A DNA stretch of 54,610 bases from a bacterium (lineage in GTDB: Bacteria > CG2-30-53-67), in the NCBI GenBank assembly GCA_919901565.1, contig CAKKPE010000049.1, forward strand, positions 1-54,610, in the 5' to 3' direction. Positions 1 to 54,610 of this stretch are shown here, one piece after another; within the stretch, counting starts at the first letter, position 1; each line of letters opens with the position of its first letter. The position numbers and the translations under genes were made by a program. The notes under the pieces were generated by a model. That model searched no databases and was not told the origin of the DNA. It saw only the letters and a program-made list of their open reading frames with translations.

Positions 1-528
1 CTCTGTTGCATTCGCCAGCGGGACCTTTGTAACCTCTCCGGACTTTCTCTCCTTGATCTCCACGATCCCGTCCTTCAACCCCTTGTCGCCGATCACGACT
101 CTCAGGGGGATTCCGATCAGGTCTGCGTCCTTGAATTTGAATCCCGCTCTTTCGTCGCGGTCGTCAAGAAGGGTATCGATTCCGCTGCTGTTCAGTTCAT
201 CGTAGATCTTCTCGGCCGCGCCTCTGACCTCTTCGGACTTGACGTTCAGAGGGAGCACCAGGACCGAGAAGGGGGCGATGGGGAGGGGCCAGCAGATCCC
301 ATTCTGGTCGTTGTTCTGCTCGATGGCCGCGGCCGCGGTCCTTCCCACGCCTATGCCGTAGCAGCCCATGATCATGGGTTTGCTCTTGCCGTCTTCGTCC
401 AGGAAGGTGGCGCCCATGGCCTCGCTGTACTTGGTCCCCAGCTTGAAGACATGCCCCACCTCGATCCCCCGGCTGAGATGGAGCGTCCCGCTGCATCGGG
501 GGCAGCCGTCTCCCTCCTTGACGATGCG
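1..528 (-). pseudogene. Partial second copy of proS (3' end only)
   Basis: This stretch aligns without gaps to 1824-2351 of the complete proS gene, with 25 mismatches by my hand count (about 95% identity). It corresponds to the C-terminal part of prolyl-tRNA synthetase (class II motif 3 and the anticodon-binding domain). The window edge cuts it about 24 bases before the expected stop. Its 5' part is missing: homology stops at 528, where transposase-associated sequence begins. The frame is open throughout, and 24 of the 25 differences fall at third codon positions; the exception changes a Ser to Ala. It cannot make a whole enzyme because the first two thirds are absent. Confidence 0.9.
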
Positions 529-570
529 TGAACCAATTCGGGGACGGTTCTGTTATTTCTCTTTTTAACC
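529..570. repeat. End repeat of RAYT-type element
   Basis: Directly at the point where proS homology ends there is a sequence with a GGGGACGGTTCTG core followed by a T-rich tail. Such GGGGAC...TTCTG ends often accompany REP-associated tyrosine transposases, and the remnant of one follows immediately. I infer that this is the terminal recognition repeat of the element that broke the proS copy. Confidence 0.45.
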
Positions 571-583
571 AGACAGATACAAA

Positions 584-940
584 CTATTTTCTCGGGCGCC
601 CCCTCTTGGGCCTTTGAGATTCTACGATTTGCTTTTCAATCAGTTCCCCGAAATCGCCACCGCCGAGCACCCCTCTCCCCATTTTCACTCTCAGTTCCTG
701 CTCCTCCCTGTCTCTACGGGAGAGCACATAGTCCCTGTAGGCCCTCTCTCTTTGAAAAGGCTTCTTACCGAATGATTCATAAACATCATGTTGATCCGTA
801 ATCCCGTCATGTTCTCCGTACGCATAGACCCTGTAGCTGGTCCAAGGGTAATTCTTCGGGTCCTCCACCAAGCCCACTCTTAACGGGTTTCTCTCAACAT
901 ACCTGCCGCACTCAAGCAGATAACTCTCTTTCTCGATCAA
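584..940 (-). pseudogene. 5'-truncated REP-associated tyrosine transposase (Y1_Tnp family)
   Basis: The 118 residues carry the hallmark C-terminal block of RAYT/IS200-like transposases: ECGRYVERNPLRVGLV followed by YPWTSY. A basic tail ends in RPKRGRPRK. The N-terminal HUH catalytic region is missing. The frame is closed upstream by TAA stops just beyond 940, right where the toxin gene's stop lies (956), and the only available start is a TTG without a ribosome binding site. I read this as a dead remnant, cut at its 5' end by whatever brought in the adjacent toxin-antitoxin pair. Confidence 0.8.
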
Positions 941-955
941 CGCACTCTTGAATTA

Positions 956-1267
956 TTAAAGATTCAATGCAAAATTAATAGCGTTACGAACTTGAAACAG
1001 TTTTTCTTTAGATAAAGTAGTAATCAACGACCCAATTCTATCTTTTGAAACCGTCTGAATATGATCGCAATTAATAGCACAATCGTTATGCAGTCCATCC
1101 TCTTTGGATAAGAGCACTTCGCTTGGTATGTCTCTTATGGTTGAGGTTATTGGCACAACTGTGACTTCTCCTAAATAATCCAATATGGAATTTCTTGTTA
1201 AAATCACCACGGGGCGTTTCTTGTCGGGACTTTTAAATTTGTACCATCTTACCTCTCCCCGTTTCAT
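956..1267 (-). CDS. MazF/PemK-type endoribonuclease toxin
   Basis: The 103-residue product has the PemK/MazF fold signature: an N-terminal MKRGEVRWYKF strand, then KRPVVILTRN, VTVVPITSTIRDIPSEV and the C-terminal NCDHIQTVSKDRIG block. Family members cleave mRNA at short motifs and are neutralised by the upstream antitoxin. The start ATG overlaps the antitoxin stop in an ATGA, and an AGGAG lies inside the antitoxin gene, so the two are translationally coupled. The gene is AT-rich compared with the core operon, which suggests acquisition. Confidence 0.9.
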   Translation of the reverse strand: MKRGEVRWYKFKSPDKKRPVVILTRNSILDYLGEVTVVPITSTIRDIPSEVLLSKEDGLHNDCAINCDHIQTVSKDRIGSLITTLSKEKLFQVRNAINFALNL

Positions 1268-1494
1268 TCACCCCACTCCTGCTCTGATTCCCAAACGCTA
1301 AATTCTGTTTTACCGACAGGATGGCGTTCATATCCTTGTTTATGCTTTTTTTCAAGCAGGTTGACATTCACTTGTTTTATAGCATCCTTCAATGCCTTTC
1401 GAGTAAAGGCTGAACGGGTTGTTTTCAGCTTTCTAACAACCCTATCAACGGATGCTACCAAGTCATCATCTAAAGTCATTTGAATTGTTCTCAT
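1264..1494 (-). CDS. Ribbon-helix-helix antitoxin partner of the MazF-like toxin
   Basis: The 76-residue protein begins MRTIQMTLDDDLVASVDRV, a typical ribbon-helix-helix DNA-binding N terminus, followed by the helix KTTRSAFTRKALKDAI. The charged C terminus would wrap the toxin. I chose the ATG at 1494 because GGAGG sits 5 bases upstream; a TTG 12 bases earlier would overlap that site. It probably represses its own promoter in the AT-rich region beyond 1495 while binding the MazF-type product encoded downstream with a 4-base overlap. Confidence 0.85.
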   Translation of the reverse strand: MRTIQMTLDDDLVASVDRVVRKLKTTRSAFTRKALKDAIKQVNVNLLEKKHKQGYERHPVGKTEFSVWESEQEWGE

Positions 1495-1796
1495 ACTATC
1501 CTCCAAATAATGTGGCTATTTATAGCTATGATAACCCACATCGCTTATGGAGTCAAATTGATTATGCCGTTATCGTTTATGAGCTAACTATTGTATATAT
1601 AGTCTCTTGATAAAACCTATGGACGGCTCGAATGCTGTATAACAAACCTTCTCCCTTGCCGCCCAGTTCAGGATGTAAGTGTGTGGGTTTTTTATACCAG
1701 TTGGAAGAACATCAAGTCAACAGTAATCTTTTTGGCGTGGTTTATTGACTAAGTGGTCCTATTCGTAAATATGGAAGGCGGGCTTTATTCACAACA
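1495..1796. other. AT-rich spacer between toxin-antitoxin operon and proS
   Basis: About 300 bases without a convincing gene. The part next to the antitoxin (1507-1560) is AT-rich and contains TATA-like hexamers on the minus strand, which suit an autoregulated promoter. The part next to the proS stop shows no clear terminator. Confidence 0.4.
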
Positions 1797-3506
1797 CTAT
1801 TTCCGAATCATCTTTAGGATGCTCTCTGTTGCATTCGCCAGCGGGACCTTTGTAACCTCTCCGGACTTTCTCTCCTTGATCTCCACGATCCCGTCCTTCA
1901 ACCCCTTGTCGCCGATCACGACTCTCAGGGGGATTCCGATCAGGTCTGCGTCCTTGAATTTGAATCCAGCTCTTTCGTCGCGGTCGTCAAGGAGGGTATC
2001 GATTCCGCTGCTGTTCAGTTCCTCGTAGATCTTCTCGGCTGCTCCTCTTACCTCTTCAGACTTAACGTTCAGAGGGAGCACCAGGACGGAGAAGGGAGCG
2101 ATGGGGAGTGGCCAGCAGATCCCGTTCTGGTCGTTGTTCTGCTCGATGGCCGCGGCAGCGGTCCTGCCCACACCGATGCCGTAGCAGCCCATGATCATGG
2201 GTTTGCTTTTACCGTCTTCGTCCAGGAAGGTGGCGCCCATGGACTCGCTGTACTTGGTCCCGAGCTTGAAGACATGCCCGACCTCGATCCCCCGGCTGAG
2301 ATGGAGTGTCCCGCTGCATCGGGGGCAGCCGTCGCCGTCCTTGACTATGCGGATGTCTTTAAATTCATCCGGCCTGAAGTCCCGGGGAACGTTCACATTG
2401 CAAAGGTGCATGTCCTGACGGTTTGCGCCCGCCACGGCGTTGCTTATGGATTTCACAGCTGGATCGGCGACCACTGGGATCCCTTTCAGGCCCACGGGGC
2501 CGGAAAATCCGGACGGCCCGCCGGTGACCTTGCGGACCGTCTCCTCGTCGGCCATTTCGATGGAGGCCCATCCGAGATGGTTCTTGAGCTTGATCTCGTT
2601 GAGCTCATGATCGCCTCTGACCAAGGCGGCAGCCGCATGGCCTTTCCCATCCATGACGATCAGGGTCTTGATCAGGCGTTCAGGCGGGACGTGCAGAAAT
2701 ACGGCCACATCTTCCACACTCTTCCTGCCGGGTGTCGCAATCTCTTCCAGTGCCGCTTCGGGTCCCGGGGATGCCGGTGTCTTCGCCTCCCGGATCTCGG
2801 CCCGCTCGGTGTTGGCCGCGTAGCTGCAGGTATCGCAGCAGGCGATGGTGTCCTCGCCCGTGTCGGCCATGACCATGAACTCGTGGGAGAAGCTCCCTCC
2901 GATGGTTCCAGTGTCGGCCTCAACGGCCCGGAACTTAAGGCCGCAGCGTTCAAAGATCCGGCAGTAGGCCTTGTACATTTTCTGGTAGCTCTCGTCGACC
3001 CCGGCCTCGTCCCGGTCAAAACTGTAGGCGTCCTTCATGATGAACTCCCGTCCCCGCATGAGCCCGAACCTGGGGCGGATCTCGTCCCTGAACTTGGTCT
3101 GGATCTGGTAGAGGTTGATGGGGAGTTCCCGGTAGGATCGGACATTCATCCTCACGAGGTCGGTGATGATCTCTTCGTGCGTGGGGCCGATGCAGAAATC
3201 GGTATCCTTGCGGTCTTTGAAGCGCAGGAGTTCTCTCCCGTAATGCTCCCAGCGTCCGCTCTCCTGCCAGAGGGTCGCGGGCTGAACCGCGGGCATCAGA
3301 AGCTCCTGGGCGCCGGCCCTGTCCATCTCTTCACGGATGATGTTCTCCACCTTGCGGATGACCCGGTAGCCGAGGGGAAGGTAGGTGTAGATACCGGCGG
3401 CGAGTTTCCGGATCATCCCGGCACGGAGCATGAATTTGTGGCTCACGACCTCGGCCTCGGCCGGGTCCTCTTTGAGTGTCGGGATCAGCAATTTGGAATA
3501 GCGCAT
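1797..3506 (-). CDS. proS: Prolyl-tRNA synthetase
   Basis: This 569-residue class II synthetase charges tRNA-Pro. It is the bacterial form: the catalytic core carries motif 2 ([16 protein letters not shown]), and an editing insertion (YbaK/INS-like) of roughly 180 residues follows from about residue 225. The core resumes with motif 3 ([14 protein letters not shown]) and a C-terminal anticodon-binding domain. Length matches the family. The start is the ATG at 3506. It is the last synthetase of the minus-strand block, and its 3' end is duplicated at the left edge of the window. Confidence 0.97.
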
Positions 3507-3550
3507 GGGAAATACCTTTAGAAATCAGGAATCAAACTATGTTTTTCGAA

Positions 3551-3605
3551 CCCCCTCACCTTTATCCTCTCCCCCTTCAAAGGGGGAGAGGGGAGGGTGA
3601 GGGGG
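3551..3605. repeat. Long CCCCCTCACC palindrome upstream of proS
   Basis: A near-perfect inverted repeat: CCCCCTCACC...TCCTCTCCCCC on one arm and the complementary GGGGGAGAGG...GGTGAGGGGG on the other, with a very short loop. A related, shorter form lies at 6890-6925 ahead of ispG. It looks like a dispersed extragenic palindrome; it could also terminate transcription between the PHP gene and proS. Confidence 0.7.
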
Positions 3606-3691
3606 ATAACCTTAACGCATATAGGACATTTGTTCTACATTTATAAATTTCATCATTATTTAACAGAAACGGGGCTGGATTGCAACAGGAA

Positions 3692-4345
3692 TCAGCTGAG
3701 CCGGGAGATCTGGAAACCCACGATGGCCAGTTCAAGGAGGCTCAAGGGGTGGGCCACCAGTTCGACCCTGCCGGAGCGTACTGCATGGATCACGGAGAGG
3801 GGCTCCTTGACGGCATCGATCAGGGTCCAGGTCGTGTTGAACTGACGGAGGAGGTGCGTATCCGAAGAGCCGATCAGGGGTATCCCTTGGGAGCGGCAGA
3901 TCTGAACCGATTTTTTATTGAAGTTGATCATGGGGTGGTAAAAATGGGAGAACTCCACGGCGTCAAATATATCCTGATTCCGCTCGAAGCTCCCGTTGAG
4001 GCAGTTGGCTTTCGGGAAAAAGGGGTGCGGAGCGACGATCAGGAGATTCTCCTCCCTGGCTTCCCGCAGGTCATGGAAGTCCCGGATAGACAGGTGCTTG
4101 TGACGGGCGTTGACCAGGGTCACATGTTTGCCTTCCACATTGAGTTCCACGCCGGGCAGGAGAAGGATACCCCGGCTCCAGGCGTATTCTCTGAGCTCCT
4201 CGTCGAAAGTGACGGCCCCGTGATTCGTGATGGAGAGGACATCATACCCTTTTCCCGATGCGAGGTCGATGATCTCCTCGTTGGAGTAACGGATGCGGTC
4301 CTGGGGGTCTGAATCGGTATGTATATGAAAATCCGCCTTAAGCAT
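3692..4345 (-). CDS. PHP-domain metal-dependent phosphoesterase
   Basis: The 217-residue product starts MLKADFHIHTDSDP, the first metal motif (HxH) of the polymerase and histidinol phosphatase (PHP) superfamily. Further motifs follow: SITNHGAV, LLPGVELNVEG, VAPHPFF and near the end GSSDTHLL. The ATG at 4345 is preceded by AGAGAGG at good spacing; the longer reading frame upstream has no such support. PHP proteins of this size hydrolyse phosphoesters, often nucleotides such as pAp or RNA ends. The substrate here cannot be read from the sequence. Confidence 0.85.
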   Translation of the reverse strand: MLKADFHIHTDSDPQDRIRYSNEEIIDLASGKGYDVLSITNHGAVTFDEELREYAWSRGILLLPGVELNVEGKHVTLVNARHKHLSIRDFHDLREAREENLLIVAPHPFFPKANCLNGSFERNQDIFDAVEFSHFYHPMINFNKKSVQICRSQGIPLIGSSDTHLLRQFNTTWTLIDAVKEPLSVIHAVRSGRVELVAHPLSLLELAIVGFQISRLS

Positions 4346-4454
4346 GAATGAACCTCTCTTCTGGGGCTCATCTCCATAGAAACATAAGGGAGAAAAACCT
4401 ATTTTATGATAACACAGCGGCGAGTAAGTGTAAAGGCGGCGGGAACGCCTGCGG

Positions 4455-4946
4455 CTATGGCGCCACAACCACCATGCGGTCTCCAACATAGACCTCGAAT
4501 TCAGAACAGAGGATGATCATCTCCGAATCCTCGAGCGGCATCTGGATGTCCATGCAGATGGGCTTGCGCCCGGCCGGTACCCGGTCCGCATACAGGTCCT
4601 TGGCCTCGATCAGAAAATCGGAGAAGGTCAGGGCCTGGAGATCGAAGAGCCTCGGCTCGACCCTCGGCTCCCGGTTCTTGTAGAAGATCTGCACCACATC
4701 GTGAAAGATCAGCCTGTGGGGAAGATAGGGGTTGGCGGCGCCGGTGTTCTCCTTGAGCCAGTCCTTGCATTCGATCTCCATGCAAAAGACCTCTTTGTGC
4801 ATATCAAGATCGACCCTTTGGATCAGGGCCTGATGAAACGAAAAGTCTTCCTTAAAGGTCTCCGGGTTCATCCGTCCCTTCCCGATGTCCTCATTGACCT
4901 TGGAGAGATATTGTTCCACCTTCGGATCGACGTATGGACCTTCCAT
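4455..4946 (-). CDS. Hypothetical protein, 163 residues
   Basis: I do not recognise the family. The product is acidic and soluble, without signal peptide or membrane helix, and begins MEGPYVDPKVEQYLSKVNED. It has cysteines in a CMEIECKDW segment and a strand-rich C terminus ending VYVGDRMVVVAP. CAGGG lies about 9 bases before the ATG at 4946; the upstream TTG (4955) would sit on top of that site, so the ATG is preferred. It lies between nth and the PHP gene on the same strand and has the same base composition, so it probably belongs to the core genome. Confidence 0.65.
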   Translation of the reverse strand: MEGPYVDPKVEQYLSKVNEDIGKGRMNPETFKEDFSFHQALIQRVDLDMHKEVFCMEIECKDWLKENTGAANPYLPHRLIFHDVVQIFYKNREPRVEPRLFDLQALTFSDFLIEAKDLYADRVPAGRKPICMDIQMPLEDSEMIILCSEFEVYVGDRMVVVAP

Positions 4947-5069
4947 ATTACACAACCCTGTATGAAATCAAATATTAAAGATCAAAAATCAAAATAACAA
5001 ATCAAAAAATAAAATATATACAATTTAAACTGTAATTTTGATTTATTATTTTTGATATTTAATCTTTCC

Positions 5070-5720
5070 TCATGTTTCCAGCCCCACCCGGTCACAATAC
5101 CGGTATATCCTGCAATCCTCACAGTGCGGCCCTATGGGGCGGCAGAGGTTCTGCCCGTAGGTCACCAGGAGATCATTGATGATCTTCCAGTGCTTCCTGG
5201 GAAGTTTTTCCCGAAGGGCGAATTCCGTCTTCTCCGGTGATCCCGTCTTCACATATCCCCAGCGGTTGGTGATCCGGTGCACATGCGTGTCCACGCAGAT
5301 GCCGTATTTGTTGTACCCGATGATCACGACCAGGTTGGCGGTCTTCCTTCCCACACCCGGAAGTTTCAGCAGTTCATCGATTTCATCCGGAACTTTCGAA
5401 TCATAGGACTCGATCAGCCGCCTGGATATTTCCCTGATGTTCCTGGCCTTGACCCGGTAGAAACCCACCGGATAGATCAGCCGCTCGATCTTTCTTGCAG
5501 TAATCCTCGAAAGCGCATCGGGTGTCTTCGCAACTCGAAAAAGCCTCTCGGATGCGGCGGCGGTGGTCCCGTCCTGGGTCCGAAGAGACAGGATGCAGGA
5601 GATCAGGACCTGAAAGGGGTCCCGTGTCCTTTCCGCCACCTGCCCCACGATCGGCACCTTCCACTTTCGCACCTCTTTTTTAAGAATGCGGACCACCGCA
5701 TCAATATCGCTGTCGCGCAT
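5070..5720 (-). CDS. nth: Endonuclease III (DNA glycosylase/AP lyase)
   Basis: The 216-residue enzyme excises oxidised pyrimidines and nicks the abasic site in base excision repair. It shows the helix-hairpin-helix LPGVGRKTANLV with the catalytic Lys, then VDTHVHRITNRWG with the catalytic Asp. The C terminus has a complete [4Fe-4S] cluster motif, Cys-X6-Cys-X2-Cys-X5-Cys (CRPIGPHCEDCRIYRYC). Length is normal. Confidence 0.95.
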   Translation of the reverse strand: MRDSDIDAVVRILKKEVRKWKVPIVGQVAERTRDPFQVLISCILSLRTQDGTTAAASERLFRVAKTPDALSRITARKIERLIYPVGFYRVKARNIREISRRLIESYDSKVPDEIDELLKLPGVGRKTANLVVIIGYNKYGICVDTHVHRITNRWGYVKTGSPEKTEFALREKLPRKHWKIINDLLVTYGQNLCRPIGPHCEDCRIYRYCDRVGLET

Positions 5721-5792
5721 AGAGAACTCAACCCAAGTAGACAGTAGTCAGTAGACAGCATACATGGAAAAATCTGTCTTCTGCCTGCCCCG

Positions 5793-6875
5793 TTAGACAC
5801 CCTTGTGTCTAATGGGGTCTTCCGTCTTCAGAATCTCTTCCATGAGTGCATCCGCGAGGTCTTCCTCCCTGACTTTGCGCACGATCTTCCCCTTGCGGAA
5901 GATCAGGCCCACGCCCTTGCCGCCGGCAATCCCGAAATCAGCCTCCCTGGCCTCGCCGGGGCCGTTGACCACGCATCCCATAACGGCGACATCCAGCGGG
6001 GTCTTCAGATGGGATAGTCTTTCTTCCACTTCGTGGGCCAGGCCGATGAGGTCGATCTCACACCTCCCGCAGGTGGGGCAGGAGATCATGACCGGGCCCG
6101 CCTCCCTGAGCCCCAGGGATTTGAGGATCTCCATACCGACTCTGACTTCCTGGACCGGATCATCGGTCAAAGAGACCCGGAGAGTATCCCCGATCCCCTC
6201 GGCCAGGAGGATCCCCAGTCCCACCGAAGACTTGACCGTACCCGGAAGAAAGGTCCCGGCCTCTGTGATCCCGATATGCAGGGGATAGTCGGTCTCTTCA
6301 GCGATCAGGCGGTAGGCCTCCACGGTCCTCTTCACATCCGATGCCTTGAGTGATATTTTGATCTCCCGGAAATCCAGGCTCTCAAAAAATCGGACATGAT
6401 TAAGGGCGCTCTCCACCATGGCCTCAGGCGTGGGGCCGCCGTATTTTTCCCATAGTTCCGGCTCCAGGGAGCCGGCATTGACCCCGATCCGTATCGGGAC
6501 TCCCCGTTTCCCGGCCGCACGGACAATGGCTTCAACCCTGTCTGGTTCCCCGATATTCCCTGGGTTGATCCGCAGGGCATCCGCTCCTTGCTCGATAGCC
6601 TCAAGGGCGAGCCGGTAATCAAAATGGATGTCTGCAATCAGGGGAATCCTGATCGCCTCTTTGATCTTTGACAGGGACCTTGCCGCCTCCTGGTCCGGAA
6701 CCGCTACCCTGACCAGGTCGCACCCGGCCTCCTGGAGCCGGATGATCTGCGCCACGGTGGCCCCGGCGTCCCGGGTATCGGTATTGCACATGGACTGGAC
6801 AGTGATCGGGGCATCCCCCCCGACCGGAATATTCCCGATGCGGATCTGACGGGTCTTTTTTCTCCTGATATCCAT
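5793..6875 (-). CDS. ispG: 4-hydroxy-3-methylbut-2-enyl diphosphate synthase (flavodoxin/ferredoxin)
   Basis: IspG (GcpE) converts MEcPP to HMBPP, the penultimate step of the MEP isoprenoid pathway, with a [4Fe-4S] cluster. The TIM-barrel half starts [21 protein letters not shown]. The cluster ligands are in [11 protein letters not shown] and [11 protein letters not shown] near the C terminus. The single-barrel bacterial length (about 360 residues) fits. I place the start at the ATG at 6875; a GTG at 6896 is in frame but lies in the palindromic repeat that precedes the gene. With dxr upstream it gives two MEP genes in this block. Confidence 0.95.
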
Positions 6876-6889
6876 AGCAGTCCGTGTCA

Positions 6890-6925
6890 CCCTCACCCCA
6901 TCCCTCTCCCATAGGGCGAGGGAGT
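6890..6925. repeat. Short CCCTCACC-type palindrome before ispG
   Basis: Contains TCCCTC...GAGGGA arms around a short loop and a flanking CCCTCACCCC, the same sequence family as the longer palindrome at 3551-3605. It sits directly upstream of the ispG start. Confidence 0.55.
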
Positions 6926-6957
6926 TTTTGGATTTTTTACGAATGCATCAAGACCCA

Positions 6958-8655
6958 CTAACCGAATAACCTCATGATGTCATTGTACGTTACAAACAGG
7001 ATGAGAGAAACCAGAAGAAAGAGGCCGACTTGCTGGGCGATCTCCCGTTTCTTCAAGCTGACCGGGCGTCCAATTATCCCTTCAATGCCGAAGAAAAGGA
7101 TATGCCCCCCGTCCAGGATGGGAATGGGAAGCAGGTTCAGGATCCCCAGGTTGATGCTGATCAGCGCCATGAACTTGAAGAGTTCCAGGACCCCGTACTG
7201 GATCTGCTGGCCCGCCAGCTGGGCGATCATGATGGGCCCGCCCATGGTCTCGGCGGGAATGACCTGCTGGATCAGCTTGACCAGGCTGATCAGGATCAGG
7301 ACGATGAACTCCCCGGTCATGGCCAGCGCCTTGTAAAATGCCGTGAAGGGATTGTACCGGACCAGTATGGTGGGCCCGGGCTTCGGATAATTGGCGCTGT
7401 ATATCCCGATTTTGCCCACGGAGATCTTGTTCCCCAGGAAATCTTTCTCGGTTGTCGCATCCGGAGTCACCGTGAGGGTCAAGCCCTTCCCTGCCCGGAC
7501 CAGCTTCAGTTTTAGGGGGACACCGGGTTTCCCGCCGACCTTTTCCTGAAGTTCCGGGAAAGTGAAGATCGGCTTGCCGTCGATTTCGACGATGAGATCA
7601 TCGACCTGGATCCCTGCTTTTTCTGCCGGTGACCCGGTGGTCACCTGCCGGACAAAGAGTTCCGCATAGGCAAGGCCTAATCCATTCAGGACCTGATATG
7701 GCCCATCCTCCCGAATCCGTTGGACCTCAGGTTCAGTCAAGGCTGCGGTCAGCGGAATTTTTTCCCCTTCACGTTCGACCTCGAACCGGATACTTTCCCC
7801 GAGATGGTGCATGATGGTCTGTTCAAGGAGAGGGATACTCTCGACTTCCTGCCCATTCACGGTGAGGACCAGATCCCCGGTTTTGAAACCAGCCCTCCCG
7901 GCAGCAGAGAGAGGAGAGAGGAGACCCACAACCGGCCCAAGGGTATTGTGCTGGATGCCGATGTAGGGATGTTTCTCGTCTTCGCCGAAGAGATTCTTCC
8001 CATCGGTGATCCCGGGTCGGACCTCGAACCTGGATTTGCCGTTCTCCCTGCTGACCTCAAGGGAAAGCGACTCTGCCTTGTTCTCCCTGATCCGCCTGGA
8101 GAGATCGTCCCACAGGCGGACCGGCTCTCCGTCCACGGCCAGGACCTGGTCACCGGGCCGGAGACCTGCCTCCCATGCAGGTGAGTTCCTATCGACCCAT
8201 CCGATGGTGGTATCGTCCGTTGGGTAACCGATCATGAACATTCCCAGAAAGACCAGGACCGCGAAGAGGAGATTGAAGACCGGACCGGCGACAACGATCA
8301 GAAACCGTTTTATGACCTTCTGGTTATTGAAGGACCGTTTTTGATCTTCAGCAGACAACGGCTCATTGGGATCTTCACCGATCATTTTTACATACCCGCC
8401 AAGGGGGATGGCAGAGATCAGATACTCGGTCTCCCCATAACGCTTACCGAAGATCCTGGGCCCGAATCCCAGGGAGAACTTCTCCACCCCGACCCCGAAA
8501 TGTTTGGCCAGAATGAAGTGCCCCAGTTCGTGGACAAAGATCAGAACTCCCAGGACCACGACCAAGGCGAAGATGCTCATCAGGGTGGGATGATCAGACC
8601 CGAAGGCCCTCAAAAATGAAAAATCAAACAGCGTGGCGGTCATATTCAATAACAT
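6958..8655 (-). CDS. rseP: Site-2 protease RseP with three PDZ domains
   Basis: A membrane zinc protease of the RseP family, which cleaves anti-sigma factors and signal-peptide remnants inside the membrane. The first helix carries HELGHF (His42, Glu43, His46). The C-terminal half has NLLPIPILDGGHILFF, the LDG metal site. Between them lie three PDZ-like repeats: near residues 125-200 (SPAWEAGLRPGDQVLAVDG), 215-290 (AGRAGFKTGDLVLTVNG) and 310-385 (SPAEKAGIQVDDLIVEIDG). E. coli RseP has two PDZ domains in about 450 residues; this one has 565. It lies in the dxr-cdsA-uppS block, its usual place. Confidence 0.93.
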   Translation of the reverse strand: MLLNMTATLFDFSFLRAFGSDHPTLMSIFALVVVLGVLIFVHELGHFILAKHFGVGVEKFSLGFGPRIFGKRYGETEYLISAIPLGGYVKMIGEDPNEPLSAEDQKRSFNNQKVIKRFLIVVAGPVFNLLFAVLVFLGMFMIGYPTDDTTIGWVDRNSPAWEAGLRPGDQVLAVDGEPVRLWDDLSRRIRENKAESLSLEVSRENGKSRFEVRPGITDGKNLFGEDEKHPYIGIQHNTLGPVVGLLSPLSAAGRAGFKTGDLVLTVNGQEVESIPLLEQTIMHHLGESIRFEVEREGEKIPLTAALTEPEVQRIREDGPYQVLNGLGLAYAELFVRQVTTGSPAEKAGIQVDDLIVEIDGKPIFTFPELQEKVGGKPGVPLKLKLVRAGKGLTLTVTPDATTEKDFLGNKISVGKIGIYSANYPKPGPTILVRYNPFTAFYKALAMTGEFIVLILISLVKLIQQVIPAETMGGPIMIAQLAGQQIQYGVLELFKFMALISINLGILNLLPIPILDGGHILFFGIEGIIGRPVSLKKREIAQQVGLFLLVSLILFVTYNDIMRLFG

Positions 8656-8888
8656 ATCCGATCCTTAAAATATTTTCATAAGAAGAAGGAGCCCTTCCAT
8701 CGCAGAAAAGAGCGCTGATTTTATATAACGTAACACAAATAAAGGCAAAAAACAAACGCAATAAAAGGGCCAAAAGGTCATACGGAGTGAAGGATCATGC
8801 AGAGGGATTTTTTATTGGAACAGATTTTTATGGCTCAAGACTTGGGACTCAAAACAGGGGATAGAAACCCGTCTGCGATGACCGGGAC

Positions 8889-9260
8889 TTATTCCGAGAG
8901 AACCGCCCCCTTGATCCTGACAAAGGCATTCAGCTCCTCAAAGAGACGCTCTCTGTCCAGTACGCCGTGTTCGACCAGGATCTCCCCCACATTCGGATTC
9001 TTCTCAAATTGAATTTCAAGAATTTTTTCAAGCTCTTCCCCGGTCAAAATTCCGAGTTCCAAGGCGACCTCTCCGAACTTTTTTTCAGGGTCCTCGATCT
9101 GTTTGTTCAGGATGACATAGACATCCTTGATGCTGAGAAACTTCTCCGTAACCGCCACGGTCCCGATGGGAAGGCGTTTCTTCTTCTGATCATCAAGGGC
9201 CTTGAGGATCTGCGCCTCAGTGGCCACACCCCTTCTGATTAAAAACTCTCCAAAAAGCAA
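8889..9260 (-). CDS. Small tandem MshEN/GspE-N-like domain protein
   Basis: The 123-residue product consists of two repeats resembling the N-terminal domain of type II secretion and pilus ATPases (GspE/MshE): LFGEFLIRRGVATEAQIL, then KFGEVALELGILTGEELE, followed by VGEILVEHGVLDRERL. In MshE this motif binds cyclic di-GMP. No ATPase domain is present. The start is a TTG at 9260 with GGAG 7 bases upstream. It lies between dxr and rseP. I infer a free-standing c-di-GMP receptor or adaptor; binding is not shown by the sequence alone. Confidence 0.65.
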   Translation of the reverse strand: MLFGEFLIRRGVATEAQILKALDDQKKKRLPIGTVAVTEKFLSIKDVYVILNKQIEDPEKKFGEVALELGILTGEELEKILEIQFEKNPNVGEILVEHGVLDRERLFEELNAFVRIKGAVLSE

Positions 9261-9329
9261 TGGGTTACTCCTTATACCGGGTTCCTTCGTGATCTTCCTG
9301 ATACTTTATCGGACAATGATCAGGATTCT

Positions 9330-10511
9330 TTAGTATTTTTTCACCTGTTCCGAAATAAATCCCCTGGCCACCTTCCTGGCCTTCAGATCTGTCCGGAGCA
9401 CGTCTTCGACCGTGGTATAATCCTGAACGTCCATTTCAGACATGGTCTTCCGTATAATCTCAGCGATCTCCAAAAAGCCGAGCCTCATATCCAGGAAGGC
9501 CTCCACGGCCACTTCATTGGCGGCATTTAAAACGGCAGGCATGAGCCCGCCATGATTGATCGCCTCATAGGCGAGGCTGAGACAGGGGAATCTTTCCTGG
9601 TCGGGCGGCATGAATGTGAGCGGCCCTTTGTTCACGAGGTCCAGGGGCGCAAGCCCGGTCCCCAGCCGGTCCGGGTAACTTAGGGCATAGGAGATCGGCA
9701 CCCGCATGTCCGGGTTCCCCATCTGCGCCAGGACCGACCCATCCACAAATTCCACCATGGAATGAACAATGCTCTGGGGATGTACCAGGACCTGGATACG
9801 GTCCACCGGGATGTCAAAGAGCCATCGGGCCTCGATAACCTCGAGGCCCTTGTTCATGAGCGAGGCCGAGTCGATACTGATCTTCTGCCCCATGTCCCAT
9901 TTAGGATGCCGGAGGGCATCCTCCGGGGTGACCCTGTCCATGTTTTCCGTAGTAAGGCCGTAAAAGGGACCTCCGGATGCCGTCAGGATCAGACGCCGGA
10001 CCTTTTTTTTATCCTCACCGGCCAGACACTGAAAGATCGCGCTGTGTTCACTGTCCACGGGGATGATTTCGGCCCCGTGCCTTGCCGCCGCTTCCATAAC
10101 CAGACGTCCGGCCATAACCAGGGTCTCTTTGTTGGCCAGTGCAATCCTCTTCCCTGCATTTACGGCGGCCAGCGTCGGGACCAGGCCCGCCGCGCCCACA
10201 ATGGATGAAACCACCAGGTCCGCATCCTTGAGGGCGGCCATCTCTATCAGGTCCTCCACCCCGAAACCGATCTGCACGGACGGCATGCCCAGAGAGACGG
10301 CAAGATCTTCCGCGTCCTCCCGCCTCCCCACCGTAATTTTTCCCGGATTGAACCGCCTCGCCTGCTCAGCAAGGAGCTGCACATTCCTGTAGGCCGTAAG
10401 GCCGATGACCTCAAAGCGTTCAGGAAATTGCTCGATAACTCTCAGGGTGTTCACACCCACAGAGCCTGTGGCGCCGAGGATCACGACCTTTTGCCTTGCA
10501 TGAGAAACCAT
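9330..10511 (-). CDS. dxr: 1-deoxy-D-xylulose 5-phosphate reductoisomerase
   Basis: Dxr makes MEP from DXP with NADPH, the first committed step of the MEP pathway. The 393-residue product has the Rossmann motif VVILGATGSVGVNTLRV at the N terminus, NKETLVMAG, the metal and substrate loop PVDSEHSAIFQCL and TASGGPF. The ATG at 10511 has AGGAG upstream; the reading frame extends 73 codons further but without homology. It follows cdsA by 10 bases, which fits co-transcription. Confidence 0.96.
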   Translation of the reverse strand: MVSHARQKVVILGATGSVGVNTLRVIEQFPERFEVIGLTAYRNVQLLAEQARRFNPGKITVGRREDAEDLAVSLGMPSVQIGFGVEDLIEMAALKDADLVVSSIVGAAGLVPTLAAVNAGKRIALANKETLVMAGRLVMEAAARHGAEIIPVDSEHSAIFQCLAGEDKKKVRRLILTASGGPFYGLTTENMDRVTPEDALRHPKWDMGQKISIDSASLMNKGLEVIEARWLFDIPVDRIQVLVHPQSIVHSMVEFVDGSVLAQMGNPDMRVPISYALSYPDRLGTGLAPLDLVNKGPLTFMPPDQERFPCLSLAYEAINHGGLMPAVLNAANEVAVEAFLDMRLGFLEIAEIIRKTMSEMDVQDYTTVEDVLRTDLKARKVARGFISEQVKKY

Positions 10512-10521
10512 GACGCTCCTG

Positions 10522-11322
10522 TTAATAAACCCCGAGCAATACCGAGTAATACAGGACCGGAGAGGGAAAGAGGATACTGTCGAAGCGGTCCAGGACGCCG
10601 CCGTGTCCGGGAAAAACAGCGCCGGAATCCTTAAACCCGGCTGACCTCTTGAGGAGCGACTCGGCCAGATCTCCGATCTGTCCGATGAGTCCCAATCCAC
10701 CCCCCAAGATGACCATGTGGTTGAGATCATATTCCGGAAAGAAGAAATACCGTCCGGCCGCAGAGGCCATTAGGCTGCAGATGAGCCCTCCAACCGCACC
10801 TTCCCAGGTCTTTTTTGGACTGATCTTCCGGAAGAGCTTGTGTTTCCCGAAACGGCTCCCGAGATAGTAGGCGCCGGTATCCCCGGCCCATACAACAAGA
10901 AACAGAAAGAATATCCACGAGCGCCCATGTTCCTGCCCCCGGATCAGAATCAGGTATCCGAGAAAATAGGAGACGTAAAATAGACCGAAAAAAGTCACCC
11001 CGATCTCCTTGGCGGCCTGGGCCACATCACGCATGGAGAATGTTCTGAAGATCAGTATGAGGATAAGGAACAGGGAGATGGTCGCCGCAACGAGCCGGCC
11101 GTCCTCTGTGTAAAAACCGATCAGCAGGAGCGCTCCCATGAGCAGACCCAGAAACTTCTGCAGGCGTTCTTCCCCGCTCTCCAGGAGATGGTAGAGCTCA
11201 TTCTGCCCCTGCAAGGCAACGATCAGGACGGAAAAGAAAAACAGGGATGAGGATCCGCGGAAGATCAGAAGGATAAAGAGTGGGAGACCGACCAGGGCGG
11301 TAAACACCCGTTTAGAAGGCAT
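10522..11322 (-). CDS. cdsA: Phosphatidate cytidylyltransferase
   Basis: CdsA activates phosphatidate with CTP to CDP-diacylglycerol, the branch point of phospholipid synthesis. The 266-residue protein has about seven hydrophobic segments and the family signature near its C terminus: LLKRSAGFKDSG followed by FPGHGGVLDRFDSILF. Its start overlaps the uppS end by about 11 bases. Confidence 0.95.
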   Translation of the reverse strand: MPSKRVFTALVGLPLFILLIFRGSSSLFFFSVLIVALQGQNELYHLLESGEERLQKFLGLLMGALLLIGFYTEDGRLVAATISLFLILILIFRTFSMRDVAQAAKEIGVTFFGLFYVSYFLGYLILIRGQEHGRSWIFFLFLVVWAGDTGAYYLGSRFGKHKLFRKISPKKTWEGAVGGLICSLMASAAGRYFFFPEYDLNHMVILGGGLGLIGQIGDLAESLLKRSAGFKDSGAVFPGHGGVLDRFDSILFPSPVLYYSVLLGVY

Positions 11323-12127
11323 CTTCCTTCCCCTTGTTAGTTTTTATCTGCTCACCGGTCAGACCGAAACGTCTCTCTCTTTTCTGGAAGTTGATGATAG
11401 CCTCCAGAAATTCCGTGCGTCTGAAGTCGGGCCACCATATGGGACTGAAATAGAGTTCCGTATAGACTGACTGCCAGGGCAGGAAATTGCTGATACGCTG
11501 TTCCCCGCTGGTCCGGATCATGATATCCGGGTCCGGCAGCTCCGCCGTGTACAGGCGGGAACTGATCAGGGCCTCATCCACCTGGTCGATCCGGATCCTT
11601 TCCCCGGACAAATCCTTGAGAATGGACCGGACGGCATCAACGATCTCGGTCCTGCCTCCATAGCTCAGGGCCAGGTTCAGGATAAGCCCGTCATTTTGCC
11701 GGGTCTCATCCTCAGCCTGCTTCAGCAGGGACTGAATATCCCTGGGCAGTTCCTCGATCCGGCCGATGGCCATGAAGCGGATATTCTTTTGCTTCATCAC
11801 CGTTATCTTCTTGATGATATATTCCTTGAGGAGATACATCAGTGCTCGGATTTCTTCCTTGGGACGCTGCCAGTTCTCCATGGAGAAGGCGTAAAGGGTC
11901 AGCACCTTGATGCCGATCTCCATCGCGCAAGTGACCACCTCGTCCACGGCCTTGACCCCTGCACGGTGCCCCTGTATCCTGGGAATGGAGCGGGCACGGG
12001 CCCATCGGCCGTTCCCGTCCATGATAATGGCCACGTGCTTCGGAATAGCGGAAAAGTCGATCTGCTGAATAAGATCGGAATTGTCTGTACGGCTTTTTTT
12101 TTCGATTGTGGAAGCCTCTTTGTTCAT
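11312..12127 (-). CDS. uppS: Isoprenyl (undecaprenyl) diphosphate synthase
   Basis: Condenses isopentenyl units to the C55 lipid carrier for peptidoglycan and O-antigen. The cis-prenyltransferase motifs are clear: HVAIIMDGNGRWA with the catalytic Asp, then GHRAGVKAV, LTLYAFSMENW, LNLALSYGGRTEI and PDIMIRTSGEQRISNFLPWQ. About 35 residues precede the first motif, more than usual. I take the ATG at 12127; an in-frame GTG at 12148 is possible and neither has a strong ribosome binding site. Confidence 0.94.
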   Translation of the reverse strand: MNKEASTIEKKSRTDNSDLIQQIDFSAIPKHVAIIMDGNGRWARARSIPRIQGHRAGVKAVDEVVTCAMEIGIKVLTLYAFSMENWQRPKEEIRALMYLLKEYIIKKITVMKQKNIRFMAIGRIEELPRDIQSLLKQAEDETRQNDGLILNLALSYGGRTEIVDAVRSILKDLSGERIRIDQVDEALISSRLYTAELPDPDIMIRTSGEQRISNFLPWQSVYTELYFSPIWWPDFRRTEFLEAIINFQKRERRFGLTGEQIKTNKGKEDAF

Positions 12128-12197
12128 CGTGGTCTTCTGACACTCCACAAAAACATTTATTCTTCCTGAGTCGGATGGAGGAAAGCTCCAGGCACGG

Positions 12198-12755
12198 TCA
12201 TACCTGCATGACTTCCGCTTCCTTTTTCTGGAGAATTTGGTCCGCTTGATCGATATACTTGTCGGTCATCTTCTGAATTTCATCATGGACCCGGTGATGT
12301 TCGTCCTCTGTAATCTGCTTGTCCTTTTCCATCTTCTTGAGCTGATCGTTCGCTTCCTTTCTGACCTGGCGGACGGAGATGCGGCATTCCTCAGTGATGT
12401 GCTTGATCACCTTCACGATCTCCCGCCTTCTTTCCTCGGTCAGTTCCGGAATGGTAATCCGGATGATCTTTCCATCGTTCGAAGGTGTCAGCCCCAGATC
12501 CGACTTTAGGACGGCTTTCTCAATGGACTTCAGAGCCGTGGCATCCCAGGGTTGAATCGTAATCATCCGGCTTTCAGGCACGGAAAGGGTTGCCATCTGA
12601 TTCAGCCGGGTGGGCGTTCCGTAGTAATCCACCATGATATGGTCGAGCAGCGCTGTAGACGCTCTGCCGGTACGAACCCTGGCGAAGTCATTCTTCAAAG
12701 CGGCAATAGCCTTATCCATCTTCTCCTGGGCGTGGGCTTTGGTATCCTCATTCAT
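12198..12755 (-). CDS. frr: Ribosome recycling factor
   Basis: RRF splits post-termination ribosomes with EF-G. The 185-residue length is exactly typical. Characteristic blocks are RTGRASTALLDHIMVDYYG, PESRMITIQPWD and IRITIPELTEERRREIVK. The ATG at 12755 is 2 bases after the pyrH stop, indicating coupling; the longer frame upstream is pyrH in another phase. Confidence 0.97.
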   Translation of the reverse strand: MNEDTKAHAQEKMDKAIAALKNDFARVRTGRASTALLDHIMVDYYGTPTRLNQMATLSVPESRMITIQPWDATALKSIEKAVLKSDLGLTPSNDGKIIRITIPELTEERRREIVKVIKHITEECRISVRQVRKEANDQLKKMEKDKQITEDEHHRVHDEIQKMTDKYIDQADQILQKKEAEVMQV

Positions 12756-12757
12756 CG

Positions 12758-13477
12758 TTACCCTCCTCGAACAATGGTCCCGATCCTCTCCCCCTGGACC
12801 GCTTTCCTGATATTCCCCTGTTGCGTCATGTTGAAGACAATGATCGGAAGGCTGTTGTCCATACACAAAGAAATAGCCGTAGAGTCCATGACCTTAAGCT
12901 TTTTCTGCAAGACCTCTATATAAGTCAGTTCACTGATCAGTTTCGCATCCTTGTCAATCATGGGGTCTGACGTATAGACGCCGTCAACCTTGGTGGCCTT
13001 GAGAATCACTTCGGCGTTGATCTCCATGGCCCGCAGGGCCGCAGCCGTATCCGTGGTGAAATAAGGATTCCCCGTACCGCCGCCGAAGATCACAACCCTT
13101 CCCTTCTCCAGATGCCTGGTGGCCCGTCTTCTTATATAAGGTTCGGCCAGTTCCTTCATCTCCAGTGCAGAAAGCACACGGGTCATGACCCCCTGTTTCT
13201 CCAGCATGCTTTGAAGGGCGAGGGCGTTCAGCATTGTGGCGAGCATCCCCATGTAATCACCGGTTGCCCGGTCCATGCCCTGGTCCATGGCCGAGATCCC
13301 CCGGAAGATGTTTCCGCCGCCGATCACAATAGCCATCTCCACATGAAGGTCCTGAACTTCACGAATCTCCTGGGCGATGGTCTTCATGGTATCGGGATCG
13401 ATACCATATTCCCTTTTCCCCATCAGGGCCTCTCCGCTCAGTTTCAGCAGGATTCTTTTGAATTTCAGGCTGGCCAT
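12758..13477 (-). CDS. pyrH: UMP kinase
   Basis: The bacterial hexameric UMP kinase phosphorylates UMP to UDP. The 239-residue amino-acid-kinase fold has [14 protein letters not shown] at the start, [10 protein letters not shown] for phosphate binding, and [18 protein letters not shown] and [13 protein letters not shown] further on. It sits between tsf and frr, the standard order. Confidence 0.97.
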
Positions 13478-13516
13478 TCTTGGATATCATCCTTTCCTGC
13501 AGGCGTGTAACGGAGC

Positions 13517-14128
13517 TTAACTCTTCTCTATCCCTTCGCCCAGTTCATACCGTGCAAAGCGGCGGATCAGGATATTCTCCCCGATCCTGGCAATGCTCTG
13601 GTTAATCAGGTCCTTGACGGTGATGTCCGTATCCTTGACAAAGGGCTGCTCCATCAGGCAGACCTCTCCGAAATATTTCTCCAGGCGCCCTTCAATGATT
13701 TTGTCCACGATTTTTTCCGGCTTGCCGGACCCAAGGGCCTGTTCCCGGAAGATATCGCGTTCCCGGTTGAGGATATCCTGCGGAACATCTTCCCTCTGAA
13801 GGCAGGACGGGCGTGCGGCGGCGATGTGCATGGCGACGTCCCTGACCAGCCTCTGGAACTCTTCATTGCGTGCTACAAAATCGGTCTCGCAATTCACTTC
13901 AACCATCACACCTATCTTGCCTCCGGCATGGATATACGAACTGACCAGCCCCTCGGATGTAACCCGGCCGGACTTCTTCGCCGCAGCCGAAAGGCCCTTC
14001 TTCCTGAGATAATCGATGGCCCCTTCCAGATCTCCCTTGGATTCCGCAAGCGCCTTTTTGCAATCCATGATCCCTGCGCCGGTCCGGGTCCTTAACTCCT
14101 TGACCTGATCGGCTGAAATACTGCTCAT
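13517..14128 (-). CDS. tsf: Elongation factor Ts
   Basis: Nucleotide exchange factor for EF-Tu. It has the N-terminal UBA-like helix pair ([19 protein letters not shown]), the exchange motif [12 protein letters not shown], and a single short core domain ending in [10 protein letters not shown]. At 203 residues it is the short form found in many delta-proteobacteria and cyanobacteria; the E. coli type is about 280. AAGGAGG precedes the ATG at 14128. Confidence 0.97.
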
Positions 14129-14192
14129 GCTTTTCCTCCTTGTGATTTAATACCATGCGCCGGAACGCAGCCTTCGGATCTTGTTTGTTCCC

Positions 14193-14978
14193 CTATGCCT
14201 CTTCAGGAGCCGGAGAGGCCTCTGCCTGAATGTCCTGATCCGGAGCTGCACTCCTGGCCGCTGCAGCCATCATCTCTTCTTCAACATCAGGCACCTTCCT
14301 CTCCCTGGCCTCGAGTACCGCATTGGCGATCTTGGCGGTAATCAGGCGGACGGAACGGATGGCGTCATCATTCCCGGGGATACAATAATCGATCTCATCC
14401 GGGTCGCAGTTCGTATCCACGATGGCGATGATGGGAATTCCCATGATCCGGGCTTCATGAACGGCGATCTTCTCCTTCTTGGGGTCCACGATAAAAAGCG
14501 CGCCGGGCAGGCTGCCCATATCCTTGATGCCCCCCAGATACTTCTCCAGTTTGATCCGGTCCTTCTCGATCGTCAGGGACTCTTTCTTGCTGAATTTCTC
14601 AAAGGTCCCGTCCTCTTTCATTTTCTCGATATTTTTCAGCTTTGAAATACTGTTCCTGATGGTCTTGAAATTGGTCAATGTCCCGCCAAGCCAGCGCTGA
14701 TTCACGTAAAACATCCCGCACCGCGTGGCCTCTTCATAGATGGTGTCCTGGGCCTGTTTTTTGGTTCCCACAAACAGGATCGATTTCCCGTCGGATATGA
14801 TCTGTTTGACCGTGTTATGAATCTCCTTAACATTGCGCAAGGTCTTCTGAAGGTCCAGAATATAGATCCCGTTCCTTTCGCCGAAGATAAACCTCTTCAT
14901 CTTCGGGTTCCATCGGTTGGTCTGGTGCCCGAAATGGACACCTGCCTCCAAGAGCTCTTTCATGGTAACAATCGGCAT
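14193..14978 (-). CDS. rpsB: 30S ribosomal protein S2
   Basis: First gene of the block. The 261-residue product begins [19 protein letters not shown], with [20 protein letters not shown] and [20 protein letters not shown] following. GGAGGAACTGTA precedes the ATG at 14978. The frame continues upstream but only through the leader. The C terminus is extended and Ala/Glu-rich ([19 protein letters not shown]). Confidence 0.97.
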
Positions 14979-15023
14979 TACAGTTCCTCCTTGTTGAATG
15001 GTTTTTCCACCATACCCTTCATC

Positions 15024-15060
15024 TCCCATGGAAACGCCCAAGGCGCACCACCCCATGGGA
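15024..15060 (-). promoter_or_regulatory. Hairpin in the rpsB leader
   Basis: TCCCATGG (15024-15031) and CCATGGGA (15053-15060) form a perfect 8-bp stem around a 21-base loop that is itself rich in GCGCC/GGGCG. It lies about 45 bases before the rpsB start, inside a roughly 180-base leader. Ribosomal protein S2 represses its own operon through leader structures in several bacteria; this hairpin is a candidate. Confidence 0.4.
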
Positions 15061-15163
15061 TCCGGATATGTGCGTGATATGTCCAGAAGAAATACGCAGC
15101 GGCTTTTTCTGCTTCGTTTATCTTCTGGAAGGCCTTACTACGCTTACAAACTTCGAATTTTGA

Positions 15164-15192
15164 AAAATAACATACAGGATTTTTTTTTGCAA
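15164..15192 (-). promoter_or_regulatory. Sigma-70-type promoter of the rpsB operon
   Basis: On the minus strand TTGCAA (15187-15192) is followed after exactly 17 bases by TATTTT (15164-15169). An A-tract lies between them. This gives an untranslated leader of roughly 180 bases before rpsB and is the only good promoter pair seen upstream of the block. Confidence 0.55.
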
Positions 15193-15811
15193 GAATAATA
15201 GTCATACATAATCAATAACATGCTTCAATGAACACCGCCCAGGTTCTCCTGAATGCATCCCTCTCATCAGGCGCATCAGACAGGGCATCCCTTCTTCCGA
15301 AGTGATCAGCCATGGCGAGAACTCGTCCAGTCATTCCATGAGCCATATCTCTGATTAGTTTTTACTTTTATTATCAAATTGTTGGCATCTTTTATTAAAG
15401 CATTATACTACCATAACTGCTTTTACAGATTCCTGGAAAAGCAGGGCCATTACCCCTTGCGGAGTTGCAATATGCCATGGGATTGCGTACGATGAAAAGG
15501 GTAAATCACCAAAGGGGAGATGCATTGAAGAACGTAATAAACCCAATCTGTCCGTACTACGGCATTTGAATGCCGCCTTATCAACAAATACGGCCGCCAA
15601 GGCTTCCTGATATAACAGAGTAAAAAAGCAACACCGGAGTGAGTGTGCCGTCAAAGTTAGAATAAGATCTCAAACTGGAGAGAAGACAGGGAAACAAGCC
15701 GCATCTTCTCCCCAGTATGCAATACATCCAGAGAGGTGCTTAGTGCTTGGATTCGCTAATATAACAACGTATTCTGGTTATTTATGACATCGAATTTATG
15801 AATCAAAGGAC
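15193..15811. other. Gene-poor stretch with possible transposase remnant
   Basis: About 600 bases with no intact gene. Around 15494-15610 on the plus strand a short frame reads KNVINPICPYYG. After a one-base shift it continues FECRLINKYGRQGF, reminiscent of the N-terminal zinc ribbon of some transposases, then stops. The opposite-strand frame at 15403-15654 lacks a ribosome binding site and known motifs. I call nothing functional here. Confidence 0.35.
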
Positions 15812-16159
15812 TTAGTATCTTCCTCTGCCACCACCGCCGCCACCACCGCCGCCACCACCGCCGCCACCGCCACCACCTGACCTGTGTCCACCGCCGGAAC
15901 CGCCCCTGTCCGGTTTTGGACGGGCTTCATTGACCGTGATCGCGCGATTATTGATTTGTTTGCCGTTCAACTCGCTGATGGCCTTTTCGCCTTCCTCGCG
16001 GCTGGCCATCTCGACAAATCCAAAACCTTTGGAGTTTCCGGTATATTTGTCGGTAATGACCTTTGCGCTTTCAATTGTGCCGAAGGGAGTAAAGAGATCA
16101 CTCAGTTCGGACTCGCTCATCTCATAAGAAAGATTTCCCACATACAGTTTCATTGACAT
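15812..16159 (-). CDS. Glycine-rich RNA-binding protein (RRM)
   Basis: The 115-residue protein has one RNA recognition motif: RNP2 KLYVGNLS at residues 3-10 and RNP1 KGFGFVEM near 43-50, followed by ITVNEARPKPDRGG. The tail is an almost uninterrupted run of glycines ending GRGRY. Bacterial proteins of this kind resemble cyanobacterial Rbp and plant GRPs and act as RNA chaperones, often in the cold. GGAG precedes the ATG at 16159. The Gly tail is encoded by a GGC/GGT microsatellite (about 15827-15880), so its length may vary between strains. Confidence 0.9.
   Translation of the reverse strand: MSMKLYVGNLSYEMSESELSDLFTPFGTIESAKVITDKYTGNSKGFGFVEMASREEGEKAISELNGKQINNRAITVNEARPKPDRGGSGGGHRSGGGGGGGGGGGGGGGGGRGRY
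15827..15880. repeat. CCACCG/CCGCCA microsatellite encoding the Gly tail
   Basis: A run of CCACCGCCG-type units on the plus strand, read as GGT/GGC glycine codons on the minus strand of the RRM gene. Such low-complexity triplet tracts are prone to slippage in whole codons. Confidence 0.8.
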
Positions 16160-16331
16160 GACTCTTCTCTCCTCATTAGGGATAGGCAGAGACTCAGGCG
16201 GGACCCATACAAAGGCGTTTGCAGTGAAATTTACACGGCAGGTATGAACGACGCGATAAGTATCTGCTCTCCGGTTATTAAGCACTCCTTCTTGTCGTGG
16301 GCACTATAACAAACCCGAAATGCCATTGCAA

Positions 16332-16364
16332 GTAAAATTATGGGTCATGTAAAATTATGGGTCA
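16332..16364. repeat. 16-bp direct repeat between the RRM gene and pyrE
   Basis: The sequence gtaaaattatgggtca occurs twice, at 16332-16347 and 16349-16364, separated by one base. It lies between two divergently oriented genes, so it could be a tandem operator or a simple replication slip. Confidence 0.6.
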
Positions 16365-16416
16365 CAAACCGGTAAGTGAACATCTTTTGTTCTCTTATTC
16401 CGATTGTCAAAAATAT

Positions 16417-16445
16417 TTGTCAAAAAGATTTTTTTGATATAAGAT
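16417..16445 (+). promoter_or_regulatory. Putative pyrE promoter
   Basis: TTGTCA (16417-16422) is followed after 17 bases by TAAGAT (16440-16445), in an AT-rich tract about 25 bases ahead of the pyrE start. TATAAG two bases earlier is an alternative -10. Confidence 0.4.
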
Positions 16446-16469
16446 ACAAAATTCATAAAAGGGGTGGGT

Positions 16470-17012
16470 ATGGACGCAAGAAAAAGACTCAAAGAGATCA
16501 TACAGAAGAAAGCCCTGCAAATCGGCAGGTTCACCCTTGCACACGGGGGCGAGAGCAATTACTACATTGATGCCAAACAGATCATCCATGACCCCGAAAC
16601 CGGCTCTCTGATCGGAGAGCTGATCTACGGCATGATCAGGGACAAGGAGACAGACTATATCGGCGGCCTGATGTACGGGGCCATTCCCATTGCATTCAGT
16701 CTCAGTCAGTACGCCTATTATCATCATAAGAAGAATATCCCCGTTGTCAGTGTGAGAAAAGAAGCCAAAAAGCACGGGACCCAGAAGTATATCGAAGGAA
16801 CCGTTGAAAAAGGCGGGAAAATCATCGTGGTTGAAGATGTGGTCTCCACAGGGAAATCCGTGCTCACAGCCATAGACCGTCTTAAACAAGCCGGACTGGA
16901 GATTGTGATGATTGTTTCCATTGTGGACAGGAATATGGGCGGCAGAGAGTCCCTCCGCGGCTATGAGTATCACGCCATATTCCAGATCGGTGAATTATTG
17001 ACGGCTTCGTAA
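16470..17012 (+). CDS. pyrE: Orotate phosphoribosyltransferase
   Basis: Transfers orotate to PRPP in UMP synthesis. The 180-residue product has the PRPP-binding loop IIVVEDVVSTGKS at about residues 112-124, and FTLAHGGESNYYIDAK and VSVRKEAKKHG earlier. I prefer the ATG at 16470 with AAAGGGG just upstream over the GTG at 16464. The last codons and the TAA stop lie inside the MITE at 16999-17154, so the native C terminus may have been replaced by the insertion (ends ELLTAS). Confidence 0.93.
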   Translation: MDARKRLKEIIQKKALQIGRFTLAHGGESNYYIDAKQIIHDPETGSLIGELIYGMIRDKETDYIGGLMYGAIPIAFSLSQYAYYHHKKNIPVVSVRKEAKKHGTQKYIEGTVEKGGKIIVVEDVVSTGKSVLTAIDRLKQAGLEIVMIVSIVDRNMGGRESLRGYEYHAIFQIGELLTAS

Positions 17013-17154
17013 AAAGTCCATCTGCGGCGTTGCGCTGCGTCCTTCGTCATTGCAGCGTACGTCTATGTACGCCTCATTCCTCAGGACTTGCGCTCCTTGC
17101 ATCTGGGCCTTTTTACTTTGCCGTCACATTTGAAAGCTTCTTACGAAGCCGTCA
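16999..17154. mobile_element. MITE copy 1 (TIR TGACGGCTTCGTAA)
   Basis: The element is bounded by TGACGGCTTCGTAA at the left and its exact complement TTACGAAGCCGTCA at the right (14-bp perfect terminal repeats). The interior contains the palindrome GTACGTCTATGTAC and AAAAAG...CTTTTT arms. It encodes no protein. It lies between pyrE and glnS and supplies the stop codon of pyrE. Further copies are at 22604 and 44452. Confidence 0.85.
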
Positions 17155-17178
17155 TAATTAAAGAACGGAAACTTGAAT

Positions 17179-18882
17179 ATGGGCATGCCCGACAATACAC
17201 CTCCATCCGACTTCATACGGGCGATCATTTCCGGGGACGTCAAGGCCGGCAAGAACCATGGGCGGGTGCATACCCGGTTCCCGCCGGAGCCCAACGGCTA
17301 TCTGCATATCGGACATGCCAAATCCATCTGCCTCAACTTCGGCATCGCCGGGGAGTTCGGAGGCCTCTGCAACCTCCGGTTCGATGATACCAATCCGGCC
17401 AAAGAGGAAGTCGAGTACGTGGAATCGATCCAGGAGGACGTCCGCTGGCTCGGGTTCGACTGGGATGACCGGCTCTACTACGCCTCCGACTACTTCGGGA
17501 AACTCCACGAGTACGCGGTGCAGCTGATCAGGAAAGGCAAGGCATACGTCGACGACCTGAGCGCGGACCAGATCCGCGAATACCGCGGCACGCCGACCGA
17601 ACCGGGCAGGAACAGCCCCTTCCGGGACCGTCCGGTCGAAGAGAACCTGGATCTGTTTGAACGGATGCGTGCCGGTGAATTCGGGGACGGCTCCCGCGTG
17701 CTCCGGGCAAAGATCGATATGGCATCCCAGAACCTGAATATGCGCGACCCGGTCATCTACCGGGTCCTGCGCGCCTCGCATCACCGAACCGGCGGCCAGT
17801 GGTGCATCTATCCCATGTACGACTTTGCCCACGGTCAGTCGGATTCCATCGAAGGAATCACCCACTCCATCTGCACCCTGGAGTTCGAGGATCACCGGCC
17901 GCTCTATAACTGGTTCATTGAACAGCTGGGCATCTTCCATCCCCGGCAGATCGAGTTCGCCCGCCTCAACCTCAGCCATACGGTCATGAGCAAACGGAAG
18001 CTCCTTCAGCTGGTCCGGGAGGGGCATGTCTCGGGCTGGGATGACCCCCGGATGCCCACCATCTCCGGCCTCCGCAGGCGGGGATACACGCCCGAGGCCA
18101 TCCGCAGCTTCTGTGAACGAATCGGCGTGGCCAAAAGGGAGAGCATGGTCGATATCGCCCTGCTCGAACACTGCCTTCGTGAAGACCTGAACAAGCGGGC
18201 CCCCCGGGTCATGGCCGTGCTTCGCCCCATCCGGGTGGTCATCGACAACTACCCTGAAGGCGAGGTCGAGGAGCTGGAGGCCGTCAACAATCCCGAAGAC
18301 CCCGCCATGGGGACACGGAAGGTCCCTTTTTCACGCGTCCTCTACATCGAACAGGAGGATTTCATGGAGGACCCGCCCAAACAGTTTTACCGCCTTTGCC
18401 CGGGCCGGGAGGTCAGACTGAGGTATGCGTATTTCATAAAATGTGTCAGCGTCGTGAAGAACCAGGCCGGCGAAGTGGTGGAGCTGCACTGCACCTATGA
18501 TCCGGCCACACGCGGCGGCGACGCCCCGGACGGCCGCAAGGTCAAGTCCACCCTTCACTGGGTCTCTGACGCCCATTCGATCCAGGCCCAGGTCCGCCTC
18601 TACGATCATCTCTTCACCAAAGCCGATCCCGAGGGGGACAAGGACGCACCCGACTTCAAGGCCTTCCTGAATCCGAAATCCATGGAGACAGTGACATCGT
18701 GCAGGCTGGAACCCAGCCTTGCGGGTGCAATACCGGGAAGCCGATACCAGTTCGAAAGACTGGGCTACTTCTGCGTGGATCGAGACTCCGCTCAGGACCG
18801 GCTCGTCTTCAACCGGACAGTCACATTACGTGATGAATGGGCCAGGATACAGAAGACAGGGAAAGAAAAAAAGCATGGATGA
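17179..18882 (+). CDS. glnS: Glutaminyl-tRNA synthetase
   Basis: Class I synthetase charging tRNA-Gln directly. The 567-residue product has [17 protein letters not shown] (HIGH motif, about residues 33-49) and VMSKRKL (KMSKS-like). A C-terminal beta-barrel anticodon domain runs from about residue 340. Length and domain order match the bacterial family. ATG at 17179 or 17185 are both plausible; the ribosome binding site is weak. Its presence implies that tRNA-Gln need not be made by transamidation. Confidence 0.96.
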
Positions 18883-19262
18883 TCCGGATCCACTAATCGT
18901 CTTTGCTTTCGAAGACGCTCTGGCGGTAATTGCCCCTTTGGTTAATGTGATGAGGAAAGCCAACAGCCACTGCTCTGTAGATTCTCGGAATGAATCGATG
19001 ATAAGAGATAAAGAATGAGATCAATAAAAATGGGCGCTGTGGGGCTGTTGAAAAAGTCTCTTATGGTAAATAGTTTTGTCATGCCCGAGAAAGCGGGCAT
19101 CCAGTAAAACTATGAAAGACCTGGATTCCCGCCTACGCGGGAATGACGGCATGAGACCAGAAAAACACTTTTTCAACAGTCCCGCTGTCCCTATTTTCCT
19201 CCCGTATCGACTAAAATAATCGGTGGCTGTAAGCCATCCGATTGATTGCTTTGGGCATTACT
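18883..19262. other. Intergenic stretch holding a MITE
   Basis: About 380 bases after glnS. A 47-codon frame beginning at 18875 overlaps the glnS end, but it has no recognisable motif. The rest is occupied by the element at 19041-19183 and plain sequence leading to the accessory island. Confidence 0.5.
19041..19183. mobile_element. MITE with TIR GG(A/G)CTGTTGAAAAAGT
   Basis: Left end GGCTGTTGAAAAAGT and right end ACTTTTTCAACAGTCC are inverted repeats. The interior has the dyad GCCCGAGAAAGCGGGC and the common CCTGGATTCCCGCC...GCGGGAATGACG palindrome. The hexamer CGCTGT occurs on both sides (19035-19040 and 19183-19188), as expected for a target-site duplication. It is non-coding and marks the left border of the accessory island. 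Confidence 0.75.
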
Positions 19263-20300
19263 TCATTTCCGTCTTTCGTTTTTGTCTGGCTTTGGTACAT
19301 CTTTAATAAATGCCATAATAAGATTGTCCATAATTTTTGGTAATGAAGTGTTAAATGTTTCTTTGTCTATCGTGAACAATTGATGATCACATCGATCAAA
19401 TAACATCTTCATTCTACAACAATATTTTTTAAAATCGACAAATTGAGCAACGATGCCTTGAGGTAGATTAACAAGCCTGTATTTTCCAGATTCAGTGAAA
19501 AAGTCTTTATTCTCCTGAGTGAAGAACCTGATCGTATACTGCCGATCGATCGGCGTGACCAAGTTCGGAAGAATATGTGCCAAAGTTTTTGAATGTGCCA
19601 CAATCGTCGCTTTAGAAATCGATACCTTCAGAGTGTAATAGATTTGCTCCAGATCATCTATATGTTTTCCATACTGCTCTTGGCTGCATGAATCCATCCT
19701 CAAGGAGGATAACTGCTGTAATGTGTCGCGGTGTTTAATAATGGATTGTTTGAATTCAGGAAACTCAACCATTTTTGCCTTTGTGATATCAGGATCTCCC
19801 ATCTTATGCATGCCCCACGAAGCCAATGTGGCATAAATCATTTCAATATGCCGATCAGAGAGAAAGCTGGTTTCCCGTTCCTTGATTGCCTGAACATGGA
19901 AATAAATTGATGGTCCTCCAAACTCTTTCATCACCTCTAATGAACGTTTGTAGTAATGGCCAATGTTTTTTATGAGATCATCCTCATTTCTCATATTGTC
20001 TTCATTCTGAGGTATCTCCGGTCTCAGCTTTGGCCTTGCTTTATTATTCTTTAACGAAATTTTCATTGGCTTATGGGTTTTGTCGCAGAAAAAAGATCTA
20101 TTCATGCGCACAAGACCATATATTTGCGCCAGCAACGCATGATCTAAATCCTTGTAATGCCCCTTGGCAACATTGCTGATATGCGAAGGGGTCCCATAAT
20201 ATTGAGGAAACTTCTTTTTGATCAGCTCACGAGTTTCTTGCGGCGTTATCGGCTCGGAAGTTGATGCAAGCATATTTTTCACAACATCAATAAAAGTCAT
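19263..20300 (-). CDS. HARE-HTH-like N-terminal domain protein of unknown function
   Basis: The 345-residue product is AT-rich compared with its neighbours. Residues 1-85 (IDVVKNMLASTSEPITPQE, then LLAQIYGLVRMNRSFF) resemble the HARE-HTH winged-helix domain often attached to restriction endonucleases and chromatin proteins. After a charged linker, residues 105-330 form a helical domain with conserved-looking FGGPSIYFHVQ, SKTLAHILPNLVTPIDRQYT and RFFTQ blocks that I cannot assign. No nuclease motif is obvious. It lies beside two toxin-antitoxin operons, so a defence role is possible but not shown. Confidence 0.6.
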   Translation of the reverse strand: MTFIDVVKNMLASTSEPITPQETRELIKKKFPQYYGTPSHISNVAKGHYKDLDHALLAQIYGLVRMNRSFFCDKTHKPMKISLKNNKARPKLRPEIPQNEDNMRNEDDLIKNIGHYYKRSLEVMKEFGGPSIYFHVQAIKERETSFLSDRHIEMIYATLASWGMHKMGDPDITKAKMVEFPEFKQSIIKHRDTLQQLSSLRMDSCSQEQYGKHIDDLEQIYYTLKVSISKATIVAHSKTLAHILPNLVTPIDRQYTIRFFTQENKDFFTESGKYRLVNLPQGIVAQFVDFKKYCCRMKMLFDRCDHQLFTIDKETFNTSLPKIMDNLIMAFIKDVPKPDKNERRK

Positions 20301-20396
20301 ATTTGCCTGCTAGTTCTTGATGCCCAACGATGTTATTAAGCGACAAAACGAGTGTAGCAGAAATAGGCTTCTTTGTAAAAGAAATTTGACATAACC

Positions 20397-20684
20397 TTAT
20401 TTGAAACGTTTTAAAATTTCTTTATACACTTCCTCGTCCCGTCTGAATCCAACCTTGATGACGTAGACCAGAACCTCTTTTTTCTTTATCTCATAAATGA
20501 CTCTATAGGATCCCACTCTCAGCTTCCATAACCCCTTAAGGTCGGCTCGCAAGGGCGAGCCAAAGATTTCAGGTTCACTCGTCAGCTTTTTCCTGATGGT
20601 CTTGATGATTTTCTGCTGGTCAGGTTTGTCGATCTTTCTGAAGTCTTCTTTGAGGACAAGCTCATCGATCAGGACGGTGTACAT
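20397..20684 (-). CDS. RelE/ParE-family toxin
   Basis: The 95-residue product has the RelE fold signature: a helical N-terminal half with DKPDQQKIIKTIRKKL, then LKGLWKLRVGSYRVIYEIKKKEVLVYVIKVG and the terminal basic segment FRRDEEVYKEI. Members cleave ribosome-bound mRNA. The start codon overlaps the antitoxin stop by one base (TAATG), so the pair is coupled. Confidence 0.92.
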   Translation of the reverse strand: MYTVLIDELVLKEDFRKIDKPDQQKIIKTIRKKLTSEPEIFGSPLRADLKGLWKLRVGSYRVIYEIKKKEVLVYVIKVGFRRDEEVYKEILKRFK

Positions 20685-20965
20685 TACCTGAGCCCCACCT
20701 TTTTCTCCGCCTCATCCAGGCTGACGTATTTTTTGCCTTTCCTTTCCATACGGTCTTTGGCTATGGATCCCAAGGCAAGATCCTCTACTTCATCGATTAT
20801 CCGTTGCATTTCCTGGTATTCATCGTAATCAATGATAACACCCAAGGGTTTATTCCGTTTGGTCAGAATAACACGGTGTTTTTTTATTTTACTCAGAACA
20901 TCGGAAACCTTGTTTCTCAACTCCGCAATTCCTATCAGAGCCATATCTTCTTTAACAGTGATCAT
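20684..20965 (-). CDS. Phd/YefM-family antitoxin
   Basis: The 93-residue product begins MITVKEDMALIGIAELRNKVSDVL, the DNA-binding Phd/YefM N terminus, with HRVILTKRNKPLGVIIDYDEYQ following and an acidic, helical C-terminal toxin-binding tail. A strong AAGGAGG lies 8 bases before the ATG at 20965; the upstream GTG at 20974 would overlap it. Autorepression from the AT-rich region to its right is the usual scheme. Confidence 0.9.
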   Translation of the reverse strand: MITVKEDMALIGIAELRNKVSDVLSKIKKHRVILTKRNKPLGVIIDYDEYQEMQRIIDEVEDLALGSIAKDRMERKGKKYVSLDEAEKKVGLR

Positions 20966-21098
20966 GTGAATCACCTCCTTGAATAGACTATTGAATTGTA
21001 CATTTCAATAGTACAATTGTCAACTTTAAATCCGCCATGCCGTGCCTCAATTCGACAGAATTGGGCACAGCTTAAAAAATTACCATCCCTGAGTACAG

Positions 21099-21755
21099 CT
21101 ATTTCCGGCTTGCTTGATCCAGATCCATGACCATCTGCTGAACATGCTTTTTGAAGAACTTCTTCACTGTGTTCCATTCCAGCTTATTATGTCCCAGGTA
21201 TCGGGGCTCAGGGTCTATGTCTGCATCATTGAAGTAGACCAACGACTTTCCGATATGGATCGGATTGACTCGATCCTTGCCGAAACGTTCGATCATGCTC
21301 TCTGCGATTTTCCAGAAGGGTACCGTTTGCATAACGGCATAAAGATCAACAAAATCTCTTTTGGCACCTCTCTGGCTGATGGCGATGATCTTCATGGATG
21401 CGATGTCTATGATCCCTGCGACGGGCACCCCTTCCAGATCAGTCATTTTTTCCTTGAAAGGATAAGCATAATGTAAAAAAGATATCTTAACTTCATCTGC
21501 CGTTACGGTTAATGTCCCCTTCTCTTCCTGCAAGACCATTGGTGAAAGCTTTTTTCCTTTGATCTTCTTGAAAAGCTCATCGGTGGGAAAGTTTTGCTCC
21601 GTGAAGAAATCCAGGTCTTCTGAAATTCTGTGTCCAATCTGGAGTGCCAGGCCGGTCCCGCCGGCTAACACGAACCGGTGTGCTTTGATGAGGCTCTTCA
21701 GTTTGGCAAGGACTTTTTGTGAATGTATTGGCAGTGTTTCAAGATAAAGAGCCAA
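21099..21755 (-). CDS. AbiEii-like nucleotidyltransferase toxin
   Basis: The 218-residue product carries the nucleotidyltransferase core of the AbiEii/MenT group: FVLAGGTGLALQIGHRISEDLDFF (GG...D-x-D pattern, residues 28-51) and KRDFVDLYAV near 130. These toxins transfer nucleotides, for MenT onto tRNA 3' ends. The start is a TTG at 21755 with GGAGGG about 7 bases upstream. It overlaps the upstream partner by 17 bases, typical for a coupled toxin. Confidence 0.85.
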   Translation of the reverse strand: MALYLETLPIHSQKVLAKLKSLIKAHRFVLAGGTGLALQIGHRISEDLDFFTEQNFPTDELFKKIKGKKLSPMVLQEEKGTLTVTADEVKISFLHYAYPFKEKMTDLEGVPVAGIIDIASMKIIAISQRGAKRDFVDLYAVMQTVPFWKIAESMIERFGKDRVNPIHIGKSLVYFNDADIDPEPRYLGHNKLEWNTVKKFFKKHVQQMVMDLDQASRK

Positions 21756-22119
21756 ACCAGACCCTCCAGAAGTTATTGGATTTGGGTGACAACTTCCTGC
21801 TCACCTCCAATGTTTCCATAATCAACCGAGTGGGATAAACTTTCTGAATCCAGTAAAGTTCATCAAGCCCTCCAAGCTCAAGGACTCGTTCGATGATATA
21901 TCTGGAGTTCTTACGGATGTCAATCTCTAATGGTGAGGTGTCCCAGAACAGATAAAAAAATCGATCGGGGATTCTGTTCTCTCTTTCATGCTGTTCTATT
22001 CTTTTTTTGACCTCAGGGTCGGAAAGAGCCCCCAGATATGTCTGCACCACCTTGCCTTCGCTGCGATAGGCAACATAGGCATACTCTTTGTTCTTTATTT
22101 TCTTAATGACAACACTCAT
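21739..22119 (-). CDS. Probable antitoxin partner, DUF6922-like
   Basis: The 126-residue protein has an N-terminal basic strand module (MSVVIKKIKNKEYAYVAY, then KVVQTYLGAL) and a C-terminal segment FFYLFWDTSPLEIDIRKNSR plus IIERVLELGGLDELYWI that resembles DUF6922, often found next to AbiEii-type nucleotidyltransferases. The canonical winged-helix AbiEi is absent. The order, strand and 17-base overlap with the toxin support an antitoxin role. The family naming is from memory. Confidence 0.6.
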   Translation of the reverse strand: MSVVIKKIKNKEYAYVAYRSEGKVVQTYLGALSDPEVKKRIEQHERENRIPDRFFYLFWDTSPLEIDIRKNSRYIIERVLELGGLDELYWIQKVYPTRLIMETLEVSRKLSPKSNNFWRVWFGSLS

Positions 22120-22448
22120 TCCAAACTCCCTGCCCTATATTACCAAACTATGTTGTATAATTCAACCATTTCATTCGAGTTCCAGACTCTTTTAGGTAGA
22201 CTCCTGCACCTGGTGTGGGTATCCTTTTAACACACGTGCTTTAACCATTTAATTATTAAGGGATTATATGGAGCAAGAAATGTTCAGTGATCCCAACTGG
22301 ATTCGACCATGCAGCCGCGAGCAAGAGCCCTGCTCTGGGGCTCGGCGAGCGGAGATAGATGACCCCTTCCTCTCATGACCGAATCCCACCGGCAGGATTT
22401 TGAATCTGGAGAGGAACCCACAGTAGCGTGACGAAGGATAAGGAAGAA
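22120..22448. other. Spacer between accessory island and tRNA-Glu
   Basis: About 330 bases with no convincing gene. It contains a degraded copy of the 3' end of the adjacent tRNA-Glu at 22287-22310 and an AT-rich half toward the antitoxin that probably holds its promoter. Confidence 0.5.
22287..22310 (-). repeat. Partial copy of the tRNA-Glu 3' end
   Basis: gtgatcccaactggattcga matches the T-arm and acceptor end of the tRNA-Glu gene (gtgatcccaacgggattcga at 22451) with one mismatch over the 20 bases. It has the same orientation and lies on the island side of the tRNA. Duplicated tRNA 3' ends are typical attachment-site scars of integrases. Confidence 0.6.
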
Positions 22449-22523
22449 TGGTGATCCCAACGGGATTCGAACCCGTATTACCGGCGTGAGAGGCCAGCGT
22501 CCTAACCGTTAGACGATGGGACC
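22449..22523 (-). tRNA. tRNA-Glu (anticodon CTC)
   Basis: The minus strand folds as a cloverleaf: acceptor GGTCCCA/TGGGATC, anticodon arm CTGGC-CTCTCAC-GCCGG with CTC at positions 34-36, and T-arm ACGGG-TTCGAAT-CCCGT. CCA is encoded. It is two bases from tRNA-Gln, so both come from one transcript, and it lies at the border of the accessory island. Confidence 0.95.
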
Positions 22524-22525
22524 AG

Positions 22526-22599
22526 TGGCTCGGGTGCAAGGATTCGAACCTCGATAGGCAGATCCAGAGTCTGCTGTCCTACCATTGGACGACACCCGA
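22526..22599 (-). tRNA. tRNA-Gln (anticodon CTG)
   Basis: Acceptor TCGGGTG/CACCCGA, anticodon arm GCAGA-CTCTGGA-TCTGC with CTG in the loop, T-arm with GGTTCGAATCC, CCA encoded. It lies upstream of tRNA-Glu on the same strand and near gltX, with glnS a few kilobases away. Confidence 0.95.
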
Positions 22600-22603
22600 A
22601 TGT

Positions 22604-22759
22604 TGACGGCTTCGTAAAAAGTCCGTCTGCGGCGTTACGCTTCATCCTTCGTCATTGCAGCGTACATCTCAGTACGCTTCATTCCTCAGGATTCGCGCGC
22701 CTTGCATCCGGAGCTTTTTACTGTGCCGTCTCACTTATGAACTTTTTACGAGCTCATCA
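22604..22759. mobile_element. MITE copy 2 (TGACGGCTTCGTAA family)
   Basis: The left end TGACGGCTTCGTAAAAAG is intact and the interior is closely similar to the copies at 16999 and 44452. The right end (TTTTTACGAGCTCATCA) has decayed from the TTACGAAGCCGTCA consensus. It lies between the tRNA pair and gltX. Confidence 0.8.
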
Positions 22760-22811
22760 ATGTCGCCCATAAAAGTAACAAAACCATTATTTTCTGTCAA
22801 GGAGAAAGGGT

Positions 22812-24245
22812 TCAGTCCGCAGATCGGTTCCCTATATATTCCACTGCCTTTTTCATCCGTTTTAGGACGAGTTCCTTGCCCAGGATGGAGACCAGTTCAA
22901 AGATCCCCGGGCTGACTGTTCCTCCGGTCAAGGCCACACGCACGGGCTGGGCTATCTTCCCGAGTCCGGTCTCCTTTTCGGCCATCACTTTCTCGAAGAT
23001 CGCCTGAATCTTCTCCACGGAAAAGTCATCGAGGGCGGCAAATTTCAATATGAGATCCTCTAAGAGAAGAAGGTTTTCCGGGGTCAGATATTTCTTCCCT
23101 GCCTTCTCGTCTATGGCAATATCCCGCTTGAAAAAATAAGTTGAAAGCTCGGCCATCTCGACCAGGGTCTTGCGCTTCTCCTGCTGGCACTTGACCACTT
23201 CAGCAATATAGCCCATCTTCTCTCCGGGATAGGGTTCTGTGAGTATCCCCTTTTGAACGAGTATCCCGTTGAGGAGGGAGGCTATCCGTTCGGGGTCTCC
23301 GGTCTTGATGTAATGGTGATTGAGCCAGAGGAGTTTTTCAGGATTGAAAACCGCCGGGGACTTGCCGATCCCGTCAAGCGAAAATTTCTCAATGAGTTCC
23401 TCGCGTGAAAAGATCTCCTGGTCGCCTGCGCCCCATCCCAGCCGGACCAGGTAGTTGATCATCGCTTCGGGAAGGTAGCCCATCTCCTTGTAGGCCATGA
23501 TGGATGTGGCACCGTGCCTCTTGGAAAGGCGCGTCTTGTCCGATCCGAGGATCATGGGGACATGGGCGAATTTCGGGATGTCATATCCCAGGGCCTGGTA
23601 CATGAGGATCTGCCTCGGCGTGTTATTCAGGTGATCATCACCTCGGATGATATGGGTCATTCCCATGAGGGCATCGTCCACGACCACGCAGAAGTTGTAT
23701 GTGGGCATGCCGTCAGAGCGGCGGATGATCAGATCGTCCAGTTGGCTGTTATCGAAGGAGATGATCCCGTGGATCATGTCCACCACTTCGGTGGTTCCGG
23801 AAATCGGTGTCTTGAAGCGGATGACCGCTTTCCTTCCGTGAACAGCGCCGCCCCCTTCACGGCATCGGCCATCGTACTTGGGTGTCCTCCCCTCTTTCAA
23901 TGCCTGCTTGCGTCGCTCCTCCAGTTCCTCGGGAGAACAGGTGCAGGGGTAGGCCCTGCCCTGGGCAAGGAGCCGCTCCACATGCTCCTGGTAGAGGGGG
24001 ATCCGCCGGCTCTGGCGCACCGGCGGGCCCTCGTCATAGTCCAGACCGAGCCACTCCATGCCGTCGAGGATCGCCTGGATCGACTCGTCGGTGGAGCGTT
24101 CGACATCCGTATCCTCGATGCGGAGCACAAACGAACCGCCGTGCTTCCTGGCAAAAAGATAATTGAACAGGGCGGTCCTCACCCCGCCGATGTGCAGATA
24201 GCCTGTCGGACTTGGGGCAAACCGGACTCGAATCTTTTCCGTCAT
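22812..24245 (-). CDS. gltX: Glutamyl-tRNA synthetase
   Basis: Class I enzyme charging tRNA-Glu, for translation and for tetrapyrrole synthesis. The 477-residue product has [20 protein letters not shown] (HIGH region), [11 protein letters not shown] (KMSKS region) and a C-terminal anticodon-binding cage. Length is typical. Because glnS is also present, a strictly discriminating GltX is expected. Confidence 0.97.
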
Positions 24246-24311
24246 GGCAACCCCCGTACGGGGAAATAAATCTGAAGAAAACCGGGAAGATGTATGAAGG
24301 CCGTCATCACG

Positions 24312-24749
24312 TCAGTTCTTGACCACCATAATGGGGATAGGCGACTTGCGGATAACCTTGTCGGTCACACTGCCGAGCAGCATCTTCTCAAGCCGGCTCG
24401 CACCGTGACTCCCCATGACAATGAGTTCCAGATGATGCTTCACCGCATAATCGATCAATACGGAATAGGGCTCTCCCTTGAGAACGGTCAGGTGGATATC
24501 TTCGTACGTCATGAACTTTCGCGGGATAAACTTCTTGAGTTCCTGATTTGCGTATTCTTCGGCATTCTTCTGGATCTCGTCTACAGAGATATGGGGGATA
24601 TAGAAACCCTGCAGATGGGGATCATGCACCACATGGACGACATGGAATTCAATATCGCATCCCTTGAAGAATTCAAAGGCGTAGTTCAGACTCTTCTTTG
24701 AACAATCACTGAAGTCTACAGCAATGAGTATTTTTTTTACCTTTGGCAT
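24312..24749 (-). CDS. Universal stress protein (UspA family)
   Basis: The 145-residue protein begins KKILIAVDFSDCSKKSLNYA and ends with the ATP-binding signature VMGSHGASRLEKMLLGSVTD plus PIPIMVV (G-2x-G-9x-G-S/T). Such proteins bind ATP or AMP and accumulate under stress. A strong terminator separates it from atpE upstream, so it is probably transcribed on its own. Confidence 0.92.
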   Translation of the reverse strand: MPKVKKILIAVDFSDCSKKSLNYAFEFFKGCDIEFHVVHVVHDPHLQGFYIPHISVDEIQKNAEEYANQELKKFIPRKFMTYEDIHLTVLKGEPYSVLIDYAVKHHLELIVMGSHGASRLEKMLLGSVTDKVIRKSPIPIMVVKN

Positions 24750-24765
24750 CCTGTTGATCCTCTTC

Positions 24766-24797
24766 GAAAAAAAGGCGGGGCATCTGCTGCCCCGCCT
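24766..24797 (-). terminator. Rho-independent terminator after atpE
   Basis: On the minus strand AGGCGGGGCA pairs perfectly with TGCCCCGCCT around a 5-base loop, followed directly by a run of seven T. It begins 15 bases after the atpE stop. Confidence 0.9.
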
Positions 24798-24811
24798 ACA
24801 TGCATGGCAAC

Positions 24812-25135
24812 TTAACCCATCTTGCCGAGAAGCATAAAAGCAATGACCAGGCCGTAGATGACCAAAGACTCGATCATCGCGAGACCGATGATCATGTTCG
24901 TCATGATCTTTCCGGATGCGCCGGGGTTTCTTGCGATCCCCTGCATGGCGCCGTTGACGGCAAACCCCTGCCCAATCGCGCCGCCGAAGGCCGCCACGGC
25001 AATGGTGACGGCTATGGCCATGGCAATGGTTCCCTTCTCGGCGCCGCCTGCTGCCGCTTCTTCCATGGCAAAAGCAGGAACTGCGCCCAGAAGTGCCGCT
25101 GCAAAGACAAACAGGCTGGATAGAATCTTCTTCAT
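24812..25135 (-). CDS. atpE: ATP synthase F0 subunit c
   Basis: The rotor proteolipid. At 107 residues it is longer than the usual 70-90 because of an N-terminal signal-like segment ([20 protein letters not shown]) with a plausible cleavage site AFA-ME. Two membrane helices follow: the first with [11 protein letters not shown], the loop with ARNPGASGK, the second with [15 protein letters not shown] carrying the ion-binding Glu89. Gln56 and Ser90 occupy positions that coordinate sodium in Ilyobacter-type rings. It follows atpB after an unusually long 242-base gap. Confidence 0.95.
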
Positions 25136-25377
25136 ATTGTTTTACCTCCCTTCAGAATTTGCCGTCCAGGCTGAATGGCCCGAAGGTCCTGCCCGCCGCC
25201 CTCATGAGGTATCCTATCCCACCCCACCTCTAAAAGAGCCCCGTTTTTCCGTCCCCGGAAAACGGCTGCGAAAGGCACGGTCATCCGGCCGTGAACCGCA
25301 AGAGTAGATCCCGGAAAACCCGGGAGAAAGCCCCGCCGCACCCCTTTTCAGGAGGGGATGGGACGGCTTGAAATCCA

Positions 25378-26046
25378 TCAGTGGTCCTCTCCATGCTCCA
25401 CCGATCCCTGGATATAAAGGATGGCCAGAAGCACAAAGACGAAAGTCTGGACAAAACTGGTGAAGACCATCAGGACCATGATCGGGAGCGGGACCAGGAA
25501 CGGGACCAGCCCGGCGAGGATAATGAGGAGCGTATCCTCCCCCATGATATTCCCAAACAGCCTCAGGCTGTGGGATACCGGCCTGGCCAGGTGCCCGATG
25601 ATTTCTATGGGAAGCATGAGAGGCGCAAGCCAGAGCACCGGCCCCATAAAATGCAGAAGATATTTGAACCCGTGCTCCTTGACGCCGAAGAAATGGACCG
25701 TGACGAAAACAATCACGGCGCAGGCCACGGTGATGTTCAGATTCGACGTGGCTGAATACATGCCGGGGAAGATCCCCATCATGTTGCAGGTAAAGATAAA
25801 GAGGCAGAAGGTCGCGATCATCGGAAAGAACCGCCTGGCGTTCTTTTTCCCCATTACCCCTTCCATGAAGTTCATGATAACATCGAGAACCACCTCAAAG
25901 AAGTTCTGTATCCCTGCGGGGACCAGGGCCAGGTTCGAGGTTGCAATTTTTCCCATCAGGATCAGGAGCAGAACCGTGACCGCGGCATATCCCACGGCCA
26001 GATACTCGTGTCCCAGGAAGCTTAAAAACATCGGCGGTTCATGCAT
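25378..26046 (-). CDS. atpB: ATP synthase F0 subunit a
   Basis: The stator channel subunit. The 222-residue product has five or six hydrophobic segments and the motif RPVSHSLRLFGNIMGED, containing the essential Arg of helix 4. The ATG at 26046 has GGAG 7 bases upstream; a GTG at 26064 lies within the atpI stop region. The F1 genes and subunit b are not in the window, matching the split F0/F1 layout of many delta-proteobacteria. Confidence 0.96.
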   Translation of the reverse strand: MHEPPMFLSFLGHEYLAVGYAAVTVLLLILMGKIATSNLALVPAGIQNFFEVVLDVIMNFMEGVMGKKNARRFFPMIATFCLFIFTCNMMGIFPGMYSATSNLNITVACAVIVFVTVHFFGVKEHGFKYLLHFMGPVLWLAPLMLPIEIIGHLARPVSHSLRLFGNIMGEDTLLIILAGLVPFLVPLPIMVLMVFTSFVQTFVFVLLAILYIQGSVEHGEDH

Positions 26047-26060
26047 GTCCCTTCTCCTCT

Positions 26061-26465
26061 TCACAAAACCTTTGACATGGCCGAATCCCGGTCGCAGCGG
26101 CCCGCCCGGATCATCCCCTCGACAAGGATTGAAATCAGGGCAGCGGAAAAGCCAGCCACGAGGCCATAAACATTAAAAATATTATAATAGATCAGGCTCA
26201 GAAAGACCGCAACCAGTATCAAAATTTTCAGCACGCCGAATAGCCCGTAGAAAACCTTGTGAAACGGGTCCGGCCTGAATAACCGACTGACGATGAACGC
26301 AATGGCCTTGAAGTTGACAAGGCCGACCGCCATGCCGACCGCCATGCCCAGGGCCACCCCTTTGCCAAAAACAGCGTAGCCGAGACCTGCCAGTAATGCC
26401 AGGGAAAGGAGTCCCTGCCAAGTGGTTCCACTGGGGATCATCCGTTCTGCCGCCGTTTCTTTCAT
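26061..26465 (-). CDS. atpI: ATP synthase protein I (AtpI family)
   Basis: The 134-residue product has four hydrophobic segments (LLSLALLAGLGYAVF, ALGMAVGMAVGLVNF, LILVAVFLSLIYY, LVAGFSAALISILVEG), the pattern of AtpI, which assists c-ring assembly. The ATG at 26465 follows a GGAGGG inside the end of the preceding gene. It is 14 bases ahead of atpB. Confidence 0.85.
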   Translation of the reverse strand: MKETAAERMIPSGTTWQGLLSLALLAGLGYAVFGKGVALGMAVGMAVGLVNFKAIAFIVSRLFRPDPFHKVFYGLFGVLKILILVAVFLSLIYYNIFNVYGLVAGFSAALISILVEGMIRAGRCDRDSAMSKVL

Positions 26466-26472
26466 AAAGGGA

Positions 26473-26694
26473 TCAACCCTCCTTGCTCGATTTGACAGCA
26501 ATATCGATCAGATTCTTGAAGCCGGCGGCAATGCCAAAGAGCAGGAAAACCAGGGTCAGCCAGGGATACGTATGGAACCATTTGTCCAGCTGACTGCCCA
26601 TAAAATATCCGATCATGGTGGCCACGACCATGTAGATGCCGGCCGTACTGACCGAATAAAGTCCTTTATAGAATGTCTTATCTTCTTTTTTCAT
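26473..26694 (-). CDS. AtpZ/AtpI-like small membrane protein
   Basis: The 73-residue protein has two membrane helices (AGIYMVVATMIGYFMGSQLD and LTLVFLLFGIAAGFKNL) with the conserved GxxLDKWF turn. AtpZ partners with AtpI upstream of F0 genes and has been linked to Mg2+/Ca2+ supply or F0 assembly. It is the first gene of this atp operon and overlaps the ribosome binding region of atpI. Confidence 0.85.
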   Translation of the reverse strand: MKKEDKTFYKGLYSVSTAGIYMVVATMIGYFMGSQLDKWFHTYPWLTLVFLLFGIAAGFKNLIDIAVKSSKEG

Positions 26695-27115
26695 GGATCC
26701 CCGGCTTTTAGAAGCCTTTATAGGTCCAGGAAGTTTCGGGATATTAACATTTCCGAATATTTCTTGTCAAGAATTAATCTCCATAAAACCCAAAATCTCA
26801 ATAATCAGGTCATCTGAAAAAAATATACCTAAAGCTTCTCCAAAACGGTCGACAAGTATTCAAGAAAAAAGGTAAATATTATCTTTGGAGGTGTCATTCG
26901 GACATCCATGTGATCATCCTCTCCGCCAGGGGCCAGCTCAATGAAATCAGCAAAGGGATTGAAGTGGGTGCGGATGAGTATATGACAAAGCCCTTTGACC
27001 CGTCGGTTGTCCTGGAAAGGGCAAAGAAGATACTGGCCGAACATGCCATGGTCACAGACTGATCCTGCTCACCTCACAGATGATGAAAGATCTGACATCC
27101 CGCCTGATGCCTCGC
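26695..27115. other. Spacer with a response-regulator fragment
   Basis: About 420 bases between the atp operon and the CNNM genes. Apart from the receiver-domain fragment at 26901-27062, I see only AT-rich sequence that probably holds the atp promoter close to 26700-26850. Confidence 0.5.
26901..27062 (+). pseudogene. C-terminal fragment of a response-regulator receiver domain
   Basis: A plus-strand frame reads VIILSARGQ then IEVGADEYMTKPFDP and ends VLERAKKILAEHAMVTD with TGA at 27060-27062. This is the last third of a CheY-like receiver: the beta-4 strand with its Ser, and the conserved Lys in TKPFDP. The phosphoacceptor half is missing and no start codon or ribosome binding site precedes it, so I call a decayed remnant. 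Confidence 0.75.
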
Positions 27116-28390
27116 TCACCCTTCTCCCTTTTTAGCCGGCTGCAACTTCTTTAAGAAGAGTTTATAGATCTGCCGTTCGTCCGCGAGTTCGATCTTGAAC
27201 ATCAGGTTCCCGATGGTGAACCGCTCTCCCTCCTGCGGAACCCGGCGCAGGTGGTGTAGGATATATCCGTTCAGGGTCCTGTAGCCGTTGCCGGGAATAC
27301 CAAGATGCAGCTTTTCATTCAGTTCCTGAATATCGGTCCGACCGTCCGCCAGATATTCGTTCCGGCTGATCTCCCTGAAGAGCTGGTCCTTGAGATCATA
27401 CTCATCCTCAATTTCCCCGAAGATCTCCTCAAGAATATCTTCCATGGTGACAATCCCCAGGGCAGTTCCATTATCGCCCAGCACCACCGCCATCATGATT
27501 CCCCTTTTCTGCATGGCCTTGAAAAGGTCCCGGATCAGGGCGTCCGGCTGAACGAAAAAGGGTTTTCTGTAGTAGTCTGCAATCTCCCGGTTCAGCGACT
27601 GGACGCGGAAGAGGTCCAGGGCATGCAGAAGGCCGACCATATGCATCCTGTCGCCCCTGTAGACCGGAAGCCTCGTATACCCGTTTGTGACCACTTCCTC
27701 CATGGCTTGTATCACAGAAGCGTTCTCGCTCACCGAGACCACTTGATCGATGGGGACGAGGATGTTACGGACACGGATGTCGCTGAAGTCGAAGATCTTC
27801 CTGATGATCCTGACATCCTCCATCTTGAGCGTCTCGCTCCCCTGTGCGAACCGCCTGATCCACTCCAGGTCCTCGTCTTCCACAAAAGGGTTTCCCGCAG
27901 GCTCCTGCATTCCGGCAAGACTCTGGACCACCGCATGGAAACGGGTCGAAAGTGCAATGACCGGCCTGAAGCATTTCATGCTGTAGGAGAGGGGCGAAGC
28001 AATCCGAACGGCTATTTCCTCTGCCCGATGATAGAAGAGTACTCTGGGGATGATCTCTCCGAAGACGGTCAGCAGAAGGAGCTGGATGCAAAGGATGATG
28101 ACCAGAGATGACGCAAAAGATATGCCCTGGAACTGCCGGAGAATAAAGATCGTCATGAAGAGGGTACTGCCCCCGGATGAAAGGACCGTGCCGATCAGCA
28201 GCGTATGAGAAATCCGGTCAGGCTCGGATAGAACCTTTAAGAGCGGCATGATGCCGGGCCTCTTCTTCTCCTTGAGGTCGAGAAGCGTAAGCTTGTCCGA
28301 GACCAAGAGAGAGATCTCGGAAACGGCAAAAAAGGCCTCACTCAGCACGCACAGACAGACCCCTATAAGCAATAGAACGTTCATCAGCAT
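27116..28390 (-). CDS. CNNM/CorC-type transporter with CBS pair (hemolysin C family)
   Basis: The 424-residue protein has an N-terminal DUF21/CNNM membrane domain of three to four helices (to about residue 150). A CBS pair follows (NILVPIDQVVSVSE, MMAVVLGDNGTALGIVTMED), then a C-terminal CorC/HlyC domain (GNGYRTLNGYILHHL). Family members move or sense Mg2+ or other divalent cations. It is the downstream member of a tandem pair with the gene at 28399, separated by 8 bases. Confidence 0.9.
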   Translation of the reverse strand: MLMNVLLLIGVCLCVLSEAFFAVSEISLLVSDKLTLLDLKEKKRPGIMPLLKVLSEPDRISHTLLIGTVLSSGGSTLFMTIFILRQFQGISFASSLVIILCIQLLLLTVFGEIIPRVLFYHRAEEIAVRIASPLSYSMKCFRPVIALSTRFHAVVQSLAGMQEPAGNPFVEDEDLEWIRRFAQGSETLKMEDVRIIRKIFDFSDIRVRNILVPIDQVVSVSENASVIQAMEEVVTNGYTRLPVYRGDRMHMVGLLHALDLFRVQSLNREIADYYRKPFFVQPDALIRDLFKAMQKRGIMMAVVLGDNGTALGIVTMEDILEEIFGEIEDEYDLKDQLFREISRNEYLADGRTDIQELNEKLHLGIPGNGYRTLNGYILHHLRRVPQEGERFTIGNLMFKIELADERQIYKLFLKKLQPAKKGEG

Positions 28391-28398
28391 AACAAAGA

Positions 28399-29667
28399 CT
28401 ATTCGCCCCCCCCCGGACCGTTTTGATTTTCCTGCCCGGTATCGAGATTCGTGACCATGAGTTCCAGGATACGGACGTCTTTAAGGCGGTACACCGAGAT
28501 CTCCAGACCGCCGTAGATCACCTTCTCGCCCCACTTGGGAAAATGGCCCAACTGATCCACGACAAACCCGCCGATGGTTTCATAGTCCTCACTCTCGATC
28601 TCAACGTGGAAGAGATCGTTGAAGTCCCACAGAGAGAGCATGGCGGATATTCTGTAGGTCTGCTCGTCAACCTTTTCCACGAGCTTTTCCCCAACGTCAC
28701 CTTCATCCTGAATCTCCCCGACAATCTCCTCAAGAAGGTCCTCGAGGCAGACCAGACCTTCCACACCGCCATATTCGTCCACCACTATGGCCATATGAAC
28801 ATTCTGTTTCTTGAATTCCCTCAGGAGTTCGCTGATACGCTTGGTCTCCGGGACATGCATGGCCGGATGCAAGAGATTGTCTGGCAGTTTCTGCCCGGCT
28901 GAAACCCCCTTGAGAACCAGAGGGAGTAGGTCCTTGGCATACAGAATCCCGACAATATGGTCCCGGTCTTCGGCATAAACCGGGATACGGGAAAAGCTCG
29001 CGGCCCTCACCTTCTGAACCACGCGGATGACCTCTTCCTCCACGTCGATGCAGAACATATCCGGCCGAGGGGTTATGACCTCCTTGACCAGGGTCTTGCG
29101 GAAATCCATGACATTCTGGATCATCTCCCTCTCGTACATCTCGTGCGCATCCTCCGGCTCCTCGACGAGGTTCTTGAAATCCCTGTCCTGAATCACAGGC
29201 TTCTCCCGTACCCATCCCTCTCTCAAAAGCAAGGAAGAGACCTTGTCAAAGATGAAACGGAGAGGTGAGACCACGAAGAATAAAACCTTGAGGAAAGGTG
29301 ATACGAGCCGGATATATCGGATCTCTTTGCCGCGGACCAGTATCCTCGGAAGAAACCTGCCGAAGAAGAGATAAACGGTAAAGAGGAGAATCAGGGCCAT
29401 GACCCTTGCAGAGAGATCCTGAAAACTCCAGACCGTGACCGCGACCAGAAGTATCCATATGGCCTGATGCAGGATCAGGAGGGTCAGGAGCGTCTCCTGA
29501 GGCCTTTGACTCAGAAAACGCAGGGCCGGGCTTTCCTCCGCCTCGGCCATGGCCCGCACCTCAGACTGATCCAGAACGAAGAAGGATTTCTTGGAACCGG
29601 ACACGAAGGCGGAAAGCGCGATAAAGCTGAAGGAAAAAAGGATATAGGCTAATAAGGGAACGTTCAA
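28399..29667 (-). CDS. CNNM/CorC-type transporter with CBS pair, upstream paralogue
   Basis: The 422-residue product has the same three-part build as its neighbour: DUF21 helices at the N terminus, CBS motifs (EVITPRPDMFCID; HMAIVVDEYGGVEGLVCLED) and a CorC domain with YETIGGFVVDQLGHFPK. The second CBS is closer to the CorC consensus than in the downstream paralogue. The start is a TTG at 29667. The two share architecture but have clearly diverged, so the duplication is old. Confidence 0.9.
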   Translation of the reverse strand: MNVPLLAYILFSFSFIALSAFVSGSKKSFFVLDQSEVRAMAEAEESPALRFLSQRPQETLLTLLILHQAIWILLVAVTVWSFQDLSARVMALILLFTVYLFFGRFLPRILVRGKEIRYIRLVSPFLKVLFFVVSPLRFIFDKVSSLLLREGWVREKPVIQDRDFKNLVEEPEDAHEMYEREMIQNVMDFRKTLVKEVITPRPDMFCIDVEEEVIRVVQKVRAASFSRIPVYAEDRDHIVGILYAKDLLPLVLKGVSAGQKLPDNLLHPAMHVPETKRISELLREFKKQNVHMAIVVDEYGGVEGLVCLEDLLEEIVGEIQDEGDVGEKLVEKVDEQTYRISAMLSLWDFNDLFHVEIESEDYETIGGFVVDQLGHFPKWGEKVIYGGLEISVYRLKDVRILELMVTNLDTGQENQNGPGGGE

Positions 29668-29859
29668 ATGGGCCTGACCTTACTCAAATTGTAATTTATC
29701 CTCAGCCGGAATTGGAGTCAGGGCGATGCCTTTCTTTACTGTCTATGTATATAACACGTGGGAATCGTTTTTTCAAGCCCTGTCATCAGGTTTCCATTAC
29801 TTCCGGTTTGCTGCTCCTGACCACGTTGGCCGTATCCTGCAACAGGATCTGATCCGGGC

Positions 29860-31008
29860 TTATTTTTTATTTCTGAAGATCCCCGACAGAGCATCCCGAG
29901 TCAGACCGGGGAGTATCCCCAGTAGATCTTTCTTCAGGGACAGATACCCCTGGGTTCCGGCCAACAGGCCGGCAAGCAGCATCCGGATGGACGGATGTTC
30001 TCCGGCAAGCCTCACCAGGCGATTCGTTACCCTCGGATCATAGAATCTGTGCACATAGGAAGAGGCGCAGTCCAATTCAGGGACCATATCCCTGCGGCAG
30101 GCCTCTTCGTAGGCCATGAGCCCCCCGCCGGAGAGGGCCTCGGAGAGAAGTTCGGCCGAGCGGAAGGCATAATAGATCCCCTCTCCGGTGATCGGATCCA
30201 CAAAACCGGACGCATCCCCAACCAAGGCCCAGTTCCCGCCGCAGATCCTGTTATTCAAAAACCCCTCTCTGGAAAGAGATGGGATCAGGGCCGAATATCT
30301 TCTCCGGTTTCTCTTCTCAAGCACGGGGAGATTTTTCTTTAAAAAATCGTCGAGACATGAGAAAAGTTTTTTCCCGGTGGTCTCTCCTGTTCTCACGGCA
30401 ATCCCTGCAGAGAGATGATCTTTCCTGGGGAAGACCCAGATATATCCTGAGAGGCCCTGCAGAAAACCGATGACCACCTCGGGTTCCCGGGATATTCCCT
30501 CTATCCAGTAACCCACGGCGAGCGCAGTATCCTCTTTCGGAAAACGCTCCGAGACGGTTCTCCGGACCAGGCTGTTCACGCCATCCGCCCCAATCAGAAG
30601 ATCGCAGTCATATCCCCTTTTGCCGGCGTACAGGCGCCATCCATGCCCCTGGGGCAACACCCGGTCCACATTCGCCCGGAGAAACTTCACGCTCTCTTTG
30701 GATTCGAGGCCCTCCAGCAGGTATCTACCGAGATCATGCCGCGAGGCGATCAGGATCGGATCCGTATAAGAGACCGAGCAATGCTCCCCATCGGGAGCGA
30801 TCATCCTCATCTGATGCACGGCAAGGCACTGCGGACGGAAGTCATTGAGAACGGGAAATGCGCTGTAGGCCCGGCAGGTGATCCCGCCTCCGCAGGGCTT
30901 CTCCCATGGCGTCCTGGGGTCATACAGGTCAACCTCATGCCCCTGCTCCCCAAGCAGAGATGCCAGATAAAGCCCCGAAATGCCCGCTCCCACAATCCCG
31001 ACCCGCAT
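29860..31008 (-). CDS. FAD-dependent geranylgeranyl-reductase-like oxidoreductase
   Basis: The 382-residue flavoprotein starts MRVGIVGAGISGLYLASLL (GxGxxG dinucleotide fold). It continues with PCGGGITCRAY, DLLIGADGVNSLVRR and WALVGDASGFVDPITGEGIYYA, the signature blocks of the geranylgeranyl reductase branch of the PHBH superfamily. Such enzymes saturate isoprenoid chains or act on quinone-like and polyketide substrates. The ATG at 31008 has GGAGG upstream. It stands alone; the substrate cannot be assigned. Confidence 0.85.
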   Translation of the reverse strand: MRVGIVGAGISGLYLASLLGEQGHEVDLYDPRTPWEKPCGGGITCRAYSAFPVLNDFRPQCLAVHQMRMIAPDGEHCSVSYTDPILIASRHDLGRYLLEGLESKESVKFLRANVDRVLPQGHGWRLYAGKRGYDCDLLIGADGVNSLVRRTVSERFPKEDTALAVGYWIEGISREPEVVIGFLQGLSGYIWVFPRKDHLSAGIAVRTGETTGKKLFSCLDDFLKKNLPVLEKRNRRRYSALIPSLSREGFLNNRICGGNWALVGDASGFVDPITGEGIYYAFRSAELLSEALSGGGLMAYEEACRRDMVPELDCASSYVHRFYDPRVTNRLVRLAGEHPSIRMLLAGLLAGTQGYLSLKKDLLGILPGLTRDALSGIFRNKK

Positions 31009-31202
31009 ACGAATATCACCTCCATAATCGATGACAGAATCTCTACACGTCATACTATAAAGGACTTTGCATGGGTGATTCAACACAATCCGGCATAAAA
31101 TCATTGACATTGAACCCCCATTCTGATAATTTTTTATGATTCATTTCGATCGGGAATTTAAAATAATCAGCTTGCAACCTATTGATTTTCATAGGATTAT
31201 GG

Positions 31203-31910
31203 ATGGATATCGCTCAATATGTTCAGGCCGCAGCGGTGATGGCACCGCCCATTATCTTTTCCATTATCCTGCACGAGGTGGCCCACGGGTGGATCGCTGA
31301 GAAATTCGGGGACAGAACGGCAAGAAGCATGGGAAGGCTGACGCTTAACCCCCTGCCCCATATTGACCTCATGGGGACCATCCTGCTGCCGCTCTTCCTG
31401 ATCCTGATCGGTTCACGGTTTCTCTTCGGTTGGGCTAAACCGGTCCCGGTCAATTTCAGAAACCTGAGGAATCCGAAACACGATATGATCTACGTCGCAG
31501 GCGCAGGGCCTGCAACCAATCTGGTCCTGGCCCTGATCTGCACGCTGATCTACAAGGTTCTCATTTTAAGCAACCCGGCATTGAAGGTGATATTTAGTAT
31601 CTTTATAACGACTATGAAAATTCCTTTCTGGGGAGTGCACTCTGCAGCATCCTTCCTGGTCATACCCTTGGTCCTGATGGCCGGCACGGGCGTGGTGATC
31701 AACGTCCTTCTGATGCTCTTCAACCTCATCCCTCTGCCGCCTCTGGACGGCGGAAGGATCATGGTGGGACTCCTCCCGCAGAAAAAAGCCGCGGCCCTGG
31801 CCAAAGTTGAACCCTATGGAATGATCATCCTGGTCCTGCTCATCATGAGCGGCATCCTGAACTATACACTCTGGCCGATCTTCGACCGGATTCTGGATTT
31901 TCTGTTATGA
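31203..31910 (+). CDS. Site-2 protease-like M50 metallopeptidase
   Basis: The 235-residue membrane protein has HEVAHGWIAEKFGD (zinc motif HExxH) near residue 23 and NLIPLPPLDGGRIM (LDG motif) near 175, with about five hydrophobic segments and no PDZ domain. This is the compact YwhC/SREBP-like M50 type, often found beside trpS and scpAB as here. ATG at 31203 with AGGA 7 bases upstream. Its substrate is unknown. Confidence 0.9.
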   Translation: MDIAQYVQAAAVMAPPIIFSIILHEVAHGWIAEKFGDRTARSMGRLTLNPLPHIDLMGTILLPLFLILIGSRFLFGWAKPVPVNFRNLRNPKHDMIYVAGAGPATNLVLALICTLIYKVLILSNPALKVIFSIFITTMKIPFWGVHSAASFLVIPLVLMAGTGVVINVLLMLFNLIPLPPLDGGRIMVGLLPQKKAAALAKVEPYGMIILVLLIMSGILNYTLWPIFDRILDFLL

Positions 31911-31934
31911 TAGCCGAGATCATGTTAAAAGCTA

Positions 31935-31975
31935 ACCACAGAGTGCCGAGAGAAATACGATGCGTGCTCTGTGGT
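31935..31975. promoter_or_regulatory. ACCACAGAG hairpin just before the trpS ribosome binding site
   Basis: ACCACAGAG (31935-31943) and CTCTGTGGT (31967-31975) are perfect 9-base inverted repeats; the AAGGAG of trpS follows at once. The same ACCACAGAG/CTCTGTGGT words recur as a dispersed repeat at 40057-40380. It could modulate trpS translation or simply be a repeat insertion. Confidence 0.5.
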
Positions 31976-31986
31976 AAGGAGACGGA

Positions 31987-32970
31987 ATGACTAAACAGCG
32001 GGTCTTGAGCGGGATGCGCCCGACAGGAAAACTTCATCTGGGGAACTACCTGGGTGCGCTGAAGAACTGGAAAGAGATGCAGGAGAACTATGAGTGTTTT
32101 TTCTTTGTAGCCGACTGGCATGCCCTGACCACGGAGTACGCCTCTTCCCCGGATATACGGGCCTACATCCATGAGATGCTGATCGACTGGCTTGCCGTGG
32201 GGATCGACCCGGACAAGGCCACGATCTTCGTCCAGTCCATGGTCCCGGACCATGCAGTGCTCCATGTCCTCCTCTCCATGATCACCCCTCTGCCCTGGCT
32301 GGAACGCTGCCCCACCTACAAGGAACAGCAGCAGCAGCTCACGGAAAAGGATCTCACCACGTTCGGATTTTTAGGCTATCCAGTGCTCCAGGCTGCGGAC
32401 ATTCTGATCTACAAGGCCCACAAGGTCCCCGTGGGCATAGATCAGGTTCCCCATCTGGAACTCACGAGGGAGATCGGCCGCCGTTTCAACCATCTGTATG
32501 GAGAGGTCTTTCCCGAACCCCAGGCCATCCTGACCGAGGTCCCGAAATTGCCGGGAACCGACGGCAGGAAGATGAGCAAGAGCTACGACAACTGCATCTA
32601 CCTTTCGGATTCCGAGGATGTGATCCGGAACAAAGTCCGGAACATGATGACCGATCCCCAGCGCAAGAAGAGGCAGGACCCCGGCGATCCCGAGGTCTCC
32701 CCGGTCTTCGCCTACCACAAGATCTTCACAGGCAAAGAAGATGTCGAAAGGATTGCCCACGGGTGCCGGACCGCAGGGATCGGGTGCGTGGACTGCAAAA
32801 AGATCCTGATCGACAACATGATCCTCATGCTAGCCCCGATCCATGAAACAAGGGCTGCGCTTGCCAGGGACAAGAAGCAGATACGGGATGTGGTAGAGAG
32901 TGGTACGGAATCGGCCAGAAAGATCGCATCGGGAACCATGGCGCAAGTCCGGGAAGCGATGAAAATATGA
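31987..32970 (+). CDS. trpS: Tryptophanyl-tRNA synthetase
   Basis: Class I synthetase of 327 residues with RPTGKLHLGNYLGALK (HIGH region) and DGRKMSKSYDN (KMSKS). AAGGAG precedes the ATG by 5 bases. Its stop overlaps the scpA start by 4 bases, so it begins a trpS-scpA-scpB operon common in delta-proteobacteria. Confidence 0.97.
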   Translation: MTKQRVLSGMRPTGKLHLGNYLGALKNWKEMQENYECFFFVADWHALTTEYASSPDIRAYIHEMLIDWLAVGIDPDKATIFVQSMVPDHAVLHVLLSMITPLPWLERCPTYKEQQQQLTEKDLTTFGFLGYPVLQAADILIYKAHKVPVGIDQVPHLELTREIGRRFNHLYGEVFPEPQAILTEVPKLPGTDGRKMSKSYDNCIYLSDSEDVIRNKVRNMMTDPQRKKRQDPGDPEVSPVFAYHKIFTGKEDVERIAHGCRTAGIGCVDCKKILIDNMILMLAPIHETRAALARDKKQIRDVVESGTESARKIASGTMAQVREAMKI

Positions 32971-33752
32971 CGTACAAGGTAAAACTCAACATCTTCGAAG
33001 GCCCTTTGGACCTTCTGCTCTACCTGATACAGAAACACGAGATCGATATCTACGATATCCCGATCGCACTCATTACTCGGGAATACCTGGACTATCTCGA
33101 CCTGATAAAGACGCTGAACCTGGACGTGGTGGGGGATTTTCTTGTCATGGCCGCCACACTGACCCAGATCAAATCCAGAATGCTCCTCCCGCCGGACCAG
33201 ACCGACGATGACGAAGAGGGAGGTGTAGATCCGCGCCGGGAACTGATCGAACGACTTCTGGAATACAAGAAATACAAAGAGGCGGCCCATTCGCTGAAAG
33301 ACCAGGAAAACCTCTGGATCGATGCCTATCCCTTCGGGGCGGCGGACCATGCCAAGGATGAGCGGGAAGTCCTCCTGATCAATCTGAACCTCATGGACCT
33401 GATCGAGGCATTCCGGAATGTACTGAGCAAGACCTCGGCCGACGACGTGCACGAGATCACGGTTGAGACCATGACCATCAAGGAGAAGATCTCATGGATC
33501 ATGGAGACCCTGGATTACCGTGAGAGTATCCGCTTCGAGGACCTGTTCCATGAAAATCCCGGCCGGCAGGAGATCATCATCACCTTTCTCGCCCTCCTTG
33601 AGATCATCCGCCTGCGCCTGGTCCGGATCGAACAGACAGAGCGGTTCAGCCCCATCCGCATCCAGAAGGCCGTCAGCGATCAGGAGAAGCCCCCGGAGGG
33701 AGCGCCTCCTTCTTATGCAGAAGAATCTGATTCCATATCGGAGGAAACATGA
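32967..33752 (+). CDS. scpA: Segregation and condensation protein A
   Basis: The kleisin of the SMC-ScpAB condensin complex. The 261-residue product begins VKLNIFEGPLDLLLYLIQKH, the SMC-neck-binding helix, with DFLVMAATLTQIKSRMLLPP next, and a C-terminal winged helix (ITFLALLEIIRLRLVRIEQ) that binds the SMC head. It overlaps trpS and scpB by 4 bases on each side (ATGA). Confidence 0.96.
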   Translation: MTYKVKLNIFEGPLDLLLYLIQKHEIDIYDIPIALITREYLDYLDLIKTLNLDVVGDFLVMAATLTQIKSRMLLPPDQTDDDEEGGVDPRRELIERLLEYKKYKEAAHSLKDQENLWIDAYPFGAADHAKDEREVLLINLNLMDLIEAFRNVLSKTSADDVHEITVETMTIKEKISWIMETLDYRESIRFEDLFHENPGRQEIIITFLALLEIIRLRLVRIEQTERFSPIRIQKAVSDQEKPPEGAPPSYAEESDSISEET

Positions 33753-34483
33753 ACGACACTGAAGTGATCAGGGTCATCGAGGGGCTGATCTTCGCCTCGG
33801 AAACGCCCATCTCCCTGGAACAGCTCTCCCAGATCCTTGAACCCGAAGGCCTGGACAAACAGGCGATCAGGAAGGCCGTTGCGGACCTGGCCGTATCCCT
33901 GGAACAGGGAAACAGGGCCGTCCATGTCGTCGAGGTAGCGGGCGGATATCGGCTGGTCACGCACAAAGACCTCGGGATCTGGATCAAGAAACTCAGCCGG
34001 CCGAAAAAGGTCCGCCTCTCTCCGGCATCGCTGGAGGTCCTGGCGATCATCGCTTATAAACAGCCCGTCACGACCCCGGAGATCGAGTCGATCCGGGGCG
34101 TCAATTCAGCCGGAGTCATCAAGACCCTGCTCGACAGAAACCTGATCAAGATTACAGGGCGGATGGATGCGGTGGGGAATCCCATCATGTATGCCACAAC
34201 CAGGGAGTTCCTGGAATATTTCGGGCTCCGCTCACTCAAGGACCTCCCTACACTCAAGGAGTTCCAGGAAATTCTCGAGGAACACGAGGAAAATCTCTCT
34301 CCGGACCAGGAAGATGCGGGCGCCCCCTCACCCTCTGATGCCGGCACCGGGGTTGAGACCGCCCCGGGAAGCGTTGACATTCCGGTAGATCAGGAAAACC
34401 TGGAGGATTGCAGCATACCGGAGGAAGAAAACGTCCAGGATGACCGGAGCTTCCTGGAAGATCAGCAGGAACAAACCTTATAG
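33749..34483 (+). CDS. scpB: Segregation and condensation protein B
   Basis: The 244-residue product has two winged-helix domains (VIEGLIFASETPISLEQLS; LEVLAIIAYKQPVTTPEIE) and the motif IRGVNSAGVIKTLLDRNLI, typical of ScpB, which dimerises and binds the ScpA centre. The C-terminal 60 residues are acidic and disordered. The last codons overlap by 6 bases with a convergent small gene. Confidence 0.96.
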   Translation: MNDTEVIRVIEGLIFASETPISLEQLSQILEPEGLDKQAIRKAVADLAVSLEQGNRAVHVVEVAGGYRLVTHKDLGIWIKKLSRPKKVRLSPASLEVLAIIAYKQPVTTPEIESIRGVNSAGVIKTLLDRNLIKITGRMDAVGNPIMYATTREFLEYFGLRSLKDLPTLKEFQEILEEHEENLSPDQEDAGAPSPSDAGTGVETAPGSVDIPVDQENLEDCSIPEEENVQDDRSFLEDQQEQTL

Positions 34484-34750
34484 CAGGATTTTTTTGACCT
34501 TGCATTGGTGCTTGAGCACGACCAGGCTGTTGTTGAGGCGTTGCAGCCGCATGTTGCGCTGCCGAACGGCATTGTTATCCCTTGGATCAGGGCCTTCGGC
34601 CCGGACAAGCTTTTGCACCTTGATCAGATTATGGTAAAGCTCTTTGTAGTCAGGTTCCATGAATTTCTTGAGGAATATCGGCGTTACGAATATATATCCT
34701 TCTGCGATGTCTTTTGCCAGGGCCAGGGGGTTGCCTCGGATGAATGCCAT
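34478..34750 (-). CDS. Small conserved-looking protein, unknown function
   Basis: The 90-residue product begins MAFIRGNPLALAKDIAEGYI and continues FVTPIFLKKFMEPDYKELYHNL, then a basic half with DPRDNNAVRQRNMRLQRLNN. The regular helical pattern and codon use look like a real gene rather than a shadow, and no other gene covers the region. It is convergent with scpB, sharing 6 bases at the stops. I do not recognise the family. Confidence 0.6.
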   Translation of the reverse strand: MAFIRGNPLALAKDIAEGYIFVTPIFLKKFMEPDYKELYHNLIKVQKLVRAEGPDPRDNNAVRQRNMRLQRLNNSLVVLKHQCKVKKILL

Positions 34751-34855
34751 GTGATTGCTCTCTATTGTCTCTTTGGTGATGACGTGAAATAAAATATCAG
34801 CCGGCCGTCATCCTGATCTTTTGTTTGAAATATATTTTATCATACCACTGAATAT

Positions 34856-35614
34856 ATGCTGAAGTCAAAACAGATAACATCCAACATGGTCCGCCTGCAT
34901 AAAGCCATGGCAGATGCCGGAGTAGCCTCCAGAAGGGAGGCGGAAGAGCTGATCAGGGAAGGCCTGGTCACGGTCAACGGCAAGGTGATCACCGATCTCG
35001 GCACTCAGGTCGACCCGGAACACTGCCACATCAAGGTCCGCGGCAAGCTCATCCAATCACAGCAGAAAAAAGTCTATCTGGCCCTGAACAAACCGGCCGG
35101 GTATGTCACCACCCTCAAGGATCCGCAGAACCGCCCCACGATCATGGAATTTACCAGGGGGATCAAGGCGCGGGTCTTCCCGGTGGGGCGGCTCGATTAC
35201 AACTCTGAAGGGCTGATCATCCTCACCAATGACGGTGAACTCGCCAATGAGATCATGCACCCCAGTCATCACATGCCCAAGACCTACCTGGTCAAGCTGA
35301 AGGGGAAGCCCGCCCCGTCAAAACTCGAAAAACTGCAGCGGGGCATCCGGCTGATTGAAGGGCCCACCGCTCCGGCCCTGATACGGAAAGTCCGTTCCCT
35401 TCCTGCCAATACTTTTCTTGAGATCACCATCCATGAAGGAAGAAAGAGGCAGATCCGCCGCATGTTTGAAAAGATCGGGCATTCGGTCCTCAAGCTAAAG
35501 AGGATACGGATCGGCCCGGTCTATCTGGGGGACCTTCCCCTCGGCAAATTCAGGAGACTCGACCCGTCCGAGATCAAACTCCTGAAGACGTGGGGTGTCA
35601 AAGAGAAAAACTGA
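34856..35614 (+). CDS. RluB/RsuA-family pseudouridine synthase
   Basis: The 252-residue enzyme has an N-terminal S4 RNA-binding domain (VRLHKAMADAGVASRREAEE) and the catalytic domain with the active Asp in VFPVGRLDYNSEGLIILTND, then EGRKRQIRRMFEKIGH. RluB-type enzymes modify 23S rRNA near U2605; the closest subfamily cannot be fixed by eye. A terminator overlaps its stop codon. Confidence 0.9.
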   Translation: MLKSKQITSNMVRLHKAMADAGVASRREAEELIREGLVTVNGKVITDLGTQVDPEHCHIKVRGKLIQSQQKKVYLALNKPAGYVTTLKDPQNRPTIMEFTRGIKARVFPVGRLDYNSEGLIILTNDGELANEIMHPSHHMPKTYLVKLKGKPAPSKLEKLQRGIRLIEGPTAPALIRKVRSLPANTFLEITIHEGRKRQIRRMFEKIGHSVLKLKRIRIGPVYLGDLPLGKFRRLDPSEIKLLKTWGVKEKN

Positions 35615-35632
35615 AAAAATCAGTTTTTCTTT
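35604..35632 (+). terminator. Terminator overlapping the rluB-type stop
   Basis: GAAAAACTGA (35604-35613) pairs perfectly with TCAGTTTTTC (35620-35629), ending in a T-rich tract. The stem is A/T-rich and contains the stop codon of the pseudouridine synthase gene. Confidence 0.65.
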
Positions 35633-35745
35633 ACAATTTATCCTTGATTGCGCACCTGATAATATGTATATTGTAATATTTAAATTTATTGATGATTTGT
35701 ATCACAAATACCGCGTTTCAGTATAAAGCTGAGGGAGGCTTCACT

Positions 35746-36243
35746 ATGAATTCCATTGGTCGTATCTATCAAAGATTTCTTTTCCCTGCCATCTTTGTTT
35801 CACTCTTCATGATCCTGGGTTGTCCCAAGGGGGAAAAACAGCCTGAAGGCGCCGCAGGCCAGATCGTCCAGGGGTCATGGACAGGTACCGCCCAGCAGAC
35901 CGGCAGTCCCAACCCGACTTTTACCTTAAAACTGAACGCCAAAGAGGGTGGTGAAGTATGGGGAACCATTACCTCTATGGATGGAACTTTTGCAGAGTCG
36001 ATCATCTCCGGAGGGAAAATGACTGACCATAACGTGACCTTCTCGGCCACGTCCAACGGAAGCAATTTCAGGAACGGGCATATTTTTTCATTTGAGGCGG
36101 GCATACAGGGAGACCAGATGGATGGTGTCTGGACCGACATCCTGGAGAGAAGCAGAGGCCCCTTTACGTTAATTAGGGAAAAGGCCCCTGTGAAAGCCGA
36201 AGAGGGAAAGGACGCCTCCCCTGCCAAGGATAAGAAGTCTTAA
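35746..36243 (+). CDS. Putative lipoprotein
   Basis: The 165-residue product has a lipoprotein signal (FPAIFVSLFMILGC, with the lipobox Cys near residue 24). A beta-rich domain follows with QGSWTGTAQQTGSPN and a repeated strand pattern similar to small extracytoplasmic beta-sandwich proteins, then a charged, Lys/Glu/Ala-rich tail. GAGGGAGG precedes the ATG at 35746. Function unknown; probably anchored in the outer membrane or the periplasmic leaflet. Confidence 0.75.
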   Translation: MNSIGRIYQRFLFPAIFVSLFMILGCPKGEKQPEGAAGQIVQGSWTGTAQQTGSPNPTFTLKLNAKEGGEVWGTITSMDGTFAESIISGGKMTDHNVTFSATSNGSNFRNGHIFSFEAGIQGDQMDGVWTDILERSRGPFTLIREKAPVKAEEGKDASPAKDKKS

Positions 36244-36258
36244 CCCCGCGGGAGGATA

Positions 36259-36308
36259 CAAGGGTTCAAGGGTTCAAGGGTTCAAGGGTTCAAGGGTTCA
36301 AGGGTTTT
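36259..36308. repeat. Tandem octamer CAAGGGTT x6
   Basis: Six consecutive copies of CAAGGGTT between the lipoprotein gene and the asnS stop. A single CAAGGGTT occurs again near 41000. The tract is a candidate variable-number repeat. Confidence 0.9.
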
Positions 36309-36339
36309 CACCCACTAATTTGTATAAGAACAAAAACTT

Positions 36340-37635
36340 TCACGGTGTGAGCCGCTCCATCATCCTCGGGAAGGGGATGGTTTCCCGCACATGCTTCAAA
36401 CCGCAGATCCATGCCACAGCCCGCTCGATTCCGAGCCCGAACCCGGCATGAGGCACAGAGCCGTACTTCCGTAAATCAAGATACCACCCGAAGACCTCGG
36501 GAGAGAGGCCGTGATGCAGTATCCTATCTTTGAGGGTCTCATAGTCATCCTCACGCTGACCGCCTCCGATGATCTCTCCATACCCTTCAGGGGCCAGCAT
36601 GTCCACACAGAGCGCCGTGTCGGGATTATCAGGATCACCCTTCATGTAGAAGGCCTTGCACTTGGCTGGATAGCGGTGGATCATGACCGGCCGGTCGAAC
36701 TCTTCTGATATCAATGTCTCTTCATCGCCGCCCAGGTCCTCCCCCCATGGGGTGCTGTTCCCTTTGCGGTGAAGGATCTCGATGGCCTCGGAATAGGAGA
36801 TCCTGGGAAAAGGGCGCTTTACTTTCTTCAGGACTTCGATATCCCGCTCAACGTCCTTGAGCTCGTTGGGCCGGTTCCTGACCACCTGCTGAACCACGTA
36901 TTCCACGAACTCCTCGGCCAGGTCCATGTCCTGGTTCAGGTCGCAATAGGCCATCTCCGGCTCCACCATCCAGAATTCGGTGAGGTGGCGCCGGGTCTTG
37001 GATTTCTCCGCCCGGAACGTGGGGCCGAAACAGTAGACCTTGCCGAAGGCCATGGCGCCCGCTTCATTATAGAGCTGTCCGCTCTGCGTCAGGTAGGCCC
37101 GGGTCTCAAAATATTCGGTGCTGAAAAGGTTCGTGGTCCCCTCACAGGCATTGGGTGTGAAAATAGGAGCGTCCAGAAGGGTGAATCCCTTGCCATCAAA
37201 GAAATCGCGTACCGCACGGATCACTTCATGCCGGATACGCAGGATGGCATGCTGACGTGAGGAGCGGAGCCAGAGGTGCCGATGGTCCATGAGAAAGGAA
37301 ATGCCGTGGTCCTTGGGCGTGATCGGATAGTCAGGGGCCTCATGCACCAAGTCAAGATGGGATACGCCGAGTTCAAATCCTAAAGGCGACCTCTCGTCCT
37401 TCTTGACAATCCCGGACACTTCTATGGCCGATTCCTGAGAGATCCTGTCGGCCAGATCAAAAAGCTCCGGAGAGACGTCCCCCTTGAAGACCACGCATTG
37501 AATGATCCCTGTTCCGTCCCGGACCTGAAGGAAATGGAGTTTCCCGCTGGAGCGCTTGTTGTAGAGCCACCCCTGGAGCAGAACTTCTTTGCCTTCATGT
37601 TTGGAGATATCTTCAATCCACACGCGGTCAGCCAT
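36340..37635 (-). CDS. asnS: Asparaginyl-tRNA synthetase
   Basis: Class II synthetase with an N-terminal OB-fold anticodon domain ([20 protein letters not shown]) and a catalytic core containing [20 protein letters not shown] (motif 2) and [15 protein letters not shown] (motif 3). The residues around [14 protein letters not shown] and the ending [13 protein letters not shown] fit AsnS rather than AspS. 431 residues from the ATG at 37635, with GGAGG just upstream. Together with glnS it indicates direct charging of both amide amino acids. Confidence 0.95.
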
Positions 37636-37827
37636 TCCCCCTCCTTGATAAACATTGATCCGCTGACCATCCTTGCAGATTTTCCGGGGAATGTCAATAC
37701 GGAGAAGGCGATGGCAATAATAATTTGGTATCCAATCATCCCCCTCCTTGGTATGGACGGAGGGGATGTTGTTCACTGGGGAGCTGCTAAAATAAACAAA
37801 TCAACAACGTTCCCGTGATGCTACCAT

Positions 37828-39243
37828 CTATTCTGCTTTATCGAATTCGAACGTGAGCGTCTCGCTGCCGCTCGGCACTTTCTTTGGAATGAGCGTCTTC
37901 AGGCGCTCAGGCAGAACCCTCGGGTCAAGCAGACCATATTTCACGAAGTCGACGAGATCCGTGAACTCCTCGCCGGAGAGGACGATCGGCGTCTGCAACA
38001 GCGGATCAAGCCGATCGAGCACGGGTTCGATCGGGCCGAGCGGCCCCTGCAGATCGGCCGGGAGTGCGCTCGTATTGTAACTGAGCGCTGAAGTATAAGG
38101 GTCCAGATGGTGGCGGATGGCATCCTCAAGATGGATAAAGGCGCCATTGTGCATAAAAGCCGGCATAACCGCAGCGTTGCGCAGCGGTGCTGTCCGAAAC
38201 ATGTAACGGTCTGCGGAGTTCCCGGTGACCTGCTCAAGTCCGAAATCCTCATTGGCGCCAGGCCCGTCGAATACCACATTTCCAAAAGAAGGGACGACCT
38301 GCGGAACTCCGATCACGTGCTGGCTGAAGTCGCTGAACATCTCGTTGGACTGTCCCGACACTTGGTGGCATTGTACGCACCCCGCCTTGCCGAAAAAGAG
38401 CAGAGCGCCCCTCTTCTGGCCGTCTGTCAGGGCATTCCGCTGACCGCGGGCAAAGCGGTCGAGCGGAGCGTTGGCAAAAATCAGCGTGAACTCGAACTCG
38501 GCAATGGCCTCACCGAAGTGATCAAAATTGATGGGCTCTCCCGCAGCGACATCCGGAAATACCTTGCCGAACAACTTCACATACTTGCCGTTTTCGTTGA
38601 GACGGCGGAGAACCTCGTTTCGGATGTCGCTGCTGTCGCCCGGAAAGCTGAACCCGGCTGCCTCCACACGTTCCGTGGGCGGAATGAATGCCTGTGCGAC
38701 CAGCAGGTGCGGCTGATAGGAAAGCGAAAGCCCCTCGGGGGGTGGAAATTGGAATCCGGCGCTATTGTCAAATGGATCGCCTGACAGCGCAGCGAACCGC
38801 GAGTTCCACATCAGAGCGGGATACAACGCCGTGTTCGCTGCGATCGGGGTGCGACGCTGATTACGCGGCCCTGTCCGGTTTGGGCCAACGACGAAATTGT
38901 TGTCAATTCCGATGGCGATCGGCTGGGTATCTCCAAAGCCGTTCGTCGGGGAGTGACAACCGCCGCAGGTGTTGTCGTCGTTCAGACCGCCGATGATATC
39001 GAACCAGAGCAGCCGGCCCAGATCGGCTCGCTTCATGTCGATCGGGCGCCCGAGCTTTTCCATGAACTTCGTCTCGATAGTGCCGGTAAAGCCGTGGCTC
39101 GCAAGCGCTGCAGAGAGTTCTTCGTCCAATGAGTTGCCGCTGCCGGCCTGGGCACTTTGAAGTCCCACGAGGCAGATCAGCGTTACTGCGAAGACGCACA
39201 ACGCCACCCTGTGAACAGGGGAAACAAGAATACTGTTTTTCAT
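37828..39243 (-). CDS. Di-heme cytochrome c peroxidase/MauG-like protein (long form)
   Basis: The 471-residue product has a Sec signal peptide (ALCVFAVTLICLVG, cleavage near QSAQA). Two c-heme sites follow, CGGCH (93-97) and CVQCH (289-293), and AFMHNGAF supplies a likely axial Met for the second heme. A WNSR segment stands in place of the usual FWDGR. It is about 130 residues longer than classical CcpA and may reduce H2O2 or oxidise another partner. GGAGG precedes the ATG at 39243. It has no obvious operon partner and differs from the peroxidase at 50088. Confidence 0.88.
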   Translation of the reverse strand: MKNSILVSPVHRVALCVFAVTLICLVGLQSAQAGSGNSLDEELSAALASHGFTGTIETKFMEKLGRPIDMKRADLGRLLWFDIIGGLNDDNTCGGCHSPTNGFGDTQPIAIGIDNNFVVGPNRTGPRNQRRTPIAANTALYPALMWNSRFAALSGDPFDNSAGFQFPPPEGLSLSYQPHLLVAQAFIPPTERVEAAGFSFPGDSSDIRNEVLRRLNENGKYVKLFGKVFPDVAAGEPINFDHFGEAIAEFEFTLIFANAPLDRFARGQRNALTDGQKRGALLFFGKAGCVQCHQVSGQSNEMFSDFSQHVIGVPQVVPSFGNVVFDGPGANEDFGLEQVTGNSADRYMFRTAPLRNAAVMPAFMHNGAFIHLEDAIRHHLDPYTSALSYNTSALPADLQGPLGPIEPVLDRLDPLLQTPIVLSGEEFTDLVDFVKYGLLDPRVLPERLKTLIPKKVPSGSETLTFEFDKAE

Positions 39244-39371
39244 GAAGGACCTCCAATTCGTAAGTTCCTCAGCGGGGGCATGGATATCGCCCAACAACAT
39301 ATTATCATAAAGCCACAGGTTTCCTTATTCTGTCAAATGCACCGAATTCCTGGGACCACGAATCGCCGGCA

Positions 39372-39413
39372 GAAAAAACAAAAACGCCCGCCAGCCTTTA
39401 AAGCCAACGGGCG
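39372..39413 (-). terminator. Rho-independent terminator after the cyclophilin gene
   Basis: On the minus strand CGCCCGTTGGC pairs with GCTGGCGGGCG (three G-T wobbles) around a 7-base loop, followed by TTTTTGTTTTTT. It lies about 40 bases beyond the cyclophilin stop. Confidence 0.85.
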
Positions 39414-39453
39414 AAGAGAGGAATTGGTGTCAGGCACCTATTCCACACAGTTT

Positions 39454-40020
39454 CTATTTCAGGTAGGCCTTCTGTATGTAGATGGACTTCAGCGGATTGT
39501 CCATGCGGTCCCTGGGGGCGCTGACGATCTTGTCGACCACGTCCATCCCTTCTACGACATGACCGAAGATCGTATACTGGCCGTCCAGATGAGATGCCGG
39601 CACCACACAGATGAAGAACTGGGACCCGGCACTGTTGGGATCCGCGGACCTCGCCATGGAGACCGTGCCGCGCACGTGTTTGCGTTTGCTGAACTCGGCC
39701 TTGATGGTATAACCCGGCCCGCCCATACCGTCGTTGCTCCGGTCGTCATCCTTGGTGTTGGGGTCGCCCCCCTGGACCATAAAACCGGGGATCACACGGT
39801 GGAAATAGGTCTTGTTATAGAACCCGTCCTGGAGAAGTTTTTTGAAATTGGCGACCGTGTCCGGGGCCACATCCGAATCAAAAGCAATGAGGATCTTTCC
39901 AAAATCGGTCTCCAGCACGGCTGTCTCCTCCCCCTTCCCGGGTTCGGCCGCACCCGAATGCGTGGTCATCAGGAATACCGCCGCCAATCCTCCAAGCACT
40001 GCAGGTAGAATATTTTTCAT
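39454..40020 (-). CDS. Exported cyclophilin-type peptidyl-prolyl isomerase
   Basis: The 188-residue product has a signal peptide (MKNILPAVLGGLAAVFLMT, cleavage near SGAA-EP) and a compact cyclophilin domain: YFHRVIPGFMVQGGDP, GTVSMARSADPNSAGSQFFI and YTIFGHVVEGMDVVDKI. It should assist folding in the periplasm. The ATG at 40020 has GGAGG 9 bases upstream. Confidence 0.93.
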   Translation of the reverse strand: MKNILPAVLGGLAAVFLMTTHSGAAEPGKGEETAVLETDFGKILIAFDSDVAPDTVANFKKLLQDGFYNKTYFHRVIPGFMVQGGDPNTKDDDRSNDGMGGPGYTIKAEFSKRKHVRGTVSMARSADPNSAGSQFFICVVPASHLDGQYTIFGHVVEGMDVVDKIVSAPRDRMDNPLKSIYIQKAYLK

Positions 40021-40394
40021 GATCATCTTCCTCCCTTGTTTAATGGTATATCAAAGAACCTAACCACAGAGAACACAGAGAAATGTTTGGATACAATAAA
40101 ATCAGTCAAGACTAAATTCCCTCTGCCTCTGTGCCCTCTCAAACTATTAATTTTTTAATCCCATTTTTTCAAAGAATCCGTTTTAAGAACCCAGTCTATT
40201 TCTCTGTGCCCTCTGTGGTTTCATTCTTATCCTTTGTGCCGCGAATGAACACGAATCTACACAAAGAAACGGTTGCTGTTTGTTCGTACCGATTAGCGGC
40301 TGAATAATTTTTTAGTGCCTTTGTGCCTTGGTGGCCAAAAAGTCTTGTCTCTGTGCCCTCTGTGGTTTCATTCTGACCCTTTTTCCAGAATAAA
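40021..40394. repeat. Spacer filled with CCACAGAG/CTCTGTG(G) repeats
   Basis: About 370 bases between the cyclophilin and engB genes. Variants of AACCACAGAG (40060) and CTCTGTGCCCTCTGTGGTTTC (about 40203 and 40349), plus degraded forms near 40120 and 40315, recur in both orientations. The same words form the hairpin before trpS. No gene or clear promoter was found. Confidence 0.7.
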
Positions 40395-40976
40395 TCAGAT
40401 GAGCGGGCTTAATGCCTTCCAGATCTCATTCCGTCCCTCTGACGTGACAGCGGAAAAAAGGATTAAAAGGTCTTCTTCAGCCAATCCCATGAACTCCCGG
40501 ATCTGCCGGACCTGGGTTCTCCTTTGCCCCATGGGAACCTTATCCGATTTCGTGACCGCAGTCAAGACCCGGATCCCGTGATAGAGCAGATACTCCCGCA
40601 TCAGCCTGTCCCCCTGGGTCGGTTTGTGCCGGGCGTCCAGGATATGGACCACACAGCACAGTGACTGGTTCTTTTCAAGATATTGCTCCACCATGGGGCC
40701 GAATCGCTCCCGAACATCCTTCGGTACTTTTGCAAATCCATACCCCGGAAGATCCACAAAATATAAGGCCTGGTTGATTAGAAAAAAATTGATCATCTGG
40801 GTACGGCCGGGGGTGGAACTGACCTTGACGAGTTTTTTGCGGTTGAGCAGGGCATTGATCAGCGAGGACTTCCCCACATTGGAACGCCCGACAAAGGCGA
40901 CCTCCGGCAATATCTCCGCGGGATAGTCTTTTTCATGGACAGCGGAAAGAACGAACTCTGCAGAGAGGATCTTCAT
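40395..40976 (-). CDS. engB: Ribosome biogenesis GTPase EngB (YihA/YsxC)
   Basis: The 193-residue small GTPase has G1 GRSNVGKSSLINALL, G3 DLPGYGFAKV and G4 TKSDKV, with VSSTPGRTQMINFF as the G2 region. It is needed for late 50S subunit maturation. Length is typical. No strong ribosome binding site precedes the ATG. Confidence 0.95.
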   Translation of the reverse strand: MKILSAEFVLSAVHEKDYPAEILPEVAFVGRSNVGKSSLINALLNRKKLVKVSSTPGRTQMINFFLINQALYFVDLPGYGFAKVPKDVRERFGPMVEQYLEKNQSLCCVVHILDARHKPTQGDRLMREYLLYHGIRVLTAVTKSDKVPMGQRRTQVRQIREFMGLAEEDLLILFSAVTSEGRNEIWKALSPLI

Positions 40977-41160
40977 AAAGAGTGGGTGAAAACATAAGGG
41001 TTCAAGGGTTTCAGTGTTTTTCTCTGGAGATTTTTACTTTCGTTTAAGCATTTCACTTGAATCCTTGACCCCTCGACCCCTTTTTACCCACTAAATGGCC
41101 GATGGCTCGTAGAGGAGAAGAACCAAAATTATATCGCAATAAAAAAGAGACGAACCGGAA

Positions 41161-42402
41161 CTATGCGCTTTCCTTCTGTTCATAGATCAGGAGCGGCTTT
41201 TCCAGTCCTGTAACGACTTCCTCGGAGATGATGCATTCCTTGACATCCACCTGGGAGGGAAGTTCATACATCACGTCCAGCATCACGTTTTCCAGAACCG
41301 CCTTGAGCCCGCGAGCGCCGGTCTTCCGTTTCTGGGCGATCCTGGCCACAGCATCCAGCGCCCCCTGGGTGAATTTCAGTTTTACCCGCTCGAGCTCGAA
41401 AAACTTCTGGTACTGCTTGATCAGGGCATTCTTGGGTTCGGTCAATATCCGGACCAGGGCCTCTTCGTCCAGTTCATCCAGAGCCGCGAGGACCGGGAGC
41501 CGGCCGACAAACTCCGGGATCATCCCGTACTTCAACAGGTCCTCGGGTTCAACCCTGGAGAGGATCTCCCCGATCGGCCTGCTCTTTTTACTCTGAAGCT
41601 TAGCGCCGAATCCCATGGCCTTTTCACCCATCCTGTTCTCGACGATCTTGTCCAGCCCGACAAAGGCCCCCCCGCAGATAAACAGGATGTTTGTGGTATC
41701 CACCTGCAGAAACTCCTGGTGGGGGTGCTTCCTTCCGCCCTGCGGCGGGACATTGGCCACGGTCCCTTCGACTATCTTCAGAAGGGCCTGCTGCACGCCT
41801 TCACCCGAGACGTCCCTGGTAATCGACGGGTTTTCGGACTTCCTGGCGATCTTGTCGATCTCGTCGATATAGATGATCCCCTGCTGCGCCCGTTCCACGT
41901 CGTAGTCCGCATTCTGCAGGAGCTTGAGGATGATGTTCTCCACATCCTCACCCACGTACCCGGCCTCGGTCAGGGTCGTGGCATCCACGATGGCGAAAGG
42001 GACGTCCAGGATGCGGGCCATGGTCTGGGCCAGGAGGGTCTTTCCGGTACCCGTGGGCCCAACCAGGAGGATATTGCTTTTCTGAATTTCAACGTCTCCG
42101 AGATTGATATTGGTGGCCAGGCGTTTGTAATGGTTGTGTACAGCTACGGCCAGGACCTTTTTGGCGTAGGGCTGGCCGATGACGTAATCGTCCAGAACCT
42201 TCTTGATGACGCGGGGCTCAGGGACCTTGTCAAACTTGTCAATCCTCTTGACCTGCATGTCCTCGGCTATGATCTCGTTGCAGAGGTTGATGCATTCGTC
42301 GCAGATGTACACGGTGTGGCCTGCAATCAGTTTTTTTACGTCTTCCTGGCCCTTGCCGCAAAAGGAGCACTTCAATGTCCCTGAAGGATCACTCTTTTTC
42401 AT
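41161..42402 (-). CDS. clpX: ATP-dependent Clp protease ATP-binding subunit ClpX
   Basis: The unfoldase of ClpXP. The 413-residue product has an N-terminal zinc-binding domain (CSFCGKGQ and CDECINLC), Walker A GPTGTGKT, Walker [12 protein letters not shown], and the GYVGEDV pore loop. It lies downstream of clpP and tig in the usual tig-clpP-clpX order. Confidence 0.97.
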
Positions 42403-42416
42403 CTAACGGTTATCTC

Positions 42417-43034
42417 CTATTCCTTGTCTTTCTTTTCTCTGCCGACAGGCCCGTCCCGATGGACAATCACTTCATCGACCAGCCCGTATTCCTTGGCCTC
42501 GGCTCCGGACATGAAGAAATCCCTGTCCGTATCCTTCTGGATCCTCTTGACCGGCTGTTCCGTATGCTTGGACAGGATTTCATTCAGGGTTTCCCGGATC
42601 TTCAGCATCTCCCTGGCATGGATCTCCACGTCCGAAGCCACCCCCTGGAACCCGCCCAGGGGCTGGTGAATCATGATCCTGGTGTTGGGGAGCGCAAAAC
42701 GTTTCCCCTTGGCCCCTGCGGACAACAGCACAGCGCCCATGCTGGCCGCCTGCCCGATGCAGATGGTGGATACCTGGGGCTTGATGTACTGCATGGTATC
42801 ATAGATGGCCAGTCCCGCAGTGACGATACCGCCCGGGGAGTTAATGTAGATGTTGATATCCTTGTCAGGGTCATCCGCTTCCAGAAACAGTAGCTGGGCG
42901 ATCACCAGATTCGAGACATAGTCATCGATGGCGGTCCCCACAAAGATAATCCTGTCCTTGAGCAGCCGGGAATAGATATCATAGGCCCGTTCGCCCCGTG
43001 CCGTCTGTTCAACCACCATGGGAATAAGCGTCAT
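42417..43034 (-). CDS. clpP: ATP-dependent Clp protease proteolytic subunit
   Basis: The 205-residue serine peptidase shows [15 protein letters not shown] with the catalytic Ser and [10 protein letters not shown] with the catalytic His; an Asp follows in DTDRDFF. Gene length is standard. AGGAG is found just ahead of the start, and clpX follows after 14 bases. Confidence 0.97.
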
Positions 43035-43082
43035 TCAAATACTCCTTACCGTTTTATCTGGTACGATATAAAAAAGAGAGGG

Positions 43083-44435
43083 TTACTCCCTGCCTCCCCC
43101 CTCGGTTTCAGGTACATCTCCATCTGTAACTTTAGCATTTTCAAGCAAAAAGTCAAGAATCTTTTCGTTCAGGAGCATGAGTCTGAATGGTTCGAGCGAC
43201 CCCACCTGTTTCAGATAAAGATCCCTCAGTACCTCCTTGGACAGGGAAGACTCCCATGCCCTCTGTTCCAGGGCGGATTCGACCTCATCGGACGTGACCG
43301 TGATCCCTTCTTTCTCTGCAACCTGCTCCATAATAAAACTCCAGGCCACATCCCGCCTGGCCTTGTTCTCCAAGTCCGCCTCCTTCACCATCCCTTCGAT
43401 CTCTTCGGGTTTAGGCTCCTGGCCTGAACGGCTAAGGTCAGACTCCATGCTTTCCTTCAGGGCCTTTTTCTGACGTTCTATCATGATCTCAGGAAGCTCC
43501 TCGATCGGGTTCCTCCGGAGGACCTCGTCCATGATATCAAGATGCAGACCTTCCCGGTCCTTCTTCTTCTCCTCGGCCTCCAGCTCCTTGCGGACCTCGG
43601 CCTTCAGCTCATTTAGAGTCCCGTACTTCTCGCCCACGTCCTTTGCGAATTCATCATCCAAGGCCGGAAGTTTCTTCTGTTTGATATCTTTGAGGTTCAC
43701 CTTGAAGACCGCCTTCTTCCCCGACAGTCCGGCGGCATGGTAATTTTCAGGAAAGGTCACCTCGATCTCCTTCTCCTCCCCTTTTTTCATCCCCAGGAAC
43801 CCCTCTTCCAGCCCTGGGACCATCGAACCTCTGCCCACCTCAATGAGCTGACCGGTCCCCTTGCCCCCTTCCATGGGCTTGCCGTCCATAAAACCTTCAA
43901 TATCCGCCTCGGCCACGTCCCCCTTTGCCACCTGGTGCTGTTTATCCTCATAGGCAGATAGCTCCGCTAACTTTTCCTGCAGGTCACGGATCACCCGGTT
44001 CACAATCTCATCCGTGACCTTGGATTCCCTCCTGGGCCTCGGCACGCCCTTGTAGTCCTTGACCTCGAACTTCGGCCTGATATAGACCGTGGCATCAAAA
44101 CGCAAAGGCTCTCCCTCTTTGAGATGGACATTCCGGATGATCGGCATATCCACGGGATCCAGGGCCGTGGTCTCCAGGGCCTTGGCGTAATAGATGGGAA
44201 TGACCTTTTGAAGAAGATCCTCGTGCACATCACGGGCGAGACGGCTCCGAATCATGGAGATCGGCGTCTTGCCAGGGCGGAAACCCGGGAATTTGACATT
44301 TTTCTGCAATTTTTTATAGGCCTTCTTGAACTCCTCATCAATTTCCTCGGTGGGAACCTCCACCTTCAGGACCCTTTTGGTTTGGCTCGGCTCCTCCACG
44401 CTCAGTTTCATCTCTTTTTGTTCCTGGTTCTCCAT
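43083..44435 (-). CDS. tig: Trigger factor
   Basis: Ribosome-bound chaperone of 450 residues. The N-terminal ribosome-binding domain has the signature FPGFRPGKTP near residue 49. The FKBP-like PPIase domain (VAEADIEGFMDGKPMEGGKG, ...VTFPENYHAAGLSGKKAVF) spans about 155-245. The C-terminal helical chaperone arms follow. It is the first gene of tig-clpP-clpX. Confidence 0.96.
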   Translation of the reverse strand: MENQEQKEMKLSVEEPSQTKRVLKVEVPTEEIDEEFKKAYKKLQKNVKFPGFRPGKTPISMIRSRLARDVHEDLLQKVIPIYYAKALETTALDPVDMPIIRNVHLKEGEPLRFDATVYIRPKFEVKDYKGVPRPRRESKVTDEIVNRVIRDLQEKLAELSAYEDKQHQVAKGDVAEADIEGFMDGKPMEGGKGTGQLIEVGRGSMVPGLEEGFLGMKKGEEKEIEVTFPENYHAAGLSGKKAVFKVNLKDIKQKKLPALDDEFAKDVGEKYGTLNELKAEVRKELEAEEKKKDREGLHLDIMDEVLRRNPIEELPEIMIERQKKALKESMESDLSRSGQEPKPEEIEGMVKEADLENKARRDVAWSFIMEQVAEKEGITVTSDEVESALEQRAWESSLSKEVLRDLYLKQVGSLEPFRLMLLNEKILDFLLENAKVTDGDVPETEGGGRE

Positions 44436-44451
44436 CTCCTAAATCCTTCCT

Positions 44452-44585
44452 TTGACGGCTTCGTAAAAAGTCCGTCTGCGGCGTTATGCTTCATCCTTCG
44501 TCACTGCGGCGTACGTTTAAGTACGCCTCGTTCCTCAGGATTCGCAAGCCTTGCATGCGGAACTTTTTACTGTGCCGTCTCTTAG
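44452..44585. mobile_element. MITE copy 3 (TGACGGCTTCGTAA family)
   Basis: Starts with the same TGACGGCTTCGTAAAAAG end and carries the GTACGTTTAAGTAC interior palindrome and the CTTTTTACTGTGCCGTCT right part. The outermost right TIR is lost. It sits between the tig start and tRNA-Leu, so it may lie in the tig leader. Confidence 0.8.
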
Positions 44586-44744
44586 CTAATTTTTACAATA
44601 CCGTCTTTCTTTTAGGCATTGAATGATATGGCTGTCTGCGAACCATTCCGGACAGAAGCCCCCCGGAAATAACACACCCCGGCATCTTGACCTCCAGCGA
44701 TTTTTGCCCAATCTCTAAAGATCAGAATTCAATGGTGGAACCCA

Positions 44745-44832
44745 TGGTGCGAGAGGGGGGACTCGAACCCCCAATCCGCAGAGCGGGCTAGATCCTAAGT
44801 CTAGTGCGTATACCAAATTTCGCCACTCTCGC
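44745..44832 (-). tRNA. tRNA-Leu (anticodon TAG)
   Basis: Class II tRNA with a long variable arm. Acceptor GCGAGAG/CTCTCGC, anticodon arm CTAGA-CTTAGGA-TCTAG with TAG at positions 34-36, variable arm CCCGCTCTGCGGA, T-arm with GGTTCGAGTCC, CCA encoded. Confidence 0.95.
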
Positions 44833-45004
44833 GGGAAACAGATTCCGGTGGATCCGGCATCACCAGGTCACCTGGTGTCTCCATGACAATCCGGCAAGAA
44901 TACCCCTCTGACCCGCTGTTCGGGAATAAAATCCATTATAGGCATTTTCCTTTTCTTGTCAATCTCTTGTTTGAGAACTTTGGCCCGTTCGAAAACCGCT
45001 GCCG

Positions 45005-45283
45005 TTACCGAACCTCGATAATCGAATTTTCCGTTCCAAAGGTATTGACCACCTTTCTTGGGCAGGACGGGTCCGGGACCCATTCCCCGTCTACGACAAA
45101 CTTATACTCGTGCTTGCCCACAGGAACCACGGCATTGGCCTTCCAGATACCGCCCTTGTCTCTTTTGGCCTTGAGTCCATCGGGTTTCCATCCGTTGAAA
45201 TCGCCGGCCACCCCGACCCAATTCGCATCCGGGGCGGAAATACGGAACTCGACTTTCTTTTTTTCCATGTCTTTTTTAGCCAT
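45005..45283 (-). CDS. Stand-alone CBM48/AMPK glycogen-binding domain protein
   Basis: The whole 92-residue protein is one early-set beta-sandwich: VEFRISAPDANWVGVAGDFN followed by GKHEYKFVVDGEWVPDP and NSIIEV. This is the fold found at the N terminus of glycogen-branching enzymes and in the AMPK beta subunit. No catalytic domain is attached. GGAGG precedes the ATG. It probably binds alpha-glucans or acts as an adaptor; the partner is unknown. It is divergent from the sensor kinase. Confidence 0.88.
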   Translation of the reverse strand: MAKKDMEKKKVEFRISAPDANWVGVAGDFNGWKPDGLKAKRDKGGIWKANAVVPVGKHEYKFVVDGEWVPDPSCPRKVVNTFGTENSIIEVR

Positions 45284-45418
45284 GCTCCACCTCCTGTTTT
45301 AAAAAAAATGATGAATTAAAAATACCGGTCTGAATGAATATTGTCAAGATGTTTACTTTTACCATACCGTATGTTACTATTTTCGCACACAAAATCATGC
45401 GCAAAGGAATGACCGGAG

Positions 45419-48400
45419 ATGTTCGATTTTCACAAGATCCGTATATTCCGCGGGATAGGAAGAAGGCTCCTTCTCTGGTTCAGTCTCTTTTTCCTGATTC
45501 CTCTTCTCACCGTAAGTTTCACAGGGTATCAGCAGAGCAAAAAAACGATCCGAAAGCAGATCTACGACCATTTTGAGTCCCTTCTCGACCTGCAGAAAGA
45601 GGCCCTGGTCAACTACCTGCATCAGAAAGAGGCCCACCTCAAGTCTTCGATCAAGGAAAACGAGTTCCTCTTCATCTCCACGGTGGTGCTTCAGTCAACG
45701 ACGTTCAGCAAGGGGGATATCGAGGCCGCCAGAAATAGGGTGCAGAAGTATGCAGCGGAAAAGAAAATCGAGATGGGCGCCAGGAATATCTGGATACTGG
45801 GGAAAAATGGAAATGTGATTGTTTCCTCGGACGCGGCCATGCTTCTTGAAGACCATGTATATTCCCCGGAGTTCACGGACTATCAGAGGGACCCGGCGCC
45901 CGTCATGAGCCGCTATGCGGAGACCCCTTCCGGCCCTGAAATCCTGATCTTCGCCCCCATCAGGAGCGAGACCGGCGAGTTTACAGGACTCTTTACCATG
46001 TCCGTCAACATGGAGGAAATCTACCGGATGCTCGGAAATCGGACCGGTCTGGGCGAATCCGGGGAGACCTATCTGGTGAATACCGGAGGTTATATGATCT
46101 CCCCCTCACGGTTCATCAAGGATATGGTTTTGAAGCAAAGGATCCTCATCAAAGAGATCCTCGAACGGAGCAACTGGCGCACGTCCGGGAATTACCCTCT
46201 GAATTACCGGGGTGTCCCGGTCATCCAGGCATATACTCCGTTTCCTTTTTTCGGCTGGACCCTGATCGGCGAGATGGAGACTTCCGAGGCCTTTCGTGAC
46301 CTGGCCTACCAGCGGAACAAAACGATCCTGATTGCGATCGTCCTCTTCAGCCTCCTGGTCATTATTGCGGCCGTGATCTCCGAGACCCTGACTCAGCCCA
46401 TCCGCATCCTGGTCCATGCGGCCAAACGGGTCTCTGAAGGGGACCTCAATCACAGTATCGTGGCCAAGCCGGGGAATGAACTGGCCGACCTGGCCTTTGA
46501 GTTCAACCGGATGACGGAAAGCATCAAGGAATCCAAGCAGAAAATGGAAGAGTGGAACGCCACCATTCAGCAGGAAGTGGAAAACAGGACTCAGGACCTG
46601 ATGAAATCCGAGCTCAAGTTCCGCAACCTCATGGAGAAGGCCAACGATGCCATCATGATCTTCAATACCGGGACCCTCTCCTGCTCCCTGACCAATCTCA
46701 AGGCCGGAATCCTGACCGGATACGGCCAGGATGAACTTCTCGGCATCCGTTTCTTTGACTTCTTCCTCCCCGAGGACCTGAAACGCGTAAAAAAACACTA
46801 CGAAGAGGCATTGGAAAAAGGATCGGCCAACCTTTACAACATCCCCCTTAGGAAAAAGGACGGGGATCCGGTCTTTGTGGACATCAGCAACAGCCTGATT
46901 GAGTTTCAGAACCAGCAGTTCATCAACTGCATTATCCACGATGTGACCGAACAGCATAAGATTGAACGGGAGCGTAATGCGGTCTTCCAGATCTCGGATA
47001 TCATCGCGAAATCATCGGACCTGGACACCATCATCAGGAGGGCACTGGACAATATCCTGAAAAATCTGGAACTGGAGGTGGCGGTCATATTCCTGTACGA
47101 TCAGAAAACCAACGAACTCATTCTGGCATTCCAGAAGGGTTTTTCCGAGGCATTCATGGAGAAATTCGCCCGGGAGCCCGTCACGGCGGATACCAAGAGG
47201 ATCTGCACCAAGACCGCCTTCACCAAAGAGATGCAGTACCTTCAAAACCCGTTTAAAGGAAGTATGTCCGTTTTCCTGGCCCCTGATGTGGACCAGGAGA
47301 ACCTTCAGACCGTGGTCAGCCTCCCCCTGATTGCGGAAGGGACGCTCGTCGGCGTGCTGCAGGTGATCACCAACCGGAAGCGAAGATTCTCCGGGGAGAG
47401 CCTCATGCTCCTCGAATCCCTGGCGAATCAGCTTTCCGCAGGCATTCTCAGGATACAGCTGGAACAGGGGAAACACCAGGACGATCAGTTTCTGGCCAGC
47501 ATCCTGACCGACTCGGTCGATGCCATCGTCAGCATGGATGCCGAAGGCCGGATCACCTCATGGAACCGGGGGGCCGAAAAGATCTTTCATCTGAACAAAG
47601 AACAGGCCATGGGGAAACCTTTCCCGGCCCTGTTCCAAAACCCTGATCTTCTGGACAACAAAGAGATCCACCATATGCTTCATGAGCAAGGATTCATAAG
47701 AGACTACGAGATCGGAAACATGACCCAGGACGGAAGTAAGATCTCCCTTCATATCTCCATAACGGCCATCAAGGATCATTCCGGAAAGTTCGTCGGCAGT
47801 TCCGCCATCATCCGGGACATCACGGAACAGAGGGAGATGCAGGAGCGGATCCAGCAATCCGAAAAACTCTCCAGCGTGGGACAGCTGGCCGCGGGCATCG
47901 CGCATGAGATCGGGACCCCCCTGAATATCATCTCAGGAAACGCGGAGTACCTGATGATGGACATGCAGCCCGACAATCCGGAAATGGAGGAACTCTCCAT
48001 CATTATTCACCAGACGGAACGGATTGCAAAATTGATCCAGCAACTCATGGATTTCGCAAGGGATACCCGGCCAAGTTTCGAATCCACGGACATCCATCAG
48101 GTGATAGACAACATCCTGACTCTCGTAAGGCACCAGCTTAAAAAAAACAACATCACGCTGGCCGCCGACCTGAACGATTCGGTCCCGAAGATTGTCGCGG
48201 ATCCGAACCAGCTCCAGCAGGTATTTCTGAATATTATCATCAATGCCATCCAGGCCATGCCGGATGGAGGCAGACTCGGCATAGAGACTTCAGCGGACAA
48301 GGACGAAGAATCGGTCCGGATCCGGATTAGCGATACAGGCCATGGAATTCCCAAGGAATACGTCAGCAATATCTTCAATCCCTTTTTCACGACCAAAGAG

Positions 48401-48541
48401 GTGGGCCAGGGCACAGGCCTCGGCCTTGCCGTTAGCCATCGGATCATTGAAAATCATAGAGGCAAAATCGAAGTCGAAAGCAGGGTCCATGAGGGAACCT
48501 GCTTTACCGTGATTCTGCCCATTCATGCCAAGGAGACCTGA
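45419..48541 (+). CDS. Multi-domain sensor histidine kinase
   Basis: The 1040-residue membrane kinase is built as follows: TM1 about 17-37, a periplasmic double-Cache-like sensor about 40-290, TM2 about 300-322, HAMP about 320-370, PAS near 400-510 (NLMEKANDAIMIFN), GAF near 520-685, and a second PAS near 690-810 (ILTDSVDAIVSMDAEGRITS). HisKA follows with His829 (GIAHEIGTPLN) and a C-terminal HATPase with GHGIPKEY and GQGTGLGLAVSH. It is the NtrB-like partner of the next gene, whose ribosome binding site lies in its last codons. The signal is unknown; Cache domains usually bind small molecules outside the cell. Confidence 0.93.
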   Translation: MFDFHKIRIFRGIGRRLLLWFSLFFLIPLLTVSFTGYQQSKKTIRKQIYDHFESLLDLQKEALVNYLHQKEAHLKSSIKENEFLFISTVVLQSTTFSKGDIEAARNRVQKYAAEKKIEMGARNIWILGKNGNVIVSSDAAMLLEDHVYSPEFTDYQRDPAPVMSRYAETPSGPEILIFAPIRSETGEFTGLFTMSVNMEEIYRMLGNRTGLGESGETYLVNTGGYMISPSRFIKDMVLKQRILIKEILERSNWRTSGNYPLNYRGVPVIQAYTPFPFFGWTLIGEMETSEAFRDLAYQRNKTILIAIVLFSLLVIIAAVISETLTQPIRILVHAAKRVSEGDLNHSIVAKPGNELADLAFEFNRMTESIKESKQKMEEWNATIQQEVENRTQDLMKSELKFRNLMEKANDAIMIFNTGTLSCSLTNLKAGILTGYGQDELLGIRFFDFFLPEDLKRVKKHYEEALEKGSANLYNIPLRKKDGDPVFVDISNSLIEFQNQQFINCIIHDVTEQHKIERERNAVFQISDIIAKSSDLDTIIRRALDNILKNLELEVAVIFLYDQKTNELILAFQKGFSEAFMEKFAREPVTADTKRICTKTAFTKEMQYLQNPFKGSMSVFLAPDVDQENLQTVVSLPLIAEGTLVGVLQVITNRKRRFSGESLMLLESLANQLSAGILRIQLEQGKHQDDQFLASILTDSVDAIVSMDAEGRITSWNRGAEKIFHLNKEQAMGKPFPALFQNPDLLDNKEIHHMLHEQGFIRDYEIGNMTQDGSKISLHISITAIKDHSGKFVGSSAIIRDITEQREMQERIQQSEKLSSVGQLAAGIAHEIGTPLNIISGNAEYLMMDMQPDNPEMEELSIIIHQTERIAKLIQQLMDFARDTRPSFESTDIHQVIDNILTLVRHQLKKNNITLAADLNDSVPKIVADPNQLQQVFLNIIINAIQAMPDGGRLGIETSADKDEESVRIRISDTGHGIPKEYVSNIFNPFFTTKEVGQGTGLGLAVSHRIIENHRGKIEVESRVHEGTCFTVILPIHAKET

Positions 48542-48542
48542 A

Positions 48543-49895
48543 ATGGAAAAATCAGCATCGATTCTGGTTGTAGAAGACGAAGAAAAGATGCGCGAGCTGC
48601 TCCAGAAGATCCTCTCAGCCGAAGGGTACCTTGTGCAGACAGCAAACAACGGCAGCGCCGCCCTCTCCATGATCGAGAAGAACCCGTTTGAGATCGTCCT
48701 TACGGACGTGAAGATGCCGGGCCTCGGCGGGATCGAGCTTCTGAAGGCCGTCAGGGGGATCTCCACGGAGACCTATGTGGTCATCATGACCGCCTTCGGC
48801 TCCATCGACTCCGCCGTGGAGGCCATGAAACAGGGCGCCTATGACTACATCTCCAAACCCTTCAAGATGGACGAGATCCGGATCCTCATGAACAAGATCC
48901 TGGATGAGAAGGCCCTGCGTCACGAAGTGGACTCCCTGCGCAGGGAGGTGAACCGCCGGTACCGGTACAGCAACATCATCGGGAAGAGCAAAGGCATGCA
49001 GGAGGTCTTTGAACTGATCGAAAGGGTCTCTGACGGCAAGAGTACGGTGCTGATCCAGGGAAAGAGCGGGACAGGCAAGGAGCTCGTGGCCAAGGCCATC
49101 CACTATAACGGGCCCAGGAAAAATAAACCCTTCATGGCCGTCAACTGCAGCGCTATCCCCGAGACCCTCCTGGAAAGCGAACTCTTCGGCCATGTCAAGG
49201 GGGCTTTTACCGGCGCCATCACGACTAAGTCCGGACTCTTTGAAGAGGCTGACGGCGGAACCCTCTTCCTGGACGAGATCGGGGACATCTCACTGGCCAT
49301 GCAGGTCAAGCTGTTACGGGTCCTGCAGGAAAGGGAGATCAAGCCTGTGGGGGGAACGGAGTCGAGAAAGATCGATATCCGCCTCATCGCCGCCACCCAT
49401 CAGAACCTGATGGAGAAGATCAAACAGGGGACCTTCCGGGAGGACCTCTATTACCGGCTGAATGTCATCAACATCAACATTCCACCTCTCAAGGACCGGG
49501 CCGAGGACATCCCTCTTCTCGCCCGTCATTTTCTGGACCTTTACGCCAAAGAGAATAACCGGAGCGGAATGACCATCTCCAGGGAGGTGCTCGAGGCGTT
49601 CATGAACTATCCCTGGACCGGAAATGTCAGGGAGCTTGAAAACACCATCGAACGGGCCGTCATCTTATGCAATGGCAATGAAATCACGCTGCAGGACCTT
49701 CCGCCCCTGTTCCTCAAGGAAAGTAAAGAAGGGCTGGAAAGACAGGATATCGCCCGCCTCTCGCTTGAAGAGGTGGAAAAGGAGCATATCAAACATGTGC
49801 TTGAAAGCGTAGGCGGCCACAAGATGAAAGCCGCTGAGATCCTCAAGGTCGACCGGAGAACCCTCTACCGGAAACTCCAGAGCTATAACCTGTAA
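48543..49895 (+). CDS. Sigma-54-dependent response regulator (NtrC family)
   Basis: The 450-residue product has a receiver domain with phosphoacceptor Asp55 (IVLTDVKMPG), an AAA+ domain with Walker A GKSGTGKE, the sigma-54 loop GAFTGA, Walker B GGTLFLDEIGD, and a Fis-type helix-turn-helix (HKMKAAEILKVDRRTLYRKL). ATG at 48543 with AGGAG 8 bases upstream, directly after the kinase stop. It should activate sigma-54 promoters; none with clear -24/-12 elements is visible just upstream of the 50088 gene. Confidence 0.96.
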   Translation: MEKSASILVVEDEEKMRELLQKILSAEGYLVQTANNGSAALSMIEKNPFEIVLTDVKMPGLGGIELLKAVRGISTETYVVIMTAFGSIDSAVEAMKQGAYDYISKPFKMDEIRILMNKILDEKALRHEVDSLRREVNRRYRYSNIIGKSKGMQEVFELIERVSDGKSTVLIQGKSGTGKELVAKAIHYNGPRKNKPFMAVNCSAIPETLLESELFGHVKGAFTGAITTKSGLFEEADGGTLFLDEIGDISLAMQVKLLRVLQEREIKPVGGTESRKIDIRLIAATHQNLMEKIKQGTFREDLYYRLNVININIPPLKDRAEDIPLLARHFLDLYAKENNRSGMTISREVLEAFMNYPWTGNVRELENTIERAVILCNGNEITLQDLPPLFLKESKEGLERQDIARLSLEEVEKEHIKHVLESVGGHKMKAAEILKVDRRTLYRKLQSYNL

Positions 49896-50087
49896 AACCC
49901 TTATGATGCAATATACTATAGAACCGTCTCCTTTCCAATGACTATCTGACTGTCCCATGACTTGACAAGAAGCTAAAGCTGTGGTTTTTTAGTATCATAC
50001 ACAAGACGTTTTACGCACAACGCTTAACATACGCAATCCCTTGATGTTTTAATTTACCCAAGTTTTCACAATGAAAGGAGGCCATGG

Positions 50088-51092
50088 ATGTCTTGCATGA
50101 AAACCTGTATGGCATTGATCTTACTGCTCACCATCGCTTATGCCGATGCCTATGGCGGACCTTATACACTCACCATCCCCCTCGGCCTGACCGAGACGGC
50201 GATCCCTAAAGACAACCCCATGACCGTGGAGAAGATCGCCCTGGGTAAAAAGCTTTACTTTGACAAGCGTCTTTCTGCGGACGACACCGTGGCCTGTTCC
50301 AACTGCCACGACCCGGCCCGGGGGTTTGCGGATGCACTGCCGACCTCATCGGGCATACGCGGCCAGTTCGGCCCCCGGAACGCACCAACGGTCCTGAACT
50401 CGGCCTTTTACGCCCTTCAGTTCTGGGACGGGAGGGCCCCGACCCTGGAAGAGCAGGCCAAGGGCCCGATCATCAACCCCGTGGAGATGGGGATGCCCTC
50501 GCACGATGAGCTCATAAAGAAACTGCAAGGGATCCCTGAATACGTCAAGGACTTTCAGGAGGCCTTTGGTTCCGGGATCACCATTGACCGGCTCGCCCAG
50601 GCCATCGCCGCCTTCGAAAGGACCATCATCTCCGGCAACTCCACCTTTGACCGGTTCTTATACGGAGAAGAGCCTGACGCCATCAGCGAGTCAGCCAGGA
50701 AGGGCCTTGAGGTCTTCCGTGGCAAAGGCCGGTGCCTCAACTGCCACGACTTCAACCCCATGTATGCGTTCTTTACGGATAATAAGTTCCACAATATCGG
50801 GGTCGGCATGGACAGGACCGACTATGATCCGGGAAGATTCAAGGTCACACAGAACCCGGCCGACAAGGGCGCCTTCAAGACCTCCACGCTCCGCAACATC
50901 GAACTCACCGCCCCCTACATGCATGATGGTAGCCAGAAGACGCTTGAGGATGTGGTGGAGTTCTATAATAAGGGCGGGATCCGAAATCCCTACCTCGACG
51001 GCGGCATCGTTCCCCTGGGCCTCAGCGATCAGGAGAAAAAAGACCTTGTAGAATTTTTAAAGTCTCTCACCGGGGATAAACCACAGATTTGA
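50088..51092 (+). CDS. Di-heme cytochrome c peroxidase (CcpA/MauG family)
   Basis: The 334-residue product has a signal peptide (cleavage near AYADAYG), heme 1 CSNCH (70-74), the FWDGRAPTLEEQ segment, heme 2 CLNCH (216-220), and PYMHDGSQ with the axial Met. This is the classic bacterial CcpA layout: periplasmic reduction of H2O2 with electrons from a small cytochrome. AAAGGAGG lies 7 bases before the ATG. It is followed after 25 bases by a Tat-exported phosphoesterase and then by a mono-heme cytochrome that could be its electron donor. Confidence 0.92.
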   Translation: MSCMKTCMALILLLTIAYADAYGGPYTLTIPLGLTETAIPKDNPMTVEKIALGKKLYFDKRLSADDTVACSNCHDPARGFADALPTSSGIRGQFGPRNAPTVLNSAFYALQFWDGRAPTLEEQAKGPIINPVEMGMPSHDELIKKLQGIPEYVKDFQEAFGSGITIDRLAQAIAAFERTIISGNSTFDRFLYGEEPDAISESARKGLEVFRGKGRCLNCHDFNPMYAFFTDNKFHNIGVGMDRTDYDPGRFKVTQNPADKGAFKTSTLRNIELTAPYMHDGSQKTLEDVVEFYNKGGIRNPYLDGGIVPLGLSDQEKKDLVEFLKSLTGDKPQI

Positions 51093-51117
51093 TTTCTCTT
51101 TTAACAGGAGGTGCAGC

Positions 51118-52179
51118 ATGAAACCAAGACACGAATCGGGAATTACGCGAAGAGATCTGCTGCGGGCAGGAGCCGGAACCGCAGCCGTGACCCTGATGGC
51201 GGGGGCCTCACCTTTCGGCATGGTCAGAATGGCATTTGGATCAGAAAAGGCACAGTCCTTTACTTTTGCCTATCTGTCAGATGCCCATCTTTATGTGAAA
51301 AGCCTCAACCAGAAGTTCGTGGATTCCCTGGTCAAGGGGGTGCAGAATGTGAATGACATGGACCCGCCCCCGGATTTCGTCTTCTTCGGCGGGGACCTGG
51401 CCCAGCTCGGGCATCCCGATGAACTCAAGCTCGGGAAAGAGATCCTCTCCGGCCTCAAGCCCAAGCTCCATATGATGGTCGGCGAGCACGACTGGTACCT
51501 CGATATGGGAGAGGCCTGGAAGGGCCTTTTCGGTCCGGACCGCTACTCCTTTGACCACAAGGGGATCCACTTCGTGGTCTTGAACAGCGTCATCGTCAAG
51601 GACTATTGGACTCCCAACAACATGACCCCTGAGCAGAGGATGCTGGCCATGGCCCAACTGGACAATCCCAAGGGGGAGGCATTCAGCGTGGGGAGCGAGC
51701 AAAGAGCATGGCTTGAGAAGGATCTGAAAAAGGTCAAACCCGAGACCCCTCTGGTGGTCTTTTCCCATTCTCCCCTGTACAAGCTTTACCGGCCATGGAA
51801 TTTCTGGACCGATGATGCAGAGGAAGTCCAGAAGATCCTCTCCCGATTCAAGATCGTCACCGTATTCCACGGTCATACACACCAGATCCTGACCAACCGG
51901 ATCGGCAACATCACCTTCCACGGTTTTCTTTCCACGGCCTGGCCCTGGCCCTATGCACCCACAGGGATGCCCAAGCTGTCCCTGCAGATGGACCGTCCGG
52001 ACCCGTTCTTTTCCACGGACGGCTGCGGCTGGGGGACCATAGACATGCTCGGCTCAGGGCAGGCGGACAAGACCTATCAACTCTGGAACCGCAGCCCCAT
52101 GAAAGTTACCTATCAGGAAATTGCTGCAGGGACCTGGCCCCCGGCCTATGCCCAGGGTTCCAGCGGTCCGTCTTATTAA
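51118..52179 (+). CDS. Tat-exported calcineurin-like metallophosphoesterase
   Basis: The 353-residue product starts with a twin-arginine signal (GITRRDLLRAGAGTAAVTLMA). The metallophosphoesterase motifs follow in order: YLSDAHL (Asp55, His57), FFGGDLAQ (Asp93), VGEHDW (a variant of GNHE/D), VVFSHSPL and FHGHTHQ. Folding before export suits a metalloenzyme. It lies between two cytochrome genes in a tight run, which suggests a shared periplasmic task. The substrate is not evident. Confidence 0.9.
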   Translation: MKPRHESGITRRDLLRAGAGTAAVTLMAGASPFGMVRMAFGSEKAQSFTFAYLSDAHLYVKSLNQKFVDSLVKGVQNVNDMDPPPDFVFFGGDLAQLGHPDELKLGKEILSGLKPKLHMMVGEHDWYLDMGEAWKGLFGPDRYSFDHKGIHFVVLNSVIVKDYWTPNNMTPEQRMLAMAQLDNPKGEAFSVGSEQRAWLEKDLKKVKPETPLVVFSHSPLYKLYRPWNFWTDDAEEVQKILSRFKIVTVFHGHTHQILTNRIGNITFHGFLSTAWPWPYAPTGMPKLSLQMDRPDPFFSTDGCGWGTIDMLGSGQADKTYQLWNRSPMKVTYQEIAAGTWPPAYAQGSSGPSY

Positions 52180-52214
52180 TAATTAAACCGGATAAAAAAA
52201 AAGGAGGAACCGGC

Positions 52215-52640
52215 ATGAAGATAAAAAAAGGAATCCTGACCAGTTTCAGCATCACCATCCTGATCTCGCTCGGAGGGTATGCGTATATTGCCTTGGCCCA
52301 CGGCCAGCCGCACTCCGAACAGGACCTCAAGCTCTTTGAGATGGCCTATCAAAAGGCCGTGGACCAGGGATATAAGCTTTTCCACGATTCCAAGCTGGGG
52401 ACCACGGGACAGTCCTGCGACATGTGCCACCCGGATGCAGCCAATACGCACCCCGAGACCTATCCCAAATACCAGACACAGATCAAGAAGGTGATAACCC
52501 TTGGCGAGATGATCAACTGGTGCATCATCAATCCCCTGAAAGGCGAGGCGCTCCCCCTGGACAGTGAAAAGATGATTGCCCTGGAGGCCTACATCACGAA
52601 CCAGAGGAAAGGTGTTCCCCTTGCACCGGGAAAACATTGA
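52215..52640 (+). CDS. Mono-heme c-type cytochrome
   Basis: The 141-residue protein has an N-terminal signal or anchor (LTSFSITILISLGGYAYIAL), a single heme site CDMCHPDA near residue 74, and EMINWCIINPLKGEALPLD followed by MIALEAYI. This last block resembles the TsdA/SoxA-like class I cytochromes. A free Cys in NWCIINP could be a distal ligand in that family. AGGAGG precedes the ATG. It is the third gene of the peroxidase and phosphoesterase run and a possible electron shuttle. Confidence 0.85.
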   Translation: MKIKKGILTSFSITILISLGGYAYIALAHGQPHSEQDLKLFEMAYQKAVDQGYKLFHDSKLGTTGQSCDMCHPDAANTHPETYPKYQTQIKKVITLGEMINWCIINPLKGEALPLDSEKMIALEAYITNQRKGVPLAPGKH

Positions 52641-53009
52641 ACCGGTTCATGACGGACATGATATCTGTCATGGTTTTCAGGGCGGCTGAATCCTGTTCAT
52701 TCCTCGTCTTTATATAAATCCAAATCCGGATAAAGTTTTTTTTCACAATCCGGGCAGATACCATGACTGAATTCAGCATCGGAGTGATCTCGAATATAAA
52801 ATTCAATAATTCGAGAGACCAGGCAACAGGGTGTTTAGAGAGCTTGCTTTGTAATGAACTGGTTATTCTATCCTTGTCATCAGTATGTAAAAGACTGATC
52901 CAGGTTTCATATGAATGTGTCTGCCATCTACGATTCAGACCTGCAGGTCCCCGCGTGTCTCATCCATGCGGAGGTACGGTGGTTTAAGCTTTTCAATCAT
53001 AAACCATCT
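52641..53009. other. Spacer after the cytochrome operon
   Basis: About 370 bases. It begins with the hairpin listed separately and then shows AT-rich sequence. The plus-strand frames here have no motifs, and one runs antisense into the next gene. I see no gene. Confidence 0.5.
52648..52678 (+). terminator. Probable terminator after the cytochrome gene
   Basis: CATGACGGACAT pairs with ATATCTGTCATG (two non-Watson-Crick positions) and is followed by GGTTTTC. The T-run is short, so efficiency is uncertain. Confidence 0.5.
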
Positions 53010-53570
53010 TTATTTGTGAGATTTTTTGAACGAGCGCTCAAACAGTTCATCAATGGCCTGTCTGCCTTGGTCGCTCAAATTACGTGTACCGGTAACGGCG
53101 ATTGTTCTATGAGATATAACCGGTTCTTCGGTCACCCATTCATTATGGAGCCAGGAAACCCACTCTTTTCTATCCTGCTCAAAGAGATGCACGGGCCTGT
53201 TGAATAACCTTGCCAGTTCAACACCCCATCCGGTGCCGCCCTTGACGGTCCCATTCGACAACAGCCAGCCCACGGCAAAGACCTGATAGCCGTTGTTGAC
53301 GATATGGAACAAGACCTGAAAGATCTTCTGCATCATGGGCGTTGATGCAAATGAACGGTCCATGCGCTTCCTGATGATGTCCGGGCCTACGCCGCCGCGC
53401 GACAGCTCCTCATCGGACAGGATTTTCAGTCCACGCTCACGGCTTATATCATGCCCTTCAAAATTGAATGTCACCTCTGTCATGCCCCACTTCTCAGCCG
53501 TTTGTCCGAAATACTCTTCCGTACCCCTGTGACCGCCTGTATACAAAGTGATTTTACCAGGTTCCAACAT
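53010..53570 (-). CDS. SLOG/Rossmann-like nucleotide-binding protein, unknown function
   Basis: The 186-residue protein begins ITLYTGGHRGTEEYFGQTAE, a GG-x-RG-type phosphate loop as in DprA/LOG (SLOG) proteins, and later has VFAVGWLLSNGTVKGGTGWG followed by VELARLFNRPVHLFEQD. The C terminus has ISHRTIAVTGTRNLSDQGR, another SLOG-like strand and loop. SLOG proteins bind nucleotides or nucleotide-derived signals and are common in defence systems. No effector domain is attached. Confidence 0.65.
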   Translation of the reverse strand: MLEPGKITLYTGGHRGTEEYFGQTAEKWGMTEVTFNFEGHDISRERGLKILSDEELSRGGVGPDIIRKRMDRSFASTPMMQKIFQVLFHIVNNGYQVFAVGWLLSNGTVKGGTGWGVELARLFNRPVHLFEQDRKEWVSWLHNEWVTEEPVISHRTIAVTGTRNLSDQGRQAIDELFERSFKKSHK

Positions 53571-53633
53571 GATCTTCTCCTTCTGAAGTCTCTTGAATGA
53601 TGGGAATACAATAGAGCGGATCAGGAGCGGCCT

Positions 53634-53831
53634 TTAGGACACAGCCTGTATCCGGTTCGACATTCCTTTCAATAGGTCCGGTCTGGTGGCGTGCATGGAT
53701 ACACGGCCGTATGCCTTGTTCATGACGGTGAAGAGGCCAAGGAGGTTAATCTTCGGGTCCTGCCGTAGGATATGCAAAGCCCATGCGCTGTCTTTACCAG
53801 TACTCCAACTCAAGAATGTCTTTTTCTTCAT
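53634..53831 (-). pseudogene. Truncated Dph6-like ATP-binding (PP-loop) gene
   Basis: The 65-residue frame begins MKKKTFLSWSTGKDSAWALH, the SxGKDS PP-loop of the diphthine-ammonia ligase/ATP_bind_4 family, and continues GLFTVMNKAYGRVSMHATR. It then diverges and stops. Family members exceed 200 residues, so three quarters are missing. Probably a 3'-deleted remnant. Confidence 0.75.
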
Positions 53832-53908
53832 TCCGTTTTCCGTCGAACGAGTGTGTTCTGCGGGGATACGTTATAAAAGGGGAAATGTCCCGCGTTTCTC
53901 CCCCATAG

Positions 53909-54157
53909 CTAACGTTTCTGATTTAATTGCATGTAATATTCTTCACATCCTTCATTAAATGATTCTGACTTACCAGTACATGCTCCACCTGTTCTTTCTG
54001 CCCATTCATAACCTGCGTAATGTCCAGTGCCGGGAGAATATGGATTGCCAACTTCAATTTCATGTCCATCCTCATTAGTATAGTAATCTTCGGAGCTCTT
54101 TGATGAGCAACCAGCTAAAATAATAATCATTGCTAATACAAATATATTTTTCATCAT
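53909..54157 (-). CDS. Small putative lipoprotein
   Basis: The roughly 82-residue product starts MMKNIFVLAMIIILAGCSSK, a clear lipobox (LAGC). A short Tyr/Glu/Gly-rich mature part follows with HYAGYEWAERTGGACTGKSE and two more cysteines. A TTG at 54181 is in frame, but the ATG at 54157 places the signal correctly. It is AT-rich, short and bordered upstream by the attC-like repeat, which fits a gene-cassette cargo. Confidence 0.7.
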   Translation of the reverse strand: MMKNIFVLAMIIILAGCSSKSSEDYYTNEDGHEIEVGNPYSPGTGHYAGYEWAERTGGACTGKSESFNEGCEEYYMQLNQKR

Positions 54158-54177
54158 AGCGTATTTGTTGCCTTTAT

Positions 54178-54307
54178 ACAACTATCGGCAAAGTTCCGCG
54201 ACAGCGAAGAGGCGACAGCCGATCTCGCCGTCCTTTAGAGCAGATAGTTATGCTGTAAACACAGTAGGTCTGAACCCATTTCCCTTCTTCAGCCGATAGT
54301 TATGGTT
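54178..54307 (-). repeat. attC-like inverted repeat (possible integron recombination site)
   Basis: Minus strand: AACTATCGGC (54292-54301) and GCCGATAGTT (54180-54189) are perfect 10-base inverted repeats about 100 bases apart. A third, inner copy AACTATCTGC lies at 54240-54249. Orientation (AAC outward start, GTT at the end), length (76 or about 130 bases) and an imperfect internal stem resemble integron attC sites. The repeat abuts the stop codon of one small gene and precedes the next on the same strand. The GTTRRRY/RYYYAAC core is imperfect. Confidence 0.4.
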
Positions 54308-54522
54308 TCCTCTTCAATTGGGCTTTTGATGTAATCTAAAAATAGCCTTGCAATTTCCGTTGTACGCTTGGCAACAATGCCACTACCATCCATTATTGTA
54401 TGTAAGTGTTCCGTGGTAACAAGTGCTCGTGAATATAAATCTTTCCAGATCAAATCATATAAATCCCTTCTGCCTCTCAATTCAGGAAAAGCGTTTTCGA
54501 CAAGACGGCTCATAGCCCCCAT
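54289..54522 (-). CDS. Hypothetical protein at window edge, possibly frameshifted start
   Basis: The 77-residue frame (MGAMSRLVENAFPELRGRRD, then LYDLIWKDLYSRALVTTEHL and EIARLFLDYIKSPI) looks like real coding sequence, but I do not know the family. Coding-like sequence continues upstream in frame (KLEKHNIQFSGYP) to about 54570 without a start codon. A nearby ATG (about 54575, MTENTVL) is one base out of frame, so a frameshift or an error may separate it from its true N terminus. Its last codons and stop run into the attC-like repeat. Confidence 0.5.
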   Translation of the reverse strand: MGAMSRLVENAFPELRGRRDLYDLIWKDLYSRALVTTEHLHTIMDGSGIVAKRTTEIARLFLDYIKSPIEEETITIG

Positions 54523-54610
54523 GGGGTAACCCGAAAATTGAATATTATGCTTTTCTAACTTGAGAGTACCGTGTTCTCGGTCATATTATCTTATCCGATT
54601 TCGATTGTCC

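Follow-up and report, generated by a model that had tools for sequence, protein, structure and literature searches.

We propose that a two-domain protein of 345 residues, encoded in the window (the whole stretch of 54,610 nucleotides that was analysed), is a DNA-reading, base-excising defence protein that travels as a horizontally mobile single gene, a reading to which we assign a probability of about 0.4. A defence role of some kind, as suggested by the first-pass annotation, appears likely. It is favoured by homologues within defence operons, by a restriction-modification system in the same slot of a genus-mate, by the patchy distribution of the family and by the cassette-like edges of the gene, and is weakened by several homologues that lie among ordinary-looking genes. 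The C-terminal domain is named by no library that we searched, yet it occurs in many phyla, in an archaeal bin, in viral contigs and within known anti-phage operons.

Results

An AT-rich gene with two domains

The features of the gene and its surroundings are collected in Table 1. The gene is AT-rich, as had been noticed previously, with a GC content of 38.5% against 52.5% for the window and 60.1% for the adjoining glutaminyl-tRNA synthetase gene. The earlier description as monocistronic is unsupported: the gene comes fifth and last in a run of genes pointing the same way, with overlaps or gaps of no more than 124 bp between neighbours. Despite this co-directional run, the gene's own block of DNA has sharp ends. 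Scanning for promoters and terminators gave no signal, with counts of 10 (expectation 6.5 ± 2.6) and 3 (expectation 3.2), respectively.

Table 1. Features of the gene and its genomic slot (window coordinates)
Feature	Position	Strand	Basis
Two-domain 345-aa protein gene	19263..20300	-	ORF, ATG start; relatives found
Winged helix, residues 1-86, HARE-HTH-like	20043..20300	-	model, structure matches, hhalign
All-helical domain, residues 103-335, HhH-GPD-like	19296..19994	-	model of residues 100-345 and structural rows
K238 codon, invariant 28/28, candidate catalytic lysine	19587..19589	-	catalytic role inferred
D252 codon, invariant 28/28, candidate catalytic aspartate after proline-containing stretch	19545..19547	-	catalytic role inferred
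Codons K322-N326, start of last helix (320-334); K322, D325, N326 invariant 28/28	19323..19337	-	alignment and model
GTTGGGC, GTTRRRY-type integron core at 5' edge of mobile block, starting 28 nt before start codon	20322..20328	-	core scan and homology edges
Degenerate attC-like site after stop: GCCCAAA and a hairpin that has a single bulged base; distal core worn away	19203..19257	-	homology edge and folding
Phd antitoxin and RelE/ParE toxin pair, bordering slot	20397..20974	-	family matches; 95.9% identical in genus-mate
AbiEii-type gene and DUF6922 gene	21099..22119	-	family matches; no similarity in genus-mate stretch compared

Library searches with the window protein gave little. The sole Pfam listing was DUF3037 at E 0.067, below the cut-off, and we dismissed this assignment as chance. 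NCBIfam yielded no match, the PADLOC models yielded no family at E<=1, and PDB sequences queried with the protein and with a profile returned nothing meaningful. PHROGs gave a single partial match (E 0.0067), which was judged not meaningful. The proposed division into two domains was borne out by the structural model, in which a winged helix (residues 1-86) is followed by a helical domain (about 103-335).

The mobile block resembles a relict integron cassette

Window positions 19251-20330 align with a locus (L006) of bacterium BMS3Bbin05, which NCBI leaves unclassified, at 90.7% identity across 1082 positions; no further similarity to L006 was seen within the 18.8-21.1 kb query. The 5' edge of homology falls at 20330 in this comparison, while homology with the genus-mate resumes at 20326. 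The heptamer found at this edge has counterparts elsewhere, as GTTAGGC precedes the start codon by 28 nt in L006, 15 nt in L009 and 90 nt in L008; heptamers of the GTTRRRY type precede L010 and L021 as well, where other cassette signs are missing. At the opposite end, homology stops at a second core-like heptamer, GCCCAAA, and the attC-like hairpin of the window that follows it has a folding z of -4.05, with an equally stable fold in 2 of 200 shuffles. It has a 20-nucleotide run in common with the attC-like site of L011, into which the alignment of the two gene ends extends. In both L009 and L011 the attC-like sites have paired cores and start at the third nucleotide past the stop codon, and by reading, the neighbours of these homologues are flanked by further attC-like stretches; the attC-like stretch that precedes the L009 homologue has a weak fold (z -1.81). 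A strict attC pattern scan found none at the window site, and it also gave chance-looking matches in L012, L016, L021, L022, L024 and L025, with 25 matches in 297 kb of shuffled sequence. The gene thus looks like a relict integron cassette that has moved horizontally. Integron cassettes are described as often encoding anti-phage functions (PMC12409362, PMC12444791), and the insertion of cassettes outside integrons, at attG sites, is cited in PMC12444791.

Just beyond the worn attC-like site lies a 171-bp MITE-like element (19027-19197) with 36-nt terminal inverted repeats that are 78% complementary. It is present once in the window and, in the compared loci, only as copies of the same place.

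The slot holds a restriction-modification system in a genus-mate

The annotated island bordered by tRNAs was confirmed on one side, where genes for tRNA-Glu and tRNA-Gln lie at 22449-22599 (the Rfam scan found these two tRNAs and nothing else), but the other side is formed by the glutaminyl-tRNA synthetase gene. Two toxin-antitoxin systems had also been counted. The Phd and ParE/RelE pair stands, whereas the second pairs an AbiEii-type gene with one for DUF6922, whose role as an antitoxin is unsupported. In the genus-mate (G001), two ORFs fill the space between the glutaminyl-tRNA synthetase and Phd-RelE genes: one is a type II methylase (PADLOC 6.6e-180), the other a restriction ORF of the MjaI type (Pfam 1.3e-32). 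This restriction-modification system (L128, 2671-4272) immediately follows that Phd-RelE pair on its downstream side, and homology with the window resumes 26 bp upstream of the start of our gene. Because a restriction-modification system occupies the same slot, defence-type cargo seems to be exchanged at this site, judging from one pair of genomes; in G002-G005, glnS does not lie next to gltX, and the comparison of the slot therefore rests on the genus-mate.

Distribution of the family and its invariant residues

Relatives of the C-terminal domain were found at 22 loci among named genome contigs; in all counts of loci, duplicates (L002=L011, L003=L014, L004=L022) and the repeats L028-L031, L033 and L034 were removed. 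Their record titles include Bacteroidetes, Chloroflexi, Nitrospinae, Nitrospirae, Verrucomicrobia, Thermodesulfobacteriota and Planctomycetota, together with a Spirochaetaceae bin and an archaeal Thermococcus bin. Among 386 whole genomes, seven matched: the window's own, three that repeat contigs of the 22 loci, the marginal G045 (E 7.9e-4), and the additional G136 (L005) and G232 (L032). None of seven other genomes of the same genus, family or class has a member. With the alignment as query, five viral contigs were found to carry the C-terminal domain, after phage records and a first viral scan had given no relative. In plasmids, the window protein matched by its winged helix alone (two records), and the C-terminal domains of L009 and L025 had no match. 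Within open-licence papers we found no description of this family, which is weak evidence of novelty.

Most other members consist of the C-terminal domain alone. The winged helix is shared by L006, L007 and L008, which together with the window protein makes 4 out of 23 members in A2, and one further member of the 23 has DUF7669 (E 4.8e-16); from its N-terminal extension, we take this to be L022. The alignment of 28 sequences (A3) has 17 invariant positions, in window numbering P130, F134, E153, Y156, A157, T158, L159, W162, F183, V234, K238, P245, P250, D252, K322, D325 and N326. The LPNLVTPIDRQYT block that had been pointed out earlier corresponds to residues 244-256 and contains three of them (P245, P250 and D252). 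By eye, K238, D252 and the K..DN group are also kept in L005 and L032.

Several observations concern more distant or associated genes. The marginal match L035 (435-2124, E 7.9e-4) is a distant relative that has a helicase-like ORF on one side and a Panacea-domain ORF on the other; as a query it found few relatives, none of them in viral contigs or plasmids, and one more genome. Two viral contigs (L037, 5012-7212; L038, 3641-5836) have a two-gene pair in which a 490-aa protein precedes the homologue, and the L037 copy of this partner had no Pfam or PADLOC match. In L025, the homologue is directly followed by a member of a second unnamed family (8615-9286), here called family B, which is also present in nine viral contigs. 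Family B has the same LASWGM block, together with a K...P..D and a YPxMK..D block, in unchanged order. An hhalign comparison of the two families (9 of 12 family B sequences, the stop-broken L098 excluded) gave 81%, but the score rests on one eight-residue block, and it was reached by 1 of 40 block-shuffled decoys, with others close, and by 0 of 40 column-shuffled decoys. By its sequence, family B is possibly a distant relative, which we regard as a lead only.

Homologues next to defence genes

The neighbourhoods were examined at 24 distinct non-viral loci, namely the 22 contig loci, L005 and L032, with the window excluded. Family searches were run on selected neighbours, and the others were judged from the start of their translations. 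Known or candidate defence genes lie beside the homologue at six of these loci. In L005, 13 bp separate the homologue from a preceding type III methylase ORF (PADLOC 9.5e-63), and there is an overlap with a ResIII-type helicase ORF (Pfam 2e-7, PADLOC none), which is truncated by the end of the locus. In L012, the genes that follow downstream encode a type III methylase (1.7e-239) and the subunit of a restriction enzyme (3e-25), and a ThsB-like TIR gene lies about 1.2 kb upstream. Hma genes accompany two homologues: L009 has HmaA (4.9e-174) downstream and HmaB (3.5e-121) further downstream, and L013 has HmaA (2.8e-147) and an NYN gene upstream and HmaB (1.4e-41, incomplete at the contig end) downstream. 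According to a re-description, Hma systems are related to BREX (PMC12839542). The homologue in L026 overlaps a BrxA gene (1.9e-12) that comes after PglZ (1.8e-53) and BrxHI (8.4e-246), and the one in L011 lies downstream of the PADLOC candidate PDC-S18 (1.1e-98). Because strong HmaB matches (E<=1e-100) are found in 14 of 193 genomes, the presence of Hma beside 2 of the 24 loci looks well above chance by this rough yardstick. The neighbourhood analysis proposed in the first-pass annotation does reveal defence genes, but several homologues are alone: the visible neighbours in L010, L015, L016, L020, L021 and L025 are ordinary-looking or unassigned, which weakens a purely defensive reading.

The N-terminal winged helix is HARE-HTH-like

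The full-length model has a mean pLDDT of 86.1. Its N-terminal domain is a winged helix enlarged by one helix, built of four helices followed by two strands, and residues 1-86 match forkhead domains and ASFV I73R with Z values up to 8.7. The label HARE-HTH-like given to this domain is supported by hhalign, although Pfam HARE-HTH (PF05066) has no match at E<=1 to the window protein or to the 23 members. When six such winged helices were compared with 13 HARE-HTH domains (out of 23 matches found), the probability was 91% and the score was above that of all 60 decoys. HARE-HTH has been treated as a reader of modified bases that is fused to restriction nucleases (PMC10853773, PMC12839542).

Two plasmids of Burkholderiaceae (L108 and L109, both at 6001-6636) encode the same winged helix as the N-terminal part of a GIY-YIG nuclease, and one of them has a BsuBI/PstI-type (type II) restriction-modification system near the fused gene. 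In L007, a DUF7225 gene (2299-2562) lies directly 3' of the homologue bearing the winged helix.

The C-terminal domain and its candidate active site

Following the first-pass suggestion, residues 100-345 were modelled alone with 28 sequences, giving a pLDDT of 91.3 and a pTM of 0.90. Foldseek searches with the full-length and C-terminal models found nothing significant at E<=0.001, and neither did the viral structure library; the absence of a family from such structure lists is uninformative. When the 283 Foldseek candidates for the C-terminal model were structurally re-aligned, 16 rows reached Z>=2, and the top seven were all HhH-GPD enzymes from three subfamilies. They comprise Pa-AGOG (Z 4.4, the best, 171 residues, 5.8 Å), endonuclease III (Z 4.2, 154 residues, 4.7 Å), Pab-AGOG and MUTYH; these Z values are low and, as the tool itself warns, may reflect merely a common arrangement. 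The remaining nine rows are a Fic protein (162 residues, Z 2.1) and eight that align 59-90 residues. With the full-length model, MjaOGG2 (3knt; Z 6.8, 169 residues, 4.9 Å) appeared as a single row amid winged-helix matches.

In the model, a helix (218-223) and a loop lead to a second helix (233-243) carrying K238, after which comes a proline-containing stretch with the invariant P245 and P250, and D252 opens the next helix, 14 residues after K238. HhH hairpins usually have glycines, which are missing from the hairpin of this domain. A lysine in the second helix of the hairpin, then a proline-containing stretch and an aspartate, is the order described as defining HhH-GPD (PMC3397491). The AGOG hairpin differs strongly, yet its catalytic Lys140 and Asp172 are reported to superimpose on those of OGG1 and OGG2 (PMC3397491, PMC9638937).

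Profile comparisons gave no sign of a relationship with glycosylases. Pfam HhH-GPD (PF00730) was unmatched in the 23 members, and hhalign against glycosylase sets gave a probability of about 0.1%, with decoys scoring equally: the observed score was reached by 34 of 40 and 27 of 40 decoys for OGG2, by 15 of 40 and 7 of 40 for Nth/MutY, and by 9 of 40 for both pooled. The sets comprised 12 of 25 loci from the OGG2 search and 9 of 30 from the PF00730 search (one strand and a motif filter), which is not the strongest possible test. Judging from the models, a fold like that of HhH-GPD glycosylases is nevertheless somewhat more likely than not for the C-terminal domain, and base excision by K238 and D252 is a candidate activity to which we give slightly less than even odds. 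The statement that no effector motif is visible thus holds for sequence searches, while the invariant K238 and D252 and the fold comparison hint at a glycosylase-like site. Likewise, the domain may be called new at the family level, according to the library searches, but at the fold level it leans, short of proof, towards HhH-GPD glycosylases.

An HhH-GPD match (E 3.0e-25) is also encoded in the window at 5199-5603, one of two in this genome, with no sequence relation to our gene shown.

Discussion

According to our preferred reading, the gene would travel as an integron-type cassette with a distal recombination site that has since worn down. The HARE-HTH-like winged helix would bind DNA and probably recognise a modified base or a sequence, and the HhH-GPD-like domain would flip out a base, which K238 and D252 would remove, possibly nicking the strand, so that incoming phage DNA would gain abasic sites or breaks. 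Our confidence is moderate for the fold and weak to moderate for the glycosylase chemistry, and the target is a guess. A wider proposal, which we hold to be doubtful, is that restriction glycosylases of the HhH-GPD fold form a new class of defence enzymes that excise bases of phage DNA, encoded alone, on integron cassettes or as add-ons in type III restriction-modification, Hma and BREX-type operons, and guided here by a HARE-HTH-like reader of modifications.

In L005, L012, L013 and L026, the homologue is placed tightly among or next to genes for methylase, helicase and BrxA. This placement, the winged helix, and the lack of any enzyme linked by sequence would suit a DNA-binding subunit without catalytic activity, with an accessory, specificity or regulatory part in restriction or BREX; its helical domain would act as a scaffold, and its invariant residues would serve the fold or contacts with DNA or a partner. 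However, many members are stand-alone genes or single-gene cassettes and hence have no fixed partner, and the charged invariant residues K238, D252, K322 and D325 seem to resemble an active site. We consider such a subunit unlikely. A defence effector of other chemistry, with RNA or nucleotides as possible substrates, or a toxin that arrests growth, in either case with an unrelated helical fold, is a still weaker candidate and in our view quite improbable: the toxin-antitoxin and AbiEii neighbours in the window, the low structural Z and the invariant polar residues would agree with it, but the same mobile block lacks an antitoxin partner, DNA-reading domains are fused to the protein, and the top structural rows are all glycosylases. 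Very unlikely, finally, is a lesion-repair glycosylase or other non-defence cargo that is mobile and near defence genes by happenstance, for although the hint of an HhH-GPD-like fold and the six homologues among ordinary-looking genes would fit, HhH-GPD repair genes occur in 21 of 21 genomes searched against 7 of 386 for this family, which moreover sits inside multi-gene defence operons and shares a slot with a restriction-modification system.

Comparison with known systems

The window protein was compared with several known systems. Like phage-defence integron cassettes (PMC12409362, PMC12444791), the family includes short single-gene units, with attC-like ends in L009 and L011 and a worn one in the window; it differs in that no cassette array was found at the window and that the defence role is here predicted. 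Restriction enzymes fused to HARE-HTH or other winged helices similarly join an N-terminal domain of this type to an effector (PMC11037411, PMC10853773, PMC12839542), but by Pfam searches the effector here is not PD-(D/E)XK, HNH, GIY-YIG or PLD. The HhH-GPD glycosylases AGOG, OGG2 and endonuclease III may share the all-helical fold, judging from the low-Z rows, and possibly also the lysine in a helix-loop-helix, the proline-containing stretch and the aspartate. In contrast to them, our family has no profile similarity, spaces the two residues by 14 positions against 32 in AGOG (PMC9638937), and is patchy and defence-linked where these enzymes are near-universal. Brig1, an anti-phage glycosylase, offers a precedent for single-gene excision of DNA bases against phages, which is only proposed here, and its homologues are likewise described near defence genes (PMC11078745); it belongs to the uracil-DNA glycosylase superfamily (PMC11078745), to which the window protein has no Pfam match. 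Restriction glycosylases of the PabI family provide one for base excision as restriction, again only proposed here (PMC10273834), but they have the HALFPIPE fold and work within a restriction-modification system (PMC10273834), and our gene has no sequence match to PabI. If the protein is a true glycosylase, anti-phage base excision would extend to a third protein fold, travelling as one short gene.
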